A DNA stretch of 64,000 nt, taken from NCBI GenBank assembly GCA_003599885.1, contig QZKW01000030.1:1-64000 (forward strand), written 5' to 3'. The translations under genes were made by a program, and so were the position numbers. Below are positions 1-64,000 of this stretch, piece after piece. Each line of letters begins with the position of its first letter. The stretch's first letter is position 1. The notes under the pieces were generated by a model, which saw only the letters and a program-made list of their open reading frames with translations, was not told the origin of the DNA and searched no databases. This DNA is from Desulfobacteraceae bacterium. GTDB taxonomy: Bacteria > Desulfobacterota > Desulfobacteria > Desulfobacterales > Desulfosalsimonadaceae.

Positions 1-2
1 GC

Positions 3-326
3 ATCGGGGAGATGAAATCCATTTCCGATCTGGGGTTTTCCGCTGAGTATGTGAAAGGTCTGTTGTCCCAGTACCAATTATGGGATGAGCCCATGGGGGA
101 TATCTGCAAAAAAGCGCAAAAAATCATTGTCAAAAACATCATGCATGCGCCGGTGGCAGGGGAGTTCGTGGATGAAAACGCCACCCTGGACCAGGCCATC
201 CACCAGCTGGTGATGGGAAAGCACCAGTCGCTGCTGGTCACCCGGAATGGCGATATCGTCGGGATTCTGCGGCTCGTGGACGTGTTCAGGGAAGTCTCTG
301 AGCAGATCAAGGCGTGCAAGTTATAA
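3..326 (+). CDS. CBS-domain protein, 5' end outside the window
   Basis: The reading frame is open to the left edge, so the first visible Met (position 12) is probably internal and the gene is 5'-truncated. The visible 108 codons end in a CBS-type half: a helix followed by a VKNIMHAPV-like entry strand, then an ENATLDQAIHQL helix and a GDIVGILRLVDVF strand-helix close to the C-terminus. CBS domains usually come in pairs and bind adenosyl nucleotides to regulate a partner; which nucleotide is bound here cannot be told. The gene ends 28 bases before the anion transporter on the same strand, so the two are probably one operon and the CBS protein may regulate that transporter (inference). Confidence 0.75.
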   Translation: MGEMKSISDLGFSAEYVKGLLSQYQLWDEPMGDICKKAQKIIVKNIMHAPVAGEFVDENATLDQAIHQLVMGKHQSLLVTRNGDIVGILRLVDVFREVSEQIKACKL

Positions 327-354
327 AGGATAGAAAATCAGGAGAATATAACAA

Positions 355-1815
355 ATGACATCCGCATTGGAAAAAATCGATATTAAACGCATTCTTTTTT
401 TATTATTGGGCCTTGGGCTATTTTTTATTGTCTATTACTCTCCGGCATGGCCGGATGCCATTGATCCCGAGGGTAAGCATTTCGTCCTGTCCCGGGAGGG
501 GAAAGGCGCGCTGGCGGTTTTTTTAATGGCCAGCACCTGGTGGATATTTGAAGTGGTGCCCATCGGCGTGACCGGCATCATGATCGGCGTGATGCAGACC
601 TTGTTTCTGATCCGTTCGGCCAACGACGCGTTCAAGGATTTCATGGACCCGTCGGTATTGTTTATTCTGGCCTCCATTGTCATCGGCATGGTGTTTACCC
701 GAACCGGACTCACCCGGCGGATGGCCTATAAAATGCTGGCCATTGTGGGGGAGAAAACCAGCATGATCATGCTGGGGTGTTTTGTGGTTACCGGCGCGCT
801 GACGCTCATCATGGCGCACACGGCTGTGGCCGCCACCATCTACCCCCTGCTGCTGTCGATTCACGCGTTTTACGACGATAGCGACAAACCCACGAAATTC
901 GGCAAGGCCCTGTTCATCGGAATGGCCTATGTGGCTGGCGCAGGGAGCATCATCACCCTTCTGGGCGCGGCCCGGGGCGCGGTGGCCATCGGTTTTTATA
1001 AAAGCATCTGCAACAAGGATATTGGTTTTTTTGAATTGTCCTATTTCATGCTGCCTGTTGGTGTGCTGATGATCGCACTTTTATGGGTTTTTTTCATGAT
1101 CGTCCTGAAACCCGAAAAGAAAACCATCCCGGGGCTTCGCGAAAAAGCCAAAAAACTGTCCGAAGGCCTGGGGCCCCTGACGAGAAATGAAATCGTCGCA
1201 TCCGTCATTATTTTTTCGTGCATTCTGACGCTGGCCCTACGGTCATTTATCCCGTTTCTCAGGCCCATTGACAAAACCGCCATTATTCTGGTTTCCACCA
1301 TCCTGTTTTTCATTACCAATATTTTAACCATCGAAGACCTTGAAGAAATTCCGTGGAACATCATCCTGCTGTTTGCCGGGGCCATGAGCATCGGGTTCTG
1401 CCTGTGGAAAACCGAAGCAGCCAACTGGCTGGCCGTTAACTGGCTGGTCATGTTCCAGAACGCGCCGGCCTTTGTGTTCATTATGAGCATCGCCTTTTTT
1501 GTCATGCTCATGACCAATTTTATCATGAACGTGGCAGCCATCGCCATCTCCCTGCCGGTTGCACTGGTCATCGCGCCTTATTTAGGCGTTGCCCCGGATG
1601 TGATTTTGTATGCGTCCCTGGTGACGGCGGGTATGCCGTTCTTACTGCTCATCGGTGCGGCACCCAATGCCATTGCGTATAATTCCAAAATGTTCACCAC
1701 CGGTGAATTTTTAAAATACGGAATCCCAGCCAGCATCATGCTGATGCTCGTGGTGGCCTTTGCCGTTTCCGTGCTATGGCCCCTCATGGGCATGCCGGTT
1801 TATATCGTGAAATAA
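355..1815 (+). CDS. DASS/SLC13-type anion:sodium symporter
   Basis: This is a 486-residue protein with about a dozen hydrophobic segments, the size and layout of the divalent anion:Na+ symporter (DASS/CitT/SLC13) family, which imports dicarboxylates, tricarboxylates or sulfate at the inner membrane. Two inverted-repeat signature segments are visible: a His-Thr-Ala motif near residue 157 (AHTAVAATIYPLL) and an Asn-containing counterpart near residue 385 (MTNFIMNVAAIAI). These stand where the family has SNT motifs, although neither is a perfect SNT. An amphipathic, charged loop separates the two halves around residues 255-285. The ATG at 355 follows a GGAG sequence. The substrate is not determined by sequence; for a sulfate reducer C4-dicarboxylate or sulfate are the obvious options (inference). 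The upstream CBS gene is probably co-transcribed. Confidence 0.85.
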   Translation: MTSALEKIDIKRILFLLLGLGLFFIVYYSPAWPDAIDPEGKHFVLSREGKGALAVFLMASTWWIFEVVPIGVTGIMIGVMQTLFLIRSANDAFKDFMDPSVLFILASIVIGMVFTRTGLTRRMAYKMLAIVGEKTSMIMLGCFVVTGALTLIMAHTAVAATIYPLLLSIHAFYDDSDKPTKFGKALFIGMAYVAGAGSIITLLGAARGAVAIGFYKSICNKDIGFFELSYFMLPVGVLMIALLWVFFMIVLKPEKKTIPGLREKAKKLSEGLGPLTRNEIVASVIIFSCILTLALRSFIPFLRPIDKTAIILVSTILFFITNILTIEDLEEIPWNIILLFAGAMSIGFCLWKTEAANWLAVNWLVMFQNAPAFVFIMSIAFFVMLMTNFIMNVAAIAISLPVALVIAPYLGVAPDVILYASLVTAGMPFLLLIGAAPNAIAYNSKMFTTGEFLKYGIPASIMLMLVVAFAVSVLWPLMGMPVYIVK

Positions 1816-1827
1816 ACAAAAACCATC

Positions 1828-1857
1828 GAGGCGGCCCGGAGTCCACCGGGCCGCCTC
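1828..1857 (+). terminator. GC-rich hairpin after the DASS gene
   Basis: A perfect 12-bp stem (1828-1839 pairing with 1846-1857) around a 6-base loop lies 12 bases after the transporter stop. No clear T-run follows, so termination efficiency is uncertain. The rest of 1858-2029 shows no gene; an AT-rich stretch near 1905-1940 could hold the promoter for the phosphatase gene. Confidence 0.6.
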
Positions 1858-2029
1858 TGTCTCAATTTGCCGCGTTACTCCCCCTTCCCCGCGCTCTCTC
1901 CATAAATAGTCGATATGGATATTGAATATTTCATTTAATTCTGTCAGGATAAGACCGTTTGAAATTTCCGCCGGTCAGACTCCGATAAATAACTGATCCA
2001 CTTGGACATTTACGAGAAAAGCATCGCTG

Positions 2030-2779
2030 ATGAAATATACCGTATTCTCCGGAATGCTGATTGGCCCCCGGAGCAGGCAGGAAGATTGCATCATTGACGG
2101 CACGGCTGTCTTTCAGGCGGACCGGCTGATGTCGAAAAGAAATATTGATACCGATCGTCTCCTGGCCTGTGTATGCGACGGCCTGGGCGGGCACGCACAC
2201 GGCGATACGGCCAGCCGGTTTGTCTGCGAACAAATAAACAACCGGTTTCTGGAAACCGCATCCGGTCTTCCCAGCGCTCAAAACATACTGGCGGATATTC
2301 AACAATCCGCACAACGTCTGCTCCCTGAAAACTCCGGTACAACCATCGCCGGATTAATGGCAGATTCCCACCAAGTGATCGTGTTTAACGCGGGGGACAG
2401 CCGGGTTTACAAAATTTCACCATCCGGGCTTGACCGTCTTTCCCATGATCATTCTCTGGTTCAGGGCCTGGTGGACAAATCCTTTATCCACCAGGATACA
2501 GCATCGGCCCATCCGATGAAAAATATCGTGGATTTCGGGATTGGGCCATTATTTTCCCACGTCTGGAACCATTTACACATTCATATCCATGAAGAGACAC
2601 TTTCAGACGGCGCCTGCTACCTGATTTGCTCCGATGGATTAAACGACATGATGACAGACCAGGAGTTGCATCAGCTTTTGGCTCCGGACCCGATTGAAAA
2701 CAGCAAAAAATTATTCACTGCCGTCCGGGAAATGAGATTAAAGGACAACACCAGCTTTGTCATCATAAGGATTCACTGA
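2030..2779 (+). CDS. PP2C-family serine/threonine phosphatase
   Basis: A 249-residue single-domain PP2C (PPM) phosphatase, expected to be a Mn/Mg-dependent cytosolic enzyme that removes phosphate from Ser/Thr. The family metal-binding motifs appear in order: RQED at residues 16-19, DGLGGH at 50-55, a GDSRVY strand near residue 123, SDGLNDM near 201, and DNTSF close to the C-terminus. The length matches minimal bacterial PP2C (Stp/PppA type). The next gene, 83 bases downstream on the same strand, encodes a Ser/Thr kinase-FGE fusion, so the two form an antagonistic phosphatase/kinase pair as seen in PppA/PpkA and PrpC/PrkC systems. No type VI secretion genes are visible in the window, so the regulated target is unknown. 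Confidence 0.9.
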   Translation: MKYTVFSGMLIGPRSRQEDCIIDGTAVFQADRLMSKRNIDTDRLLACVCDGLGGHAHGDTASRFVCEQINNRFLETASGLPSAQNILADIQQSAQRLLPENSGTTIAGLMADSHQVIVFNAGDSRVYKISPSGLDRLSHDHSLVQGLVDKSFIHQDTASAHPMKNIVDFGIGPLFSHVWNHLHIHIHEETLSDGACYLICSDGLNDMMTDQELHQLLAPDPIENSKKLFTAVREMRLKDNTSFVIIRIH

Positions 2780-2862
2780 CCGTTAAAATCGCCATTGTTG
2801 ACCGCTTTGGTCATCCATTGATCCGTATAATTGCTGCGGCGTGTTATGAGGAATAGCAAGTA

Positions 2863-4668
2863 ATGGAAACACTTATTAAAAAATGCCTTCCGACCTATGA
2901 GGTGCTGGGTAAAATCGGTGAAGGCGTTTATGGATCGGTTTTTCATGTAAAAGACAGCCTGAAGGAACGGGCGGTGAAGGTTGTCCCCATTATGGTGGAG
3001 CGTTCCCTTTCCTTTCGCACTGAACAGGATCTGGATTCCAAAATATCCCACGATTTTTACGCAGTTCAGGAATATTACGGAAAAATAAAAGGTGAAGGGG
3101 TCATTGAAATCCATGACTTTCACCTCATGGACAAGCAGATTTCCAAACAGGAAGCAAAGGCCTATCTGGTCATCCTGATGGAATATTGCCCGGAAAACCT
3201 GTCCGACCATGTGATCGACCATTACCCGCTTCCTCCTGAACATGCCAAAAACCGGATGCGCGAACTGGCGGAAATACTGAACCGTCTGTCGAACCGGGCA
3301 AAAGACGCATTTATTGTCAAAGACTTAAAGCCCTCCAACCTCTTGATCAATAAAGAAGATCAATTATTGATCGGGGATCTGGGCGGGCTCCAGCGCCTGC
3401 AAAGTATTTCAACTGCCGCCAGTGCGCAATTCACACCCAACTGGTCCGCACCGGAACTGATCATCAACAGCGCATCCGCAGGAATTCCCAGCCTGCTGTA
3501 TGCCTACGGCCTGGTCTGTTATTTTATCTGGTTCGGCAGGCTCCCTTACGATAAAAATGATTTTACGGAAAGGACCCGGCGAATCAGAGACGATGGACTG
3601 CCTTTCACCCGCAGCGACATGCCATATTACGTCCAGGGAATGATCGAAAAATGCCTTCAGTTCGACCCGGCCAACCGGCCCAGGGATCTGGATGAAATCT
3701 TAAAAATCCTCAGCGGCGACAAGCGCCTGATCATCGATGACCCATCCTTGACCGCCAGGACGTCCGGAAGCAAATCCGGCAGCGCTTCCGGGAATTTGTC
3801 CGGCCAGACTTCGCCCCGGAAAAAAATCAAAATCTCCGCTCCTCCCCCCATTTTAGACGTTGATGCAGAGGATCTGGCCGACACTCCCAGCCCACTGCCT
3901 GATATGCATAAAATCGGCGACACCTGGACGGAACCGGTTACCGGCACGATATTTAAATGGGTCCCCTCAGGCTCATTCCGAATGGGGTCCGGAACCTGGG
4001 ACGGTGAAGGGAACAAGGACGAGTTTCCGGTCCATACGGTTAGTCTCGACGGATTCTGGATGGGGAAACATGTCATTACCCAGGGAGACTGGAAAAAAGT
4101 CATGGCCGGCGCCTTCTGGCAAAAAGTCCGCGCCTTAAGCATCAACCCTTCCGTTTTCAAAGTCAGCCTGGAACACCCGGTTGAAAATATATCCTGGTTT
4201 GAAGCCCAGGAATTTATCCAAAAGCTGATAAGCCTTAATAAAAACAAATATCATTTCCGGCTGCCCACGGAAGCGGAATGGGAATATGCCGCCCGAAGCT
4301 GTGGAAAAGAAGAAAAATATGCCGGCGCCGATCTCCTGGACGATATTGCCTGGTATTCGGCCAACAGCGGTATGACCACGCGGCCGGTGGGCGTCAAAAA
4401 GCCCAATGCGCTGGGATTATGCGACATGAGTGGCAACGTGTATGAATGGTGCGAAGACGCCTACAGTGAAACCGCCTACAAAAAGCACCGGAAAAAAAAT
4501 CCGCTGACAAGCCAGGAAGGCTCCCGGCGGGTTATCCGGGGCGGAAGCTGGTGCAACTCCCCCCATGAAATGCGCTGCACCTATCGCGCCGCCGTTAATC
4601 AGGACTTCAAAAGCAACTACCTGGGGTTCCGGCTGGTGATGACATCCGTCAACCGGAAGCTGATATAA
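2863..4668 (+). CDS. Ser/Thr protein kinase fused to FGE/sulfatase-modifying-factor domain
   Basis: A 601-residue two-domain protein. Residues about 12-285 form a Hanks-type kinase: glycine loop GEGVYGSVF (19-27), ATP-binding Lys39 in AVKVV, and catalytic Asp154 in VKDLKPSN. The His and Arg of the usual HRD are replaced, and the metal site reads GDLGG at Asp172 in place of DFG. A low-complexity linker (about 295-350, rich in Ser, Gly and Pro) leads to a formylglycine-generating-enzyme-like domain from about residue 355 (WTEPVTGTIFKWVPSGSF) to the end, with the terminal RVIRGGSW and YLGFRLV motifs. Two Cys (564, 572) lie near the position of FGE catalytic cysteines but with different spacing, so oxidase activity is doubtful; many such fused domains act as ligand-binding modules. 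No transmembrane segment is visible. It forms a pair with the PP2C gene. Confidence 0.88.
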   Translation: METLIKKCLPTYEVLGKIGEGVYGSVFHVKDSLKERAVKVVPIMVERSLSFRTEQDLDSKISHDFYAVQEYYGKIKGEGVIEIHDFHLMDKQISKQEAKAYLVILMEYCPENLSDHVIDHYPLPPEHAKNRMRELAEILNRLSNRAKDAFIVKDLKPSNLLINKEDQLLIGDLGGLQRLQSISTAASAQFTPNWSAPELIINSASAGIPSLLYAYGLVCYFIWFGRLPYDKNDFTERTRRIRDDGLPFTRSDMPYYVQGMIEKCLQFDPANRPRDLDEILKILSGDKRLIIDDPSLTARTSGSKSGSASGNLSGQTSPRKKIKISAPPPILDVDAEDLADTPSPLPDMHKIGDTWTEPVTGTIFKWVPSGSFRMGSGTWDGEGNKDEFPVHTVSLDGFWMGKHVITQGDWKKVMAGAFWQKVRALSINPSVFKVSLEHPVENISWFEAQEFIQKLISLNKNKYHFRLPTEAEWEYAARSCGKEEKYAGADLLDDIAWYSANSGMTTRPVGVKKPNALGLCDMSGNVYEWCEDAYSETAYKKHRKKNPLTSQEGSRRVIRGGSWCNSPHEMRCTYRAAVNQDFKSNYLGFRLVMTSVNRKLI

Positions 4669-4753
4669 ACAAAACTTTAAAAAGGCATAAACAGGCCTTG
4701 GTTTTTGAATTTTATAACGATAATTATACTTAAATGTTTTTCAGGAGGATTTC

Positions 4754-5374
4754 ATGGCAGTAATCACCATCAACACGGAATTCGGAACCCATAGCCAGCT
4801 CGTTGCTTCCAAACTGGCGCAGCAGCTTAAATATGACCATATTGGAGACGAGCTGCTGGCACAGATCGCAAAAGAGCTCAATCTTTCGGAACATGAGGTA
4901 GGGGCTTTTCTCCAGACTTCAAAATCTTCCGCGCTCAGACTGATTGACAAATACACCTGTTCGATCGTTCAGAAAATAGTGGATAGCGGGCACGGATGCC
5001 TGGATGACAAGGCCTATTACGAAAAAACAAAAGAACTGGTTGAGAAACTCTATACCAATGACAATATCATTATTCTGGGCTGGGGTTCACAATGCATCCT
5101 AAAGGACCGGCCGAACACGCTCCATGTCAAGCTCATAAAAGACCATGATTTAAAAATCGCGGACCTGATGGAGCATCAGAAATTAAGCCGCAAAGCCGCC
5201 GAGGATAAGATTAAAACGAAGGAAGATGATCTCAAGGCATATATAAAAGAATATTTTAATGCCGACTGGAATGATGCCCGTCTCTATGACCTGATCATCG
5301 ATATGGGGAAAAATTCCCTTCAGGAAGCCGTTGACCTGATCTGCGAAAACCTGAAACACAAATTAAAAGGATAA
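4754..5374 (+). CDS. cytidylate-kinase-like family protein
   Basis: A 206-residue protein beginning with a strand and helix (AVITINTEFG, then SKLAQQLKYDHIGDELL) typical of the cytidylate-kinase-like family (AAK6/Cmk-like P-loop fold). The P-loop glycine-rich motif is degenerate (EFGTHSQL), so nucleotide phosphorylation is not assured. A second conserved strand, NIIILGWGSQCIL, sits near residue 95 and is followed by a helical region rich in Lys and Asp (KAAEDKIKTKEDDL), the usual LID-like part. A strong ribosome-binding site (CAGGAGG) lies 8 bases before the ATG. It stands 52 bases ahead of nhaA on the same strand. In other bacteria such proteins often sit beside transporter genes with CBS or USP domains, which hints at a regulatory role (inference). 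Confidence 0.75.
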   Translation: MAVITINTEFGTHSQLVASKLAQQLKYDHIGDELLAQIAKELNLSEHEVGAFLQTSKSSALRLIDKYTCSIVQKIVDSGHGCLDDKAYYEKTKELVEKLYTNDNIIILGWGSQCILKDRPNTLHVKLIKDHDLKIADLMEHQKLSRKAAEDKIKTKEDDLKAYIKEYFNADWNDARLYDLIIDMGKNSLQEAVDLICENLKHKLKG

Positions 5375-5426
5375 GTTTTCAACGCATACGGAAAATTCCT
5401 TTCAAGGCCTGTGTGTCAGTGACAAA

Positions 5427-6818
5427 ATGGAACCTATGCAAAATTACCGGTCAGCCATATATGGCGTTTTTTCAGACCAGATAATCAAACCCACCCAGCG
5501 GTTTTTCAGGAAGGAGGCTGCCAGCAGCCTCCTGTTACTGGCTGCGGTGATTATCGCATTGGTATGGGCCAATTTCCCCGTATTCGCATCCTACCATCAT
5601 ATCTGGCACACCGACATCGGGTTCAGCCTCGGGACGATGGCCGTATCCAAATCCCTGATCCACTGGATCAACGACGGCCTGATGGCGCTTTTTTTCTTTA
5701 CCGTCGGCCTTGAAATCAAGCGGGAATTGCTTGTCGGAGAACTGTCGTCTCCTCAAAAAGCATTATTTCCTGTTGTTGCAGCTCTGGGCGGCATTCTGGT
5801 GCCGGGCATTATTTATGCCCTGTTCAATTATAACACGCCCTCCGCCTCAGGATGGGCGATTCCCATGGCAACCGATATCGCCTTTGCAATGGGCGCCATC
5901 GCCATTTTCGGCAACAAGCTGCCGATGGGCCTGCGGGTCTTTCTGGCCGCTTTTGCAATTGCTGATGACCTGGGGGCCGTATTGATCATTGCATTGTTCT
6001 ACACCAAAGAAATCGTTTTTTCCAATATTGCGATCTGCGGTATTCTGGTGCTGCTGCTGGGCCTTGTCAATTTTTTATGGATACGCTGGACCGTGGTTTA
6101 TGCGGTATTGGGCATACTGATATGGATCGCGGTTCTCGGCTCAGGCCTTCATCCGACAGTCGCCGGAATCGTTGTATCACTGTTCATTCCTGCGCAAGGC
6201 AAATATGACACGGACCTTTTTGTTCAAAAAGTAAAAGAACGGCTGAATGCGTTCCAGTGTTCGGAAACCAGTTGCGGGTTTTCCATTTTATTAAATGAAG
6301 ATCATTTAAATGCTGTTCAGGGGCTGGAACTCGACTGCCATAATGTTGAAACTCCCCTTCAGCGGATGCTGCACGCCCTGCACCCCTGGGTTGCATTCCT
6401 CATTTTACCGGTTTTTGCGCTGGGCAATTCGGGGTTGATCCTTCATGAGCTGAATATTTCCGAAGCGGTGAGCCATCCGGTCACCAGAGGAATCATCCTG
6501 GGATTATTTTTTGGCAAGCCCATCGGCATTACGCTTTTTTCTTATCTTGCTGTAAAGACCGGCATCGCCGTTCTGCCGCAAGGTATTCGATGGTCCCATA
6601 TTTTCGGAGCATCCATGCTGGGCGGTATAGGCTTTACCATGTCCCTGTTTGTTGCCGGGCTTTCGTTTACCTCTCCAGAATTAATCAATAACGCTAAATT
6701 TGCAATTCTTTTCGGATCGGTTATTTCAGCAATCGCCGGCATCGTTTTCCTGATGGCATACGGCACCGCCGGTTCCTCTAACCATAACCCTCAAAAAACG
6801 GGCGGAAACGATTCATGA
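5427..6818 (+). CDS. nhaA: NhaA-type sodium/proton antiporter
   Basis: A 463-residue integral membrane protein of the NhaA family, which expels Na+ (or Li+) in exchange for protons. The diagnostic Asp pair (Asp180-Asp181 in AIADDLGAV) that carries ion transport in NhaA is present, as are the family segments TVGLEIKREL near residue 93, PMATDIAFAMGA near 148 and GIGFTMSLFVAGLSF near 400. An insert of about 70 residues (about 255-325, hydrophilic, with several Cys) before the second half is typical of the longer NhaA versions outside enterobacteria. The start is uncertain between 5427 and an ATG three codons downstream; no good ribosome-binding site precedes either. Its stop overlaps the next gene's start (ATGA), indicating coupled translation. 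Confidence 0.95.
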   Translation: MEPMQNYRSAIYGVFSDQIIKPTQRFFRKEAASSLLLLAAVIIALVWANFPVFASYHHIWHTDIGFSLGTMAVSKSLIHWINDGLMALFFFTVGLEIKRELLVGELSSPQKALFPVVAALGGILVPGIIYALFNYNTPSASGWAIPMATDIAFAMGAIAIFGNKLPMGLRVFLAAFAIADDLGAVLIIALFYTKEIVFSNIAICGILVLLLGLVNFLWIRWTVVYAVLGILIWIAVLGSGLHPTVAGIVVSLFIPAQGKYDTDLFVQKVKERLNAFQCSETSCGFSILLNEDHLNAVQGLELDCHNVETPLQRMLHALHPWVAFLILPVFALGNSGLILHELNISEAVSHPVTRGIILGLFFGKPIGITLFSYLAVKTGIAVLPQGIRWSHIFGASMLGGIGFTMSLFVAGLSFTSPELINNAKFAILFGSVISAIAGIVFLMAYGTAGSSNHNPQKTGGNDS

Positions 6819-7207
6819 AAAACCTTCTCATCTGTTTTGCTGCGGGATGCCTGGGCGCCCTGGCAAACAGCCTTACGGTATGGGCTTTTGGAACCCATGG
6901 CATTACAAGCCAGTTTCATGTCGCCATCGCACCGGCATTAACACCTTCCTGGCTCTATCCGCGCATCGTCTGGGGCGGATTATGGGGCATCCTCTTTGCC
7001 ATTCCCTGGCTCAATTCAAAACCCATCACCAAAGGCGCATTCCTGAGCCTTTTCCCCACCCTCGTTCAACTCCTTGTGGTCTTTCCCTTTCAGGCCAAAA
7101 AAGGATATTTTGGTCTGATGCTGGGTGTTTACACCCCTTTTTTTGTCATATTTTACAATCTGGTTTGGGGACTTGTCACATCGCTGACCATTAAATTGTC
7201 AAAATAA
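6815..7207 (+). CDS. small integral membrane protein between nhaA and nhaD
   Basis: A 130-residue hydrophobic protein with about four transmembrane stretches (roughly residues 3-24, 44-67, 77-95 and 101-126) and short loops. The family is not recognised. It overlaps the nhaA stop by 4 bases and ends 35 bases before nhaD, so it is very likely made with both antiporters. It could be an accessory or structural partner of one of them, but nothing in the sequence proves this. No conserved charged residues typical of an ion path stand out except an Arg (PRIVW) near residue 51. Confidence 0.7.
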   Translation: MKNLLICFAAGCLGALANSLTVWAFGTHGITSQFHVAIAPALTPSWLYPRIVWGGLWGILFAIPWLNSKPITKGAFLSLFPTLVQLLVVFPFQAKKGYFGLMLGVYTPFFVIFYNLVWGLVTSLTIKLSK

Positions 7208-7242
7208 ATCAATTGACGAATAGATAGGGGTGAAGGCCAATT

Positions 7243-8523
7243 ATGTCCACCATGATCGCTGTCGTCTTTGTCGTCGCCTATGCCTGTATCGCACTGGAGC
7301 ATCCGCTTAAAATCAACAAGTCCGCCATCGCCCTGATTGCCGCCGGGCTGATGTGGACCTTTTATTCCATCGCAAGCCCGATAGGCGTCCACGGTGTTAC
7401 CGAACAATTAACTGAAAAGCTGGCCGAAACCGCAGCCATTGTATTTTTCCTGATCTGCGCCATGACCATCGTTGAAGTGACCGACTCCCATGGCGGCTTC
7501 GAGGTCATCACTTCCCGCATCAAAGCCGCCAAACTTGTGAACCTGCTCTGGATTATCGGCTTCATTACCTTCTACCTGTCCTCGATTCTCGACAACATGA
7601 CCACCACCATCGTTATGATCGCCCTGATGAAACGCCTGCTCAAGGATCACAAGCAGCGCCTCTTCTTTGCGGGGATTATCGTCATCGCCGCCAATGCCGG
7701 AGGGGCGTGGAGCCCCATCGGCGACGTGACCACCACCATGCTGTGGATCGGAGGTCAGGTCACAACCCTCAATATTATGAAAACAACCTGGCTTGCTTCC
7801 ATGATGAACCTGCTGGTCCCGCTGATTATAGCATCTTTCTTTGTTAAAGGCAGCGTGGTGCCGCCCGACAAGATCGAAAGCGGGAGCGGACGCACCTCTG
7901 AATTCGAAAAAACCTTCATGTTTTTCATGGGCATGGGCAGCCTGATCTTTGTTCCGATATTCAAATCCGTCACCCACCTTCCCCCATATCTGGGTATTTT
8001 GCTGGCGCTGGGAATCCTTTGGCTGGTGGGCAATATCCTGCATCGCAACAAAACAGATGAAGAAAAGGACAACCTCAGACTTGCCAAAGCCCTCAAGCGC
8101 ATCGACATGGCGTCGGTGGTATTCTTTATCGGCATCCTGCTTGCCGTGGCGACTCTTTCCGCCAACGGCATGCTTCCGGCGCTGGCCGGATGGATTGACG
8201 TTAAAATCGGCAACCAGGCGATTATCGTCATGATCATCGGTCTTGTTTCCGCTGTCGTGGACAATATTCCCTTAGTGGCGGCCTCCATGGGCATGTACCC
8301 CCTTGCCCAGTTCCCTGCGGACTCATTTATCTGGGAATTCATGGCATACTGCGCAGGTACCGGCGGCTCCATCCTGATTATCGGTTCGGCCGCGGGCGTT
8401 GCTGCCATGGGCCTCGAAAAAATCGAATTTTTCTGGTATGCCCGCCGCATTGGACCGCTTGCCCTTGCCGGGTATTTTGCGGGTATTGCGACTTACATTA
8501 TTCAATACAGGCTGGTTCACTAA
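7243..8523 (+). CDS. nhaD: NhaD-type sodium/proton antiporter
   Basis: A 426-residue membrane protein of the NhaD family (ion transporter superfamily), a Na+/H+ antiporter found in marine and halotolerant bacteria and in plastids. It has about 11-12 hydrophobic segments. Characteristic polar motifs lie inside membrane regions: ILDNMTTTIVMIALMKR near residue 113, the GGAWSPIGDVTTTMLW block near residue 148 and VVDNIPLVAAS near 338. The Asn/Asp/Thr residues of these blocks are those implicated in transport in the family. The ATG at 7243 follows a GGGG-containing ribosome-binding site. It is the last gene of the cytidylate-kinase-like/nhaA/small membrane protein/nhaD run and is followed by a terminator hairpin. 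Confidence 0.92.
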   Translation: MSTMIAVVFVVAYACIALEHPLKINKSAIALIAAGLMWTFYSIASPIGVHGVTEQLTEKLAETAAIVFFLICAMTIVEVTDSHGGFEVITSRIKAAKLVNLLWIIGFITFYLSSILDNMTTTIVMIALMKRLLKDHKQRLFFAGIIVIAANAGGAWSPIGDVTTTMLWIGGQVTTLNIMKTTWLASMMNLLVPLIIASFFVKGSVVPPDKIESGSGRTSEFEKTFMFFMGMGSLIFVPIFKSVTHLPPYLGILLALGILWLVGNILHRNKTDEEKDNLRLAKALKRIDMASVVFFIGILLAVATLSANGMLPALAGWIDVKIGNQAIIVMIIGLVSAVVDNIPLVAASMGMYPLAQFPADSFIWEFMAYCAGTGGSILIIGSAAGVAAMGLEKIEFFWYARRIGPLALAGYFAGIATYIIQYRLVH

Positions 8524-8539
8524 ATTTTTCCCGCTGATA

Positions 8540-8577
8540 ATACACCTCCCGGTCAACTGACGGGGGGTTGTATTTTT
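8540..8577 (+). terminator. intrinsic terminator after nhaD
   Basis: An imperfect hairpin (ATACACCTCCCG pairing with CGGGGGGTTGTAT) is followed by TTTTTA, 17 bases after the nhaD stop. The remaining 8578-8781 is AT-rich, with no other gene seen. Confidence 0.7.
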
Positions 8578-8781
8578 ATCCGGCAGGGGAAACAGGAGCA
8601 AATATTGATTCACGAATAAAAAGCACATCAGATTTTTCCTTGACCTGCTCGTTTTCATTGCTACCTTAATATAAAAGATCGTTTTATGAATTTGCTTTAA
8701 AATGAATTTAAAATTTTAAGCGCACAATTCAAAACGAATGTGTTGAAAGACGCCAAATCCCATACACAGGGAGGACTGACT

Positions 8782-8895
8782 ATGAACAAGGTATGCATTG
8801 AAGTTAGAGAATATGCAGAAATTCTGCCTGAGTTAAGAGAAGTTCTGAAGCATTTGAGAGATGATTTGATCAGTGATGAACTGCTTTGGATCTGA
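8782..8895 (+). CDS. small acidic peptide, 37 residues
   Basis: An ATG at 8782, preceded at good distance by GGGAGGA (8769-8775), opens a 37-codon frame ending TGA at 8895. The peptide is acidic and amphipathic (several Glu, Leu and Asp; a segment such as LPELREVLKHLRDDL predicted as one helix) and starts MNKVCIEVREYA. It is not recognised as a known family. It stands alone between the nhaD terminator and its own strong terminator, which suggests a transcript of its own. It could be a small regulatory protein or an artefact; the Shine-Dalgarno match and the terminator favour a real gene. Confidence 0.5.
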   Translation: MNKVCIEVREYAEILPELREVLKHLRDDLISDELLWI

Positions 8896-8947
8896 TAAAA
8901 TAAAACTTAATCAATAATTTTCCATCAACTTATAGTCTCACTTAGCC

Positions 8948-8986
8948 AAAAGGCAATGGGTCTCAAAAAAGAGCCATTGCCTTTTT
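8948..8986 (+). terminator. strong intrinsic terminator after the 37-codon ORF
   Basis: The stem GGCAATGG (8952-8959) pairs with CCATTGCC (8974-8981). An inner CTC/GAG extension and an A6 loop complete it, with A-tract upstream and TTTTT downstream. The following 8990-9110 is AT-rich and holds no gene. Confidence 0.85.
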
Positions 8987-9122
8987 ATTGTGAAACAAGG
9001 TAGAAATGGTTTAGAATTCAATTCATCAATTTCATAAACAGTTAAAAAATCCGGGAAATGCGATTTTTATAAAATGCTGAGAGAAAACCACTTTAACCAA
9101 TCCATATCAGGGAGGTGTTTTC

Positions 9123-10460
9123 ATGCTGGATTTTACCCTTACGCCGGAACAGACAGAACTAAAACTAAAAGCCCGCGAATTTGCTTTAAAACATGTCCTG
9201 CCGGTTGCGGCCTATTATGACGAAATTGATGAAACACCGTTATATGTATTGAAAAAAGCGTTTGAATCCGGACTGACGAACGGTGAGATCCCCAAAGAAT
9301 ACGGCGGTAAAGGTTATGGCGTCACCGAAGGCGTGATTATTACGGAAGAAATTGCCGCCGCCTGTCCGGGAATCGCAACGTCCCTGTTTGACAACTCCCT
9401 TGGCATGGAACCGCTGATCCTTTCCGAAAACGAACATGCCAAACAAAAATACCTCCCCAAAATCGCCAATGAATTCAAACTGATCGCTTTTGCGACGTCT
9501 GAACCCATGATGGGGTCCGATGTTTCCGGAATCCGGTGCTCGGCCACAAAAGACGGGGAGGATTACATTTTAAATGGAACCAAGTATTGGGTAACCAACG
9601 GAGGTATTGCCGATTATTTTTCCATTTTCGCCACGGTCGATCCCAAATCCCAGCACGAGGGGATCTGCGCCTTTCTGGTTGAGAAAAACCAGGAAGGGGT
9701 AATCATCGGCAAATCAATCCCGAAGCTCGGCCAGCGATGTTCCAACACCTCAGGCATCCACTTCAACAATGTGCGCGTTCCCAAAGAAAATGTGCTGGCT
9801 CCGCCGGGAGAAGGTTTTGTCCTGGCCATGAAAACATTTTCCCGCACCCGGTCTGCCATCGGCGCGTTTGCGGTGGGGGCCGCCCGCTCGGCCCTGGAAT
9901 ACGCTCTGGAATACGCCAAGAAACGGCGGGCGTTTGGCACCAAAATTTCCAATTTCCAAGCCATTTCGTTCAAACTTGCCGAAATGTATCAAAAGGTCGA
10001 AACTTCCCGCCTGCTGGTTTGGAAAGCGTCCTGGGAGGCGGACAACGGCATGGACCCGACTGTTTCAGCTTCCATTGCCAAATTTTACGCCACCGAGGCG
10101 GCGCTGGAGGTGGTGAATGAGGCCCTTCAGATATTCGGCGGGTACGGCTACACCAAGATGTATCCCATTGAAAAACTGTATCGCGACATCCGGTTGTATC
10201 GCATTTATGAAGGAACCAGCGAAATTCAGCGAATGATTGTATCCGGTTATGTGCTCAACGCTTATCAGGCAGTAATGCCTGCGTTAGACGATCTGCCGTT
10301 GCACCGGGAAAAAGACCCCGCAGAAGTGGATCTGACAGAAGATAAAAATTCCACTGCGTGGCGATGCCAGATCTGTGGGCATGTTCATTATGGCGAAGAA
10401 GCGCCGGAACAATGTCCTTACTGCTTTTTCCCAAAGGCCTCTTTTAAAAAGTCCTCATAG
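9123..10460 (+). CDS. acyl-CoA dehydrogenase with C-terminal rubredoxin-type domain
   Basis: Residues 1-385 form a complete acyl-CoA dehydrogenase: the FAD-binding middle strand (FATSEPMMGSDVSG), YWVTNGGIADYF, the RRAFGTKISNFQ helix and the catalytic Glu363 in YEGTSEIQRMI. This is the straight-chain or short-chain family that oxidises acyl-CoA to enoyl-CoA. After a short linker rich in Asp and Glu, residues about 410-440 form a four-Cys metal site: Cys415, Cys418, Cys431 and Cys434 in a C-x2-C-x12-C-x2-C pattern, typical of the rubredoxin-like domain of rubrerythrin, which binds one iron. The added domain may pass electrons from the flavin to an acceptor other than ETF (inference). A strong ribosome-binding site (GGGAGGTG) precedes the ATG. 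The gene stands alone. Confidence 0.92.
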   Translation: MLDFTLTPEQTELKLKAREFALKHVLPVAAYYDEIDETPLYVLKKAFESGLTNGEIPKEYGGKGYGVTEGVIITEEIAAACPGIATSLFDNSLGMEPLILSENEHAKQKYLPKIANEFKLIAFATSEPMMGSDVSGIRCSATKDGEDYILNGTKYWVTNGGIADYFSIFATVDPKSQHEGICAFLVEKNQEGVIIGKSIPKLGQRCSNTSGIHFNNVRVPKENVLAPPGEGFVLAMKTFSRTRSAIGAFAVGAARSALEYALEYAKKRRAFGTKISNFQAISFKLAEMYQKVETSRLLVWKASWEADNGMDPTVSASIAKFYATEAALEVVNEALQIFGGYGYTKMYPIEKLYRDIRLYRIYEGTSEIQRMIVSGYVLNAYQAVMPALDDLPLHREKDPAEVDLTEDKNSTAWRCQICGHVHYGEEAPEQCPYCFFPKASFKKSS

Positions 10461-10696
10461 TGTGAAATCTCACTCAAGTGGGATTGAAAAATCAAAAACA
10501 TAGGATGAACGCAATCATGCGCTGGGGCCTTTGAACAATGCTCGGTATCGGATTGACTTGCTTCTTTATTTATGAGAACAGTAATTGAAATCAGATTAAG
10601 CTCCCTGCCTTACAAAATTCTCTTATTGGACAAAAGCTCCGGCCGCCACCGTCAGGACGATGCCGGAGGTTATATCAACAAGGCGACACTGGCTTC

Positions 10697-13600
10697 ATGA
10701 ATACCCAAACAATTTCAGGATTTAAAAATTTCAGCGCATTCGCGGCCATACTCTTTATCCTGGCCGCTCTGCTTCTGTTCGGGGCTTCCACCGGCGCTGG
10801 GGAAACAACCATTGCAACGGGTGGCCCGGCCATCCTTTCCGCCTCCGAAATCGACTATCCGCCATTTTGCATCGTCGATTCGGATGGCCGGGCAAACGGC
10901 TTTTCAGTTGAGCTGATGCGTGCCGCTCTCAAGGCCATGGGCCGGGAAGTCACCTTCCGCACCGGGCCCTGGAAAGACGTCCGGGGCTGGCTGGAACAGG
11001 GCGAGGTGCAAGCATTACCGCTGGTGGGCCGCACTCCGGAACGGGAGCCCGTTTTTGACTTCACCGTTCCCTATATGACCCTTCACGGCGCCATCGTTAT
11101 CCGAAAAGGCACCCCGGATATCCGGAATCTGGATGATCTGAAGGGACGGCATGTTGCGGTGATGCAGGGAGACAATGCCGAGGAATTTCTGCGCCGTGTG
11201 GATCGCGGGATCGAAATCCATACGACAGCCACCTTTGATGCGGCGCTTCAGGAACTTTCCGAAGGCCGTCACGACGCCGTTGTCATTCAGCGGCTGGTGG
11301 CGCTTCGCCTTATCAAGGAAGCTCAACTTGCGAACCTCCAGATCGTCAATCGACCGATTGAAGGATTTCGCCAGGATTTTTGTTTTGCCGTTAAGGAGGG
11401 CGACCGGGACACACTGGCGCTGCTTAATGAAGGGCTGGCGGTGGTGATGGCGGACGGCACCTACCAGCACCTGCACGCCAAATGGTTCGCTGCCCTGGAA
11501 TTGCCGGCGAATCGCCGCATTATCGTCGGCGGGGACCACAACTACCCGCCCTATGAGTATCTCGATAAGCAGGGACGCCCGGCCGGCTACAATGTTGACC
11601 TCACGCGGGCCATCGCCAAGGCAATGGGCCTGGACATCGAAATCCGCCTCGGCCCCTGGTCCAAGATCCGGAAAGGGTTAGAGCGGGGGGAGATCGACGC
11701 CATTCAGGGCATTCTCTATTCTCCGGAACGCGATTTAATGTTTGATTTCACCCCGCCGCATACCGTGAACCAATATATCAGCGTGGTCCGCAAAGGCGAG
11801 GGGCCGCCGCCAACAAAGGTTGAAGGGTTGGCCGGAAAACGGATCGTGGTGCAGAAGGGCGATATCATGCACGATTTCGCACTAAAGAACGGACTTGGAG
11901 CGCAGGTGTCACCCGTCGATGCACAGGAGGACGCCCTGAGAGAATTGGCCCGGGGGCGCTACGATTGCGCGCTGGTATCGCGCCTGACTGCGCTTTACTG
12001 GATCGAAAAACACGGATGGGAGAACCTGATGGTCGGCCAAAGCCCTCTGCTCTCTCCTGAATATTGCTATGCTGTTGCCAAAAACAAACCCCTTCTGACC
12101 CAGTTCACCGAAGGGCTGAAAGTCATCGAAAAGAATGGGGAATACCGGCGAATCCGTAAAAAATGGATGGGAATTTACGGGGAGGATTCCCCCGATTTTA
12201 AAGACATCCTCCGGTACGTGGCAAAGGTCACGCTCCCCCTGTTCCTGCTCCTTTCGGTTTTTTTCCTGTGGTCTTGGTCCCTGCGCAAACAAGTGGCGAA
12301 CCGGACCGCGGCCCTGCGAAAGAGTGAGGAAAAATTCCGGGGCATCTTTGAGAATGTTCAGGATGTGTATTTTGAGGTAACATATGACGGCACGATCCTT
12401 GATGTCAGTCCTTCCATTGAAATTCTATCGAAAGGGCAATACCGCCGGAAGGATGTTATCGGCAAGTCATTGTTCGGTTTTTATGCAAATCCCGGAGAGC
12501 GGGAACTCGTTCTGGATGTATTGCAACAACAGGGCAGCGTTACCGACTACGAAATTACGCTTAAAAATCGGGACGGATCAAACCTCCCCTGCTCCATTTC
12601 CTCAAAAATACAGTATGATGTAAACGGTCACCCGATAAACATTATTGGCAGCTTGCGCGACATCACCGAGCGTAAAAAGGCCGAAGAAGAGCGGGAGAAT
12701 CTGCAGGAACAGTTGAACCAGGCGCAAAAAATCGAATCCATGGGCCGTCTGGCCGGCGGCGTGGCCCACGATTATAACAACATGCTCAGCGTGATTCTCG
12801 GATACACGGAACTGGCCATGGAAAAAGTGCCCTCAGATGACCCCCTGTATGCTGATCTCAAAGAAGTGCTTAAGGCCGCCAACCGTTCCACTGAGATTAC
12901 CCGGCAATTGCTTACATTTGCGAGAAAACAGACCATCAGTCCCAAAATACTCGACTTAAACGAAACCATAGAAAGAATGCTCAAGATGCTCCGACGGCTC
13001 ATCGGCGAGGACATCGACCTGGCCTGGCTGCCCGGAACCGGATTGGGCCTGATTAAAATGGACCCTTCTCAAGTGGACCAGATTCTGGCCAATCTGTGCG
13101 TCAACGCCCGGGATGCCATCGCGGATGTCGGCAAAATCATCATCGAAACGGGCTCGGTTACCTTTGACGAATCCTACTGCAGCAAGCATCCAGGCTTTGT
13201 TTCCGGTGATTTCGTAATGCTGGCGGTCAGCGACGACGGCTGCGGCATGGACAGAGAGACCCAGGATAAAATTTTCGAACCGTTTTTCACCACCAAAGGG
13301 GTGGGACAGGGCACCGGCCTGGGGATGGCGACGGTCTATGGCATCGTCAAGCAAAACGAAGGATTCATTAACGTCTACAGCGAGCCCGGAAAAGGAACAA
13401 CCTTTAAGATTTATCTGCCGCAAACAGCGGGAGAAGCCGGAAAAACCGAAGCAAAAAAAGCGGCGGCCATTCCTAAAGGCAGCGGCGAGACAGTGCTACT
13501 GGTGGAAGACGAGTCGATGATCATGAAGATGAGCAAGATGATGCTGGAACAACTGGGTTACCAGGTACTGGCCGCAAGCATGCCGGACGAAGCCATGAAT

Positions 13601-13861
13601 CTGGCGGAAAAACATGCGGGCGGGATTGACCTGCTCATTACCGACGTCATCATGCCGGAGATGAACGGACGGGAATTGGCCCGTCGGATAAATGCGCTAT
13701 ATCCGGAAATCAAGATCCTGTTCATGTCCGGTTATACGGCCGATATCATCGCTCATCACGGTGTGCTGGAAGACGGTGTAAACTTTATTCAGAAACCGTT
13801 TTCCATGAGAGATCTGGGCGTTAAAATCAGAGCCGTACTGGAAGAAGAAAAACAATTTTGA
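10697..13861 (+). CDS. hybrid sensor histidine kinase with two SBP_bac_3 domains (EvgS/BvgS-like)
   Basis: A 1054-residue membrane sensor. The N-terminal hydrophobic segment (about 12-32) is a signal anchor. Two type-3 periplasmic solute-binding domains follow (about 45-270 and 274-495), each with the [15 protein letters not shown]-type entry strand. A membrane segment (about 512-534) leads to a PAS domain (about 550-665), a HisKA domain with phospho-acceptor His691 in AHDYNNML, a HATPase with N, G1 and G2 motifs ([22 protein letters not shown]) and a receiver domain with phospho-acceptor Asp983 in [11 protein letters not shown]. The layout is that of BvgS/EvgS sensors. The periplasmic domains suggest sensing of amino-acid-like or related small ligands. 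No output regulator lies next to it, so its partner must be elsewhere. Its expression is probably single-gene. Confidence 0.93.
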
Positions 13862-13916
13862 AATTTTGTTCCGACAACAAATAAAAGGATTGAATAGCTC
13901 GGGCCTTATCCGGAAT

Positions 13917-14654
13917 TCAACCGGTCTCCCGGATACCGCCCAACCCTGCCTCAAATATCCTTAGCCCATGGTCGATGGCGTTCCATCCGGCTTTTTGCAA
14001 ATGATTCCCCACGGTCTGAGGGACGATTCCACCCGGCCACAGCCGGGTGATTTGCTGATGGCTCCACCCCTGCAGTGCGCCGGTAACGGCCAGCGCCTGT
14101 TTAGACGTCCACCGGTCGGCCAGTTCCCCGGCCAGGCGGACAATTCCGTCCAGAAGCCTTCCAGTCCGGATATCAGCAGCCCCTTCCGCCGCAAACCGCA
14201 TGGTTCCGGATTTGGGGGAGGACATACGTTCCAGCAGCTTTCCGGAAGCCCGAAACGCCGGACCATCTCCGGCAGATACCCGGTTGTCCGGCACATAATC
14301 AATGAACCCGACCCCGATGGCCAGCCGCGTGTCGATTTTTATCTCTTTCTCTGCCCCTGTTGTTGTCTCTGAACCTTTTTCCGTTGCTTTTTCCTTCAAA
14401 TGGAAACGAATATATGCCCGGATGAACAGTGCGGCCCGAAGCGATAGCGCCGAATCATTGATCAGCGCCTGCCAGCCGTCACCCCGAAACACATCCACCT
14501 CACACGGCAGAATCCCCGGAAAAGCGCTTTCCAATGCTTTTCCGCAATCTTTCAGAACAAAATACATCTGCTGCCGGACCTCTGCCGGAAGACCGGAAAA
14601 CCCGATAAAATCTCCGGTGATCACGGCATACTCTTTTTTGGGATCAATCTTCAT
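13917..14654 (-). CDS. SatD-like protein with C-terminal helix-turn-helix
   Basis: A 245-residue protein starting MKIDPKKEYAVITGDFIG at the ATG (14652-14654), chosen because a GGGAG site precedes it and because this ATG overlaps the stop of the upstream MFS gene by ATGA. The open frame continues upstream but that part is a shadow of the transporter gene. The AVITGDFIGFSGL start, the FRGDGWQALIND strand about 60 residues in, and the LAIGVGFID strand with ISAGDGPAFR-like loop resemble SatD and class III nucleotidyl-cyclase folds, where a GDEFQ-like motif is usual. The C-terminal part (about 185-235, including LQGWSHQQITRLW) looks like a helix-turn-helix. The catalytic state is uncertain and the family call is from pattern memory only. 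Confidence 0.6.
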   Translation of the reverse strand: MKIDPKKEYAVITGDFIGFSGLPAEVRQQMYFVLKDCGKALESAFPGILPCEVDVFRGDGWQALINDSALSLRAALFIRAYIRFHLKEKATEKGSETTTGAEKEIKIDTRLAIGVGFIDYVPDNRVSAGDGPAFRASGKLLERMSSPKSGTMRFAAEGAADIRTGRLLDGIVRLAGELADRWTSKQALAVTGALQGWSHQQITRLWPGGIVPQTVGNHLQKAGWNAIDHGLRIFEAGLGGIRETG

Positions 14655-15853
14655 CTTTCTCCCGTTGGCTTTTTGGGACCGATGCATAAACCCAGCACAA
14701 ACACCATGGTGCCAAGGCCCATGATCACCGCGCCCACGTAAAAGGCATATTCCAGCTTCAGCACATCCATAATAATTCCGGCAATGAGTGACCCGCACAG
14801 CATTCCCAGGCTGTGCGCGACCGTTACCAGGGACATGACAGCGCCCATGGATTCCGTCCGGTTGCCGCTGATGACTGCCAGGGCCATGAGAGCGGGCATG
14901 GAAATCCCGCCCCCGATGCCGAATATCGCGTTGGCCATAAAAAGGCCCCAAAACCCGTCGGCGAACCCTACCCGAGATATGGCGAAAAGGATGACGGCTC
15001 CGCCGGCCACCACCAGTATCCGCTTATCCATCCGGTCCGAGACAACGCCCATGGGGATATTCATAATACCGCTGACCGCCACCCCTGTCACGACCAAAAA
15101 CCCAATGGATGCGCTGGACAGCCCAAACCGGGCATCGGCATAGACCGGTAAAAACCCCCAGATAATGCCAATGCAGGTGGTATAAGCCATCCGGAAGAAA
15201 AAAATGCTCACCAGTTCCCGGTCCTGGATCAAGCGCCTCCAGGGCGTGGGGCGATACTCTCTGATAACGGTTTGCTCCCGGCTGACAGGGGGCAGAAAGA
15301 AAAGACTTAAACAAAATGCGCCAAACGCCAGGACACCCATACACCCGAACGCGGCCTGAAGGCTGAAATAGTCTTTGATCACGCCCCCCAGAAGCGGCCC
15401 AATGCTAAGACCGGAAAACACGGACATATTAAACACCCCCATGGAAATGCCTTCTTTCCCTTTGGGGGTAATCTCCCCGATATAAGCCTGGGCCACGGGC
15501 ATGATCATGGCGGAAGCCACGCCCTGGATCGCCCGAAGGAGTATCAGGCTGTGAATGTCCTCGAAAACAATAAACGCAAGGGAAATCAGGAAATAGCTGA
15601 AAAGGCCAAAGGTGATGAATGGTTTGCGGCCTTTTTGATCAGACAACCTGCCGAACCAGGGGAGAAATAATGTCCGGGTCGCAGAAAATCCGCCGAAAAT
15701 AAGCGCGATATAGATTCCGGTGGCTCCCAGACTGTGGGCATAGACCGGCAGCAGCGGCACCACGATGCCCACGCCGGTTACCGCCGCAAACAAGGAGAAA
15801 AACAGGGCGGAGAATATTTTTTTATCGATGGGAAGGTCTTCCGTGGGTTCCAT
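14651..15853 (-). CDS. major facilitator superfamily transporter
   Basis: A 400-residue protein with about 12 hydrophobic segments and the MFS signature loop between helices 2 and 3 (GRLSDQKGRKPFI, matching G-x3-D-R/K-x-G-R-K). A second, weaker copy lies in the other half (GVVSDRMDKRIL). It belongs to the drug/sugar exporter-like MFS groups, but the substrate is unknown. The start ATG is at 15851-15853 (MEPTED). The stop overlaps the ATG of the SatD-like gene by ATGA, so the two are translated together. This suggests that the transporter and the SatD-like protein act in one process. Confidence 0.85.
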   Translation of the reverse strand: MEPTEDLPIDKKIFSALFFSLFAAVTGVGIVVPLLPVYAHSLGATGIYIALIFGGFSATRTLFLPWFGRLSDQKGRKPFITFGLFSYFLISLAFIVFEDIHSLILLRAIQGVASAMIMPVAQAYIGEITPKGKEGISMGVFNMSVFSGLSIGPLLGGVIKDYFSLQAAFGCMGVLAFGAFCLSLFFLPPVSREQTVIREYRPTPWRRLIQDRELVSIFFFRMAYTTCIGIIWGFLPVYADARFGLSSASIGFLVVTGVAVSGIMNIPMGVVSDRMDKRILVVAGGAVILFAISRVGFADGFWGLFMANAIFGIGGGISMPALMALAVISGNRTESMGAVMSLVTVAHSLGMLCGSLIAGIIMDVLKLEYAFYVGAVIMGLGTMVFVLGLCIGPKKPTGER

Positions 15854-15884
15854 GACTGCACCGGTTTTAAGGCTGTGTAAGGGC

Positions 15885-15919
15885 TCAGGTATTCAGAATT
15901 CCGACTTCTGAATACTTGA
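15885..15919. repeat. inverted repeat between MFS and plsY
   Basis: A 14-bp stem with one G-T wobble (15885-15898 with 15906-15919, sequence around GTATTCAGAA) and a 7-base loop lies in the divergent gap 15854-16063. No T-run follows, so it is not a clear terminator. It might be an operator or a repeat unit. Confidence 0.5.
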
Positions 15920-16063
15920 GTCATTACAAAACTGCAACAATTCCTGACTTCTAATCCCTAACTCTTGATCCTTGCCGGCTTATCCGTTAATCTGGTCCTG
16001 AGTTGACCACTGGACATGACTTTTTTGCCGTCAATTATTCATTTGTCAAATAAAGAAGGCATC

Positions 16064-16675
16064 ATGCGCATCAGTCTTTGTATTTTCGCCTATTTCCTCG
16101 GCTCCATCCCCTTTGGCCTGATCCTTGCCAAAACCTTCAAATCCGTTGATCTCAGAAAAATCGGCAGCGGCAATATCGGCGCCACCAATGCCCGGCGCGC
16201 CGGAGGCTGGGGATTAGGAGTCGCCACCTTGGCCTGCGACGTGCTAAAAGGCGCCATACCCGTGGGCGTTGCAGGGTTGCTGAACTCCGGCACTCAGGAT
16301 TTTAACGGAGAAATATGGATTGCAGCCACGGCGATCTGCGCGGTTTCCGGCCATTTGTTTCCCGTATACCTCAAATTTAAAACCGGGGGCAAAGGGGTCG
16401 CCACAGCAGCCGGGTGTTTTGCCGTCATATCGCCGCCGGCCCTGATGGCATCACTGTTAGTCTTTCTCGCAGCCGTAGGCCTTTCCAGACGGGTTTCCGC
16501 CGGATCTTTAGCTGCTGCCGCCAGTCTTCCGTTCGGTGTTTTCTGGACAACCCATTCGGTTATTCTGGCCGGATGCGCCCTGATCATTTCCGGAGCAATC
16601 ATTTTTCGGCACACGGAAAACATCAAAAGACTTCGGGACGGGACCGAACCGCCGATGTGGGGAGAAAAAAGCTGA
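16064..16675 (+). CDS. plsY: glycerol-3-phosphate acyltransferase PlsY
   Basis: A 203-residue, multi-span membrane enzyme. PlsY transfers the acyl group from acyl-phosphate to sn-glycerol-3-phosphate at the inner membrane, the first step of phospholipid synthesis. The conserved blocks are visible: GSIPFGLI near the start, then a KIGSGNIGATNARRAGG block (motif 1) near residue 28, the SGHLFPVYLKFKTGGKGVATAAG block (motif 2) near residue 93, and a third motif in the last helix loop (GAIIFRHTENIKRLRDGTE). The start at 16064 is preferred over an upstream ATG at 16016 because GAAGG precedes it and MRISLCIFAYFLGSIPFG is the normal PlsY N-terminus. Its stop is 6 bases from the stop of the convergent IspH-UbiA gene. 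Confidence 0.95.
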   Translation: MRISLCIFAYFLGSIPFGLILAKTFKSVDLRKIGSGNIGATNARRAGGWGLGVATLACDVLKGAIPVGVAGLLNSGTQDFNGEIWIAATAICAVSGHLFPVYLKFKTGGKGVATAAGCFAVISPPALMASLLVFLAAVGLSRRVSAGSLAAAASLPFGVFWTTHSVILAGCALIISGAIIFRHTENIKRLRDGTEPPMWGEKS

Positions 16676-16681
16676 CAGGCG

Positions 16682-18409
16682 CTATATCATCGACCACAGC
16701 AGCGCCAGCAATCCCGCCAGAATAAAATGGCCTTCCATCAGTACGCCCTGCCGGAGACCGGAGTAAATTCCCCCACGCTCATAGGAGGATAAAAACATCA
16801 GGATAGACAACGGGCAAAGGCTCAGCAGGTATCCCAGTGATGAAACAAGGTGAGTGACGCTGGCCAGGCACATCAGAACCATCATGAGACCCGACAGGAC
16901 CTTCAGCAATTCCATGGTTTTCTTTTCGCCCAGCAGAATGGGGATGGTTTCTTTGCCCACAATGCGGCTTCCCTGCATGTCCAGGATGTCGAAAAATGCC
17001 GTGCGCACAAATATCAGACTCGTCGTCCAGACAAAAACCAGGACGGTTATGAATTTGATCTGGCCGAATCCGTATAAGGCCGGGACAATCGCGGTGACGA
17101 TCCCCCACGCCAGTGCGGCAAATACGGTTTTGGATCCGGGAATCTCCCTGATTCTCGGCTGAAACCCTTCGGCCATCTGCCGGGGTCCCAGGCTGATGAT
17201 ATAAATGATGCCCATAAAGCTCATGCACAGGAACAACACCAAAAACAGCGGCCCCATCATAAAAGCGGCAAACGCCCCCCCCAGACCGGACAGGATGGTT
17301 AAAGCAGAAATCCATCGCCTGTTTTTCTGATAAAACGTCGCCCGGTCCGGGTCGTTGTAGCGGTCCGAAGTGACATCAAACAGGTTATTAAAGGTGTGCA
17401 TGCACAGCAGATACAACGCAGCCATGCTGACGCAGAGCGCCGAAGGCTGGAGGCCCTGCAGCCGGGCCGAGGCATAGGTGAGGCTGCCAGCAGCAGCAGC
17501 CAGATAAATATTGGAAAGCAGAAGATACCTGTGGACAGCAAACTGACACCGCCGGAACCGGCTGCCTTTATGCACCAGCCGGTTTTCAAGTTCCCGGTAT
17601 ACACGCTTGATAATCCAGTTGGGCGTTGAGGCGCCGGCCGTAATCCCGATATGTTGGGCATTGCCGAGCTGATTCAGATCCAGTTCTGCTTCAGTTTCAA
17701 TATGAATGGACGGCTTTCCCGTTTTCCGGGCGATATCAAAGAGCCGGTGGGTGTTTCCACTCTCGTATCCGCCCACCACCACCACTGCGTCAACCCGTGC
17801 CGCCAGACTTTTCACATCTTCCTGCCGGCTTTCGGTGGAGTCACAGATGGTATTGAAAACCCGGTAATGGGGATATGCTTCTTTTGCCCAGTTCACCACT
17901 GCGTCAAAAAAATCATTGTTCTGGGTGGTCTGGGCCACGATGATGGCATTATCAAAGACCGGCAGCGACTGAAGATCCGCCATGTTTTCGGCCACATGAC
18001 CATGTTCTCCGGCATATCCCAGAAGTCCGATGACTTCCGGATGGGCCCGGTCGCCAACGATAATCACCGCATCGCCCTGCCGGGCGTGCTTGGCAATGAT
18101 GGCCTGGACTTTAATGACTTTGGGACAGGTGGCGTCTATAACGGTAAATCCGGCGTCTTTCAAAGCATCCCGGTCGCCCGGCGGCACCCCGTGGGCACGA
18201 ATCAGGACGGTGCCGGCACCTTTTTCCGGTATTCTGGAAATAACGGAGATGCCTTTTTCTTCAAGGATGCCCAGAACCTGCGGATTATGAATCAGGGGGC
18301 CATAGGTGCAAATCGGCTCACGGGTCCGGTTGGAAGCATCCAGGGCCAGTTCAACGGCCCGGCGGACACCCATACAAAAACCCGCTGTTTTGGCGATGGT
18401 GATTTTCAT
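16682..18409 (-). CDS. ispH: IspH (HMBPP reductase) fused to a UbiA-type prenyltransferase
   Basis: A 575-residue protein. Residues 1 to about 280 form IspH, the last enzyme of the MEP isoprenoid pathway, which reduces HMBPP to IPP and DMAPP. Its three 4Fe-4S cysteines are visible (AGFCMG near residue 12, DATCPKV near 95, ICDSTESRQ near 190), as are RAHGVPP and GDRAHPEV. Residues about 290-575 are a UbiA-family membrane prenyltransferase with about eight hydrophobic segments. It has the first aspartate-rich motif (NLFDVTSDRYNDPD) and a second one (FFDILDMQGSR, short of the usual DxxxD). The two parts are one continuous frame with no stop. A soluble iron-sulfur enzyme would thus be tethered to the membrane next to an isoprenoid-transferring domain. 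The second product (menaquinone or other prenylated lipid) is unknown. Confidence 0.88.
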   Translation of the reverse strand: MKITIAKTAGFCMGVRRAVELALDASNRTREPICTYGPLIHNPQVLGILEEKGISVISRIPEKGAGTVLIRAHGVPPGDRDALKDAGFTVIDATCPKVIKVQAIIAKHARQGDAVIIVGDRAHPEVIGLLGYAGEHGHVAENMADLQSLPVFDNAIIVAQTTQNNDFFDAVVNWAKEAYPHYRVFNTICDSTESRQEDVKSLAARVDAVVVVGGYESGNTHRLFDIARKTGKPSIHIETEAELDLNQLGNAQHIGITAGASTPNWIIKRVYRELENRLVHKGSRFRRCQFAVHRYLLLSNIYLAAAAGSLTYASARLQGLQPSALCVSMAALYLLCMHTFNNLFDVTSDRYNDPDRATFYQKNRRWISALTILSGLGGAFAAFMMGPLFLVLFLCMSFMGIIYIISLGPRQMAEGFQPRIREIPGSKTVFAALAWGIVTAIVPALYGFGQIKFITVLVFVWTTSLIFVRTAFFDILDMQGSRIVGKETIPILLGEKKTMELLKVLSGLMMVLMCLASVTHLVSSLGYLLSLCPLSILMFLSSYERGGIYSGLRQGVLMEGHFILAGLLALLWSMI

Positions 18410-18424
18410 GGACGCGGCGTCAAA

Positions 18425-18616
18425 TTACGCGGATTTTTGGAGATATATTTTATGATCAACCAGAGACAGGGAATGAATTGTTCCTTTGATAAACTTCTGC
18501 TCGCCAAAAATATTCACCAGTTTATAGCCCCCGTCCTCGGGCTCTACACTGTCCACGGCTTCCATGATCAATTCCTGACGTTCTCCGTCAATAATGTATG
18601 CACTGGCTTCACACAT
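18425..18616 (-). CDS. CooT-family nickel-binding protein
   Basis: A 63-residue protein starting MCEASAYI, the signature N-terminus of the CooT family (Cys2 in MCE forms the nickel site of the dimer in Rhodospirillum). CooT assists nickel insertion in carbon-monoxide dehydrogenase in some species; others are of unknown role. The remainder has the family's small beta-barrel pattern (ELIMEAVDSV, YKLVNIFGEQKFIKG). A good CAGGAG site precedes the ATG. The gene lies between the DUF3842 gene and ispH-ubiA on the same strand. No CODH gene is visible, so its client is not identified. Confidence 0.85.
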   Translation of the reverse strand: MCEASAYIIDGERQELIMEAVDSVEPEDGGYKLVNIFGEQKFIKGTIHSLSLVDHKIYLQKSA

Positions 18617-18645
18617 GTTTATTTTCTCCTGAAGTCGAATAGCCT

Positions 18646-19062
18646 TCAGGCTATCCGGCTTTTTAAATGTTTTTCCATCAACTCGTCGATAAGATGGGGC
18701 AACGGAATCGCAGTGGCTCCGACAATGATGACGTTTTCCTGAAGCAGGGGCAGAAGGAATTTTTGTGCCGGGCTGGACGCCACAGCTTCGGCCATTTTCG
18801 GGGTGACTTCCCCCATCATGGCGTTTGCCATGACTATTCCGATGGGCCCAATGATCAGGTCCACCTTCGAAACCGTTTGCACGATCGCGTTTTCACCGGT
18901 CGCCCCCCGGTTGGCTTTTGCTTTGAGCATCTGAGAAGTGGCGATGGCGTTGGTGCCCAGGGCGATCAGTTCAAGAGAATCGTCACACCCTTCCCTGAGC
19001 TTTTTGATGATGAAAGCGCCGATGCCGCCGCCCTGACCGTCTATAATACAAATTTTATTCAT
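18646..19062 (-). CDS. DUF3842 family protein
   Basis: A 138-residue protein beginning IDGQGGGIGAFIIKKL, a nucleotide-binding-like glycine-rich loop, with later conserved-looking segments (ALGTNAIATSQMLKAKA near residue 38, TGENAIV near residue 57, GPIGIVMANAMMGE near residue 72). It matches DUF3842, a family of unknown function common in anaerobes. Its start overlaps the NYN-gene stop by ATGA, so both are translationally coupled, and cooT follows after 29 bases. The function is not known; the association with CooT suggests metal or cofactor matters (inference only). Confidence 0.8.
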   Translation of the reverse strand: MNKICIIDGQGGGIGAFIIKKLREGCDDSLELIALGTNAIATSQMLKAKANRGATGENAIVQTVSKVDLIIGPIGIVMANAMMGEVTPKMAEAVASSPAQKFLLPLLQENVIIVGATAIPLPHLIDELMEKHLKSRIA

Positions 19063-19586
19063 AGCTTATTCAGTTTTTTCTGATTCAACCGCTGTTTTTT
19101 AGTCAACCGCTTTGATGGCCCTTTTTTTTTCGTGGTCAAGGCCCATCTTTCGTCCCCTCCGGATTCGGGGACCATGCCCTTTACATCCATAAATGCGGCC
19201 AAGGCCATTTTTCCCTCGAATTCCACAGCGCTGATCGTGGCGGCCCCCTGTCCGGCAGCATAGTCAACCACTTCCCGATCCGAACTCACCACCAGGGCTT
19301 TTTGTTTGTCATGGGCGGCCATCCGCTTGATGACCGCATCCGCAGTTTCCCCCTGCCTGGAAAACCGAATTTTTATGCCTTTTTCCTGATCCCGGCTGTC
19401 ATATAGGGCAAATTCCCCGGACCCGTCAAACACAACGGTAATGGGATGCCCTTTTAATCGCTTATATGCCGCCAGCATGTCAATCAGCGCCTGCCGGCCT
19501 TCCGCCAGATCCCTTCGGTCCAGGGCTGATAGAGTTGGGGATTGCCGGATCACATTATACCCGTCAACAATAATATGAACGGTCAT
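19059..19586 (-). CDS. NYN-domain (YacP-like) ribonuclease
   Basis: A 175-residue protein with the NYN/PIN-type start (HIIVDGYNVI) and acidic residues arranged as in YacP: Asp in DGYN, Asp in VVFDGSGE near residue 50, and DREVVDYA near residue 105. YacP (Rae1) of Bacillus is a ribosome-associated endoribonuclease. The C-terminal tail is very basic (TTKKKGPSKRLTKKQRL), suitable for RNA binding. It lies directly downstream of parB (16 bases) and is coupled to the DUF3842 gene. Probably part of a parA-parB-NYN-DUF3842-cooT-ispH operon on the minus strand. Confidence 0.8.
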   Translation of the reverse strand: MTVHIIVDGYNVIRQSPTLSALDRRDLAEGRQALIDMLAAYKRLKGHPITVVFDGSGEFALYDSRDQEKGIKIRFSRQGETADAVIKRMAAHDKQKALVVSSDREVVDYAAGQGAATISAVEFEGKMALAAFMDVKGMVPESGGDERWALTTKKKGPSKRLTKKQRLNQKKLNKL

Positions 19587-19601
19587 GAGAACCCGTTCGC
19601 C

Positions 19602-20516
19602 CTATCCGTCAGCCTGAAACAGACCCAGCAGGCGATCCAGGTCATCATTGCTGTAAAATTCGATTTCCACTTTGCCTTTTTGCCCCCGCCGCCGGATCAT
19701 GACTTTGGTGCCGAAATACCGGGCCAGATTTTCCTCAATGCTTGAAAAATGGATATCATCAGAACGTTTGACCGGCTTCGGGTCCGCCTCCCGCTCCTTG
19801 TTCAGACGGCCGACCAGGGCTTCGGTTTCCCTTACCGACAGCCCCTTGAGAATGATCGTTTTCCACGCCTGGCGCTGAAGCACCGGGGTGTCGGCTGCAA
19901 GCAATGCTCTGGCGTGTCCCATGCTGATCAGTCCGTCTTTTATGGACGACTTGATTTCATCCGGCAGTTGATTGAGCCTTAAAAAATTGGCCACTGCCGA
20001 CCGGCTTTTGCTCACCCGGGCCGCGACTTTCTCCTGGGTCATGTGAAAATCCGTCATCAGCCGCAGATAGGCTTCCGCCTCTTCCATGGGGTTGAGGTTC
20101 TGGCGCTGGACATTCTCGATAATCGACAATTCCAGAAGTTCCGTATCATCGATATTTTTTATAATCACAGGAACCTTAAACAGCCCGGCCATCTTGGCCG
20201 CGCGCAGACGGCGTTCGCCGGCGATCAGCTCATATCCCTGGGGGGCCGCTCTCACCAGCAGGGGCTGAAGAATGCCCTGAACCTTCACCGAATCCGTCAG
20301 CTCCGCCATTTCATTTTCCGGAAAATCCCGGCGCGGCTGATAGGGGTTGGGCATAATCGCATCAATATCACATTCCAATAAATTTCCGGCCGGCACAGGT
20401 TCATGGTCGATCCCCATATCCGGAAAAAGCGCATCCAGGCCTTTTCCCAGGCCGGTGGTCCGCCGCTTTTTCAGCAGGGAACCGCTTTCCTTTGATTTCG
20501 ATTTACCATCCCCCAT
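19602..20516 (-). CDS. parB: chromosome-partitioning protein ParB
   Basis: A 304-residue ParB/Spo0J-type protein. It binds parS sites and spreads as a CTP-dependent clamp, working with ParA to segregate the chromosome origin. Visible features: the basic N-terminus ending in GLGKGLDALF, the CTP-binding region with PYQPRRDF and GERRLRAAKMAGL near residue 105, ENVQRQNLNPMEEAEAY near 140, and the helix-turn-helix (EKVAARVSKSRSAVANFLRL) near 165. The C-terminal dimer domain is short but present. It lies 30 bases downstream of parA. No perfect parS consensus palindrome was noticed in this window. Confidence 0.96.
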   Translation of the reverse strand: MGDGKSKSKESGSLLKKRRTTGLGKGLDALFPDMGIDHEPVPAGNLLECDIDAIMPNPYQPRRDFPENEMAELTDSVKVQGILQPLLVRAAPQGYELIAGERRLRAAKMAGLFKVPVIIKNIDDTELLELSIIENVQRQNLNPMEEAEAYLRLMTDFHMTQEKVAARVSKSRSAVANFLRLNQLPDEIKSSIKDGLISMGHARALLAADTPVLQRQAWKTIILKGLSVRETEALVGRLNKEREADPKPVKRSDDIHFSSIEENLARYFGTKVMIRRRGQKGKVEIEFYSNDDLDRLLGLFQADG

Positions 20517-20546
20517 TCGTAGACCCTTTATTTAATTATGATAGAG

Positions 20547-21335
20547 TTATAGAATAACAATTTTTTCTTTTCGCTGCTTTCCGTTGCGCACTTCCTTTGC
20601 CAGAGCGAGGTAGCTTGTGGAACCCGGCGATGAGGGGTCATAAAAAATAATCGGCTTGCCGTAACTGGGCGCTTCTCCGATCCGGACGGTGCGCGGAATC
20701 CGGGTTTTAAACACCATATTTTTAAAATATTTGACCGCGTTTTCCGCCACCTGATTGGAAAGATTGGTCCGGGCGTCAAACATGGTGAGCAAAATCCCCT
20801 CGATATTTAAGCCCGGATTGAGTCCCTGTTTGATGCGCTTGATGGTCTGCATGAGCTGGCCAAGCCCTTCCAGCGCATAAAACTCGCATTGCAGGGTAAT
20901 GAGCACCGCGTTTGACGCGGTCATGGCGTTTAACGTCAGCAGGCTCAGTGACGGCGGGCAGTCAATAATAATAAAATCAAAATCCCCGGCACAGGGGGCA
21001 AGCAACCGGCTTAATGCTTTTTCCCTGTCGTCATCCGCCATCATTTCGACTTCAAACCCGATCAGCTCGGTCCGCGACGGCATGACCGACAAATAAGGGA
21101 TGCCGGTTTCCGATATGATATCCGCCGCATCCGCCTGCCCGATCAGCCCGTGATACAGGGTTTTGGAAATTTTCCGCTTGTCGATGCCCAGCCCGGTGGT
21201 GGCATTGGCCTGGGGATCACAGTCCACCAGAAGGGTTTTCTTTTTTGCAACCGCCAGAGCCGCGGCAAGATTGACGGCGGTGGTGGTTTTACCGACCCCG
21301 CCTTTTTGATTCGCGATACAGATTGTATGTGCCAT
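20547..21335 (-). CDS. parA: chromosome-partitioning ATPase ParA
   Basis: A 262-residue ParA/Soj-type deviant Walker ATPase: KGGVGKTTT motif at about residues 11-19, DCDPQANATTGLG near 39, and DCPPSLSLLTLNAM near 125. It partners ParB in chromosome segregation and cell-cycle control. The N-terminus AHTICIANQKGG is the canonical form with no regulatory extension, so it is a chromosomal type rather than a plasmid type. The ATG at 21333-21335 stands alone at the head of the minus-strand run. The 137-base gap to the divergent protease gene must hold both promoters. Confidence 0.96.
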   Translation of the reverse strand: MAHTICIANQKGGVGKTTTAVNLAAALAVAKKKTLLVDCDPQANATTGLGIDKRKISKTLYHGLIGQADAADIISETGIPYLSVMPSRTELIGFEVEMMADDDREKALSRLLAPCAGDFDFIIIDCPPSLSLLTLNAMTASNAVLITLQCEFYALEGLGQLMQTIKRIKQGLNPGLNIEGILLTMFDARTNLSNQVAENAVKYFKNMVFKTRIPRTVRIGEAPSYGKPIIFYDPSSPGSTSYLALAKEVRNGKQRKEKIVIL

Positions 21336-21472
21336 AATGGGGAAAGCCTTACCATAAAAAACGCTGTTTGAAAAGTGGATTACACTGTGTCATAATCTTG
21401 GGTTATGTTCAACACTGATGTTAAAGCAATTATTATGAATTTATAATCCTCGGCAAATTACGGACAGACCTG

Positions 21473-22927
21473 ATGAAACGTCATACATTCAATCCGCGTG
21501 CGTGTAAATTTAAAAAAATCATTTCCCTGTGGACATGCGCAGCGATTCTTTTCTGCGGATTGATCACTCCTGAGACTGCGTCATCCCTGTCGATCAAGGA
21601 AGAAGACGAGCTGTCAAAAGAATTTCTCAAAGCCGTGTTCCAGGAGCTTGAAGTCATACAAGATCCTGTAATCAATCATTATATAAACAAAGTTGGACAT
21701 AAGATCGTTGCAGGCATGCCGGAACAGCCGTTTCCCTACCAGTTTTACGCTGTGCGGCAGGACGCCTACAATGCGTTTGCCGGGCCGGGAGGCCATATTT
21801 TTATATTTTCCGGCTTGTTTATCGCGCTGGATACTGAAGATGAGCTGGCCGCCCTTCTGTCCCATGAAATCGCCCATGTTTCGTGCCGCCATATTTCAGA
21901 CATGATGCAGAAATCAAAAAAAACAGGCCTGGCAACCATGGCCGGGGTGGTGGCCGGCATTTTGATCGGCCTGGGAGGGGCCGGCACTGCGGGCAGCGCC
22001 CTGACCGTCGGATCCATGGCGGCCGGTCAATCGGCGGCCCTTGCCTACAGCCGGGAAAATGAAATGCAGGCCGACCAGATCGGACGCACCTATCTTCAAA
22101 AAGCCGGTTACCAGCTATCCGGCCTCCAGTCCGTGCTGAAAAAAATCCGGGCCACGGACTGGTTCGGGCCGAATGAAATACCGACCTACCTCAAAACCCA
22201 TCCGGCAACCGAAGACCGGATCATAAACGCAGACAACCTTCTGGAAAACCGGCCAGCGCTGCCGACTGTAAAAAATGAGGCCTTTGAAAGGGCCCATACC
22301 CGGATGTTGGCATTGTATGGAAACCCGGACCAGGCTGCCCGGATTTTTAAAAACCAGTTGGATGAGAATCCGGATAATGCCATGGCCCACTATGGGTATG
22401 GCCTTGTCATGGGAAAAAGCGGCAACGCAAAAGCCGCCGTCAGTCATTTAACCATTGCCCTTCAGCACCTGCCGGATGACCCCTACCTCAAAACCGATCT
22501 GGGACAGGCCTGTTTCCTGGCCGGAGATTATCAGCGGGCGCTGGAACTCTTGACCAGCGCCCCCCATAACACGCCGGATAAATACCTGTATCTGGGCCGC
22601 ACACAAATGGCGCTTGAGCGGTATAGCGATGCCGCGGATAACTTTAAGCAGCTTATCAGCGATGATCCGGATTATGTGGAAGCTTATTTTCTGATGGGTG
22701 AAGCAAAAGGAAAAATGAATGAACTGGGCAGCGCCCATTATTATCTGGGAGAGTTTTCCCTGAAAAAAGATGACTTAAAAAGCGCCCGGTTCCATTTAAA
22801 CAAAGCGCTGGAATATGAAAAAGATCCAGCGCAAATCGAAAAAATCAAGGAATTCTTAAAAGAGATCGATGAATCCGAATCTTTTTTTGGCAAACGCAGA
22901 CCGGAAAAGAAAAAAGAAGGGGAATGA
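21473..22927 (+). CDS. M48 metalloprotease with TPR repeats (BepA/YfgC-like)
   Basis: A 484-residue secreted protein. The N-terminus is basic and hydrophobic (about 1-40, ending ETASSLS), a likely signal peptide. The zinc protease site HEIAH (His131, Glu132, His135) is present, with the downstream zinc Glu in the YSRENEMQAD region near 195. A glycine-rich hydrophobic stretch (about 158-190) between them may sit on a membrane. Residues about 300-465 contain TPR-type repeats (MAHYGYGLVMGKSGNAK, YLKTDLGQACFLAGDY). BepA in E. coli assists outer-membrane protein (LptD/BamA) assembly and quality control in the periplasm; the same is likely here. It is convergent with the EF-G gene. Confidence 0.9.
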   Translation: MKRHTFNPRACKFKKIISLWTCAAILFCGLITPETASSLSIKEEDELSKEFLKAVFQELEVIQDPVINHYINKVGHKIVAGMPEQPFPYQFYAVRQDAYNAFAGPGGHIFIFSGLFIALDTEDELAALLSHEIAHVSCRHISDMMQKSKKTGLATMAGVVAGILIGLGGAGTAGSALTVGSMAAGQSAALAYSRENEMQADQIGRTYLQKAGYQLSGLQSVLKKIRATDWFGPNEIPTYLKTHPATEDRIINADNLLENRPALPTVKNEAFERAHTRMLALYGNPDQAARIFKNQLDENPDNAMAHYGYGLVMGKSGNAKAAVSHLTIALQHLPDDPYLKTDLGQACFLAGDYQRALELLTSAPHNTPDKYLYLGRTQMALERYSDAADNFKQLISDDPDYVEAYFLMGEAKGKMNELGSAHYYLGEFSLKKDDLKSARFHLNKALEYEKDPAQIEKIKEFLKEIDESESFFGKRRPEKKKEGE

Positions 22928-22944
22928 CAGAAGATGCCCCCTTA

Positions 22945-24987
22945 TTAGTTTTTCCCCTGCTTGTCAAAATGCGAGAACTGCATGGTGAAATTTCCCCGGC
23001 CCTGGGAGGAAGACCGCAGCGCCGTTGAATACCCGAACATCTTGGACAATGGCACCACAGCGGCAACTACCTGACTGCCCGCCTTGGAAGAAATGGATTC
23101 GATTTTTCCGCCCCGTGCGTTCAGGTCACCGATCACTTCCCCCATGAACGCATCCGGCACAAACACCTCCACCGCCATAATGGGCTCCAGAAGATAGGGC
23201 TCTCCTTTTTTAAAGGCCTCACGGCAGGCCATGGAAGCACTCACGGTATAGGCCAGGTCTGAGCCCAAAGAATCCTTATACGCGCCTCCGGTCAGCACCG
23301 CCTCCACATCCACCACCGGATACCCCATCAAATGCCCGTATTCCATCGCCTCTTTCACCCCTTTTTCAATGGCGGGCAGATAAATTTCCGGAATGGTTCC
23401 TGCGGGAATTTCAGACCGGAAACGCGTACCGGCACCCCTTGAAAGGGGCTTGATGGATAGTTCCACTTCAGCGAAATGGCGTTGTCCGGCCACTTCCTTC
23501 TCAAACACGGCAGAAGCGGATGCCGGCTTACCCACGGATTCGCGGTAAACGACCTGGGGTTTTCCCACATTCACACTGGTGTTAAATTCCCGCTGCATGC
23601 GGCTGGTAATGACTTCAAGGTGCAGTTCTCCCATACCGGACAGGATGGTCTGGCCGGTGTCCTCATCCTGCCGGACCTGAAGGGTGGGGTCTTCAGCCAT
23701 CAGTTTTTCCAGCACCTGCTCCAGTTTTTCCTGGTCACTATGGGTTTTGGGTTCCACGGAAATGGAAATCACCGGTTTGTGAAATTCCATTTTTTCCAGG
23801 AGTACCGGAGAATCCGGGTCACAAAGGGTTTCTCCGGTGGAAGAATCCTTGAGCCCCACCACACCGACAATACTGCCCGCATCCGCTGTTTCAATCCGCT
23901 CCCGTTTATTGGCGTGCATCATCATAATCCGGGATATTTTTTCTTTTTTCTTTCGGGAGGGATTATACACATCCGCCCCGGATTTCAACTGGCCGCTGTA
24001 TATCCGGACAAAAGAGAGTTTCCGTCCTTCCATCATCGACACTTTAAATATCAGGGCCACCAGCGGGCCGTTCTTTTTAACAGGGACTTGAATGAGCTCT
24101 CCGGATTCCGGATGATGTCCCTGAATGGGCGGCACATCCATCGGACTCGGCAAATAGGTAACGATGGCGTCCAGAAGCGGCTGAATACCTTTATTTTTTA
24201 ATGCGGCCCCACAGAGAAGCGGCACCAGCTTCAGATGGAGGGTCGCTTTCCGGATGGCCGCCGTCAGTTGATCAACCGATATGGGCGATTCTTCAAGATA
24301 GGCATCCATGAGTGCGTCATCGGATTCCGCAACCCGTTCCACCAGCTTTTCCCGGTATTTTACCGCCTGGTCCATTAAATGCGCTTCAATCTCCATGCTG
24401 CGGATTTCAGCATCGGGACCATCCGATTCCCACATCATCTGCCGCATGGTCAGCAGGTCGATGACGCCTTTAAAGCTGTCTTCCTGCCCCACCGGCAACT
24501 GAAGAAGGAGGGGTTCGGCGTTCAGGCGTTCCCTGATCATGTCGACGGTCCGGAAAAAATCAGCACCCACCCGGTCCATTTTATTGATAAATGCCATTTT
24601 CGGCACCAGGTATTTATCCGCCTGCCGCCAAACGGTTTCAGACTGGGGTTCCACCCCGCCCACCGCGCAAAAAACGCCCACCGCACCGTCCAGAACCCTC
24701 AAAGACCGTTCCACTTCAATGGTAAAATCCACATGGCCGGGGGTATCGATAATATGGATGTCGCTGGTCTTCCACTTGCAGGTGGTCACTGCCGACGTTA
24801 TGGTGATGCCCCGCTCCTGCTCATCCGGCATCCAGTCCATGGTCGCCTCCCCGTCATGGACCTCGCCGATTTTATGGGACCGCCCGGTATAATAAAGAAT
24901 CCTCTCCGTGACCGTGGTTTTACCCGCGTCAATGTGGGCGATAATCCCGATATTGCGAATGTGTTGAATGGGTCTGCTCTGATTCAT
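22945..24987 (-). CDS. fusA: translation elongation factor G paralogue
   Basis: A translational GTPase of 680 residues from the ATG at 24985-24987. That start gives the normal EF-G N-terminus ([20 protein letters not shown]); the frame also has an ATG at 25062, but the added 25 residues do not look like EF-G, so 24987 is preferred. G1 [10 protein letters not shown]2 region [10 protein letters not shown]3 DTPGHVDF and G4 NKMD are all present, followed by the domain II-V pattern with RYSE-like end motifs. EF-G drives ribosomal translocation. It is not next to rpsL, rpsG or tuf here, so it may be the second paralogue (EF-G2 type) rather than the main one. Confidence 0.9.
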
Positions 24988-25357
24988 CTGAATGTGCGTC
25001 TCATATATAGCGTTGGTGACAGGATGTACCGGATGCGGCGTCATTCGCGTGTCAACCGGCATTAAAATCCGGGTATTTTATGCAAGTTAATTTTTTCTGT
25101 CAATTCAATAAACATTCATTAAAAATGATGGGAACGTTCTTGACTTTGATTTTTTTTTCATGTTTTATAATTCCTTTTATTTTTTTTATGTTTTTGAATT
25201 TGACCGGCCCCTGAGGGCGCCGCCAATTAAAAAAATATTTATTATATTATTAATTACATACACTTGAAATAACGCTTTTTTGCCCGAATGCATTTGATGT
25301 CGGAAAAATGGATATCGAGGCAGATATGCGTGTTTCGCCTAAAAGGAGGGAATCCTC
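24988..25357. other. intergenic region upstream of the metV-metF-hdr run
   Basis: A 370-base divergent gap, AT-rich in its right half, with no convincing gene. A perfect TATAAT (25166-25171) lies downstream of TTGACT (25140-25145), but the spacer is 20 bases, so the promoter is doubtful. Another TTGACC is at 25200. A GC-rich short hairpin (GCCC/GGGC near 25207-25218) is weak. The gap presumably carries the promoters for both the EF-G gene and the metV operon. AGGAGG just before 25358 is the ribosome-binding site of metV. Confidence 0.4.
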
Positions 25358-26032
25358 ATGATTGTTGCAGAAAGAAAGCCTTTTGATGAAATCAGGCAGC
25401 TAATAAAAGGTTACAAAAGAGTTCTGACCGTGGGCTGTGGCACCTGTGTGGCCGTCTGCCTTGCCGGTGGTGAAAAAGAAGTGGGCGTCTTAAACGCCGA
25501 ACTCAAACTCAGCCAGAAAACTGAAGCGGAGCCGGCCGGTTTTGGCGAAGCGACGGTCCAGCGCCAGTGCGATATGGAATTTTTGGATGAAATTCAACAC
25601 ATGGTGGGTGATTACGATGCCATCCTGTCCATGGCCTGCGGTGCAGGCATCCAGTTTATGGCCGAGCGGTACCCGGATATCCCGGTTCTGCCCGCCGTCA
25701 ATACCGTGTTTATCGGTGTAAACAAGGACGTTGGCTGGTACGAAGAACGCTGCAAAGCCTGCGGAAACTGCGCTCTGGGAGTAACCGGCGGCATTTGCCC
25801 GGTCACCATGTGCGCCAAAAGCCTGTTTAACGGGCCCTGCGGCGGCACCAACCAGCAAAGCTGCGAAATCAATGCCGACCAACCCTGTGCGTGGCACATG
25901 ATTTACACCCGGCTCGAAAGGCAGGGGCGTCTGGACAATATTCTGCAGATATTTCCGGCAAACGACTGGCGGAACCAGAAACCGCAGACGCTGGTCCAGC
26001 CGGGGTATGAGGAAAGAAAAGCATCTGAATAG
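25358..26032 (+). CDS. metV: MetV-like iron-sulfur/zinc protein (methylene-THF reductase partner)
   Basis: A 224-residue Cys-rich protein of the MTHFR_C zinc-finger family, which accompanies MetF in acetogens. Cys27, Cys30 and Cys34 lie in GCGTCVAVC, a second cluster appears as ERCKACGNC with further Cys near residues 147, 152 and 162, and CGGTNQQSCEIN closes the pattern. These residues probably bind Fe-S clusters or zinc and move electrons to MetF. It has a strong AGGAGG ribosome-binding site, and metF follows after 94 bases. In Moorella MetV is part of the MetFV-HdrABC-MvhD complex; the genes downstream here have the same types. Family known, complex membership inferred. Confidence 0.88.
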   Translation: MIVAERKPFDEIRQLIKGYKRVLTVGCGTCVAVCLAGGEKEVGVLNAELKLSQKTEAEPAGFGEATVQRQCDMEFLDEIQHMVGDYDAILSMACGAGIQFMAERYPDIPVLPAVNTVFIGVNKDVGWYEERCKACGNCALGVTGGICPVTMCAKSLFNGPCGGTNQQSCEINADQPCAWHMIYTRLERQGRLDNILQIFPANDWRNQKPQTLVQPGYEERKASE

Positions 26033-26126
26033 CAATTATTTTGAACATACTGTCAGTATTGGTTATTTTGTCGACCGGTTTTAGATCCTGCCGATAGCAT
26101 ATGACTTTAAAAAAGAGGAAGATATT

Positions 26127-27050
26127 ATGAAATCAGGAAGCACACTTGAAAAAATCTTGACCGCCGGACACTTTGCTTTCACCGGAGAGTTGGGCCCCCC
26201 ACGCGGTTCGAATATCGAAGCCATCCGAAAAAAGGCCGAGCCGTTAAAAGGGATGGTGGATGCGGTGAATATCACCGACAACCAGACTGCTGTGGTCCGT
26301 ATGTCCAGCTGGGCGGCGTCTCTGTTCGCCATTTCCGAGGGACTGGAGCCGAACTACCAGATGGTGTGCCGGGACCGGAACCGTCTGGCCATGCAGGGCG
26401 ACATCCTTGGGGCGTCGGCCCACGGCATCCGCAATATGCTGTGCCTTTCCGGCGACCACCAACAATTCGGCGACCATCCCCAGTCCAAGGGCGTGTTTGA
26501 CATTGATTCCACCCAGTTGATTCAAATGGTCAAAAAAATGCGGGATGAAGGCCAGTTCCTGAACGGTCAGGAAATCGACGGGCCGCCTAAAATTTTTATC
26601 GGCGCCGCAGCCAATCCGTTTGCAGAGCCTTTTGAATGGCGGATTTACCGGCTGGCCAAAAAAATCCAGGCGGGTGCGGATTTCGTCCAGACCCAGTGTG
26701 TTTTCAACATGGAAAAAATGCGGGAATGGGTTAAACGGGCCAACGACATGGGCCTGACCGAAAAAGTCTATATTCTGGCCGGCGTGACCCCCATGAAAAG
26801 TCTTGGTATGGCGCGATATATGAAATCCAAGGTGCCGGGAATGGATGTGCCGGATCATGTGATTGACCGTCTGAAAGGCGTGGAAAAAGGCAAACAGGCT
26901 GAGGAAGGCATTAAAATGGCCTGTGAACAGATTGCGGAATTCAAGGAAATGAAAGGCATTGCCGGTGTCCATCTCATGCCGATTGAATGGGAACATAAAG
27001 TCCCTGAAATCGCTGAACGGGCGAACATGCTTCCGAGACCGAATGTATAA
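26127..27050 (+). CDS. metF: methylenetetrahydrofolate reductase
   Basis: A 307-residue MTHFR of the MetF family. It converts methylene-THF to methyl-THF (or the reverse in oxidative C1 metabolism), using an FAD cofactor. The family barrel motifs are seen: GEIGPPRG-like start (FTGELGPPRGSNIEAI), NITDNQ strand near residue 49, GDHQQFGDHP loop near 112 and the FVQTQCVFN strand near 190 with the catalytic-type residues of the TIM barrel. It is a short form without regulatory extension, common in anaerobes. It lies between metV and the HdrA-like gene on one strand, with intervals of 94 and 63 bases. Electrons are likely supplied by the Hdr-type subunits that follow. Confidence 0.95.
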   Translation: MKSGSTLEKILTAGHFAFTGELGPPRGSNIEAIRKKAEPLKGMVDAVNITDNQTAVVRMSSWAASLFAISEGLEPNYQMVCRDRNRLAMQGDILGASAHGIRNMLCLSGDHQQFGDHPQSKGVFDIDSTQLIQMVKKMRDEGQFLNGQEIDGPPKIFIGAAANPFAEPFEWRIYRLAKKIQAGADFVQTQCVFNMEKMREWVKRANDMGLTEKVYILAGVTPMKSLGMARYMKSKVPGMDVPDHVIDRLKGVEKGKQAEEGIKMACEQIAEFKEMKGIAGVHLMPIEWEHKVPEIAERANMLPRPNV

Positions 27051-27113
27051 TCGCCTGATCGCGCCCATCACTTGGGGCATCCGCAATATAAATATGAAGG
27101 AGTTTGCAAACAA

Positions 27114-28349
27114 ATGGAGACGAAAAATGTCTTAGTCATCGGCGGTGGAATCGCCGGGATGACGACTGCCTTTGAGCTTGCCGAAGCCGGATTGAATGTG
27201 CATCTGGTGGAGAAAAGCGGCTTTCTGGGCGGCCATGCCATCCAGTATACCTGCAAAGCAACGGCTGAATGCCTGCAATGCGGAGCGTGTTCCGTGGAAA
27301 AAATGCTGAAAAATGTCATTGAATCCGGCAATATCACCATTCATTTATCCACTGAAGTTGAAACCATTGAACGATCGGGGGGCTATGCCCTTACCTTAAA
27401 AAAAAGCGCCGCGTATATTGACCCGGCCAAATGCACCAACTGCGGTGTCTGTTATGAGAAATACAAGGGTACCGGCATCATCGCCCAGGGATATTCAAAA
27501 AACAACTTCCCCCTTTATGCCATCTGCCCCGAAAAATTAAACAATGATGCGGCGGCCCTGAAAAGCGTCTGCCCGGAAGGGGCCATATCGATATCTGATG
27601 CTCCTTCATTTTGCCAGATCTCCGTTGACGCCGTAATCATTGCCAGCGGATTTGCGCCATTTGACGCAAGAAGAAAAGGCACCTACGGATATTCCCGTTT
27701 TCCCAATGTGGTCAACGGCCTGGACCTGGAACGGATTAAACGTCAATACGGATATCTGGCCCGGCCGTCGGACGGCCAGCCCGCCAAAAAAATCGCCTTT
27801 ATCCAGTGCGTGGGCAGCCGGGATGAGCAACTGGGCAATTTGTGGTGCTCTCAGGTCTGCTGCCCTTATGCGCTCCGGACCGCAGCTTCCGTCAAGCACA
27901 AAAATCCCGACCTGGATTTAACCGTCTTTTATATGGACATTCAGAACACCGGCAAAAGCTTTCCTGTGTTTTATGAAACCTGCAAGGACAATATCCGATT
28001 TATCCGGAGCATTCCGGTGGATATCTTTCCGATTGAAAATGACTGCCTGAACATTCGCTTGTTTGATGAATCGGAAGGTACCCCGGCCATGGAATCCTTT
28101 GATCTGGTGGTGCTTTCCACCGGCATCATGCCGAACCCGGACAACCAGAAACTTTCGGAGCAAATGGCTGCCTCTCTGGATACGGACGGTTTTTTCAAAC
28201 ATGCGGATGGCCTTGACCGGACGGCAACTGCAGCGGAAGGCGTTTTTATCGCCGGCACGGCCCAGGGCCCGAAAACCATTGCGGCCTCCATGGTCCAGGC
28301 CGGTCAGGCCGCCAGCGGGGTTCTGAAATATCTGGGGGTGACCAAATGA
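27114..28349 (+). CDS. HdrA/QmoA-like flavin and iron-sulfur subunit
   Basis: A 411-residue protein of the HdrA/QmoA type. The start at 27114 (METKNVLVIGGG) is preferred over the longer frame (TTG at 27072) because it gives the normal flavin-binding N-terminus and follows AAGGAG. The Rossmann FAD motif GGGIAGMTTAFELAEAGL is at about 10-27. The HdrA-type cysteines are TCKATAECLQCGAC near residues 45-60. A ferredoxin-type set (KCTNCGVC ... ICPEK ... CPEGAI) lies at about 105-160. A later Cys group, QCVGSRDEQLGNLWCSQVCC, near 235 is typical of HdrA. These proteins are flavin relays, bifurcating in some cases. Its stop overlaps the next start by ATGA. Confidence 0.88.
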   Translation: METKNVLVIGGGIAGMTTAFELAEAGLNVHLVEKSGFLGGHAIQYTCKATAECLQCGACSVEKMLKNVIESGNITIHLSTEVETIERSGGYALTLKKSAAYIDPAKCTNCGVCYEKYKGTGIIAQGYSKNNFPLYAICPEKLNNDAAALKSVCPEGAISISDAPSFCQISVDAVIIASGFAPFDARRKGTYGYSRFPNVVNGLDLERIKRQYGYLARPSDGQPAKKIAFIQCVGSRDEQLGNLWCSQVCCPYALRTAASVKHKNPDLDLTVFYMDIQNTGKSFPVFYETCKDNIRFIRSIPVDIFPIENDCLNIRLFDESEGTPAMESFDLVVLSTGIMPNPDNQKLSEQMAASLDTDGFFKHADGLDRTATAAEGVFIAGTAQGPKTIAASMVQAGQAASGVLKYLGVTK

Positions 28350-29983
28350 CGACAAAACAGCAAAACCAAGTGGAAAAAATACATCTGGAAACCACTGTCG
28401 CCGTGATCGGCGGCGGTTATACCGGAATGGCCGCAGCAAAAACACTGGCGCAAAACGGTTATCCGGTCATTCTGGCCCGTCAGGAAAATGACGGGGCGTG
28501 GCATGACACCTCATTAACCGGGCTTGACGGATTGAAAACCCTTGAAAACCAAGTGGCGGACAATGGGCCTATCGACATACTGTCTCAATCTACACTAATA
28601 GAAGCCGTCGGCGTTCCGGGAGACTTCACCCTGACGTTCATGTCCGAAGACCGGCGCGTGGAAAAAAAGGCAGGGGCCGTGGTTGTCGCCACGGACCTCT
28701 CATCCTCACCGCTGACCTTTATCTATGGCCTGACGCCATGCGCCAGCGTCGTCTCCCTTTCAGAGCTGGAATCCCTTCTGGCTTCTGAAACCGGTCAAAA
28801 AGAGATCGGTGATAAAAAGAAAACCATTGCCTTTTTGGTGGGTTTCGCCCATGAAGGCAACCCGCTGCTCATGCAACGGGTTCTGGAAAGCGTCCGGAAA
28901 ATCGTTGAGATGGATGGCTGCACGGCCTATGTTTATGTCAACAACCTGAAAGTCGCTGAAGACGGGCTGGAAAGACTCTATAAACAGGGCCGGGACAATG
29001 GCGCGATCTATTTTAAACTGCAAACAGCACCCACCGTCATCCAGAATAACGGTGACTTACGCATCACCTTTTATGACCCGGTGATTCGAAACAATATTGA
29101 ACTCTCACCGGATATAGTGGTGGTGGAAGAAAGTCTGGTTGCCGATCAACAAAATATTTCTCTTGCCGAAATTTTAAGAATCGATCTCGGACCTGCAGGT
29201 TTTCTGCAAAAGGAAAATGTTCACCGGCTGCCGGTCAACACCAACCGTGAAGGCATTTTTGTGGTCGGGGGCGGCCGGGAGATTCAGGGATTGTCCAAAT
29301 CTTTGGCTGACGTGGATAATATGCTGCTCCAGGTCAGACAGCTCATCGGCGGCGGCGAGAAGACCGTGGCGGCAAAGGCCGTGGTTGATCGTGAAAAATG
29401 CACCATTTGCCTGACCTGCTACCGCTGCTGCCCGCACGCCGCCATTTACTGGGATGATAAAGCCGTGATCTCCCCGGCGGCTTGTCAAGGATGCGGCATA
29501 TGCGCCAGTGAATGTCCCATGGACGCCATTCAGCTAACGGATTTCACGGATACGGAAATGACATCCCGGATCAGGGAAGCGGCGGCCGCAGAGACAAAAG
29601 CCGCTGCACCGAAAATCATTGCTTTCTGCTGCCAGAATTCGGCGTTTGAAGCAGGAACCGCAGCCGGACTCTTTCATTATGATCTTCCGGCAGGACTGCA
29701 GATCATCAAAATCCCCTGCGCCGGCAAAGTGGATATTAATTATATCCTGAACGCTCTGGTGGAAGGCGCGGATGGCGTGATTGTCATGGCCTGCCACACC
29801 GGCAACTGTAAATCCGAATCCGGCAACACTTACGCCAAATGGCGAATCAATGACGCTTACCGGAAACTGGAACAAATCGGCATACCAAAAAATCGGCTGG
29901 AATTTGCGACCCTGGCGTCCAACATGGCCAGCGACTTCGCCAGAATTGTTATTGACATGGAAAAAAGAATCAGTCAAAAATAA
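28346..29983 (+). CDS. HdrA-like flavoprotein with two ferredoxin clusters and MvhD-like domain (QmoB-like)
   Basis: A 545-residue fusion. Residues about 10-345 form an FAD/NAD-type domain (AVIGGGYTGMAAAKTL at the start, NREGIFVVGGGREI near 300). Two 4Fe-4S motifs follow: KCTICLTCYRCCPHA near 350 and ACQGCGICASECPMDA near 380. The last part from about 425 is MvhD-like (FCCQNSAFEAGTAAG, IPCAGKVDINYILNAL, ACHTGNCKSESGN), a 2Fe-2S protein domain that links hydrogenase-type electron donors to Hdr. The order is as in QmoB and in HdrA-MvhD fusions. Its start overlaps the HdrA-like stop by ATGA, so both subunits are made together. It lacks the CxnC pattern of the first HdrA, suggesting the pair works as one heterodimer. 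Confidence 0.88.
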   Translation: MTTKQQNQVEKIHLETTVAVIGGGYTGMAAAKTLAQNGYPVILARQENDGAWHDTSLTGLDGLKTLENQVADNGPIDILSQSTLIEAVGVPGDFTLTFMSEDRRVEKKAGAVVVATDLSSSPLTFIYGLTPCASVVSLSELESLLASETGQKEIGDKKKTIAFLVGFAHEGNPLLMQRVLESVRKIVEMDGCTAYVYVNNLKVAEDGLERLYKQGRDNGAIYFKLQTAPTVIQNNGDLRITFYDPVIRNNIELSPDIVVVEESLVADQQNISLAEILRIDLGPAGFLQKENVHRLPVNTNREGIFVVGGGREIQGLSKSLADVDNMLLQVRQLIGGGEKTVAAKAVVDREKCTICLTCYRCCPHAAIYWDDKAVISPAACQGCGICASECPMDAIQLTDFTDTEMTSRIREAAAAETKAAAPKIIAFCCQNSAFEAGTAAGLFHYDLPAGLQIIKIPCAGKVDINYILNALVEGADGVIVMACHTGNCKSESGNTYAKWRINDAYRKLEQIGIPKNRLEFATLASNMASDFARIVIDMEKRISQK

Positions 29984-30082
29984 CTCTGCTTTTAACTGTG
30001 ATGATGATATGAATTCTCAAAATTCCGGCCTGAAAAAGATGCGCCGGGATTTTTGGGACATAGAAACGGAGGATCGTAAAAT

Positions 30083-31402
30083 ATGGGTGAACCTGCTATC
30101 AAGCTTGGTGGAAAACGAAAAAGCACATTTATCGATAAGGTCAAGGAAATTCTCCCTGAAGGGGGGAATTTAAATCTCTGCCTGACCTGCGGGGCCTGTT
30201 CCTCGGGTTGTCCGGCGACCGGACTGGAAGGCATGGATCCCCGAAAGTTTCTGCGGATGGCGGCCCTGGGAATGGATGAAGAAATCACCAGCACCCCCTG
30301 GGTCTGGATGTGTTCCATGTGTACCCGGTGCATGTATGTCTGTCCCATGAAAATCAACATTCCGCAACTCGTGTACCACGCCCGGCAGAGCTGGCCGAGG
30401 GAAACCCGGCCCAAAGGGATTCTCGGGTCCTGCGATATGGCGCTCCGAAACGACACATGCAGCGCCATGGGTGCAACTGAAGAAGATTTTCAGTTTGTGG
30501 TCGAGGACATCCTTGCGGAATACCAGGAAGCCCAACCGGAATTCAAGGACATGCGCGCGGATATCAACCGTGAAGGGGCTGAATTTTTCTTAAATCAAAA
30601 CTCCAGGGAACCGGTCACCGAACCCGATGAAATGCTGCCCCTATGGAAAATTCTTCATTCGGTGGGCGCGGACTGGACATACAGCACAAAAGGCTGGGCC
30701 GCTGAAAACTACTGCCTGTTCATGGCAGATAATGAGAACTGGGAAAAAATTGTCCGATTGAAGGTGAAGGCCGTGGAGGACCTTAAATGCAAGGTCTGGC
30801 TCAATACGGAGTGAGGGCACGAACTCTTCGCGGTCCGGTTCGGAGCGCAAAAATTCAAGATCCCTTTTAATTTCGAAATCAAAAGCATCATTCAATATTA
30901 CGCCCAGTGGATCCGGGAAGGAAAGCTGAAAGTCAGCTCCGACTGGAACAAGGACCGGAAAATAAAATTCACGGTCCAGGATCCCTGCCAGCTGGTTCGT
31001 AAATCCTTTGGCGATCCCGTGGCCGATGATCTCCGGTATGTGGTTAAATCCGTGGTGGGTGAAGAGAACTTCATCGACATGACGCCTAACCGATCCAACA
31101 ACTTCTGCTGCGGCGGCGGCGGCGGGTTCCTTCAGTCCGGATACCAGGATGCCCGCAGGGATTACGGTAAAATCAAAGCCGACCAGATTCTGGCTACCGG
31201 CGCGGCCTACTGTATCACCCCCTGCCATAACTGCCATGCCCAGGTTCATGACTTGAGTGAAGTACGACACCATCCCTGGCAGACCACCCATCTGTGGACG
31301 CTGATTTGTCTTTCCATGGGCATCCTCGGACCCAATGAACGGGAATATCTGGGTGACGATTTAAAGGACGTGGATGTTTTTCATCCGGAATCTGAAGCAT
31401 AA
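30083..31402 (+). CDS. HdrC/HdrB(DsrK)-like iron-sulfur protein, selenoprotein with in-frame UGA
   Basis: Read through the TGA at 30812-30814 this is a 439-residue protein; read as stop it would end after 243 residues with a headless second part. The frame is open from 30815 to 31402 in the same phase. The N-terminus has two 4Fe-4S motifs (Cys33, 36, 39, 43 and Cys77, 80, 83, 87), the HdrC-like part. The CCG region follows: a first motif in which the UGA is residue 244 in TE-U-GHELFAVRFG, exactly where DsrK, HmcF and TmcB have ECGH, and a complete second motif with Cys302 (DPC), Cys342-Cys343 (FCCGGGGG), Cys381 and Cys384 (PCHNC). A hairpin resembling a bacterial SECIS follows. It is the last gene of the metV-metF-hdr run and has a GGAGGA ribosome-binding site. 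Confidence 0.9.
30812..30845 (+). promoter_or_regulatory. UGA codon with SECIS-like hairpin
   Basis: The UGA is followed, inside the coding sequence, by a stem CGAAC (30820-30824) pairing with GTTCG (30838-30842). The 13-base loop contains GGT (30832-30834), 18-20 bases after the UGA. Bacterial SECIS elements carry a G-rich (GGU) apical loop at about this distance, where SelB binds. The upper stem is short, so the fold should be tested by computation. Confidence 0.6.
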
Positions 31403-31781
31403 TTTATTTAAACAGTTTAAAAAAAGTATATGAACAGGGGACACCGAGCATTCGGTGTTCCCTGTTTTGTTTCAGGCGGATCAATGAAATAGCTGGAAGC
31501 TGTGGAAGAGAAAACTTTTTCCTGATCCGCAACATGACCCATTTTCAGAGCCGCAAGACATATGCACCGCATCCCGGAATGAATCAGTTGAGCCCTTTGA
31601 CATTTCCGGCCTGATTTTTCCTGATATTTCCGGTTTACCGTTCTCATTTTATTTGCTACGATTTCACCCATCATTTCCAATCATTCACCCCTCAACATCG
31701 CACAGACGATGCTGTCTTATCCGAAAGGATTTACACGATTGACCCGGCTTTGATATTTATTTTTTGAAAGGAGCACTTGCA
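31403..31781 (+). other. gap between Hdr operon and SPFH genes
   Basis: 379 bases. The first part contains a terminator (listed separately). The rest to 31781 shows no convincing gene; short frames on the minus strand have no support. An AAAGGAG site before 31782 belongs to the next gene. Confidence 0.5.
31433..31468 (+). terminator. strong intrinsic terminator of the metV-hdr run
   Basis: A long hairpin built from AACAGGGGACACCGA and its near-complement (TTCGGTGTTCCCTGTT) around a 3-base loop, followed by TTGTTTC, 30 bases after the selenoprotein stop. It would end the operon here. Confidence 0.9.
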
Positions 31782-32894
31782 ATGCCCGACAATCCGACCA
31801 ATGTGACGTCCTTATTTGAAAAAAAGACCAACCTCCGGTTTCGATTCCCGAAGATTACCCTCCCCCAGTCGAGAAGGTGGAACATCCTGATCATCATTGC
31901 AGTGGGAGTGTTTTTTTTCTTCAATCTCTTTTTCGTGTATGTCCGGCCTTATGAATACGGCATCAAGGTGGTCCGGGTAGGCATGAACCGGGGGGTTCAG
32001 AAAGAGGTGTATACCGCAGGCCTGAACTTTCTCCTGCCATTCGGGTTGCAGCAGATGTACCGGATTCCCAGAGAAATCCAGGTGCTGGAACTCACCAACT
32101 TTCCGGATACCGCCTCGAATGCGGCCAGAAAAGACCGAGCTGCCCATATCCAGACCTCGGACGGTTTTTTCGTGGATGTGGATGTCTCCATTCTTTACCA
32201 TATCAAGGACCCCTATCTGATGTTCACCACCATCGGTCCCGGCAATCTGTTTGAGGACAACGGCATCATTCCCAAGGCCGAGCCTGCCTTAAAAGAAACC
32301 CTCGGCAAGCTGACCACCGAAGAGTTCTACAACAGTCAGTTGCGGGTGAAAAAATCGGAAGAAGCCAGGGACCGGCTCAATAGCGAATTGAATCCCAAAG
32401 GCATTGAAGTATTACAGGTGCTGGTGCGCTATTTCAAATACAGCACGGAGATCCAGAAAAACATCGAGGAAAAAAAGTTGAAAGACCAGATGGTGTTTAC
32501 GAACCGGGCGGCCGCCCGGGCCGCGACGGAAGAAGCGGAACTCAAGAAAATCATTCAGGAAGGCATGGTCATCACGGCGGTAGAAATGGAAAAAGGCAAT
32601 GCCTATGTCACACGCAAAATCGCCGAAAAAGACCTCTATGTCCGCCGGAAAAAAGCCGAAGCCAACCTGCTGGTGAAGCTGGCGGAAGCGGAGCGGGTGC
32701 GCCTGAAGAATGATGCGTTAAAAGGCATCGGGTCCGAGCGCATGGTGGGGCTGAAAATGGCTGACGCCTACAAAGGACTGGATATCATCATCCTCCCCAG
32801 CGACGGCCCGAACGGTGTCAACCCGCTGAATCTGGACAACGCCCTGAAACTCTTTGACGTCCGCAAAGCGGATGGGAAAGGGGGTGAAAAATGA
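31782..32894 (+). CDS. SPFH-domain membrane protein (HflK/prohibitin-like)
   Basis: A 370-residue protein. The start ATG at 31782 is preferred over an upstream TTG because AAAGGAG precedes it. One N-terminal membrane segment (about 34-54, ILIIIAVGVFFFFNLFFVYV) is followed by an SPFH/Band 7 domain (about 55-245: PYEYGIKVVRVGMNRG, NFLLPFGLQQMYRIPREIQ) and a long charged coiled-coil (about 235-330, rich in EEAELKK and RKIAEK). Such proteins make membrane scaffolds; HflK/HflC act with the FtsH protease, and others associate with proton or ion transport. No ftsH is nearby. It overlaps the following SPFH gene by ATGA, so the two probably form a hetero-oligomer as HflK-HflC do. Confidence 0.85.
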   Translation: MPDNPTNVTSLFEKKTNLRFRFPKITLPQSRRWNILIIIAVGVFFFFNLFFVYVRPYEYGIKVVRVGMNRGVQKEVYTAGLNFLLPFGLQQMYRIPREIQVLELTNFPDTASNAARKDRAAHIQTSDGFFVDVDVSILYHIKDPYLMFTTIGPGNLFEDNGIIPKAEPALKETLGKLTTEEFYNSQLRVKKSEEARDRLNSELNPKGIEVLQVLVRYFKYSTEIQKNIEEKKLKDQMVFTNRAAARAATEEAELKKIIQEGMVITAVEMEKGNAYVTRKIAEKDLYVRRKKAEANLLVKLAEAERVRLKNDALKGIGSERMVGLKMADAYKGLDIIILPSDGPNGVNPLNLDNALKLFDVRKADGKGGEK

Positions 32895-33916
32895 AGCGCC
32901 TATTGATTGCGGTCAGTTTAATGGTGACGGTGCTGGCACAGAGTGGGTGCGTTCCCCATACCACCGGAGAAACGGAAGTGGGGGTCCGGACCCGCAAACT
33001 GGCGTTTTTGGGACCAAAGGGCGTGGAAGACCGCGCCTATGCGCCGGGAGCCACGTATTTTTTTCTACCGTTTATCAATGACTGGAATGTGTTTGACACC
33101 AAACTGCAAAATCTTGAAATGACGTATTCGCGTCAGCGGGGGGACCGGAGGAATCAGGATGACCTGGTGTTTAAAACCACCGACGGCAACGATATCAGCT
33201 TGGATGTGATCATTGCCTACCGCATTGACGCAGCCAAAGCACCGTATATTCTCCAGAACGTGGCCGAAAACGATGTGACCCTGCGGGATAAAATCGTCCG
33301 GACCGTGGCCCGGAGCAAACCCAGGGATATTTTCGGCGAACTGAAGACCGAAGCATTTTACGTGGCTGAATCCCGCGAAGCCCAGGCTGCCAAAGCCAAG
33401 GACATTCTGCAAAGCATTCTGGGGCCCATGGGTATTGTGGTGGAAAAGGTGCTGACCAATGACTACCGGTTTAACCCGGAATACCAGAAAGCCATTGAGG
33501 ACAAAAAGGTGGCGGACCAGCAGGTGGAAAAGAACAAGTCCGCCCAGCACGCGGCCACCGAGGAATACAAACGCAAACTGGAAGAGACCAAAGGTGAGGT
33601 CAACAAGATGGTGGCGGATGCGGATGGGGAATATTTGAAGGCCCAGATCGAAGCAGATGTATATTATGAGAAACAAAAACTGCTGGCCGAAGCCATCACT
33701 GCGGAAGGGATTGCCGAAGCCAAAGGGATTTTAGAAATGAACAACGCCCTGGCCGGGTCCGGCGGCGAAACCATCGTCAAACTTCAGATCGCGGAAGCGC
33801 TTCAGGGGAAACGCATCATCCTGCTGCCGGTGTCGGAAGGGGGCATGAATCTCAAGACCACGGACATCAACCGGCTGATCGAAACCATGGGCGTCAAGGC
33901 GCTTGGGGGAAAATAA
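32891..33916 (+). CDS. SPFH-domain protein with lipoprotein-like N-terminus
   Basis: A 341-residue SPFH/prohibitin-type protein, the partner of the preceding gene (ATGA overlap). Instead of a simple membrane anchor, residues 1-20 form a short signal followed by Cys20 (LAQSGC), close to but not a perfect lipobox, so it may be a lipoprotein. The SPFH domain covers about residues 30-210 (GVRTRKLAFLGPKGVEDRAY, the YSRQRGDRRNQDD region, DISLDVIIAYRIDAAK) and a charged coiled-coil about 195-265 (QVEKNKSAQHAATEEYKRKL). The C-terminus ends in a hydrophobic oligomerisation region. A terminator follows at 33972. The pair is separated from known HflK/HflC by the lipid-type anchor. Confidence 0.82.
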   Translation: MKRLLIAVSLMVTVLAQSGCVPHTTGETEVGVRTRKLAFLGPKGVEDRAYAPGATYFFLPFINDWNVFDTKLQNLEMTYSRQRGDRRNQDDLVFKTTDGNDISLDVIIAYRIDAAKAPYILQNVAENDVTLRDKIVRTVARSKPRDIFGELKTEAFYVAESREAQAAKAKDILQSILGPMGIVVEKVLTNDYRFNPEYQKAIEDKKVADQQVEKNKSAQHAATEEYKRKLEETKGEVNKMVADADGEYLKAQIEADVYYEKQKLLAEAITAEGIAEAKGILEMNNALAGSGGETIVKLQIAEALQGKRIILLPVSEGGMNLKTTDINRLIETMGVKALGGK

Positions 33917-33971
33917 CCAGCACCACAATTCGGGAGCGGATGTAATGATCCAATGAGTCATTGGTTATTTT

Positions 33972-34009
33972 AACCCGGTAATTCCTGATGAAGGGATTAC
34001 CGGGTTTTT
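33972..34009 (+). terminator. intrinsic terminator after the SPFH pair
   Basis: The stem AACCCGGTAAT (33972-33982) pairs with ATTACCGGGTT (33995-34005), loop about 12 bases, and TTTTTC follows. It lies between the SPFH genes and the convergent thrS, whose stop is at 34032. Confidence 0.85.
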
Positions 34010-34031
34010 CATGGCCATTCCAAATAAAAGC

Positions 34032-35948
34032 TTATTCGGAAAAAATATCCAGCGCCAGTTTCCGTGCTTTAATATTTTCCTGCGCATCCCTGATAAACGT
34101 GTCGATGGCTACCCCGAACCTCACCTTGCCGTCCAGGGTCCTGACCGAAAGGGTATTCTGGTCCCGTTCTTTTTCACCGGCGGTAATAATCAGGGGGATC
34201 TGGTTAAGCTGGGCTTCGCGGATTTTTTTCTTCAGACTTTCCGACCGTACATCCACCGAAGACCTGAGCCCCGCTTTTTCAAACTGCTGATGCAGCTCGC
34301 GGGCGAAGGGCGCCAAATCGTCATTGATGGGCAAAACCACCACCTGAACCGGAGCCAGCCACAAGGGAAATTTGCCGGAAAAATGTTCCACCAGAATCCC
34401 TAAAAACCGCTCGATGGACCCGTAAATCACCCGGTGAATCATGACCGGCCGGTGTTTGTCGTTGTCCGCGCCCACATAGGACAGGTCGAACCGTTCCGGC
34501 AGAGACATGTCCAGTTGAATGGTGCCGCACTGCCAGGTCCGGCCAATGGCGTCCTTGATATGGATATCAATTTTCGGACCGTAAAACGCGCCGTCGCCTT
34601 CGTTGACTTTAAAGTCGGCGCCATAGGCCTTCAGGGCGGATGTCAGCCCACCCGTTGCAGCCGCCCATTGTTCATCCGAACCGATGGATTTGGCGGGGCG
34701 AGTGGACAGTTCCAGGTGAAACCCAAGCCCGAAAGCGGAATACATCCGGTCCACCAGACGCAGGACGCCCAGAATCTCTGCTTCAATTTGATCGGGGGTC
34801 ATGAAAATATGGGCATCGTCCTGATGAAACGCCCGGACCCGGAACAGGCCGGACAACACACCGGACAGCTCGTGGCGGTGAACCAGCCCGATCTCCCCGG
34901 CCCTTAACGGCAGATCTTTGTACGAATGCCGGCTCATTTTATACAGCAGCATGCCGCCCGGACAATTCATGGGTTTGATGGCGGATTCGGTTTCATCAAT
35001 CACCACCGTATACATGTTATCCCGGTAGTTTTCCCAGTGGCCGCTGGTTTCCCACAGGCTGCGATTGAGGATAACAGGTGTTTTGGTTTCCACATAGCCG
35101 GCTTTCCGATGCTCTTCCCGCCAGTACTCCAGAAGCGCGTTCCAGATGGCCATGCCGCCCGGATGAAAAAACGGCATGCCCGGCGCTTCCTCATGAAAGG
35201 AGTATAAATCCAGGGCTGCGCCGATCTTCCGGTGGTCCCGTTTCCGGGCTTCCTCCAGAAAATTTAAATATTCAGCGAGTTCCTTTTTGTCAAAAAATGC
35301 GGTTCCGTATATTCTCTGAAGCTGCGGGTTGGAGGGATCGGCCCGCCAATAGGCGCCTGACACTTTCATCAGCTTGATGGCTTTGATAAAACCCGTGTGA
35401 GGCAAGTGCGGCCCCCGGCATAAATCCGTAAATATTCCCTGAGTATACAGGGAAATCGTTCCATCTTCGAGAGCGGATATCATTTCCAGCTTGTATGGTT
35501 CGTTCGCATAAAGCGCCAGTGCTTCTCTCTTTGGCACTTCCCGGCGCACAATCGGCTGCTTTTCTTTGATAATTTTATTAATTTCCGCCTCAATGGCCGG
35601 AAAATCATCCTCCGATATGGGCGACATATCAATATCATAATAAAATCCGTTTTCCACGGTCGGCCCGATGGTAAGCTTCGCATCCGGATAGCATTTCAAA
35701 ATGGCTTCCGCCATGACATGGGCGGCGCTGTGCCGGAGAATTTCCAGCCCTTCAGGATCTTTGGCGGTAATAAAACGAACCCCGGCATCCCGGTCGATGG
35801 TCCGGTTCAGGTCCATCAGTTTGCCGTCCACTTCCATGGCCACGCAATTACGGGCAAATCCCTCGGAAATGGACTTGGCGATCGCCACCCCATCCGTTAA
35901 ATTTTCAAATTGTTTTACATTTCCATCCGGAAAAGAGATATTAATCAT
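34032..35948 (-). CDS. thrS: threonyl-tRNA synthetase
   Basis: A 638-residue class II aminoacyl-tRNA synthetase that charges tRNA-Thr. The TGS domain is at the N-terminus (MINISFPDGNVKQF), the editing (SAD) domain follows with HSAAHVMAEAI near residue 73, and the catalytic core contains the motif 2 region (RAGEIGLVHRHELSGVL, RVRAFHQDDAHIFM near 375) and the zinc residues in MNCPGGM and later. The anticodon-binding domain ends the protein (VVLPINDDLAPFAREL). Length and order match the complete bacterial form, and editing-domain residues appear intact. It stands alone on the minus strand. In some genomes thrS is followed by infC-rpmI-rplT; that is not the case here. Confidence 0.97.
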   Translation of the reverse strand: MINISFPDGNVKQFENLTDGVAIAKSISEGFARNCVAMEVDGKLMDLNRTIDRDAGVRFITAKDPEGLEILRHSAAHVMAEAILKCYPDAKLTIGPTVENGFYYDIDMSPISEDDFPAIEAEINKIIKEKQPIVRREVPKREALALYANEPYKLEMISALEDGTISLYTQGIFTDLCRGPHLPHTGFIKAIKLMKVSGAYWRADPSNPQLQRIYGTAFFDKKELAEYLNFLEEARKRDHRKIGAALDLYSFHEEAPGMPFFHPGGMAIWNALLEYWREEHRKAGYVETKTPVILNRSLWETSGHWENYRDNMYTVVIDETESAIKPMNCPGGMLLYKMSRHSYKDLPLRAGEIGLVHRHELSGVLSGLFRVRAFHQDDAHIFMTPDQIEAEILGVLRLVDRMYSAFGLGFHLELSTRPAKSIGSDEQWAAATGGLTSALKAYGADFKVNEGDGAFYGPKIDIHIKDAIGRTWQCGTIQLDMSLPERFDLSYVGADNDKHRPVMIHRVIYGSIERFLGILVEHFSGKFPLWLAPVQVVVLPINDDLAPFARELHQQFEKAGLRSSVDVRSESLKKKIREAQLNQIPLIITAGEKERDQNTLSVRTLDGKVRFGVAIDTFIRDAQENIKARKLALDIFSE

Positions 35949-36062
35949 TGACCTATACCTATATAGAATTTAATCGTTATTAAAAATTAAACGCAGGAGT
36001 TGGCCTTTTTGCGAAGCCATTTTGGAACTTAGAGAATATGCTCATACAAATCAAGGAGAAAT

Positions 36063-37238
36063 ATGCTTCAACCCGCGTCAACGCATAAGGATTGCCTCAT
36101 TGCAACGCCCGGCCCGCTTCAATATATCGATTCCGCACCCGGCTTAAATCATGTCATTGCCGAACTTTGCAGGGAACCACTCATATCCTTTGATCTTGAG
36201 GCGGATTCCATGTTTCATTTCAAGGAAAAAATCTGCCTGATCCAGATCGCCACCCGGACCGCCTGTTTTATCGTTGACCCGCTGCCGATACCCGATCTGT
36301 CGCCGCTGTCGCGCATATTATCGGATGAAGCCATCACCAAAATTTTCCACGGCGCGGATTATGACATCCGAAGCCTTCACCGCGACTATGGCATCGCCAT
36401 TAACAATCTGTTTGATACGGAACTGGCCAGCCGGTTTATGGGAAACACTGAAACCGGACTGGGCGCGGTGCTGAAAAAACGGTTCAACGTCGTTCTTGAA
36501 AAAAAATACCAGAAAAAAGACTGGTCCCAGCGGCCCCTGCCCCATGAAATGATCAACTATGCGGCCAAAGACGTTCATTATCTGATTCCGCTTTATGAAA
36601 CGCTATGGCAGGAACTCGAAGGCAAAGGAAGACTGGAGTGGGTTTTGGAGGAATGCCATGACCTGACCCTTGTCAGAGCTTCAATGGTGAATGAGCGTCC
36701 CCTGTTTCTCAAAATAAAAGGCGCTGGCGATCTGGACCGCCGGGGTCTTGCCGTATTAGAGGCCCTGCTGGAATTCCGGCTGAGCCTGGCGGAGCAGAAA
36801 GACCGGCCATTGTTTAAAGTGATCGGCAACACATCCCTCCTGGCCATTGCCCAGGGAAAGCCCCAAACCATGAACAAACTATGCGATATCAGAGCATTAA
36901 GCGATAAACAGACCCATATGTACGGCCACGCGCTGCTGGACATCGTTCAAGCCGCGCTGGAGATTCCGGACAGCCTCCTCCCGAAATATCCTTATACCCG
37001 CATGCCGCGCACCAGCAGTGACGTTTCCGAAAAATTCAAAACACTCAAAACATGGCGGGAACAAAAAGCAAATGAACTGGGCATGGATGCCGGCGTTCTC
37101 ATTAACAACGCTGCCTTAAAAGCCATTGCCGAATCGCATCCTGAAAATGCGGAGGCGTTGAATGGAATCATCACTCTTAAAAACTGGCAGAGAAAAGAAC
37201 TGGGACCTGAAATCACCTCGCTTTTGCGCAAAGCATAG
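36063..37238 (+). CDS. rnd: ribonuclease D
   Basis: A 391-residue 3'-5' exoribonuclease of the DEDD family. The exonuclease motifs are visible: FDLEADSM near residue 40 (Exo I), the FHGADYDIRSLHRD region near 95 (Exo II) and YAAKDVHYLIPLY near 163 (Exo III, with Tyr). HRDC-type helical domains follow in the C-terminal half. RNase D trims the 3' ends of tRNA and some structured RNAs in the cytosol. An AAGGAGA site precedes the ATG by 5 bases. It is divergent from thrS across a 114-base gap, and a serine hydrolase gene follows after 37 bases. Confidence 0.92.
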   Translation: MLQPASTHKDCLIATPGPLQYIDSAPGLNHVIAELCREPLISFDLEADSMFHFKEKICLIQIATRTACFIVDPLPIPDLSPLSRILSDEAITKIFHGADYDIRSLHRDYGIAINNLFDTELASRFMGNTETGLGAVLKKRFNVVLEKKYQKKDWSQRPLPHEMINYAAKDVHYLIPLYETLWQELEGKGRLEWVLEECHDLTLVRASMVNERPLFLKIKGAGDLDRRGLAVLEALLEFRLSLAEQKDRPLFKVIGNTSLLAIAQGKPQTMNKLCDIRALSDKQTHMYGHALLDIVQAALEIPDSLLPKYPYTRMPRTSSDVSEKFKTLKTWREQKANELGMDAGVLINNAALKAIAESHPENAEALNGIITLKNWQRKELGPEITSLLRKA

Positions 37239-37275
37239 CCCAAGCCCCTGAAAAAATCCGTTACGGAGAAAAGTC

Positions 37276-37878
37276 ATGAACGAACAGAAAGTCGAAATCC
37301 CAGGCCCAAACGGAATTCTGCTTGAAGGGTTGCTGGGCTGCGGAACCACCGGACGAGGTGTGGTGGTGGCCCATCCGCATCCCCTGTATGGCGGGGACAT
37401 GACAAACAACGTGGTGGAAGTCATTGCCGGCGCTTATCAGAAAAAAGGCCATTCCACGCTCCGGTTCAACTTCCGGGGGGTTGGCGCAAGCACGGGTGAC
37501 TATGACGACGGGATTGGAGAACAGGCCGACCTTGTGGCCGCATTTCAATTTTTAAGGGAAAAAGGATTGAGTTCCGTTGATTTGGCGGGATATTCCTTCG
37601 GCGCGTGGGTCATCGCAAAAGCGACTGACAAAATACCGGCGGAAAAAATCATCCTGGTGTCTCCACCGGTGGGCATGATGCCGTTTGAGGCAGCATCCAT
37701 GCCGAATTTAAAACTGACGGTCACAGGAAGCCGGGATGATTTTGCGCCCGTGGACAGGGTAAAAGCATTGGCAGTCACCTGGAATCCGGCCGCTGCATTT
37801 GAGATCATTGCCGGGACGGACCATTTCTATTTCGGGCACACCCACCGGCTGTCTGACATTTTAGCCAGACATATATGA
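37276..37878 (+). CDS. alpha/beta-hydrolase of the small COG2945 type
   Basis: A 200-residue alpha/beta-hydrolase with the nucleophile elbow GYSFGAW (Ser107), a probable catalytic Asp in GSRDDFAP near residue 156 and His in GTDHFYFGH near residue 181. The start region reads PHPLYGGDMTNNVV with RFNFRGVGASTG, typical of the DUF-type small serine hydrolases (COG2945), which lack a lid. The substrate is unknown; esterase or thioesterase activity is possible. The gene follows rnd closely and ends 6 bases before a bidirectional terminator hairpin. Confidence 0.8.
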   Translation: MNEQKVEIPGPNGILLEGLLGCGTTGRGVVVAHPHPLYGGDMTNNVVEVIAGAYQKKGHSTLRFNFRGVGASTGDYDDGIGEQADLVAAFQFLREKGLSSVDLAGYSFGAWVIAKATDKIPAEKIILVSPPVGMMPFEAASMPNLKLTVTGSRDDFAPVDRVKALAVTWNPAAAFEIIAGTDHFYFGHTHRLSDILARHI

Positions 37879-37884
37879 AACAAT

Positions 37885-37925
37885 AAAAGGAGCTATCACA
37901 ATAAAATAATGCAATAGCTCCTTTT
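37885..37925. terminator. bidirectional terminator between hydrolase and TRL-like gene
   Basis: A 12-bp perfect stem (AAAAGGAGCTAT at 37885-37896 with ATAGCTCCTTTT at 37914-37925) and a 17-base loop. The A and T tracts at the ends allow termination on both strands, serving the converging genes. Confidence 0.85.
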
Positions 37926-37958
37926 ACCACTGAAAGCAGGGCAAAATTTTAATTTGCG

Positions 37959-38279
37959 TTATTCACCGGTAACATTCGTAGTTGTCGTATTTACAACACC
38001 TAAAACACTGTCATAATGAACATCTACTGTTTTGACTTTGCTAATTCCCGCATTTCTGGCTGCTGTTTTGATACTGGCATCGCCAATAGCAATCAGGCCG
38101 AGATAGTTAACCATTTGAGAAGATCCGGCCTTTGAACCTACCTGCAACCCAGTGGCGTCATCCGGACTGCACGCCGGTCTATCCATGTTTGAGAAGATCA
38201 TCCCTTGTGTATAGGGAGCAGCGCAACCGACAAGCATGCAAATACTGATCAAAAGAACAAAAAACCCCATTTTTTTCAT
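37959..38279 (-). CDS. TRL-like family lipoprotein
   Basis: A 106-residue protein with a lipoprotein signal: short basic N-terminus, hydrophobic core and lipobox LVGC at Cys19. The mature part contains the TRL-type pattern (PYTQGMIFSNMDRP, GLQVGSKAGSSQM, YLGLIAIGDASIKTAARNAGI and KVKTVDVHYDSVLG), a family of secreted or outer-membrane lipoproteins of unknown role. A G/A-rich site lies upstream of the ATG. It is a single-gene unit facing the hydrolase gene. Confidence 0.75.
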   Translation of the reverse strand: MKKMGFFVLLISICMLVGCAAPYTQGMIFSNMDRPACSPDDATGLQVGSKAGSSQMVNYLGLIAIGDASIKTAARNAGISKVKTVDVHYDSVLGVVNTTTTNVTGE

Positions 38280-38502
38280 AATCTAATCCTTTCTTTTTTT
38301 AGCCCTGCTTAACATTGATGTTTAAAACAATGGTTCGTATGATAGCCGTTCATCACCAACATATCAACTGAATTGTCGATCCATCAAATTAATTTCCGTG
38401 CAACTGCTAATCCATAAGGAAACACGAAGGAATAAGATATCCTTTTACAACACCACCAATTATTGGTATAACCATGCACAACCCTCCAATAATATGAAAT
38501 AA

Positions 38503-41142
38503 ATGAGCTTATCCATCACTACATTAAAAAATAAACGGACCATTGCCGGGATTTTGCGATTCGCCCTGATGGTGGTCTATCTATCGGCAACAGCCGGGAG
38601 CATCTGGCTATGCAACGACTTTTCCCCCGGCTATCTTTTTGACCGCATCGTTCCCTACGGCATTCCCCCGCTGCTGACTCTGTTGAGCGCCGCTTTTTTA
38701 TCGCTTTTTGTGCTGAGCCTGGAGCAGACCCGCACCGAAACCCTCCTGTTTTCCATCATCTGCCTGGTGTTTGCGGGGTTGAATCTGGACATTTTTTTGC
38801 TGGGCATCATCCGCGATCCGCATACCGCGCTCATCATCTCCCGAATGGACCACTTCATGCTGGCCCTGGTTCAACTGGGGGCCAACCTGCATCTGGCTTA
38901 TCTGGTGTGCGAAAAAAAAAACGCCTGGTGGATCGTCTACGGCGCTTACGGGGCCGGGGTGATCATGGCGTTGTTTACGCCGACAAATTTGTATTTTCAA
39001 GGCGTATACACCTATTATTGGGGGTTTTTCGCTAAAAAGGCCATTTTGTATGACGTGATGAGCATGCTCTGGCTTGTCGGAACCATTTACGGCATCGTCA
39101 TTCTGTCATTTTCATACCGTGAATCAGCAGATATCCATAAAAAAGACACCATTAAATTCATTCTTCTCGGATTTGTCTGCAGCGCCGCCCTGAGCCTCAC
39201 CAATACACCCGCCATGTATGGACATGAAGTATATCCACTGGGGACCTTTACCTTTATTTCCCTGTTTCTGCTGGCGTATGGATTGTTTAAATATAATTTA
39301 AGGATTGCCCTTCAGCAGCTGAGAACGGTGATTTTTGTTGTCGGGCATCTTTCAATGGTTGCAGGCATTGCATTTGCATCCACCCGTTTGCTTCCCCGCC
39401 ATGCGATCCAGTGGAAACCGGCTCTGGGCATCCTGATGGCAATGCTGCTATATCATCCGGTTTTCCGGCTCTGGGACGCATTGTTAAACCTGTTGATTAA
39501 GCGGTCAGACACGGTTCTTCAAAAAGAACTGTATACCCTCACCTCCAGACTGTCCGAACTGCATCGCTTAGCAGATATTCACCGGGAAATGTGCAGGTGG
39601 CTGTTCCGGATTTTTATCAACTCCCGGTGTGCGATGATTTTCGAGAACCGCGAAAACAACGTTTTCACGGGCTGGAATACCTGGAATAGCGAGCCTTTTT
39701 CCGGTTTCTTCAAATCACCGCCGGAAACATCCGCCGGTGAGACCCCTCTTTCCATTGACGCCAATCATCCGATCCTGAAACTGATCATCGAAACCCGGCC
39801 CGGCCTCATCAACCGTGAAACCATCGACCAATGGACCAGTGAACATAAATTCCCGCTGGATCCGGACGACAGCTTCCTTCTGGCCGCTATCATCATACCG
39901 GTTTTTTCCCGGCATCGCATGATCGGGCTCCTGCTCATCGGCAACCGGCACAATGACCGTTCCTATTCAAAGCCGGAAAAAAACATATTGGCGCATATCG
40001 GCGTTGTTTTGGGGCCTGTCATCGAAAAAGCGAATCTTCTTGAAGAACTTGAACGAAAAGTGGAAAAGCGGACGCGGGATTTATTTGAAGCATTAAAAAA
40101 AGTAAAAGAAAATAATCAAAAAATCTCCGTAAACAACGCCACCATTAAAAAACAGAACCATATGTTTCTGACGCTTTTTGAAACCAGCACCAGCATTCAT
40201 GAAATAGAAGAGATGCATGAACTGTTCGCGTTCACCCTCAATCAACTCCGTTTGCTGTTTCCTCATCTGGGATTCGGCATTATTCATCATGGAGAGCGCG
40301 CTGAAATTCTTGAAAGCGGTGCGTTCATCGGCATATCGGAAAAAGAAAAAAATGCTATTCTGAAAAACCATCAATATTTGACTGAAGCAAATATCAATCA
40401 AATAATTAATGAAGACCCCATATCTTCAGATGCAGCACCGGCAAATCGCCTCTCCTGCTGGACCATCCAGCCGATGCAGATCCGGAATAATCATATTATC
40501 GGAAAAATCATCATTAAAGGTCCCCAGCTGGATCAGATTTCCAGCCGGGTGATTTCCATCTTTCTGGCCCAGGTTTCAGCCTCCGTCCACAATAAGGCAT
40601 TAATGCAAAAGCTTGAAACCTCAGCACATACTGACGGGTTGACCGGGGTGGCCAACCGGTCGTTCCTTGATAAGGAACTGGAAAAAGCCATAAGAAATTC
40701 AACCCTGTTTCCGGAAATCAATTTTTCTATTTTGATTATCGATATTAATGGGTTAAAACGAATCAATGACAATTTCGGTCACGATAAAGGCGATGAAATG
40801 ATTCAAATGGTCGCCCGGACCCTGGCGGTCATCTGTCGTGAAACAGATACATTGTGCCGAATGGGAGGCGATGAATTTATCATCCTATTGCCTGCGATTA
40901 CCAGCGTTCAGGCAGCCGCTGTTGTCCTGAGAATACGGGAGCAGGAAAACCGGCTGGTTCTGACCTGCCGCCAGCCGGATGGCGCACAGGCCGCCATTCC
41001 GGTTCGGTTCAGCCTCGGGCTTGCCGGATCCGATGAAACAGGGCCGGACAAGGTTATGAAACTGGCGGATCAGCGCATGTATGCGGACAAGGAACGATTT
41101 TATCAGACTGCCGTTGAATCCATCCACACCCGCCATCGTTGA
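38503..41142 (+). CDS. membrane GAF-GGDEF diguanylate cyclase
   Basis: An 879-residue protein. The N-terminal 300 residues hold eight or more membrane segments, resembling the sensor membrane domain of some histidine kinases (7TM/His-kinase N-terminal type). Two GAF-like regions follow (about 345-515 and 550-695), separated by a coiled-coil at about 515-550, and the C-terminal GGDEF domain has the intact active-site motif GGDEF at 788-792. It should make cyclic-di-GMP from GTP, controlling motility or biofilm state. The I-site RxxD does not stand out, so product inhibition is not clear. A PilZ protein (a c-di-GMP receptor type) lies 2.4 kb downstream. The gene is a single-gene unit. Confidence 0.88.
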   Translation: MSLSITTLKNKRTIAGILRFALMVVYLSATAGSIWLCNDFSPGYLFDRIVPYGIPPLLTLLSAAFLSLFVLSLEQTRTETLLFSIICLVFAGLNLDIFLLGIIRDPHTALIISRMDHFMLALVQLGANLHLAYLVCEKKNAWWIVYGAYGAGVIMALFTPTNLYFQGVYTYYWGFFAKKAILYDVMSMLWLVGTIYGIVILSFSYRESADIHKKDTIKFILLGFVCSAALSLTNTPAMYGHEVYPLGTFTFISLFLLAYGLFKYNLRIALQQLRTVIFVVGHLSMVAGIAFASTRLLPRHAIQWKPALGILMAMLLYHPVFRLWDALLNLLIKRSDTVLQKELYTLTSRLSELHRLADIHREMCRWLFRIFINSRCAMIFENRENNVFTGWNTWNSEPFSGFFKSPPETSAGETPLSIDANHPILKLIIETRPGLINRETIDQWTSEHKFPLDPDDSFLLAAIIIPVFSRHRMIGLLLIGNRHNDRSYSKPEKNILAHIGVVLGPVIEKANLLEELERKVEKRTRDLFEALKKVKENNQKISVNNATIKKQNHMFLTLFETSTSIHEIEEMHELFAFTLNQLRLLFPHLGFGIIHHGERAEILESGAFIGISEKEKNAILKNHQYLTEANINQIINEDPISSDAAPANRLSCWTIQPMQIRNNHIIGKIIIKGPQLDQISSRVISIFLAQVSASVHNKALMQKLETSAHTDGLTGVANRSFLDKELEKAIRNSTLFPEINFSILIIDINGLKRINDNFGHDKGDEMIQMVARTLAVICRETDTLCRMGGDEFIILLPAITSVQAAAVVLRIREQENRLVLTCRQPDGAQAAIPVRFSLGLAGSDETGPDKVMKLADQRMYADKERFYQTAVESIHTRHR

Positions 41143-41247
41143 CGGTTTGGACGTTATATTTAACTTGACTTATTCCCGCTGACAAAATAGGGAAACAGAC
41201 ATTAAAACAAAATGTTAAATCAACCATTAATATAATCCGCGCATCCC

Positions 41248-42780
41248 ATGTTCACAGACAAGACAGACCAGCTTTCCCTGCTTTACCAGATCACTCAGAT
41301 TATCAATAACGCATCTGATTTCAAGCAATCCCTATACAGCGTCCTGGAACTGCTGTCCAATTCGCTTTCCATGGTTCGCGGCACCATTACCATTTTAGAC
41401 CCGTTCAGTGATGAAATCAGCATTGAGGTGGCACACGGCATTTCCAAAAGCGCACTTCAAAAAGGCAAATACAAACTCGGCGAAGGGATTACCGGCCAGG
41501 TTATTCAGAGCGGCCGGCCCGTCACCCTGGCCAAAATCAGCCAGGACAGCCGATTCCTTAACCGGACGGACGTTCGCAACAAACTGAGAGACCAGGAAAT
41601 CTCCTTTATTTGTGTGCCGATTAAAAAAGACAAACTGGTAATCGGCGCCCTCTCCGTGGACCGGCCCTATGACGAATCCTATTCGCTGGAGGATGGAGAA
41701 AAATTCCTGTCCGTTCTGGCGGCCATGATCGCCACCCAGGTGATATTTTTAGAAAGAACCCGGATCGAAAAAGAAAAGCTGGCGGCGGAAAATGACCGTC
41801 TACAGGGGGAACTCCAGAAAAAATACCGCATCAAAAACATTGTCGGCAACAGCAATAAAATGCGGGAAGTCTATCAAATGATCTCCCAGGTAGCGGCCAG
41901 CAATGCCACGGTCCTTATCCGGGGAGAAAGCGGCACCGGCAAGGAACTGGTGGCCAATGCCCTCCATTATAACAGCCTCCGGGCCAAAAACCCGTTTGTT
42001 AAAATCAACTGTGCGGCCCTTCCGGCCAATCTCATTGAAAGCGAACTATTCGGCCACGAAAAAGGGGCTTTTACCGGTGCGATTCACCAGAAAACCGGCA
42101 AATTTGAACTCGCGGACAAAGGCACCCTGTTTCTGGATGAAATCGGCTCCATTGAACCGGACGTTCAGGCCAAGCTCCTGCGGGTATTGCAGGAAAAAGA
42201 ACTGGAACGGGTGGGGGGGAACAAAACCATCCGGGTGGATGTCCGCATCATCGCAGCCACCAACAGAAACCTTGAAAATGCGGTGACAGAAGGGCTTTTT
42301 CGAAATGATCTCTATTACCGGATCAATGTGTTCCCCATTTATATCCCGCCGCTCAGGGAAAGAAGAACCGATGTCCTGGTTCTTGCGGATTATTTTCTGG
42401 AAAAATACGCGATGGAGAACAATAAACAAATCCTCCGCTTATCCACACCGGCCATTGACATGCTGATGGCCTACCACTGGCCGGGCAATGTCCGTGAGCT
42501 GGAAAATTGCATTGAACGGGCGGTTCTGCTCTGTGAAGACCAGTCCATCCACAGCTATCATCTTCCACCCACGCTCCAGACCGGCCAGGAATCCGATACC
42601 CTGCCGAAAGTCTCTCTTGAAAAAGCCATCGGGCAGTTAGAGCGGGAAATGATTATCGACGCCTTAAAATACACACGGGGAAATATCACCCAAGCCGCGG
42701 CGTCTTTAAACACCACCGTGCGGAAATTTTCTTACAAGGCCGCCAAATACGGAGTGGACCCCCGGCAGTACCAAAATTAA
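41248..42780 (+). CDS. NifA-type sigma-54-dependent transcription activator
   Basis: A 510-residue enhancer-binding protein. An N-terminal GAF domain (about 20-165) is followed by an AAA+ domain with Walker A GESGTGKE near residue 226, the GAFTGA loop ([14 protein letters not shown]) near 275 that contacts sigma-54, Walker B LFLDEIG near 294 and the [11 protein letters not shown] sensor region. The end has a Fis-type helix-turn-helix ([16 protein letters not shown]). The order is that of NifA, but without nif genes in view it may control another nitrogen or anaerobic regulon. It is convergent with glnB, whose stop is 4 bases away. Weak TTGACTT sequences lie upstream near 41165, but no sigma-54 site was found. 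Confidence 0.88.
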
Positions 42781-42783
42781 AAA

Positions 42784-43254
<471 letters not shown>

Positions 43255-43262
43255 TTATTTTC

Positions 43263-43291
43263 TTGACATATTACTTTGATTTTCTTAATAA
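43263..43291 (+). promoter_or_regulatory. candidate sigma-70 promoter upstream of the PilZ gene
   Basis: A perfect -35 (TTGACA) and a poor -10 (TAATAA) with a 17-base spacer. It is 215 bases upstream of the PilZ start, so the leader would be long. Confidence 0.35.
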
Positions 43292-43431
43292 TTCACTATA
43301 CTAAAATTCAGATGAAGTATTTAAACGAATACCCTATGTTTTTCAAACACAAACTGGATGGTCCCGTAAAAAATCAAAATTTTAAAAAATATATCAACAT
43401 TAACCACATCTGTCCATATGATTGTCAAATG

Positions 43432-43446
43432 ATTCTCAATGAGAAT
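43432..43446. promoter_or_regulatory. perfect 7-1-7 inverted repeat
   Basis: ATTCTCA, one central A, then TGAGAAT, 59 bases before the PilZ start. It resembles a dimeric repressor site; the bases are those of Fur-type boxes but in the opposite half-site orientation, so the binding factor is unknown. Confidence 0.4.
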
Positions 43447-43505
43447 AATAGATACTCACACCGGCGGTTTTTAAATTTTTATTTCTGCTCAGGCGACGGG
43501 TCATA

Positions 43506-43985
43506 ATGGTAAAAATTTATATCAATGAAGACAACACAGCCGTGTTCATATGTCCGGAATGCCAGAAAACAAGCGTAAAGGATGTCACTAAATATGCAGC
43601 CCTGAATATCATCCCGCGGCTAAAAGCAAAATGCACCTGCGGCCATTCCTATGAGGTATTCCTGGAAAAAAGAAAAAAATTCAGAAAAACCACCGACCTC
43701 CCCGGCACCTATAAATATATTCCGGAAGATACCTCCACCCAGGAATACACCGGAACGATGTTCGTTAAGGACATGTCTTATACCGGGCTCCGGATCAAAC
43801 TGCAGTTGATGCCCCGATTCAAGGTCGGAGACACGCTCTGGATTGAATTCCGGCTGGACGACGCCAACCGGTCCCAGGTCAAAAAAAAAGTGGTCGTCAA
43901 AAACATGAAGGGCCTGACCGCCGGTCTTGAATACACTTCCCCGCAGAATCACGACAGCGTTCTCGGCTTTTATCTCTTCAATTAA
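43506..43985 (+). CDS. PilZ-domain protein with N-terminal zinc-ribbon-like Cys
   Basis: A 159-residue protein. The first 50 residues carry Cys16, Cys19, Cys43 and Cys45 (CPEC ... CTC), arranged like a zinc ribbon. The rest is a PilZ domain that would bind cyclic-di-GMP: the RxxxR-type region (KRKKFRKT, near residue 56) and DMSYTGLRIKL near residue 89, matching the D/N-x-S-x-x-G motif. The end overlaps the convergent glnE stop by 8 bases. A GGDEF gene 2.4 kb upstream could supply the ligand. The specific pathway (motility, secretion, transcription) is not shown. Confidence 0.82.
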   Translation: MVKIYINEDNTAVFICPECQKTSVKDVTKYAALNIIPRLKAKCTCGHSYEVFLEKRKKFRKTTDLPGTYKYIPEDTSTQEYTGTMFVKDMSYTGLRIKLQLMPRFKVGDTLWIEFRLDDANRSQVKKKVVVKNMKGLTAGLEYTSPQNHDSVLGFYLFN

Positions 43986-46893
43986 AACTGTTCCCCATTT
44001 TTAGATACCAGTCCCAGACCCCCCGTACTTCATCCCGCAACTCCTGAAACTGATGATTTGGCAGCACTGCCGGTTTTTCCTGCAAGGTCAGCCGGTGAAT
44101 GTAAAACCGGAAAACCAGATAGGCCTGCTTGAGCTTATAGGCGGTCCGGTCATCAATGATGCCGGCCAGGGCCAGGCTGTTTAACTGCCTTACAGCGTCC
44201 GTCCACTTAACGAGGGCCGGATGCCGATGGGCGTTCAACAGGATGAGGAACTGGACCAAAAATTCAATATCAATCATGCCGCCCGGATCATTCTTCAGGT
44301 CAAAACCGGGAGTTCCAGGATTTTTCCGCTCTTTTCGCATACGTTCGCGCATGCCGGAAATCGCGTCCCGCAACCCTGAAGCCTCCCTGGGAATTGACAA
44401 AATCCGTTCCCGAATGAGGGAAAACCGCTGCCCCACATCCGTGTCTCCGCTGACGGCCCGGGCCTTGATCAGGGCCTGATGTTCCCATGGCCAGGCATGA
44501 TATAATTGATAGTCTTCAAAAGAATGAATGTGGGTGACCAGCACACCGGAGCTGCCGCTGGGCCGCAGCCGCATATCCGTTTCATAGAGTTTTCCGGTAT
44601 TGGTCATGGCCGTCAAAAAATGAATAATCCGCTGCCCCAGACGCACATAGAACTGGGCGTTATCCAGGGGCGGCATCTCGCCGCCGGCGGTGTCACCCTT
44701 TTCTCCGGTATGCAGAAATACCAGGTCGATGTCCGACCCGTATCCCAGCTCAAAACCACCCAGCTTGCCATAGGCGATGATGCCAAATCCTTTTTGGCCT
44801 GAACCGGGAGGTCCCGACGGAAGGCCGTATTTTTGAACCAGCATCTCCCATGACATATCCAGCGCCTCGTCCAGGATGGATTCTGCGAGATAGGTCAGCC
44901 GGTCGCTGACCTTCATGAGCGGCAACAGGCCGTCCACATCCGCCGCGCAAATGCGAAGGGTATTAATCTGCTTGAAAATTCTTAAATTATCCAGCCGCGA
45001 TTCCAGATCTGCCTCCGGCAGCCGGGCCACCCGATGGGCCAGCTCGTTTTTCAACTCTTCTTTTTGAAACGGTGCGTAGAGCGTCCTTGAATCCAGCAAC
45101 TCGTCCAGCAGCAGGGGGTGCCGTGATATAAACGTGATAATCCAGGGACTTGTTCCTGCCAGCCGTACCAGGTGGCGCAAGGCGTCCGTATTTTCAATTA
45201 ATAGAGAAACATAGCATGAGCGGCCCCGAATCGACCGGACCAGTTCAAAAATCCGTTGCAGCACCAGCAGGGAATTGTCCGATGCGGCCGCCAGTTTGAC
45301 GATAATCGGCACCAAACAGTCAATGCGCTTTCTGCCCTGAAGACTGACATCAGGCGATTTCAGCATCTCAAGAAACCGTTTCAGGACTGCCAGGGACTCC
45401 TCTGGTTGCTGAAATCCGATTGCCGCAAGCAGCTTCAGATTGGCCTCGTCATCCGACAAATTACTCCACACGTTATGAATGGCCTGCATGTGATCATCAA
45501 TGACGCCATTTTCCTCATCTTTGACCAGCAGGGCATGAAAATGACGATGGACCCGGCCCATATGCCCGTCCAGTTCTGTTGAAAACGCCTGCCAGTCGTC
45601 AAACCCCATGGACAGGGCCAGAAGGTTTTGATCCGAGACGCTCGCAGGCAGGCTGTGGGTTTGCCGGTCATCCGCCATCTGCAGGCGGTTTTCAACATTT
45701 CGTAAAAAAACATACGCTGCGGCGAGTTCATCGCTCACCTGTTCGGGAACATTATTGTCATCAACCAGAACCTGTAAAATTTTTAAAATCCCGGGCGACT
45801 GGTAATCAATATTGACCCCTCCCCGGATCAGTTGAAAAATCTGCCCGAAAAACTCCACTTCCCGAATGCCGCCCGGACCCAGTTTGATGTTTTCCCGCAT
45901 GCCTTTGCGGGCGACCTCCCGCTCAATTTTCTGTTTCATTTCCCGAAGCGAATCAAAGGTGCCGTAATCCAGGTACCGGCGATAAACAAACGGATTCAAA
46001 TGATCCAGCAGACGGCGGCCTTCCTTGTAATCTCCGGCCACGACCCTGGCCTTGATGAGCGCATACCGCTCCCATTCGCGGCCCTGTTCCTGATAATAGG
46101 ATTCCAGGGCCTCAAAACTCATGGCAATGGGCCCGGCATCCCCATAGGGCCGAAGCCGGGCATCCACTCGGAAGACAAAGCCTTCGGTCATGTTCTTGCC
46201 GATCACATCAATCAACCGATGGCACAGACGGGCGAAAAACTCCTGATTGGAAACAGACACCCCCCCGCCAGAGGTCTGACCAATTTCAGGAAAAACAAAC
46301 ATCAGATCCACGTCAGACGAAAAATTCAGTTCCCGCCCCCCGAGTTTTCCGAATCCGATCACCACAAGATGCTGGGGATTCCCGTTTTTCCCCATTGGAG
46401 TGCCGTAATCTGAGGTCATCCACGGATACAAAACAGCCAGCGCTCCTTCCAGGCAGGCATCTGCCAGAGCGGAAAGATCACTCATGGTTTCCAGGAGAGC
46501 ACACCATCCGGCCAGATCCCGGAACGCGATGCGCACCAGTTCCCGGGTCCGGATTTTCCTTAAAACCAGGGACAATTCGCCCATATCTTCTGCCTGTTGA
46601 CATGCGGCTGCGATCTTTTGGGCCATCTCCGCCGAATCGTAGGTCCGAATTAAATCGCCGGTTGTCATAAGATCTGCCAGCATCCCCGGATCCTGTGCAC
46701 ATCGTCCGGCCACAAACCGGCTGAACAGAAATACTTTTCCGGCGGCTTCGACCGTTTCCGGATTCTTAAAAATATCCGGAAACTTTGTTCCGCAAGCCTC
46801 GGCGAAGTTCGCCCATATCTCATTGAGGGCGGTCACATTTGCCGGCGGCAGCGTATCCACTGAATGAACAGGACGTATGTTCGATAAATTCAA
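43978..46893 (-). CDS. glnE: glutamine-synthetase adenylyltransferase/deadenylylase
   Basis: A 971-residue two-headed nucleotidyltransferase. GlnE adds AMP to, and removes it from, glutamine synthetase under control of P-II and glutamine. Both nucleotidyltransferase active sites are visible: SSDVDLMFVFPE near residue 197 (N-terminal, deadenylylase) and GSDIDLVFLHTG near 720 (C-terminal, adenylyltransferase), each preceded by a GFGKLGGREL- or AYGKLGGFEL-like motif. The intervening and terminal parts are helical. The ORF starts with TTG at 46893; a GTG at 46860 is another possible start, and neither has a clear ribosome-binding site. Its stop overlaps the PilZ stop by 8 bases. It is preceded at 46930 by the deaminase gene on the same strand. 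Confidence 0.93.
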   Translation of the reverse strand: MNLSNIRPVHSVDTLPPANVTALNEIWANFAEACGTKFPDIFKNPETVEAAGKVFLFSRFVAGRCAQDPGMLADLMTTGDLIRTYDSAEMAQKIAAACQQAEDMGELSLVLRKIRTRELVRIAFRDLAGWCALLETMSDLSALADACLEGALAVLYPWMTSDYGTPMGKNGNPQHLVVIGFGKLGGRELNFSSDVDLMFVFPEIGQTSGGGVSVSNQEFFARLCHRLIDVIGKNMTEGFVFRVDARLRPYGDAGPIAMSFEALESYYQEQGREWERYALIKARVVAGDYKEGRRLLDHLNPFVYRRYLDYGTFDSLREMKQKIEREVARKGMRENIKLGPGGIREVEFFGQIFQLIRGGVNIDYQSPGILKILQVLVDDNNVPEQVSDELAAAYVFLRNVENRLQMADDRQTHSLPASVSDQNLLALSMGFDDWQAFSTELDGHMGRVHRHFHALLVKDEENGVIDDHMQAIHNVWSNLSDDEANLKLLAAIGFQQPEESLAVLKRFLEMLKSPDVSLQGRKRIDCLVPIIVKLAAASDNSLLVLQRIFELVRSIRGRSCYVSLLIENTDALRHLVRLAGTSPWIITFISRHPLLLDELLDSRTLYAPFQKEELKNELAHRVARLPEADLESRLDNLRIFKQINTLRICAADVDGLLPLMKVSDRLTYLAESILDEALDMSWEMLVQKYGLPSGPPGSGQKGFGIIAYGKLGGFELGYGSDIDLVFLHTGEKGDTAGGEMPPLDNAQFYVRLGQRIIHFLTAMTNTGKLYETDMRLRPSGSSGVLVTHIHSFEDYQLYHAWPWEHQALIKARAVSGDTDVGQRFSLIRERILSIPREASGLRDAISGMRERMRKERKNPGTPGFDLKNDPGGMIDIEFLVQFLILLNAHRHPALVKWTDAVRQLNSLALAGIIDDRTAYKLKQAYLVFRFYIHRLTLQEKPAVLPNHQFQELRDEVRGVWDWYLKMGNSFN

Positions 46894-46929
46894 TATACCG
46901 GGTATCCATCCAAAAACGATTAGGGTTTG

Positions 46930-47436
46930 CTACAATGCCTGGGCCAGAGTATATGCTGCAAGCTCACTGTCCTTCCAGTAATGGTTGTCCGGCCGTGAAA
47001 AAAAGTCTTTAAATAATTCCAGGCTGGGCCCGCGCAAAACGTGGGGAACAATCTCGACCGGGACACCGCTATAGAGGACCGGAAGGCGCGACAAATCACA
47101 GCGCGTTCCGCCGCCCATCACGTCTTCATAGGCATAAACAATGCGATGGATGCCGCTGATCAAAATCGCACCAAAACACATCAGGCAGGGCTCCATCGTG
47201 CAGTAAACCGATAATGGGCCCTTATTTTCATGCATACCGCAATCAAATAAGCGCCGCAAGGCCACCATCTCGGCGTGGTCGGTCTCGTTCGCCTTCCCGC
47301 CGGAAGTGCCCTGACGACCGCCAACAGCCAGAATATCCGTTTCATTGGCAATCACGCATCCCACCGGGAACTCACCAGATGCAAAGGCGTATTCCGCCTG
47401 TTTCAGGGCCTGCTCCATAAACTTTATATCAGCCAT
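46930..47436 (-). CDS. nucleoside deaminase (TadA/CDA family)
   Basis: A 168-residue zinc deaminase of the cytidine-deaminase superfamily: the HAE motif (DHAEMVAL near residue 69) and the PCLMC motif (TMEPCLMCFGAIL near 98), giving the three zinc ligands and the catalytic Glu. The N-terminus (KFMEQALKQAEYAFASGEFPVG) fits TadA, which converts A34 to inosine in tRNA-Arg, but guanine deaminase and other small deaminases look alike. The length is a little above TadA (about 150-165), with a C-terminal extension of helical character. It lies upstream of glnE by 36 bases on the same strand. If TadA is intended, one tRNA-Arg(ACG) is its substrate. Confidence 0.82.
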   Translation of the reverse strand: MADIKFMEQALKQAEYAFASGEFPVGCVIANETDILAVGGRQGTSGGKANETDHAEMVALRRLFDCGMHENKGPLSVYCTMEPCLMCFGAILISGIHRIVYAYEDVMGGGTRCDLSRLPVLYSGVPVEIVPHVLRGPSLELFKDFFSRPDNHYWKDSELAAYTLAQAL

Positions 47437-47694
47437 CCCGCCCTCATTTTCACATAACCAGCCAATAATATAAACTTTTTCATAAAACAGGTATCAAGAC
47501 GCAGCGGATTTGTAAAGTATCAATTACGGTCATCAGATAAAACACATCGCTTTCAGACGGGCATTGACAAGAACCGCCTTTTTGTTTAATGCTTAAAAGC
47601 AAAGAGTATTTTTTCGTATGAGCGATTCGGACACTATCATTTATATAAACAGTCAGCACACCCATCCTTAGCGCATCATCTGCAAGGAAACGAC

Positions 47695-49380
47695 ATGATC
47701 ATTGGACTGGATGTAGGCGGCACCCATACGGATATCGTCCTTGTCGGAGATAACGGCCTTGAAAGGAAAATCAAGGTTCCGACGGACACTGCAGCGCTTT
47801 TCCAAACCGTGTTAACCGGTATCGAAAAAATCACCCAGGATATCCCGCCTGAGAAAATCCGGCACGCGGTTCTCAGCACCACTCTGACCACCAACGCCAT
47901 TGTCCAGAACAAACTCTCTCCCGTAGGGATGATTATCTCCGGCGGACCTGGGATTGACCCCGAATTGTTCCGCACCAATGATCACTACTTCACTGTTTCC
48001 GGTTCCATTGACCACAGCGGCAAGGAAATCGAACCCATTGACCAAACCCAGATTACCGACATCGCCAGACGGATGCAATCCGATGGCATCCGGCATGTGG
48101 GCGTGGTGGGGAAATTCTCCGCCAGAAACCCGGACCACGAACTCCAGATCAATGACATTTTAGCCCCTTATTTTGACAAAATATTTCTAGGCCATCGCAT
48201 CTCCGGGCACCTCAATTTTCCCCGCCGGATCCACACGACTTTTTTAAACGCTTCCGTGTATCCGATTCACAAAGAGTTCTTTGAAGCCGTGAAAGCATCT
48301 CTGCAAGAAAAAGGATTGTCCGTTCCCATCTATATTTTAAAAGCCGATGGCGGCACCATGCATTTTGACGCATCCATCGATTTTCCGGGGCAATCCATCC
48401 TATCCGGCCCATCCGCGAGTGTCATGGGGTCCGTGGCGTTTGCACCAGCGGATAAAGAAATCATTGTCATGGACATCGGCGGAAGCACCACGGATCTGGC
48501 GATCCTCATCAACCAGACGCCGCTGCTCTGCCCTCTGGGCATTGAAATCGGCAAATACAAAACCCTGATCCGGGCGCTCAACAGCCATTCCATCGGCATC
48601 GGCGGCGACAGCGAGGTCCGGCTGGAAGGAACTGCCTTAAAAATCGGACCCGACCGCTTGGGACGGGCCATGGCCTATGGCGGTTCAACGCCCACCCCAA
48701 CGGACGCGCTCTTTGTTCTGGGCAAGGGTGATGGCGGCGACCGCGAAAAGTCGATACAGGGACTCACGCCCATCGCGCAAAAACTGGGGCTTTCCGTTGA
48801 AGCCGCGGCATTTGAAATCTTTGATCTGGCCTGCCAGGACATTTTAACCGCAGCCAGGGAAATGATCGGGCGGATCAACAGCAAGCCGGTGTATACCATC
48901 AAGGAAGCACTCGACAACTATCAGATATCGCCCCGGCATATTATGGTAATCGGCGGCCCGGCCCCGTATTTCGCCGAACACATGGAACAGATATCGGAAT
49001 TCACCGCTCTGAAGGTGCCCCAATGGTCGGTCGCCAACGCCATCGGCACGGCCCTGTCCCGCACCACCTGCGAACTGACCCTGTTTGCCGATACCCAGAA
49101 AGGGATCGCCATGGCGCCGGAAGAATCTTTTTCAACATCCATTCCGTCCTCCTTCACCAAAAAAGACGCTCTGGCCTTGGGCCATGAGCTGCTCACGCAA
49201 AAAGCGCTGCAAAACGGCGCCGATATAAAGGACCTGGATGTGGATGTCCTGGAAGAACTCGAATTCAACATGGTCAGGGGCTTCCGGTTCACCGGAAAAA
49301 ATATTCGCGTCAAACTGCAGGTCAAACCCGGTTTGATTCATAACCATCAAACAATTACAGACAAGATTTCCGCCATGTGA
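47695..49380 (+). CDS. hydantoinase/oxoprolinase-type protein (HyuA-like)
   Basis: A 561-residue ATP-binding protein of the HyuA family in the actin-like ATPase fold: the N-terminal strand GLDVGGTHTDIVLV (phosphate loop), the SAKVAFG-like middle region and the GGSTTDLAILI phosphate-2 motif near residue 262, followed by GGPAPYFAEHMEQI near 420. HyuA enzymes hydrolyse cyclic amides such as hydantoins or 5-oxoproline using ATP, usually with a HyuB partner. No hyuB is next to it; a HDAC-like gene follows after 44 bases. Standalone HyuA-type proteins are known, and the substrate cannot be stated. An AAGGA site precedes the ATG. Confidence 0.82.
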   Translation: MIIGLDVGGTHTDIVLVGDNGLERKIKVPTDTAALFQTVLTGIEKITQDIPPEKIRHAVLSTTLTTNAIVQNKLSPVGMIISGGPGIDPELFRTNDHYFTVSGSIDHSGKEIEPIDQTQITDIARRMQSDGIRHVGVVGKFSARNPDHELQINDILAPYFDKIFLGHRISGHLNFPRRIHTTFLNASVYPIHKEFFEAVKASLQEKGLSVPIYILKADGGTMHFDASIDFPGQSILSGPSASVMGSVAFAPADKEIIVMDIGGSTTDLAILINQTPLLCPLGIEIGKYKTLIRALNSHSIGIGGDSEVRLEGTALKIGPDRLGRAMAYGGSTPTPTDALFVLGKGDGGDREKSIQGLTPIAQKLGLSVEAAAFEIFDLACQDILTAAREMIGRINSKPVYTIKEALDNYQISPRHIMVIGGPAPYFAEHMEQISEFTALKVPQWSVANAIGTALSRTTCELTLFADTQKGIAMAPEESFSTSIPSSFTKKDALALGHELLTQKALQNGADIKDLDVDVLEELEFNMVRGFRFTGKNIRVKLQVKPGLIHNHQTITDKISAM

Positions 49381-49424
49381 AGGATTAAGAGATAAACCTT
49401 TCACCCGTTTCTCGGGAGTATCAC

Positions 49425-50738
49425 ATGATCACTGCAAAACATAAAACCGGTCTGGTGTTTTTCCCGGCATTTGACTGGGCCATCAGTCCGACCCACCCGG
49501 AACGGGAAGAGCGGCTCCTCTATACCCAGGACCAGGTTTTTGAAGAAGGCCTGCTGGATATTGACGGCATCACTGAATTCAAAGCCGGTTTAGTGGATGT
49601 TAAAGATGTGCAGCGCGTCCATTTTTGCGTACCGGACGAGCAATCCGTGATGACGAAATCCCACTTCATCAGTGCGGGCGGGGCCAAAACCATTGCCGAC
49701 GCGGTAATGAAAAAAAAAATCGACCGGGGTTTCGCCCTGGTCCGCCCCCCCGGACACCATGCCATGCGGGTGGTTCACGGGGGCAGGGGATTCTGCAATA
49801 TCAACAATGAAGCGGTCATGGTCGAATATCTGCGGGCAGCCTACAAGGTAGACCGGGTCGCCATCATCGACACGGACTGTCACCACGGGGACGGCACCCA
49901 GGACATTTACTGGCATGACCCGGACACCCTGTTTATTTCCATCCATCAGGACGGCCGGACCCTTTATCCGGGCTCCGGTTTTCCCGAAGAGATGGGAGGC
50001 CCCATGGCAGCCGGAAGCACATTAAACGTTCCCCTCCCGCCCTATACGTCTGCGGAAGGATTTCTCCATGTAATCAAGGAGCTGGTGCTGCCGATTCTCG
50101 ACGAATTCAAGCCCGATATTATCGTCAACTCCGCGGGACAGGACAATCATTTCACCGACCCCCTGACCAACATGAATTTTTCAGCCCAGGGGTACGCGGA
50201 TTTGACCCGGATGTTAAAGCCGGATATCGCGGTCCTGGAAGGCGGTTATTCCATCGAAGGAGCGCTGCCGTATGTCAATGTGGGGATCATTCTGGCAATG
50301 GCCGGTGTTGACTACAGCAATGTGAGGGAGCCGGATTACAATCCGGAAAACCTTCGGCAGTCACCCCAGATCACCCAGAACGTTGAAAAAATCTGCGATA
50401 CGGTCATGTCCAACTGGCGGGCCCGGCAACTCATCCAAAACCGGATGAAAGGCGGAAAAACCTTTGACAAACGCCGGCGGGATATCATGTATGACACTGA
50501 CGGCATCTATGAAACCCAGAACGAAACCATCCGCATCTGCAACGAGTGCGCCGGGGCATTAAGAATCGACTCCACCGCCGATACCGGCAGTCATATTCTG
50601 GCGGTGCATATTCCCAGAAAAGCCTGCCGCGCATGTCAGGAACAGGGCTTTGAATGGTTTGACTCTGCCGGCAGCTATGATGCGGTCTTTCTGCAGAACC
50701 GGGTTGATGATACGTATCAGGTCCGCAAAAAAAAGTAA
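49425..50738 (+). CDS. histone-deacetylase-family protein with C-terminal zinc ribbon
   Basis: A 437-residue protein. Residues about 1-330 form a HDAC/AcuC-type amidohydrolase: RPPGHHAM near residue 107 (the charge-relay His pair), DTDCHHGDGTQDIYW near residue 149 (zinc Asp and His) and the SAGQDNHFTDP loop near 238 (second zinc Asp). Such enzymes in bacteria deacetylate small amines (acetylpolyamine hydrolase) or acetyl-lysine in proteins (AcuC for acetyl-CoA synthetase). The C-terminal extension has four Cys (372, 375, 401, 404) in a C-x2-C-x25-C-x2-C pattern, a zinc ribbon that most HDAC homologues lack. It stands between the HyuA-type gene and epmA on one strand, so co-expression is likely. 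Confidence 0.88.
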   Translation: MITAKHKTGLVFFPAFDWAISPTHPEREERLLYTQDQVFEEGLLDIDGITEFKAGLVDVKDVQRVHFCVPDEQSVMTKSHFISAGGAKTIADAVMKKKIDRGFALVRPPGHHAMRVVHGGRGFCNINNEAVMVEYLRAAYKVDRVAIIDTDCHHGDGTQDIYWHDPDTLFISIHQDGRTLYPGSGFPEEMGGPMAAGSTLNVPLPPYTSAEGFLHVIKELVLPILDEFKPDIIVNSAGQDNHFTDPLTNMNFSAQGYADLTRMLKPDIAVLEGGYSIEGALPYVNVGIILAMAGVDYSNVREPDYNPENLRQSPQITQNVEKICDTVMSNWRARQLIQNRMKGGKTFDKRRRDIMYDTDGIYETQNETIRICNECAGALRIDSTADTGSHILAVHIPRKACRACQEQGFEWFDSAGSYDAVFLQNRVDDTYQVRKKK

Positions 50739-50767
50739 TCCCTTACCGCAAAATAACGGACCGCACA

Positions 50768-51685
50768 ATGATTCACCGGCAGCCGCGCATTGCTTTAAAT
50801 CTGACCCTTCGCGCAAAGATCATTCAACTGATTCGCAATTTTTTCACCCATCAGGATTTTCTGGAAGTCGACACCCCCATCCGGATTCCCGCCCCGGCTC
50901 CGGAGCCCTATATCTCCCCCCAACCTTCCGGGGGCTGGTATCTTCAGACATCGCCGGAACTCTGCATGAAACGACTCCTGGCCGCCGGTTTCCCGAAGAT
51001 ATTTCAAATATGCAAATGCTTTCGGCGGGAAGAGCGGGGGCATCGGCATTTGGAAGAGTTCACCATGCTGGAATGGTACCAGACCGGCGCCACCTACCGG
51101 GATCTGATGGACCAGTGTGAGGAACTGTTCAACTTTATCCGCGCACATCTGGAACTACCTGAAAACATGCTTTACAAAGGACAAACCATTGACATGTCGC
51201 ACCCATGGGAAAAACTGTCCGTAGCCGAAGCTTTCCGCCGGCATGCGTCCATTTCAATGGATACCGCCATGCAAACCGGCCGATTTGATGAAACCATCGC
51301 ATTTGACATCGAGCCCAATTTAGGGACATCCCACCCGGTTTTTTTATATGATTACCCCGCACCCACCTGTATGCTGGCTGCCCCAAAGCCCGAAAATACA
51401 GAATTGATTCAGAGATTTGAACTCTACATCGGTAGCCTGGAACTGTGCAACGGGTTTACGGAACTAACCGACCCGGTTGCCCAGCGGAAGCATTTTGAAG
51501 CAGAACTGAAAAACCGGAAACAAAACCATCTGCCGCCACTCCCCATGCCGGAAAAATTTCTGGATGATCTGCATCTCATGCCGCCGGCCGCGGGCAATGC
51601 TCTGGGCATCGACCGGCTGGTCATGCTGTTTGCAGGCGCTGAGCTCATTGACGAGGTGGTGGCCTTTACTCCGGAAAATCTCTAA
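50768..51685 (+). CDS. epmA: elongation-factor-P lysyl-modifying enzyme EpmA
   Basis: A 305-residue protein of the class II lysyl-tRNA-synthetase-like (PoxA/GenX/YjeA) family, which lacks the anticodon-binding domain. The class II motifs are visible: FLEVDTPI (motif 1) near residue 36, RREERGHRHLEEFTMLEW (motif 2) near 85-105 and GNALGIDRLVML (motif 3) near the end. EpmA attaches beta-lysine to a conserved Lys of EF-P together with EpmB. Neither efp nor epmB is in this window. The length matches E. coli EpmA (325) closely. The starting ATG follows weak ribosome-binding sequence. It lies 29 bases after the HDAC-like gene. Confidence 0.92.
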   Translation: MIHRQPRIALNLTLRAKIIQLIRNFFTHQDFLEVDTPIRIPAPAPEPYISPQPSGGWYLQTSPELCMKRLLAAGFPKIFQICKCFRREERGHRHLEEFTMLEWYQTGATYRDLMDQCEELFNFIRAHLELPENMLYKGQTIDMSHPWEKLSVAEAFRRHASISMDTAMQTGRFDETIAFDIEPNLGTSHPVFLYDYPAPTCMLAAPKPENTELIQRFELYIGSLELCNGFTELTDPVAQRKHFEAELKNRKQNHLPPLPMPEKFLDDLHLMPPAAGNALGIDRLVMLFAGAELIDEVVAFTPENL

Positions 51686-51697
51686 AGATAAAACTGT

Positions 51698-51727
51698 TTG
51701 ACATTCACTTTGGCGGGTTGATAATAT
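51698..51727 (+). promoter_or_regulatory. sigma-70-type promoter before the lytic transglycosylase gene
   Basis: TTGACA (51698-51703) and TAATAT (51722-51727) with an 18-base spacer, about 105 bases before the ATG at 51833. It is the best promoter match seen in the window. Confidence 0.5.
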
Positions 51728-51832
51728 AAGCATCGGAATTTTAAAATAGAGGCTGATACCGTCTGTACATTATGGGGCCAATCGATTATTTGGCGCTGAC
51801 GACAACCTAAAGTAAAAGACCCTGTACTGCCC

Positions 51833-52465
51833 ATGCTCCGGATTCAACCATCACGTTTAGCGGCTTTGATAACAGGATTTTTCCTGACCTGCCTGTTTTC
51901 TTTTCCACCCAACCTTTCCGCAGATATTTACTCTTATGTGGACAGAAACGGCGTGGTTCACTTCAGCAATGCCCCCACGTCGTCATCCAGATACAAGTAT
52001 TTTTCACCGGAAAAGATCCCGGACAATAAAAGAATGATTGTTTACAGGTCTCCGAAACAGTATTACCCTGTCGGCAACCCCAAGGATTATGACGGTATTA
52101 TCAAGGAAGCCGCAACAACCCACGGCATCAGTTCCGGCCTTATCAAGGCTGTGATCCAGGCGGAGTCCGCCTTCAATCCCAACGCCGTTTCACCAAAAGG
52201 GGCCATGGGGCTCATGCAGCTCATGCCGGGGACATCAAACGACCTTGGCGTCAGCGATCCCTTTAATCCGCGTGAGAATGTCATGGGCGGCACCCGCTAT
52301 TTGAAAGAATTGATGCAGCGATACGGCAGCGTGTCCCTGTGCCTGGCCGCCTACAATGCCGGTCCCGGTGCGGTGGAAAGATACAACTGCATCCCGCCTT
52401 TTCGCGAAACCGAAGATTATGTGGAAAAAGTGTTAAGTTATTACAGCTTCTATCAAAGCCAGTAG
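51833..52465 (+). CDS. lytic transglycosylase (SLT) with DUF4124-like N-terminal domain
   Basis: A 210-residue secreted peptidoglycan-cutting enzyme. A signal sequence covers about residues 1-30 (ending PNLSAD). A DUF4124-type segment ([20 protein letters not shown]) follows, and the C-terminal part (about 85-205) is a Slt-type lysozyme fold with the catalytic Glu111 in [14 protein letters not shown], then [12 protein letters not shown], the [14 protein letters not shown] region and AYNAGPG. The Glu and the typical GLMQLMP motif argue for active MltE/Slt-like muramidase activity on the murein sacculus. A promoter candidate lies upstream; the gene is not in an obvious operon. Confidence 0.9.
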
Positions 52466-52519
52466 CCGCAAACATTCGAATCCCCCTCCCAGGTTAACCT
52501 ATTTGAATGATAGCAAAAA

Positions 52520-53182
52520 ATGATATTTTCCGACCCGCGCATTCATGCGCTCGACCAACTGTATGCGGTCTATGACCGGCTGACAGACGCCCGAGAGGTG
52601 GCATGCAAAAAATTCTGCGCCGTCTGCTGCACCTGCAACGTCACCCTGACCAGCCTTGAAGCCCATAGAATCATTGCTGCATTGGACGATAATGCCAAAC
52701 AGACGATTCGGGAAAAATTGAAAAACCAGTTGGAACGCCCGCGATTTATTCCCAAACTAACCATCAACCAGCTTGCGGACATCTGCGTGAAAGGCGAAGA
52801 CCCCCCGGATGAGGACATGGATCCGGCATGGGGCGCCTGCCCGCTGCTTGACGATAACGCCTGCACCATCTATGATGACCGGCCCTTCGGCTGCCGATGC
52901 ATGACCTCCGTCCAAAAATGTTCGGATACCGGCGCGGCAGACATTGATGAATTCACGTTAACCATTAACCATGTGTTTCTTCAGACCATTGAACATATAG
53001 ATATCAACGGATATTTTGGCAATTTATCCGATATGCTGGCGGAAGTATGGACCGGAATAAACGCCGGGTCAAATCCCCTTCACCTGATCCGCAACGCGCC
53101 GTTAAGCGCCCTGCTGGTTCCGCCCGAACATCGGGAAAAGATTCAGCCCATCCTCACCGCCATCCGCGCCATCCGGATGTAA
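52520..53182 (+). CDS. YkgJ-type cysteine-cluster protein
   Basis: A 220-residue protein with the CxxxxCxxCC-type Cys cluster (CKKFCAVCCTCN, near residue 31) and later conserved cysteines in ACPLLDDNACTIYDDRPFGCRC near 112-130. This is the YkgJ/Fe-S-zinc cluster family (possible metal-binding proteins of unknown role, UPF0153-like). No membrane segment or signal peptide is seen. It starts 54 bases after the transglycosylase gene. A hairpin (53230-53253) lies in the following gap. Confidence 0.8.
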   Translation: MIFSDPRIHALDQLYAVYDRLTDAREVACKKFCAVCCTCNVTLTSLEAHRIIAALDDNAKQTIREKLKNQLERPRFIPKLTINQLADICVKGEDPPDEDMDPAWGACPLLDDNACTIYDDRPFGCRCMTSVQKCSDTGAADIDEFTLTINHVFLQTIEHIDINGYFGNLSDMLAEVWTGINAGSNPLHLIRNAPLSALLVPPEHREKIQPILTAIRAIRM

Positions 53183-53229
53183 GCGCCGGACTGAGGCCAT
53201 CACTCATCTGCAACTTTTCCCCAATACGT

Positions 53230-53253
53230 CTATAGCGGATCAACCGCATATAG
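53230..53253. repeat. inverted repeat between YkgJ-type gene and argS
   Basis: CTATA-GCGG-ATCAA-CCGC-A-TATAG: outer stem of 5 bp plus inner stem of 4 bp with a bulged A, placed 48 bases after the YkgJ stop. No T-run follows. It might be a weak terminator or a protein site. Confidence 0.35.
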
Positions 53254-53285
53254 ATACTCATAAGCCATCCTTTCTTTTTTGTTTC

Positions 53286-53313
53286 TTGACTTCATCTTCA
53301 AAAATTTTATAAA
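53286..53313 (+). promoter_or_regulatory. candidate promoter of argS
   Basis: TTGACT (53286-53291) and TATAAA (53308-53313) with a 16-base spacer, about 80 bases before the argS ATG. The surrounding sequence is AT-rich. Confidence 0.4.
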
Positions 53314-53393
53314 TATAAAACTTTGAATTTTATACGACCTCGCCTGTTCCCGTATTTTATAATCTTTTTTAACAGAAGACTGCCCGACAGCTC

Positions 53394-55073
53394 ATGAAAG
53401 AAATACTCAGACAATTGATACTTGATGCAGCCAGCACTGCATTTGAAAATAAAGAATTCATCTCTGATGATGTTCCCGCATTCACCATCGAAGAACCCAA
53501 GGCCGACGCTCATGGGGATCTGTCCACCAATTTTGCGATGGTGTCCGCTAAAGCCCTGAAAATGCCGCCGCGAAAAATTGCGGAGACACTCCTGCGCCTT
53601 ATCGGTGACAACCACCCCTTGATCGAAAAAACCGAAATCGCAGGGCCCGGTTTTATCAATTTTTTCATCCGCCCCTCGGCCTGGCACCCTGTGCTGATGG
53701 AAATCCATGAAAAAGAAGCAGGCTACGGATGTTCAACCATCGGCCACGGCCAAAAAGTCCAGGTGGAATTTGTCAGCGCCAATCCCACAGGGCCCCTTCA
53801 CGTGGGGCATGGGCGGGGCGCAATCGTGGGCGATAGTGCGGCAGCCCTTCTTTCCGCCTGTGGGTATGAGGTGTACCGGGAATATTATATTAATGATGCC
53901 GGCCGGCAAATCCAGACGCTGGGCCTTTCCGTACTCCTGCGCTGCCGTGAACTTGCCGGGCAGGCGGTTGAATTTCCTGAAGAATGCTACCAGGGAGATT
54001 ACATCAAGGATATCGCCGATGAACTTCGCAGGGAAAAAGAGGGATGGATCTTAACCCTCCCTGAGGCAGAAGCCGTTGCCTTCTGTTCCCGATTCGCAGC
54101 GGACCGGATGATCATACGGATACGGGACGTGCTTGATTCGTTGGGTATCACCTTTGACAACTGGTACAGTGAACAGGCCATGATCGACTCCGGTAAAGTC
54201 GAATCCGCCATCGAAAAATTTAAAAGCCAGAACGTCATCTATGAAAAAGACGGGGCCCTCTGGTTTAACACCACGGATTTCGGGGATGAAAAAGACCGGG
54301 TAGTGGTGCGCAACAATGGTCAGGCCACCTATTTCGCCTCGGACATCGCGTATCACCAGGACAAGCTGGATCGGGGATTTGACCGGATAGTCGATGTCTG
54401 GGGCGCAGACCATCACGGATACATTCCCAGAATCCGGGCAGCCATTGAAGCCTCCGGAAAGGATAAAAAGCAGTTTACCGTCATCCTGACCCAGCTCGTC
54501 AACCTTTTGCGGCAGGGGGTTCCGGTATCCATGGGCAAGCGCTCCGGACAGTTCATCACCCTGAAGGAAGTCATCGATGAAGTGGGCCGGGATGCGGTGC
54601 GGTTTATCTTTCTGACCCGGAATTACGACAGCCCCCTGGATTTTGACCTGGAAGTCGCAAAACAAAAAACCAATGAAAATCCGGTATTTTATGTGCAATA
54701 TGTGCACGCCCGGATATCCAGCATTCTTAAAAAAGCCAAAGAAGAAAGCATTCAAACGGTCATGGGTGTCAATGATCCGGCGCTGGCAGACATCCTTGAA
54801 CTGATCCGGGAGCCCGAAGAAATCCAGATCATCAAGCATCTTGCCCGGTACCCGGAAATCATCCGCCAGGCCGCAGAACTTATGGAACCCCACCGCGTGG
54901 CGTTTTACCTCATGGAACTGGCAGGGAATTTTCATGCCTATTACAATAAACACCGGGTGCTCACTGAAGACGCTGCCCTCACCGCCGGACGAATTTATTT
55001 GATCTTCGCAGTGCAAAAGGTCATTCGCAACGGCTTAACCCTTCTTGGCGTTTCTGCGCCGGATTCAATGTGA
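53394..55073 (+). CDS. argS: arginyl-tRNA synthetase
   Basis: A 559-residue class I synthetase that charges tRNA-Arg. The HIGH-type motif reads HVGHGRG near residue 140 (in ANPTGPLHVGHGRGAIVGD), and the KMSKS-equivalent reads MGKRSGQF near 378. The N-terminal Add-1 domain (about 1-110) and the helical anticodon-binding domain (DALR type, about 440-559) are present, including YNKHRVLTE near the end. The length matches the bacterial family. A plausible promoter precedes it. The SPOR gene begins 7 bases downstream, so argS leads a translation/repair run of argS, SPOR, gatC, gatA, small gene and mutL. Confidence 0.96.
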   Translation: MKEILRQLILDAASTAFENKEFISDDVPAFTIEEPKADAHGDLSTNFAMVSAKALKMPPRKIAETLLRLIGDNHPLIEKTEIAGPGFINFFIRPSAWHPVLMEIHEKEAGYGCSTIGHGQKVQVEFVSANPTGPLHVGHGRGAIVGDSAAALLSACGYEVYREYYINDAGRQIQTLGLSVLLRCRELAGQAVEFPEECYQGDYIKDIADELRREKEGWILTLPEAEAVAFCSRFAADRMIIRIRDVLDSLGITFDNWYSEQAMIDSGKVESAIEKFKSQNVIYEKDGALWFNTTDFGDEKDRVVVRNNGQATYFASDIAYHQDKLDRGFDRIVDVWGADHHGYIPRIRAAIEASGKDKKQFTVILTQLVNLLRQGVPVSMGKRSGQFITLKEVIDEVGRDAVRFIFLTRNYDSPLDFDLEVAKQKTNENPVFYVQYVHARISSILKKAKEESIQTVMGVNDPALADILELIREPEEIQIIKHLARYPEIIRQAAELMEPHRVAFYLMELAGNFHAYYNKHRVLTEDAALTAGRIYLIFAVQKVIRNGLTLLGVSAPDSM

Positions 55074-55080
55074 CGGTTCT

Positions 55081-55956
55081 ATGGAAAAAGAGACTTCCGA
55101 AAAACAAAAAATGCCCGCTCCGCGAAAACCGGCAGCGCCTAAGCCTGTCAGTTCGTCCAGTATTATGGCCTGGATCATTCCCGGCTTTATTATCTGCGGG
55201 TTTATGTTTTCCCTGGGCGTGCTGGTCGGCAGAAACACCGCGCCGATTCGATTTGACGTGGACAGCATAGAGGTGCAGCTTGAAAAACTGCAACACAGGG
55301 ATGCTGCGGTAAAAGCAGAAAAGGAAGCCAAAGAAAGGATGCGCCTTGCCGCCGGGTCCGGGCAGCGGTCATCGCATGATGATGGCGATATTCTCTTTAA
55401 GCTGCGAGACAAGGGAAAACAGCCTGAAATGTATGAACAATATGTACCGCCGCTGTTGACGCCGAAATATCCGAAAACACCGCCGCCCAAAGAAAAGCAA
55501 CTGGCAGCGGAAGAGACCGGACCGGATGGAACTCAGGAAGCGGTGGATGAAGAATCACTGGCCGAAGAGATGGAAATGGCGTCCATCGACACGGATGAAG
55601 ACTCCCCGCCGGACATGGAACCGGCTGTTCCGATCGAACCAGCGGCTGAAATAAAACCACAACCGGAAGCCGCACCAACGGAAATTGCCATCAATGAACC
55701 GCCGGAACCGAAAATCGCCGGCAAGTTCGCCATTCAGGTGGCCTCATTAAAAGATCTTAACCAGGCCCAGATGCTGATGAACAAATTCAAGGAAAAAGGA
55801 TATCCGGCCTTCTTCCAGAGCTCGAATCTGAACGGCCAGACCTGGCATCGGGTCCGTGTCGGCCCTTACCCGGATCAGGAAACGGCGGGCAAGGATCAAA
55901 ACCGTTTGAAACAAGCCGGTGTGGACTGCCTGATGCTGTCTATTGGTGAAAAATAA
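55081..55956 (+). CDS. SPOR-domain membrane protein
   Basis: A 291-residue protein from the ATG at 55081 (the frame also opens at an upstream TTG within argS, not preferred). It has a short basic cytosolic N-terminus, one membrane segment (about 32-52, with IPGFIICGFMFSLGVL), a long acidic/Pro/Glu-rich periplasmic linker (about 125-205) and a C-terminal SPOR domain (about 215-290, KFAIQVASLKDLNQAQML to HRVRVGPYPDQ). SPOR domains bind denuded septal peptidoglycan, as in DedD, FtsN and DamX, so the protein probably acts at the division site. It lies within the argS-to-mutL run. Confidence 0.85.
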   Translation: MEKETSEKQKMPAPRKPAAPKPVSSSSIMAWIIPGFIICGFMFSLGVLVGRNTAPIRFDVDSIEVQLEKLQHRDAAVKAEKEAKERMRLAAGSGQRSSHDDGDILFKLRDKGKQPEMYEQYVPPLLTPKYPKTPPPKEKQLAAEETGPDGTQEAVDEESLAEEMEMASIDTDEDSPPDMEPAVPIEPAAEIKPQPEAAPTEIAINEPPEPKIAGKFAIQVASLKDLNQAQMLMNKFKEKGYPAFFQSSNLNGQTWHRVRVGPYPDQETAGKDQNRLKQAGVDCLMLSIGEK

Positions 55957-55976
55957 CCGGAGAAAAAGGAACTCCC

Positions 55977-56264
55977 ATGAAACTGACCCGAGAGGACGTA
56001 CTTCATGTGGCCGCGCTGGCCCGCCTGAATCTCCCTGAATCGTCCATTGACCCGTTTGCCGAACAGCTTGGGGCTGTTCTCGAATATGCGGCGGCCCTGG
56101 ACCGCCTGGATACGGCCCATGTCCCGCCGACCTTCCATGCCGTGGACATTTCCAATGTATTTCGGAAAGATGCGCCGGGCATTCATCTGGACCCGAATGA
56201 TGCTTTCGCCAATGCGCCTGAAAGCGAAGACGGCCATTTTATCGTCCCCAAAGTGATTGAATGA
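55977..56264 (+). CDS. gatC: Asp-tRNA(Asn)/Glu-tRNA(Gln) amidotransferase subunit C
   Basis: A 95-residue GatC protein, the small chaperone-like subunit that holds GatA and GatB together. The typical pattern is visible: REDVLHVAALARLNLPE near the start, FAEQLGAVLEYAAALDRLDT in the middle and the C-terminal PESEDGHFIVPKVIE. GatCAB converts Glu-tRNA(Gln) and Asp-tRNA(Asn) to the correct amides. gatA follows 15 bases downstream, and gatB is not next to them within this window. Confidence 0.95.
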   Translation: MKLTREDVLHVAALARLNLPESSIDPFAEQLGAVLEYAAALDRLDTAHVPPTFHAVDISNVFRKDAPGIHLDPNDAFANAPESEDGHFIVPKVIE

Positions 56265-56279
56265 CAGGAAACGACACTG

Positions 56280-57752
56280 ATGAACCTGCACGAACTGACC
56301 ATACACCAGGCCCACGATTTGTTAAAAAACAAAGAAATTTCCGCCCGGGAACTCACGGCTGATGTTCTGGCGCGGATTAGCGATGCCGAACCGGCGGTGG
56401 ACGCCTACATCACCATCACCGGAGACGCGGCACTGGCCCAGGCCGACATGGCCGACAAACAAATTCTGGCCGGAGACATCCAATCCCTCACCGGCATCCC
56501 CCTTGCCATTAAAGACCTGATCTGCACCAAAGGCATACGGACCACCTGCGCGTCAAAAATTCTGGAAAACTTCATCCCCCCATATGATGCCACAGTCATG
56601 GGGAAACTGCACCAGACCGGCGCGGTCATGGTGGGCAAAGTCAACATGGATGAATTCGCCATGGGATCATCCACGGAAAATTCCGGAATAAAACTCACGA
56701 AAAACCCCTGGAATTCGGCCCACGTTCCCGGCGGTTCCAGCGGCGGTTCAGCCGCAGCCGTGGCCGCAGACATGTGCCTGGGATCGCTGGGCTCCGATAC
56801 CGGCGGCTCCATCCGTCAGCCGGCGGCCCATTGCGGCGTGGTGGGGGTCAAACCCACCTATGGCCGGGTCTCCCGGTTCGGGCTGGTGGCCTTTGCCTCA
56901 TCGCTGGACCAGATCGGACCGCTGGCCAAGGATGTCACGGACGCCGCCATTCTCCTGACCGCCATCTCCGGCTATGATTCCAAAGATTCCACGTCCGTCA
57001 ACCGGCCGGTTCCGGATTATCTTGCCGGTCTGTCCAATAGTGTAAAAGGCCTGCGCATCGGCATCCCGAAAGAATATCGTACCTCCGAAGGGGTCTCTCC
57101 GGATGTGACGGCAGCGGTTCAAAACGCCATGGCCTTTTATAAAGACGCCGGGGCAACGCTGGTGGATATTTCCCTGCCCCATGCGCCCTATGCGGTAGCT
57201 GCCTATTACCTGATCGCGCCTGCGGAAGCCAGCTCCAATCTGGCCCGTTACGACGGGGTGAAATACGGGCAGCGGGATATGGATGCGGGCACCCTGCTGG
57301 ATATGTACCGCCAGACCCGGTCCAAAGGGTTCGGCCCTGAGGTGCAGCGCCGGATTTTGCTGGGCACCTACGCGCTGTCCGCCGGGTATTATGACGCTTA
57401 CTACAAAAAAGCGTCCCAGATCCGGACCCTGATCAAGGCCGATTTCGTGAAAGCGTTTGACGTGTGTGATGTCATTTTATCCCCGGTCACCCCCACACCG
57501 GCCTTTAAAATCGGCGAAAACACGGATGATCCCCTGACCATGTATCTGTCGGACATTTTCACCCTGTCGGCGAACCTGGCCGGCATCCCCGGTCTGTCGG
57601 TGCCCTGCGGGTTTTCAAAGGACGGACTGCCTGTCGGCCTTCAGCTGATGGGAAATTATTTTGACGAACAGACCCTCTTAAACACCGCATATGCCTTTGA
57701 ACAGGCCACCGGGTTTCACACAAAACGCCCTGAAATTCTTAAAGCATCATAG
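56280..57752 (+). CDS. gatA: Glu-tRNA(Gln) amidotransferase subunit A
   Basis: A 490-residue amidase-signature enzyme, the glutaminase subunit of GatCAB. The Ser-cisSer-Lys triad is visible: Lys in PLAIKDLIC near residue 79, the [15 protein letters not shown] block near 153 and [12 protein letters not shown] near 177. Length, domain order and end motifs match bacterial GatA. It supplies ammonia to GatB. The gene lies between gatC and a small ORF, 14 bases before the latter. In the absence of gatB here, the amidotransferase needs a distant gatB gene. Confidence 0.97.
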
Positions 57753-57766
57753 GAGACGCACATCCC

Positions 57767-57958
57767 ATGACCACCATCATTCCCGAAGGGGACGATCTTC
57801 GCAATGCGGTGAAATGGATATCGGAAATGGTCTTGAGCGGCGCACAAAAATCCAAAATGACCCTGATTGACGAAGCCTCCCTGCGGTTTGACCTTAAACC
57901 CGCAGACCAGGAGTTTCTCATGCGGTGTTATGACGAAAAATTCAAAAGCTGTGAATAA
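57767..57958 (+). CDS. small protein between gatA and mutL
   Basis: A 63-residue acidic-to-neutral protein (MTTIIPEGDDLRNAVKWISE ...) with a helix-rich pattern (SEMVLSGAQKSKMTLIDEASLRF, PADQEFLMRC). The family is not recognised. It starts 14 bases after gatA and stops 17 bases before mutL, so it is in the same transcript and its composition looks like coding DNA. Nothing shows its function. Similar small ORFs near gatA or mutL may exist in related genomes; that would need a search. Confidence 0.6.
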   Translation: MTTIIPEGDDLRNAVKWISEMVLSGAQKSKMTLIDEASLRFDLKPADQEFLMRCYDEKFKSCE

Positions 57959-57975
57959 GCCCTGATCCGCCCATC

Positions 57976-59883
57976 ATGTCCCGCATCAAAATTCTTCCGG
58001 AAATTCTTTCCAATAAAATTGCCGCCGGTGAAGTGGTGGAGCGGCCCGCGTCCGTGGTCAAGGAACTTGTGGAAAACGCCATTGACGCAGGCTCCACAAA
58101 AATCACCGTTGACATCAATCAGGGCGGCCGGTCCCTGATCCGGATTTCCGATAACGGATCAGGCATGTCCCACGATGAGGCCCTGCTTTCCATAGAGCGC
58201 TACGCCACCAGCAAAATCCTCACGGAAGACGACCTTTACGCCATCAAAACGCTGGGGTTTCGCGGCGAAGCCCTGCCCAGCATCGCGTCCGTGTCCAAAT
58301 TCACCCTGGTCACCAAAGACCGGGATTCCCTGGCCGGGACCGAAATTTACATCGAAGGGGGCCGGATTAAAAAAGTGTCCGACACGGGTGCATCCCAGGG
58401 AACCATGATCACCGTGGACCACCTGTTTTTCAACACCCCGGCCCGGAGAAAATTCCTTAAAACCGTCACCACGGAAATGGGGCATATTGCGGATGTGGTG
58501 TCCTGCCAGGCGTTATCGCGTCCGGACGTTCACTTCCGGCTGACCCATAACGGCAAAGAGGTTCTCAACTGGCCGGCCGTGCAGACCCCCATCCTTCGGG
58601 TGGCCCATGTGCTGGGATCTGATCTTGAATCCTCGCTCTATCCGCTTGATTTCCAAAATGACACCCTGACCCTGTCCGGCTGGACGTCGGACCCGTCCGT
58701 GACCCGGGGCACGTCCCAGAAAATCCACCTGTTCGTGAACGGACGGCTTATTCACGACCGGGGACTTCAGTACGCCCTGTTTGAAGGATACCGGGGCCGG
58801 ATCTTGAAAGGCCGGTTTCCGGTGGCTGTGTTGTTTGTAACCCTCGCGCCGGATCAGGTGGATGTCAATGTGCATCCCGCCAAAAATGAAGTCCGATTTG
58901 CCAGCCAGCAGCAGGTTTATGAATCCGTCCGGACGGCGGTATCCGGCATCTGGAAAACCCCGCCGCAAGCTTCCCCAAAACCGTCCTCTGCTCTGCCATG
59001 GCCGGATGCCCAGACCCCTGCGGAAAGAACTGCCCCGGCAGTTCAGGAACCCCTGAATTTTGCATACGGGAGTCCTTCTGGGCCGGATCCGGAAAGATTC
59101 CCCATCCCCCCCCGCCCGAATCCGGATACAATAAACCCTCACCCGCAGGAAACCGAAAGAAGCCTTTCCGGATTCTCGTCAGCACCGGAACCTATCGAAC
59201 CGGCCTCGGCCCAACCCATGCCAACCGAATGGACGCTGCCCGAACCATTGCCCTCAAAGTTCCCTAAAGCCCAGCAAACCGGATTGTGGGCGGCAAAAAA
59301 ATTCGCGGACGCCACAGTCATCGGACAGTTCAACAACACCTATATTTTGTGCGAGGGAGACGGCGAACTGATCCTTGTGGATCAGCACGCGGCCCATGAG
59401 CGTATTGCTTTTGAACGGCTGAAAGCCGCACGCTTCACCCATCAGTCCCCCATGCAGAAGCTCATGATGCCCGAGACCTTTGACCTGGGGTACCGGGAAA
59501 CCGCCGTTATCTTGCAAATGCTTGGGGACCTGAATGCCATCGGCCTTGAAATCGAGCATTTCGGCGGCAACACCTTTGTGGTTAAATCCGTTCCCGCGCT
59601 CCTTGCAGACCGGGAGATCAAGCCCCTGATCGTTGAAATCAGTGAGGCCATGACCGCCTATGGGTATTCACCCGGCCTGGAAGACGCCCTTGACCAGTGC
59701 CTCATTCTCATGGCGTGCCACAGCGCCATCCGGGCCCGTCAGCCACTGTCTCCCAGAGAAATGAAGGAACTCCTGATCCAGCTCGACAGATGCGACAATC
59801 CCCATCATTGCCCCCACGGACGCCCCACGTCCATCCGCTGGCCGCTTTCCTTCCTTGAGAAAAATTTCAAGCGGACATTGTGA
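57976..59883 (+). CDS. mutL: DNA mismatch-repair protein MutL
   Basis: A 635-residue MutL. The GHKL ATPase region has ENAIDAGSTKI near residue 34, DNGSGM near 56 and GFRGEALPSI near 94; the middle has ARRKFLKT. A Pro-rich linker (about 345-425) leads to the C-terminal dimer/endonuclease domain, which contains the full DQHA-x2-E-x4-E motif (DQHAAHERIAFE near residue 471), ACHSAIRARQPL and CPHGRPT near the end. MutL with this motif nicks DNA itself, as in species lacking MutH. It pairs with MutS in mismatch repair. It is the last gene of the translation/repair run and a weak terminator-like hairpin follows. Confidence 0.96.
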   Translation: MSRIKILPEILSNKIAAGEVVERPASVVKELVENAIDAGSTKITVDINQGGRSLIRISDNGSGMSHDEALLSIERYATSKILTEDDLYAIKTLGFRGEALPSIASVSKFTLVTKDRDSLAGTEIYIEGGRIKKVSDTGASQGTMITVDHLFFNTPARRKFLKTVTTEMGHIADVVSCQALSRPDVHFRLTHNGKEVLNWPAVQTPILRVAHVLGSDLESSLYPLDFQNDTLTLSGWTSDPSVTRGTSQKIHLFVNGRLIHDRGLQYALFEGYRGRILKGRFPVAVLFVTLAPDQVDVNVHPAKNEVRFASQQQVYESVRTAVSGIWKTPPQASPKPSSALPWPDAQTPAERTAPAVQEPLNFAYGSPSGPDPERFPIPPRPNPDTINPHPQETERSLSGFSSAPEPIEPASAQPMPTEWTLPEPLPSKFPKAQQTGLWAAKKFADATVIGQFNNTYILCEGDGELILVDQHAAHERIAFERLKAARFTHQSPMQKLMMPETFDLGYRETAVILQMLGDLNAIGLEIEHFGGNTFVVKSVPALLADREIKPLIVEISEAMTAYGYSPGLEDALDQCLILMACHSAIRARQPLSPREMKELLIQLDRCDNPHHCPHGRPTSIRWPLSFLEKNFKRTL

Positions 59884-60023
59884 TCTGTTTTTCAATCTTG
59901 ATAAAAAAGGGAAAAATTCCTTCGGCGGGATTTTTGCCCATTGCGATGCGGCCCTGACCCGATGGTTTCCGTGGATCACGGGGGCAAACTGTTTGAGCGG
60001 ATAAAGGCCAATGAACCTACCGG

Positions 60024-60044
60024 TTCCGATAAACGTTATCGGAA
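60024..60044. repeat. perfect inverted repeat, 9-3-9
   Basis: TTCCGATAA, ACG, TTATCGGAA. A perfect palindrome-like hairpin in the gap after mutL, without T-run; possibly a remnant of a repeat element. Confidence 0.55.
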
Positions 60045-60148
60045 TAACAAGCCCCCGGCATTCCACTGTAACAGCGAGTTTTTGCCCACGCCACGGAAAC
60101 CGAAGGGGCAGGGAGTTTTCCGCAGCGCGCGGGCTGGGTTCTTTTGTT

Positions 60149-60173
60149 ACTTTTCTTGCCCATCAAGAAAAGT
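60149..60173. repeat. inverted repeat, 10-bp stem
   Basis: ACTTTTCTTG pairs with CAAGAAAAGT, loop 5 bases. It sits in the G/C-rich debris region 60060-60180. Confidence 0.55.
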
Positions 60174-60326
60174 AAAAATGACAGGGAGCTGTCGGGGGAT
60201 AGCGTTGAGGTTTAAATCTCAATCCGTTTGCGTTTGGACGCACAACTGATTATGGCTAAAGACGTTTCCTTCTTCCCCGTTCCCTGCCATTAATGTTAAA
60301 GGCGGCCCATGAATTCCCACTTTTGG

Positions 60327-61352
60327 TCAACAGTGCGTTGAAGGTTTTCTTTCACAACACCAAATTTTTATTTGATGGTAAATATTTAATATAATTATAA
60401 AAACCATTAAGCAGAACGGCCACAAAAAATCTTTATGTTGATACAAATACAAATAAAAAAACCAAAGAGCCAAAATAATCAAAATAAAAAATAAAATAAT
60501 TTTTATATAGATTTTTTGATTTCTATAAAAATCAATATACCTGTTTTTTACATTCCCAATCTGATCTTTGATAGATAATATACCAATAATAAACAAAATT
60601 ACATTAATTAAAGTGGCATGTTGCTCATAAAATGAAGTAACGATAAATTCAGCATTTTTTGAGTCACTAACCCAATTTTCTCCGTTGAAATATGTATATA
60701 TAAATTGAATTGAATGAGGGCCAGGTCTTGCATCTTTATCTATATAAAACGATAATATTATTGGCGCGACTTGAGACAGTTCATCTTTCTTCGGAGGAAA
60801 TATTTTATTGAAATAAGTTCTAATTTTTTCTTGCACAGTAACATCAGGCTTACTTTCTTCGGGTTTATTGCTTGTTTCGAATCGAATACGGCCTGACCTA
60901 AAATCAATATCTTCAGTTTTCTTAGGTACTTCTTTATCATTATTATCTAAACAATCATAAAATCGGCCGTCGATGAAGACTGTTTCGGACGTTGATTTTA
61001 TGGTATAATTATTTTGTAATGTACCGAATTCATAATTATAACAAAATTTTGCTTCTTTATCAGGGTCAATTAAATTATTAGGTGCAAAAAAAGCTAATTT
61101 TGAAGAATTTATAAGGCCATTTCCAGAGACATTAATATAGATTTTTTGTTCTTCCTCTCGATCAATAATTGGTGACGATATTTTAATTCCAACCGTATAT
61201 GCTCCATTCATTGTTGCAAATTTATTTGGATAGAAATATTTTTCATTACTATTCGAAGAAAAGGCTTTTTCTGGAAGCATAAAAAGAAGCGCACATAAGA
61301 AAATAACAGAAAATAATAGGAAGGAATCAGTGCTTCTCAATATTTTTTTCAT
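60327..61352 (-). CDS. AT-rich orphan secreted/membrane protein
   Basis: A 341-residue protein not recognised as a family. The N-terminus has a hydrophobic segment (about 11-32, FLLFSVIFLCALLFMLPEKAFS), a signal peptide or anchor. The long central part (about 35-245) is rich in Asn, Lys and Ser and looks like an exported beta-type domain. Two to three membrane segments close the protein (about 253-330, HATLINVILFIIGILSI, IILFFILIILALWFFYLYL). The base composition is far more AT-rich than any neighbour, a sign of horizontal transfer. It lies alone, with the repeat-rich gap on one side and a small unrecognised ORF on the other. No function is proposed. Confidence 0.75.
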   Translation of the reverse strand: MKKILRSTDSFLLFSVIFLCALLFMLPEKAFSSNSNEKYFYPNKFATMNGAYTVGIKISSPIIDREEEQKIYINVSGNGLINSSKLAFFAPNNLIDPDKEAKFCYNYEFGTLQNNYTIKSTSETVFIDGRFYDCLDNNDKEVPKKTEDIDFRSGRIRFETSNKPEESKPDVTVQEKIRTYFNKIFPPKKDELSQVAPIILSFYIDKDARPGPHSIQFIYTYFNGENWVSDSKNAEFIVTSFYEQHATLINVILFIIGILSIKDQIGNVKNRYIDFYRNQKIYIKIILFFILIILALWFFYLYLYQHKDFLWPFCLMVFIIILNIYHQIKIWCCERKPSTHC

Positions 61353-61441
61353 ATTAGATCTCCGGTTACCATTTCAAGTTACCTCATTGAATAAAATGAG
61401 AAATCAAACGGATTATAGGGAAATACTCGCAGAAAAAATCA

Positions 61442-61660
61442 TCACTTGGGTTTAATTTCAGGTGTTTTAACCCCAAACAAAAACATTTTGATCCAGGCCA
61501 TGCCCAGCTTAAACACCGCCACATCATCGGATTTGATGCGCATGCGCAGCCCCGCCTCGATTTTATAGCGCTGCAAAAAACTGCTGTTTAGGATGAACTC
61601 CCGGAATGCATCCACATTGTATGCCGGAATTCGGGGGACATGATACTCAATTCTTATCAA
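61442..61660 (-). CDS. short unrecognised protein, TTG start
   Basis: A 72-residue frame starting at TTG (61658-61660), basic in its second half (RMRIKSDDVAVFKLGMAW). It is not recognised. No clear ribosome-binding site precedes it, and the sequence could be a fragment of a larger gene lost on transfer. Weakly supported. Confidence 0.35.
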   Translation of the reverse strand: MIRIEYHVPRIPAYNVDAFREFILNSSFLQRYKIEAGLRMRIKSDDVAVFKLGMAWIKMFLFGVKTPEIKPK

Positions 61661-61764
61661 TTATCTTTTTTTGTTTTAAAAACAGATTCTTGCCTTCCCG
61701 CGAATTCGTCCCCCATAGCGTTTAATCGCTCGGGGTCGCCCATTAAAGTGCGACATTATATCAC

Positions 61765-62211
61765 TTATTCTTCCCCTAACGCCTCCAGATCTGCAAGGTC
61801 CTTTTTTCGGGAAGTTGTTTTCTTGTTTAAAATGAGTTGTTCCCGGCCAATATAAAAAATTTGAATATCACCGTAACGGCCTGAAACACGACCATTATAA
61901 GCCTCTTCCCAGGAAACACCGGACAAAGAAGTCATGATATCAATGCGCACCGGCGGGTAGCCAAGCTGAATAACTTTTTCCGGTGTTGTTAAATCTTCTT
62001 CTCGTAACCCGATTGATCCAAATCCAAAAGCATCAAGCGATTTCAAAATGCGTTCAGCGTTTTTCTGATCCGGCTTAATCAGTAGATCAATATCACCGGT
62101 ATATCGTGGAGAACCATGAAGGGCCAAGGCGTACCCGCCGACAATCAAATAGTCAACGTGATGGACGTTGAATAACTCGAGCAACTCTTTGAAGTCTTTC
62201 TGTACTTCCAT
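61765..62211 (-). CDS. nucleotidyltransferase-fold protein, possible toxin
   Basis: A 148-residue protein with the GG-x-A-x-x-x-H-G pattern of the minimal nucleotidyltransferase fold: VGGYALALHGSPRYTGDIDLLI near residue 24, including the Asp pair DIDLL that binds metal. The rest is alpha/beta with PVRIDIMTSL, a further Asp, near 88. Related proteins (DUF6036/AbiEii-like) act in toxin-antitoxin pairs or as nucleotidyl-transferring toxins. The upstream 62-residue gene overlaps it by 59 bases. The toxin role is inference, as no antitoxin family is recognised. Confidence 0.75.
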   Translation of the reverse strand: MEVQKDFKELLELFNVHHVDYLIVGGYALALHGSPRYTGDIDLLIKPDQKNAERILKSLDAFGFGSIGLREEDLTTPEKVIQLGYPPVRIDIMTSLSGVSWEEAYNGRVSGRYGDIQIFYIGREQLILNKKTTSRKKDLADLEALGEE

Positions 62212-62341
62212 GATATTGTCTCCTCAGAAACTCAACTGCACCCACTCTTTCTTCCGGCGATTTGCTCAGCCAGTATTTCAAGTTATCAGAAATCAGCTCT
62301 CTATCACTTAAATTAGAAATTTTAACGACTTTTTTGATCAT
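62153..62341 (-). CDS. small partner protein of the nucleotidyltransferase
   Basis: A 62-residue protein with an amphipathic region (LSDRELISDNLKYWLSKSPE and EFLRRQYHGSTERLQRV). A GAAGGA site precedes the ATG at 62339-62341. It precedes and overlaps the nucleotidyltransferase gene by 59 bases in another frame, a layout seen in type II toxin-antitoxin pairs where the antitoxin comes first. The KYWLSKSPEERVGAVEFLRR motif resembles small proteins often found beside nucleotidyltransferase genes. The antitoxin role is inferred. Confidence 0.6.
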   Translation of the reverse strand: MIKKVVKISNLSDRELISDNLKYWLSKSPEERVGAVEFLRRQYHGSTERLQRVARVIQRPSR

Positions 62342-62548
62342 TTACCGGTCCTTCATTATAATTCTTCTTTTGGGGAGTTTTTTTATGGCTAAATAATACT
62401 ATTTTTATAACTAAATACAAGAAATATTTATATAATCTATTCAAGGAGGGGGACCAGCCAATCTCGGAAACAGTCTCCCTGCCCAATTTGGCAAGACTGA
62501 ACCACTGCCGGATTACACGCTTATGGGGCGTTGAACCATCGCCACCTT

Positions 62549-63130
62549 TTATGGCTGCCGCGCTAATCCGGCCCACGACAACCTACTTACCCCCAGTGTT
62601 TCCTTCAACCCCTTCATCGCCGGCCCATCCGACCGCCAGACATGGCAGGTATTTTCCAGAAACTTCAGGGCCGCGCCCGAAACCGCTGCCCGGTCCACCG
62701 GATTCTGCGCCACCGCCGCCCACGCGCCCTGAACAGCGGCCGGGGCCATGGCCAGCAAGAGCGCCACCAGATGGGAACATCCCTTTGCGCCGCCAAGCGT
62801 GGACTTGATTTTTTCCGTAAACCCGGCCCGGATTTTCATGCCCACCACCTGCTGCAATGCAGCCACGATTTCACGGCATTCCTCTTTGGGCACCGTAAGC
62901 ATTTCCACATCAAGGGCTTCGATTCGCAGGCCCGGCCCTTTGACAACCATCCGGATCACCATATCATGAACAATGCCGGGCGGACGGGACTCGCCGCTCA
63001 GATACCAGGTCTGCCGCAGCCGGTTGTCCGTTAACCGGCCTTCCACCGCAACGGCATCCGATCCATGAACATAGGTGCTGATCTCAATGGTGCGGTCATG
63101 AATTTTCTTTTCCCGATCAATTGTTATCAT
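62549..63130 (-). CDS. DUF2889-family protein
   Basis: A 193-residue protein from the ATG at 63128-63130 (MITIDREKKIHDRTIE). The HDRTIEIST entry, LTDNRLRQTW near 46 and GCSHLVALLLAMAPAAVQG near residue 114 match the DUF2889 family, of unknown function, usually found in proteobacterial oxidation/degradation genes. The frame also opens further upstream, but this start fits the family. The role is unknown. The gene stands alone between the nucleotidyltransferase pair and the FAD oxidoreductase gene, in the opposite direction to the latter. Confidence 0.8.
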   Translation of the reverse strand: MITIDREKKIHDRTIEISTYVHGSDAVAVEGRLTDNRLRQTWYLSGESRPPGIVHDMVIRMVVKGPGLRIEALDVEMLTVPKEECREIVAALQQVVGMKIRAGFTEKIKSTLGGAKGCSHLVALLLAMAPAAVQGAWAAVAQNPVDRAAVSGAALKFLENTCHVWRSDGPAMKGLKETLGVSRLSWAGLARQP

Positions 63131-63253
63131 TTTCAATTCCTTTATGATATCATTCTGGCACAGACAGGAGTCCAAACGGTCACTCCGCTTTCGCTTACTT
63201 TAGCATAAACGTTTATTGAATACGATCAAAGCTTTATAAAGATATATAAATAA

Positions 63254-64000
63254 ATGGGATATAAAGAAATCACCCTTCAGATGCCTCCCGGTTTCCAGCC
63301 GGATGAGCTGAAGCACATGATTGAGAAAACCCTGGGCATCCGGGAATTTTCCTACCAGATTGAGAGCAAAAGCCTCGACGCCCGCAAAAAAAGCCATATC
63401 CACTGGCTGGTGAAGGTGGGGGTGGTGTCCGAACACATCCAAGGACCGGAACCGGAACCTGCGCCGGAACTCATCATCCCATATCAGAAGCGGAACAAAC
63501 GCGTGATCGTCGTCGGCAGTGGTCCGGCCGGATTCTTTTCCGCCTATGTTCTTCAAAAAGCCGGATTTGAAACCACCATCATCGAACGGGGGACGGATGT
63601 CGCCCGTCGGGCCGACGGAATCAAACGCTTTGAAAGCACCGGCGCGTTCAGCCCGAACAGCAATTATGCTTTTGGCGAGGGCGGGGCCGGCACATTTTCC
63701 GACGGCAAACTCACCAGCCGCACCAAACGCATATCACTTGAAAAACAGTTTATTCTGGCAAGCTACATAAAGGCGGGCGCTCCGGAAGAGATCCGGTATC
63801 TGGCCCATCCCCATCTCGGCAGCAACATCCTGAAAAAAATTGTCGTCAATCTACGAAAAGAGTATCTCCAAATCGGCGGGAGTATTCTCTTTGAAACACA
63901 GCTCCAGAATCTGACGGTCAAAAACGCACGAACCATAAATACCGTCACTGACGCCGTCACGCTCACAGGCACCGAGCCGGGGGACTATTTTCTGGTGGCT
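63254..64000 (+). CDS. FAD-dependent oxidoreductase (COG2509 type), 3' end outside the window
   Basis: An open frame from the ATG at 63254 runs to the window end (249 codons, no stop), so it is truncated. The first 70 residues form the family's N-terminal alpha/beta domain (GYKEITLQMPPGFQPDELK, RKKSHIHWLVKVGVV). The Rossmann FAD motif follows (VIVVGSGPAGFFSAYVL near residue 77) with ERGTDVARRADGIKRF and the GEGGAGTFSDGKLTSR loop, characteristic of the COG2509 'uncharacterised FAD-dependent dehydrogenase' family. The substrate is unknown. The ribosome-binding site is weak. It begins 123 bases from the divergent DUF2889 start. Confidence 0.9.
   Translation, partial: MGYKEITLQMPPGFQPDELKHMIEKTLGIREFSYQIESKSLDARKKSHIHWLVKVGVVSEHIQGPEPEPAPELIIPYQKRNKRVIVVGSGPAGFFSAYVLQKAGFETTIIERGTDVARRADGIKRFESTGAFSPNSNYAFGEGGAGTFSDGKLTSRTKRISLEKQFILASYIKAGAPEEIRYLAHPHLGSNILKKIVVNLRKEYLQIGGSILFETQLQNLTVKNARTINTVTDAVTLTGTEPGDYFLVA

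Follow-up and report, generated by a model that had tools for sequence, protein, structure and literature searches.

The window analysed here, a 64,000-nucleotide stretch of contig QZKW01000030.1 (positions 1 to 64,000 of the forward strand; assembly GCA_003599885.1), belongs to a Desulfobacteraceae bacterium. On one strand it carries the genes metV-metF-hdrA-hdrA/mvhD, and then a gene for a putative selenocysteine (Sec)-containing protein of the HdrD type. The genes and features were as follows:

25358–26032, + strand: metV-like gene, PF12225 (methylene-THF reductase C-terminal family)
26127–27050, + strand: metF, methylene-THF reductase, PF02219
27072–28349, + strand: HdrA-type flavoprotein 1 (TTG start as listed; ATG at 27114 likelier by eye)
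28346–29983, + strand: HdrA-type flavoprotein 2 fused to MvhD/FlpD (PF02662)
30083–31402, + strand: Sec-containing HdrD-type (HdrC+HdrB fused) iron-sulfur protein, 439 aa with the UGA read through
30179–30343, + strand: two [4Fe-4S] motifs, C33, C36, C39, C43 and C77, C80, C83, C87, each in 70/70 family members
30812–30814, + strand: in-frame UGA, Sec244, context NTE-U-GHELF; TGA, TGC or TGT in 140/140 family copies
30818–30820, + strand: His246, aligned with EtfD His583 (noncubane cluster ligand)
30830–30848, + strand: bacterial SECIS upper stem, 30830–30837 with 30841–30848, loop 30838–30840 (GUU); 7 of 8 pairs form here
30986–31234, + strand: CCG2 cluster-ligand set C302, C342, C343, C381, C384, each in 70/70 family members

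The Sec HdrD gene starts 99 bp behind hdrA/mvhD, and the gene set of an Hdr-type methylene-THF reductase (metV, metF, hdrA, mvhD, and an HdrBC-type gene) was found together at 25358–31402. Ten terminator-like sites were counted in 25000–31800, which was no excess over the 8.7 in shuffles. Downstream of the Sec HdrD gene, two adjacent SPFH/Band 7 proteins (PF01145) were encoded at 31764–33916.

The plain open reading frame 30083–30814 terminates at TGA. As the original prediction had stated, the same phase stays open beyond it: the frame from 30083 contains this single TGA (codon 244) and runs without a further stop to the TAA at 31400–31402. In the read-through protein, Pfam detected Fer4_8 (dicluster ferredoxin) at residues 30–91 and CCG at residues 297–388. 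The architecture first proposed, two ferredoxin motifs followed by two CCG motifs, held in part: the Fer4 motifs and CCG2 are present, but the first CCG motif is degenerate, and a single CCG domain was recognized by Pfam. The Cys positions left in CCG1 are C211 and residue 244 only, with C211 assigned from spacing, without alignment to a solved structure. Judging from its sequence, the gene product is a full-length soluble HdrC+HdrB fusion (HdrD type). HdrB has two complete CCG motifs, which bind two noncubane clusters (PMC13083937); with one CCG domain by Pfam, the protein does not match this description of a catalytic heterodisulfide reductase (HdrB/HdrD).

The protein scored 160.3 bits against TmcB (NF045724, cut-off 735), 157.7 bits against HmcF (NF045711, cut-off 750) and 105.5 bits against DsrK (NF045796, cut-off 400). 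These were its best NCBIfam matches, and because the scores are far under the cut-offs, the protein is HdrD-like and lies outside those three families. The name GlpC was not borne out by score (22.9 bits against TIGR03379, anaerobic glycerol-3-phosphate dehydrogenase subunit C, with a curated score of 279.9).

The aligned codon in 140 family copies was TGA in 121, TGC in 18 and TGT in one, and no other codon was found. These family counts were restricted to copies of at least 45% identity, which excluded 2 of the 142 long matches (loci L047–L146 and L154–L193; TGA 122, TGC 19, TGT 1); matches covering under 330 query residues had been dropped, and the loci include some genomes present twice, from two collections. 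After identical proteins were removed, the 135 distinct ones gave TGA in 116, TGC in 18 and TGT in one. The close homologues that the original prediction proposed to compare therefore do not end at the aligned site, and all of them have Sec or Cys there. Since the 19 family copies without TGA all have a Cys codon, an amino acid other than Sec for TGA was rejected. TGA was also present in 80/80 loci of a named genome collection, where the codon was located by motif search; these were the best-scoring of at least 536 confirmed loci, so that the figure describes near relatives only. At locus L126, the copy scored was the tandem neighbour of the match, and both carry TGA.

An extra in-frame TAG or TAA was flagged in six copies, none of them at the Sec site. 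When five of the six were re-examined, three kept the extra stop (residues 229, 420, and 431) and two had none in the aligned part; in the sixth, read in L142, it was at 433. In L157 (7652–8950), an in-frame TAG stands 15 codons upstream of the TGA, for which pyrrolysine, sequencing error and decay are candidates.

For the tree and codon sets, near-copies were removed, and 69 of the 140 copies were kept, which together with the window's gene made 70 rows. Seven changes between Sec and Cys were counted over these rows (shuffled mean 15.5), of which strong branches force four; the bootstrap left the number unsettled, and the changes carry no direction. Synonymous codons appeared frozen behind the UGA. 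Among 377 codon windows of 11 residues in the 53 Sec genes, the eight with the highest excess synonymous-codon identity all begin at residues 244–251; in the Cys genes (n = 17), the codon window at 245 ranked 263 of 329.

The region of this codon freeze contains the hairpin. The original prediction was right in placing a hairpin downstream of the UGA, but not in its distance: the UGA is followed by the stem after 15 nt and by the loop after 23 nt, instead of 18–20. According to the available description of the bSECIS model, the loop is 3–9 nt long with G in one of the first two places, and a stem of 4–16 bp lies 16–37 nt from the UGA (PMC13188914). In the hairpin here, the loop has 3 nt with G first and begins 23 nt past the UGA, and the 8-bp stem has a single mismatch in the window. 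The mismatch is G-G, and by folding energy the window's own hairpin was not distinguishable from shuffles (z −1.05; 30/200 shuffles as good).

Across the compared sequences, the structure is an 8-pair stem with a 3-nt loop, whose first G is invariant. Covariation was measured on the 48 distinct sequences obtained from the window plus 50 of the 80 loci. In these, 92.2% of stem cells were paired, compared with at most 39.1% when the stem was slid, a comparison biased in its favour because the stem was read off the same sequences as were scored. The covariation score was 0.181 against 0.081 in shuffles (0/500 as high), and 18 cells had changed on both sides against a shuffled mean of 5.7 (0/500 as high). 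Two of the five covariation measures were within shuffles, namely the pairs with two-sided changes (3; 160/500 as high) and the further pair types (9; 109/500). The loop-closing pair changes from G-C to U-A in some sequences, where residue 252 goes from Arg to Leu, and the outermost stem pair was unpaired in 25 of the 48 sequences. The comparative evidence is strong that the hairpin at 30830–30848 would direct Sec insertion at the UGA.

The original prediction had been made dependent on the Sec machinery, and profile scores above the cut-offs were obtained in this genome for selA (608.8 bits), selB (369 bits), selD (364.8 bits) and tRNA-Sec (74.7 bits); absence of selB or selC was thus not observed. 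The selD of this genome itself contains one TGA. SelB occurred in 263 of 297 genomes of the phylum sample (35/37 with the Sec/Cys HdrD family and 228/260 without it, p 0.28), and its near-ubiquity means that its presence shows compatibility only. The draft genomes G142 and G178 each carry a TGA copy but gave no SelB match at E 1e-60.

The preference for Sec insertion over a frameshift or mutation is thus supported by the codon comparison, SECIS covariation, codon freeze and Sec machinery together. Under the opposite reading, the UGA reflects a genuine stop, frameshift or error that left a truncated HdrC-like protein and a remnant, which agrees with the closure of the plain frame at the TGA. 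It conflicts with the uniform TGA in the 80 best-scoring loci of the named collection, the Cys codon in the 19 of 140 family copies that lack TGA, the constrained hairpin and codons, and the presence of selA, selB, selD and tRNA-Sec. Its probability appears negligible, and from these comparisons a stop, frameshift or pseudogene at 30812–30814 is considered very unlikely.

All 70 family members share the eight ferredoxin Cys, C117, C211, Sec or Cys at residue 244, H246, C302, C342, C343, C381, and C384. The sequence ECGH, which the original prediction gave for DsrK, HmcF and TmcB, was present in all three proteins of this genome, which were identified over the NCBIfam cut-offs (DsrK 747.9 bits, TmcB 750.9, HmcF 927.7). 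They also share the CCG2 ligand set with the window's protein, except for the last Cys in DsrK. They differ in that C117 is missing from all three, and the C211 position is Cys in TmcB (L200) but not in DsrK or HmcF. E-C/U-G-H was also found in a contig-25 paralogue of this genome, which has UGA at that residue and lacks C117 and a Cys at the C211 position. This HdrD-like paralogue (contig 25, 37392–38405, L202) belongs to another lineage and carries its in-frame TGA in YPE-U-GHA; a further HdrD-like paralogue, in L162 (3339–4481), has an in-frame TGA in WPE-U-GHA. These two paralogues suggest that Sec is used at the site in more than one branch.

The position of Sec244 was mapped with a profile of the CCG half. 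By hmmsearch, it matched EtfD of Mycobacterium smegmatis (E 7.7e-7), with residue 244 on Cys581 and H246 on His583, and the DPC, CCG and CxxC sequences fell on the EtfD noncubane ligands. The hmmsearch alignments to HdrB stop short of residue 244, and the HdrB equivalent is not given by sequence. In EtfD, the linear [3Fe-4S] cluster (D1) has Cys581 among its ligands, and the noncubane [4Fe-4S] cluster is completed by His583, which replaces the displaceable bridging Cys of HdrB (PMC13083937). EtfD resembles the window's protein in having two [4Fe-4S] motifs and two CCG domains (PDB 9ojn; PMC13083937); its CPHC loop aligns with U-G-H-E here, and the noncubane ligands are common to both. It differs in its membrane part and heme region, which are absent here, and in having Cys581 where Sec is found here. 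EtfD Cys584 has no Cys counterpart, its position being occupied by E, S, V, M, A or I, and no Cys was found in family members near the position of EtfD Cys503.

The predicted structure of the CCG half (pLDDT 82.6) matched entire HdrB chains in the PDB (8rvy_B, Z 21.5, 247 residues, rmsd 2.8; 5odc_B, Z 20.1), the LutA model 9a6l_A (Z 19.5), EtfD 9ojn (Z 18.9, 238 residues) and a Helicobacter protein (3kwl, Z 16.0); the next row was at Z 7.6. The full-length model was weaker (pLDDT 68.1, with the ferredoxin part under 50), and it matched EtfD with Z 22.0 over 349 residues. A strand and a helix flank the U-G-H loop in the model of the CCG half, as they do the CHNC loop of the second CCG domain. 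Sec244 would stand where the degenerate CxxC of CCG1 has its first Cys. An active-site role of residue 244 is suggested by analogy, the aligned EtfD residue being a cluster ligand and not proven catalytic.

The gene company of the family was variable. Neighbourhoods were compared for copies with 4.5 kb on both sides, identical proteins being merged (140 to 135), and neighbours were identified by tblastn with the window's proteins (E 1e-8), by which distant relatives may be missed. Among 67 distinct Sec copies, metV or metF was found on the same strand near 19 and hdrA near 32: 17 had met genes and hdrA, two met genes only, 15 hdrA only, and 33 neither. The 13 Cys copies comprised ten with hdrA only and three with neither, and met genes stood beside none of them (0/13). 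The 33 Sec copies without met or hdrA nearby indicate that the partnership with MetVF and HdrA is not obligatory. Copies beside metV and metF include divergent ones, namely those in L177, L178 and L189 (52–54% identity), L170, and L193.

Three family copies were found in this genome: the window's Sec copy, a second Sec copy on contig 37 (L047), and a Cys copy on contig 28 (614–1909, L154). The contig 37 copy had no met or hdrA matches nearby and lay ~3.6 kb from hmcF on the other strand. The Cys copy was followed by HdrA-like (1038 aa) and MvhD-like genes and lay ~10 kb from a second selB. The copy of Desulfospira joergensenii DSM 10085 (L105) likewise stood apart from met and hdrA, and with these two Sec copies MetVF cannot be the sole partner. 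In the phylum sample, the family was found in 37 of 297 genomes (E 1e-120), and 12 of the 37 have two to four matches at this threshold, one of those in G142 being partial. The family-bearing genomes more often carried dsrA (33/37 against 111/260 without the family) and CdhC of the Wood-Ljungdahl pathway (31/37 against 154/260, p 0.0035), both comparisons being confounded by kinship. A search of a plasmid collection gave two weak matches.

The window's protein belongs to a kind of selenoprotein that is already known. An "Fe-S oxidoreductase (GlpC)" was listed as a selenoprotein family in 2006, with operons containing hdrA-frhD-frhG-frhA (PMC1794560), a Sec HdrD4 was listed for Desulfobacterium autotrophicum HRM2 in 2009 (PMC2702500), and the motif UGH was given for an Fe-S oxidoreductase-like (GlpC) selenoprotein in 2026 (PMC13188914). 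The window's protein has U-G-H in a ferredoxin+CCG protein, as in the table entry of the last source, and its in-frame TGA aligns with Cys in homologues, as is expected of a bacterial selenoprotein. With the Sec GlpC family (PTHR43551), it shares the Sec-GH in an HdrD-like Fe-S protein of Deltaproteobacteria and the association with hdrA (PMC1794560; PMC13188914). The published operon is hdrA-frhD-frhG-frhA plus glpC, whereas the window has metV-metF-hdrA-hdrA/mvhD; the likeness is by motif and description, not by accessions. HdrD4 was likened by description as well, as a soluble HdrC+HdrB-type selenoprotein of a sulfate reducer (PMC2702500).

The gene set resembles MetVF-HdrBCA-MvhD of Moorella and Sporomusa, as described in the available texts, in its metV, metF, hdrA, mvhD and HdrBC-type protein; there, HdrB and HdrC are separate, whereas here a one-piece Sec HdrD has a degenerate CCG1 (PMC9430772; PMC5736913). 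HdrABC beside metF was reported in Seep-SRB1g, in a source whose main text does not contain the word "selenocysteine" (PMC10553843). Among the literature matches listed, no earlier report was found of a Sec HdrD beside metVF, of EtfD-based mapping of the site, or of Sec with noncubane clusters. The gene company with methyl-folate enzymes and the mapped Sec position are useful additions.

The reading that we consider probable combines Sec insertion, service in the methylene-THF reductase, and thiol exchange at Sec244. Sec would be inserted at UGA 30812–30814 by SelB, tRNA-Sec and the hairpin 30830–30848, and an Hdr-type methylene-THF reductase would most likely use the protein as the subunit at which electrons leave or enter. 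The gene order and the Sporomusa and Moorella precedent suggest that this reductase runs oxidatively in the sulfate reducer. Electrons may leave methyl-THF by way of MetVF, MvhD and HdrA and reach the two cubane clusters, then the noncubane cluster of C302, C342, C343, C381 and C384 capped by His246, and then Sec244, two residues from His246. The Sec244 selenolate would exchange with a thiol/disulfide partner, for which invariant C211 or C117 could be the resolving thiol. By the models of DsrK, TmcB and HmcF, we take a DsrC-type protein to be one candidate partner. If His246 caps a noncubane iron as in EtfD, that cluster would be no disulfide catalyst, and the adjoining Sec or Cys would be the remaining reactive candidate, which is an argument and not a result. 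For this locus we propose that an Hdr-type methylene-THF reductase has a site based on selenium, for electron exit or for thiol/disulfide chemistry. Pull-downs in Sporomusa ovata showed MetF binding to HdrA and HdrB, MvhD to MetF, HdrA and HdrB, and MetV to HdrA but not to HdrB; a possible dithiol partner is considered by the authors, and the two dithiols/thiols tried had no effect (PMC9430772).

Two other explanations were weighed against a dedicated thiol-exchanging subunit. In one, a second Fe-S cluster at CCG1 (D1) is bound directly by Sec244 together with C211 and perhaps C117, and the role of Sec244 is electron transfer instead of thiol exchange. The alignment with EtfD Cys581, itself a D1 ligand, and the invariance of C117 and C211 (70/70) are as expected for such a cluster, and the lack of C117 in this genome's DsrK, TmcB, HmcF and contig-25 paralogue points the same way. 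C211 is not family-specific, since TmcB (L200) also has Cys there; its equivalence to EtfD Cys538 is by spacing only; C117 is outside the modelled CCG part; and the Cys584 and Cys503 positions of EtfD have no Cys here. On balance, a ligand role of Sec244 seems unlikely, and a modified D1-type cluster bound by Sec244, C211 and C117 beside the His-capped noncubane cluster seems improbable. If true, electrons from methyl-folate oxidation would travel through an Fe-S cluster with a natural selenolate ligand.

The other explanation concerns the partners: one Sec-HdrD may be a general soluble electron hub that works with several HdrA/MvhD modules and a shared thiol partner, with metVF as one use. 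In its favour, no met or hdrA gene was near 33/67 Sec copies, 12 of 37 family-bearing genomes have several matches, and this genome has two Sec copies and a Cys copy beside its own HdrA-like and MvhD-like genes. The published operons that pair the selenoprotein with hdrA-frhD-frhG-frhA (PMC1794560) are also consistent with a hub. However, the metV/metF adjacency in divergent copies suggests a dedicated role for those copies. We therefore regard the general hub as quite possible, with somewhat less than even confidence, and argue from the copies standing apart that MetVF may be one partner among several.

A gene finder that takes UGA as a stop splits this gene, and as a result the HdrD-type partner of the methylene-THF reductase module can drop out when carbon metabolism of sulfate reducers is modelled from genomes. 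With Sec mapped beside what is probably a His-capped noncubane cluster, a list entry of 2006 becomes a testable question, whether the selenium is a ligand or a reactive selenolate. This genome encodes the protein in both a natural Sec and a natural Cys version, which offers a ready comparison.

Two SelB proteins with 27% identity to each other and two tRNA-Sec genes, both with a UCA anticodon, were observed in this genome. The SelB and tRNA-Sec genes were located at 11517–13542 of contig 28 (in L154), 61909–63798 of contig 10 and 27744–27837 of contig 26. At least two SelB matches were found in 21 of the 297 phylum genomes, a count that includes possible split genes. G73 of tRNA-Sec is held essential (PMC5330540); the second tRNA-Sec has U at position 73, as read by eye. 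The second selB and its tRNA-Sec adjoin each other between two rhodanese-like genes, which scored below the NCBIfam cut-offs and looked lipoprotein-like by eye.
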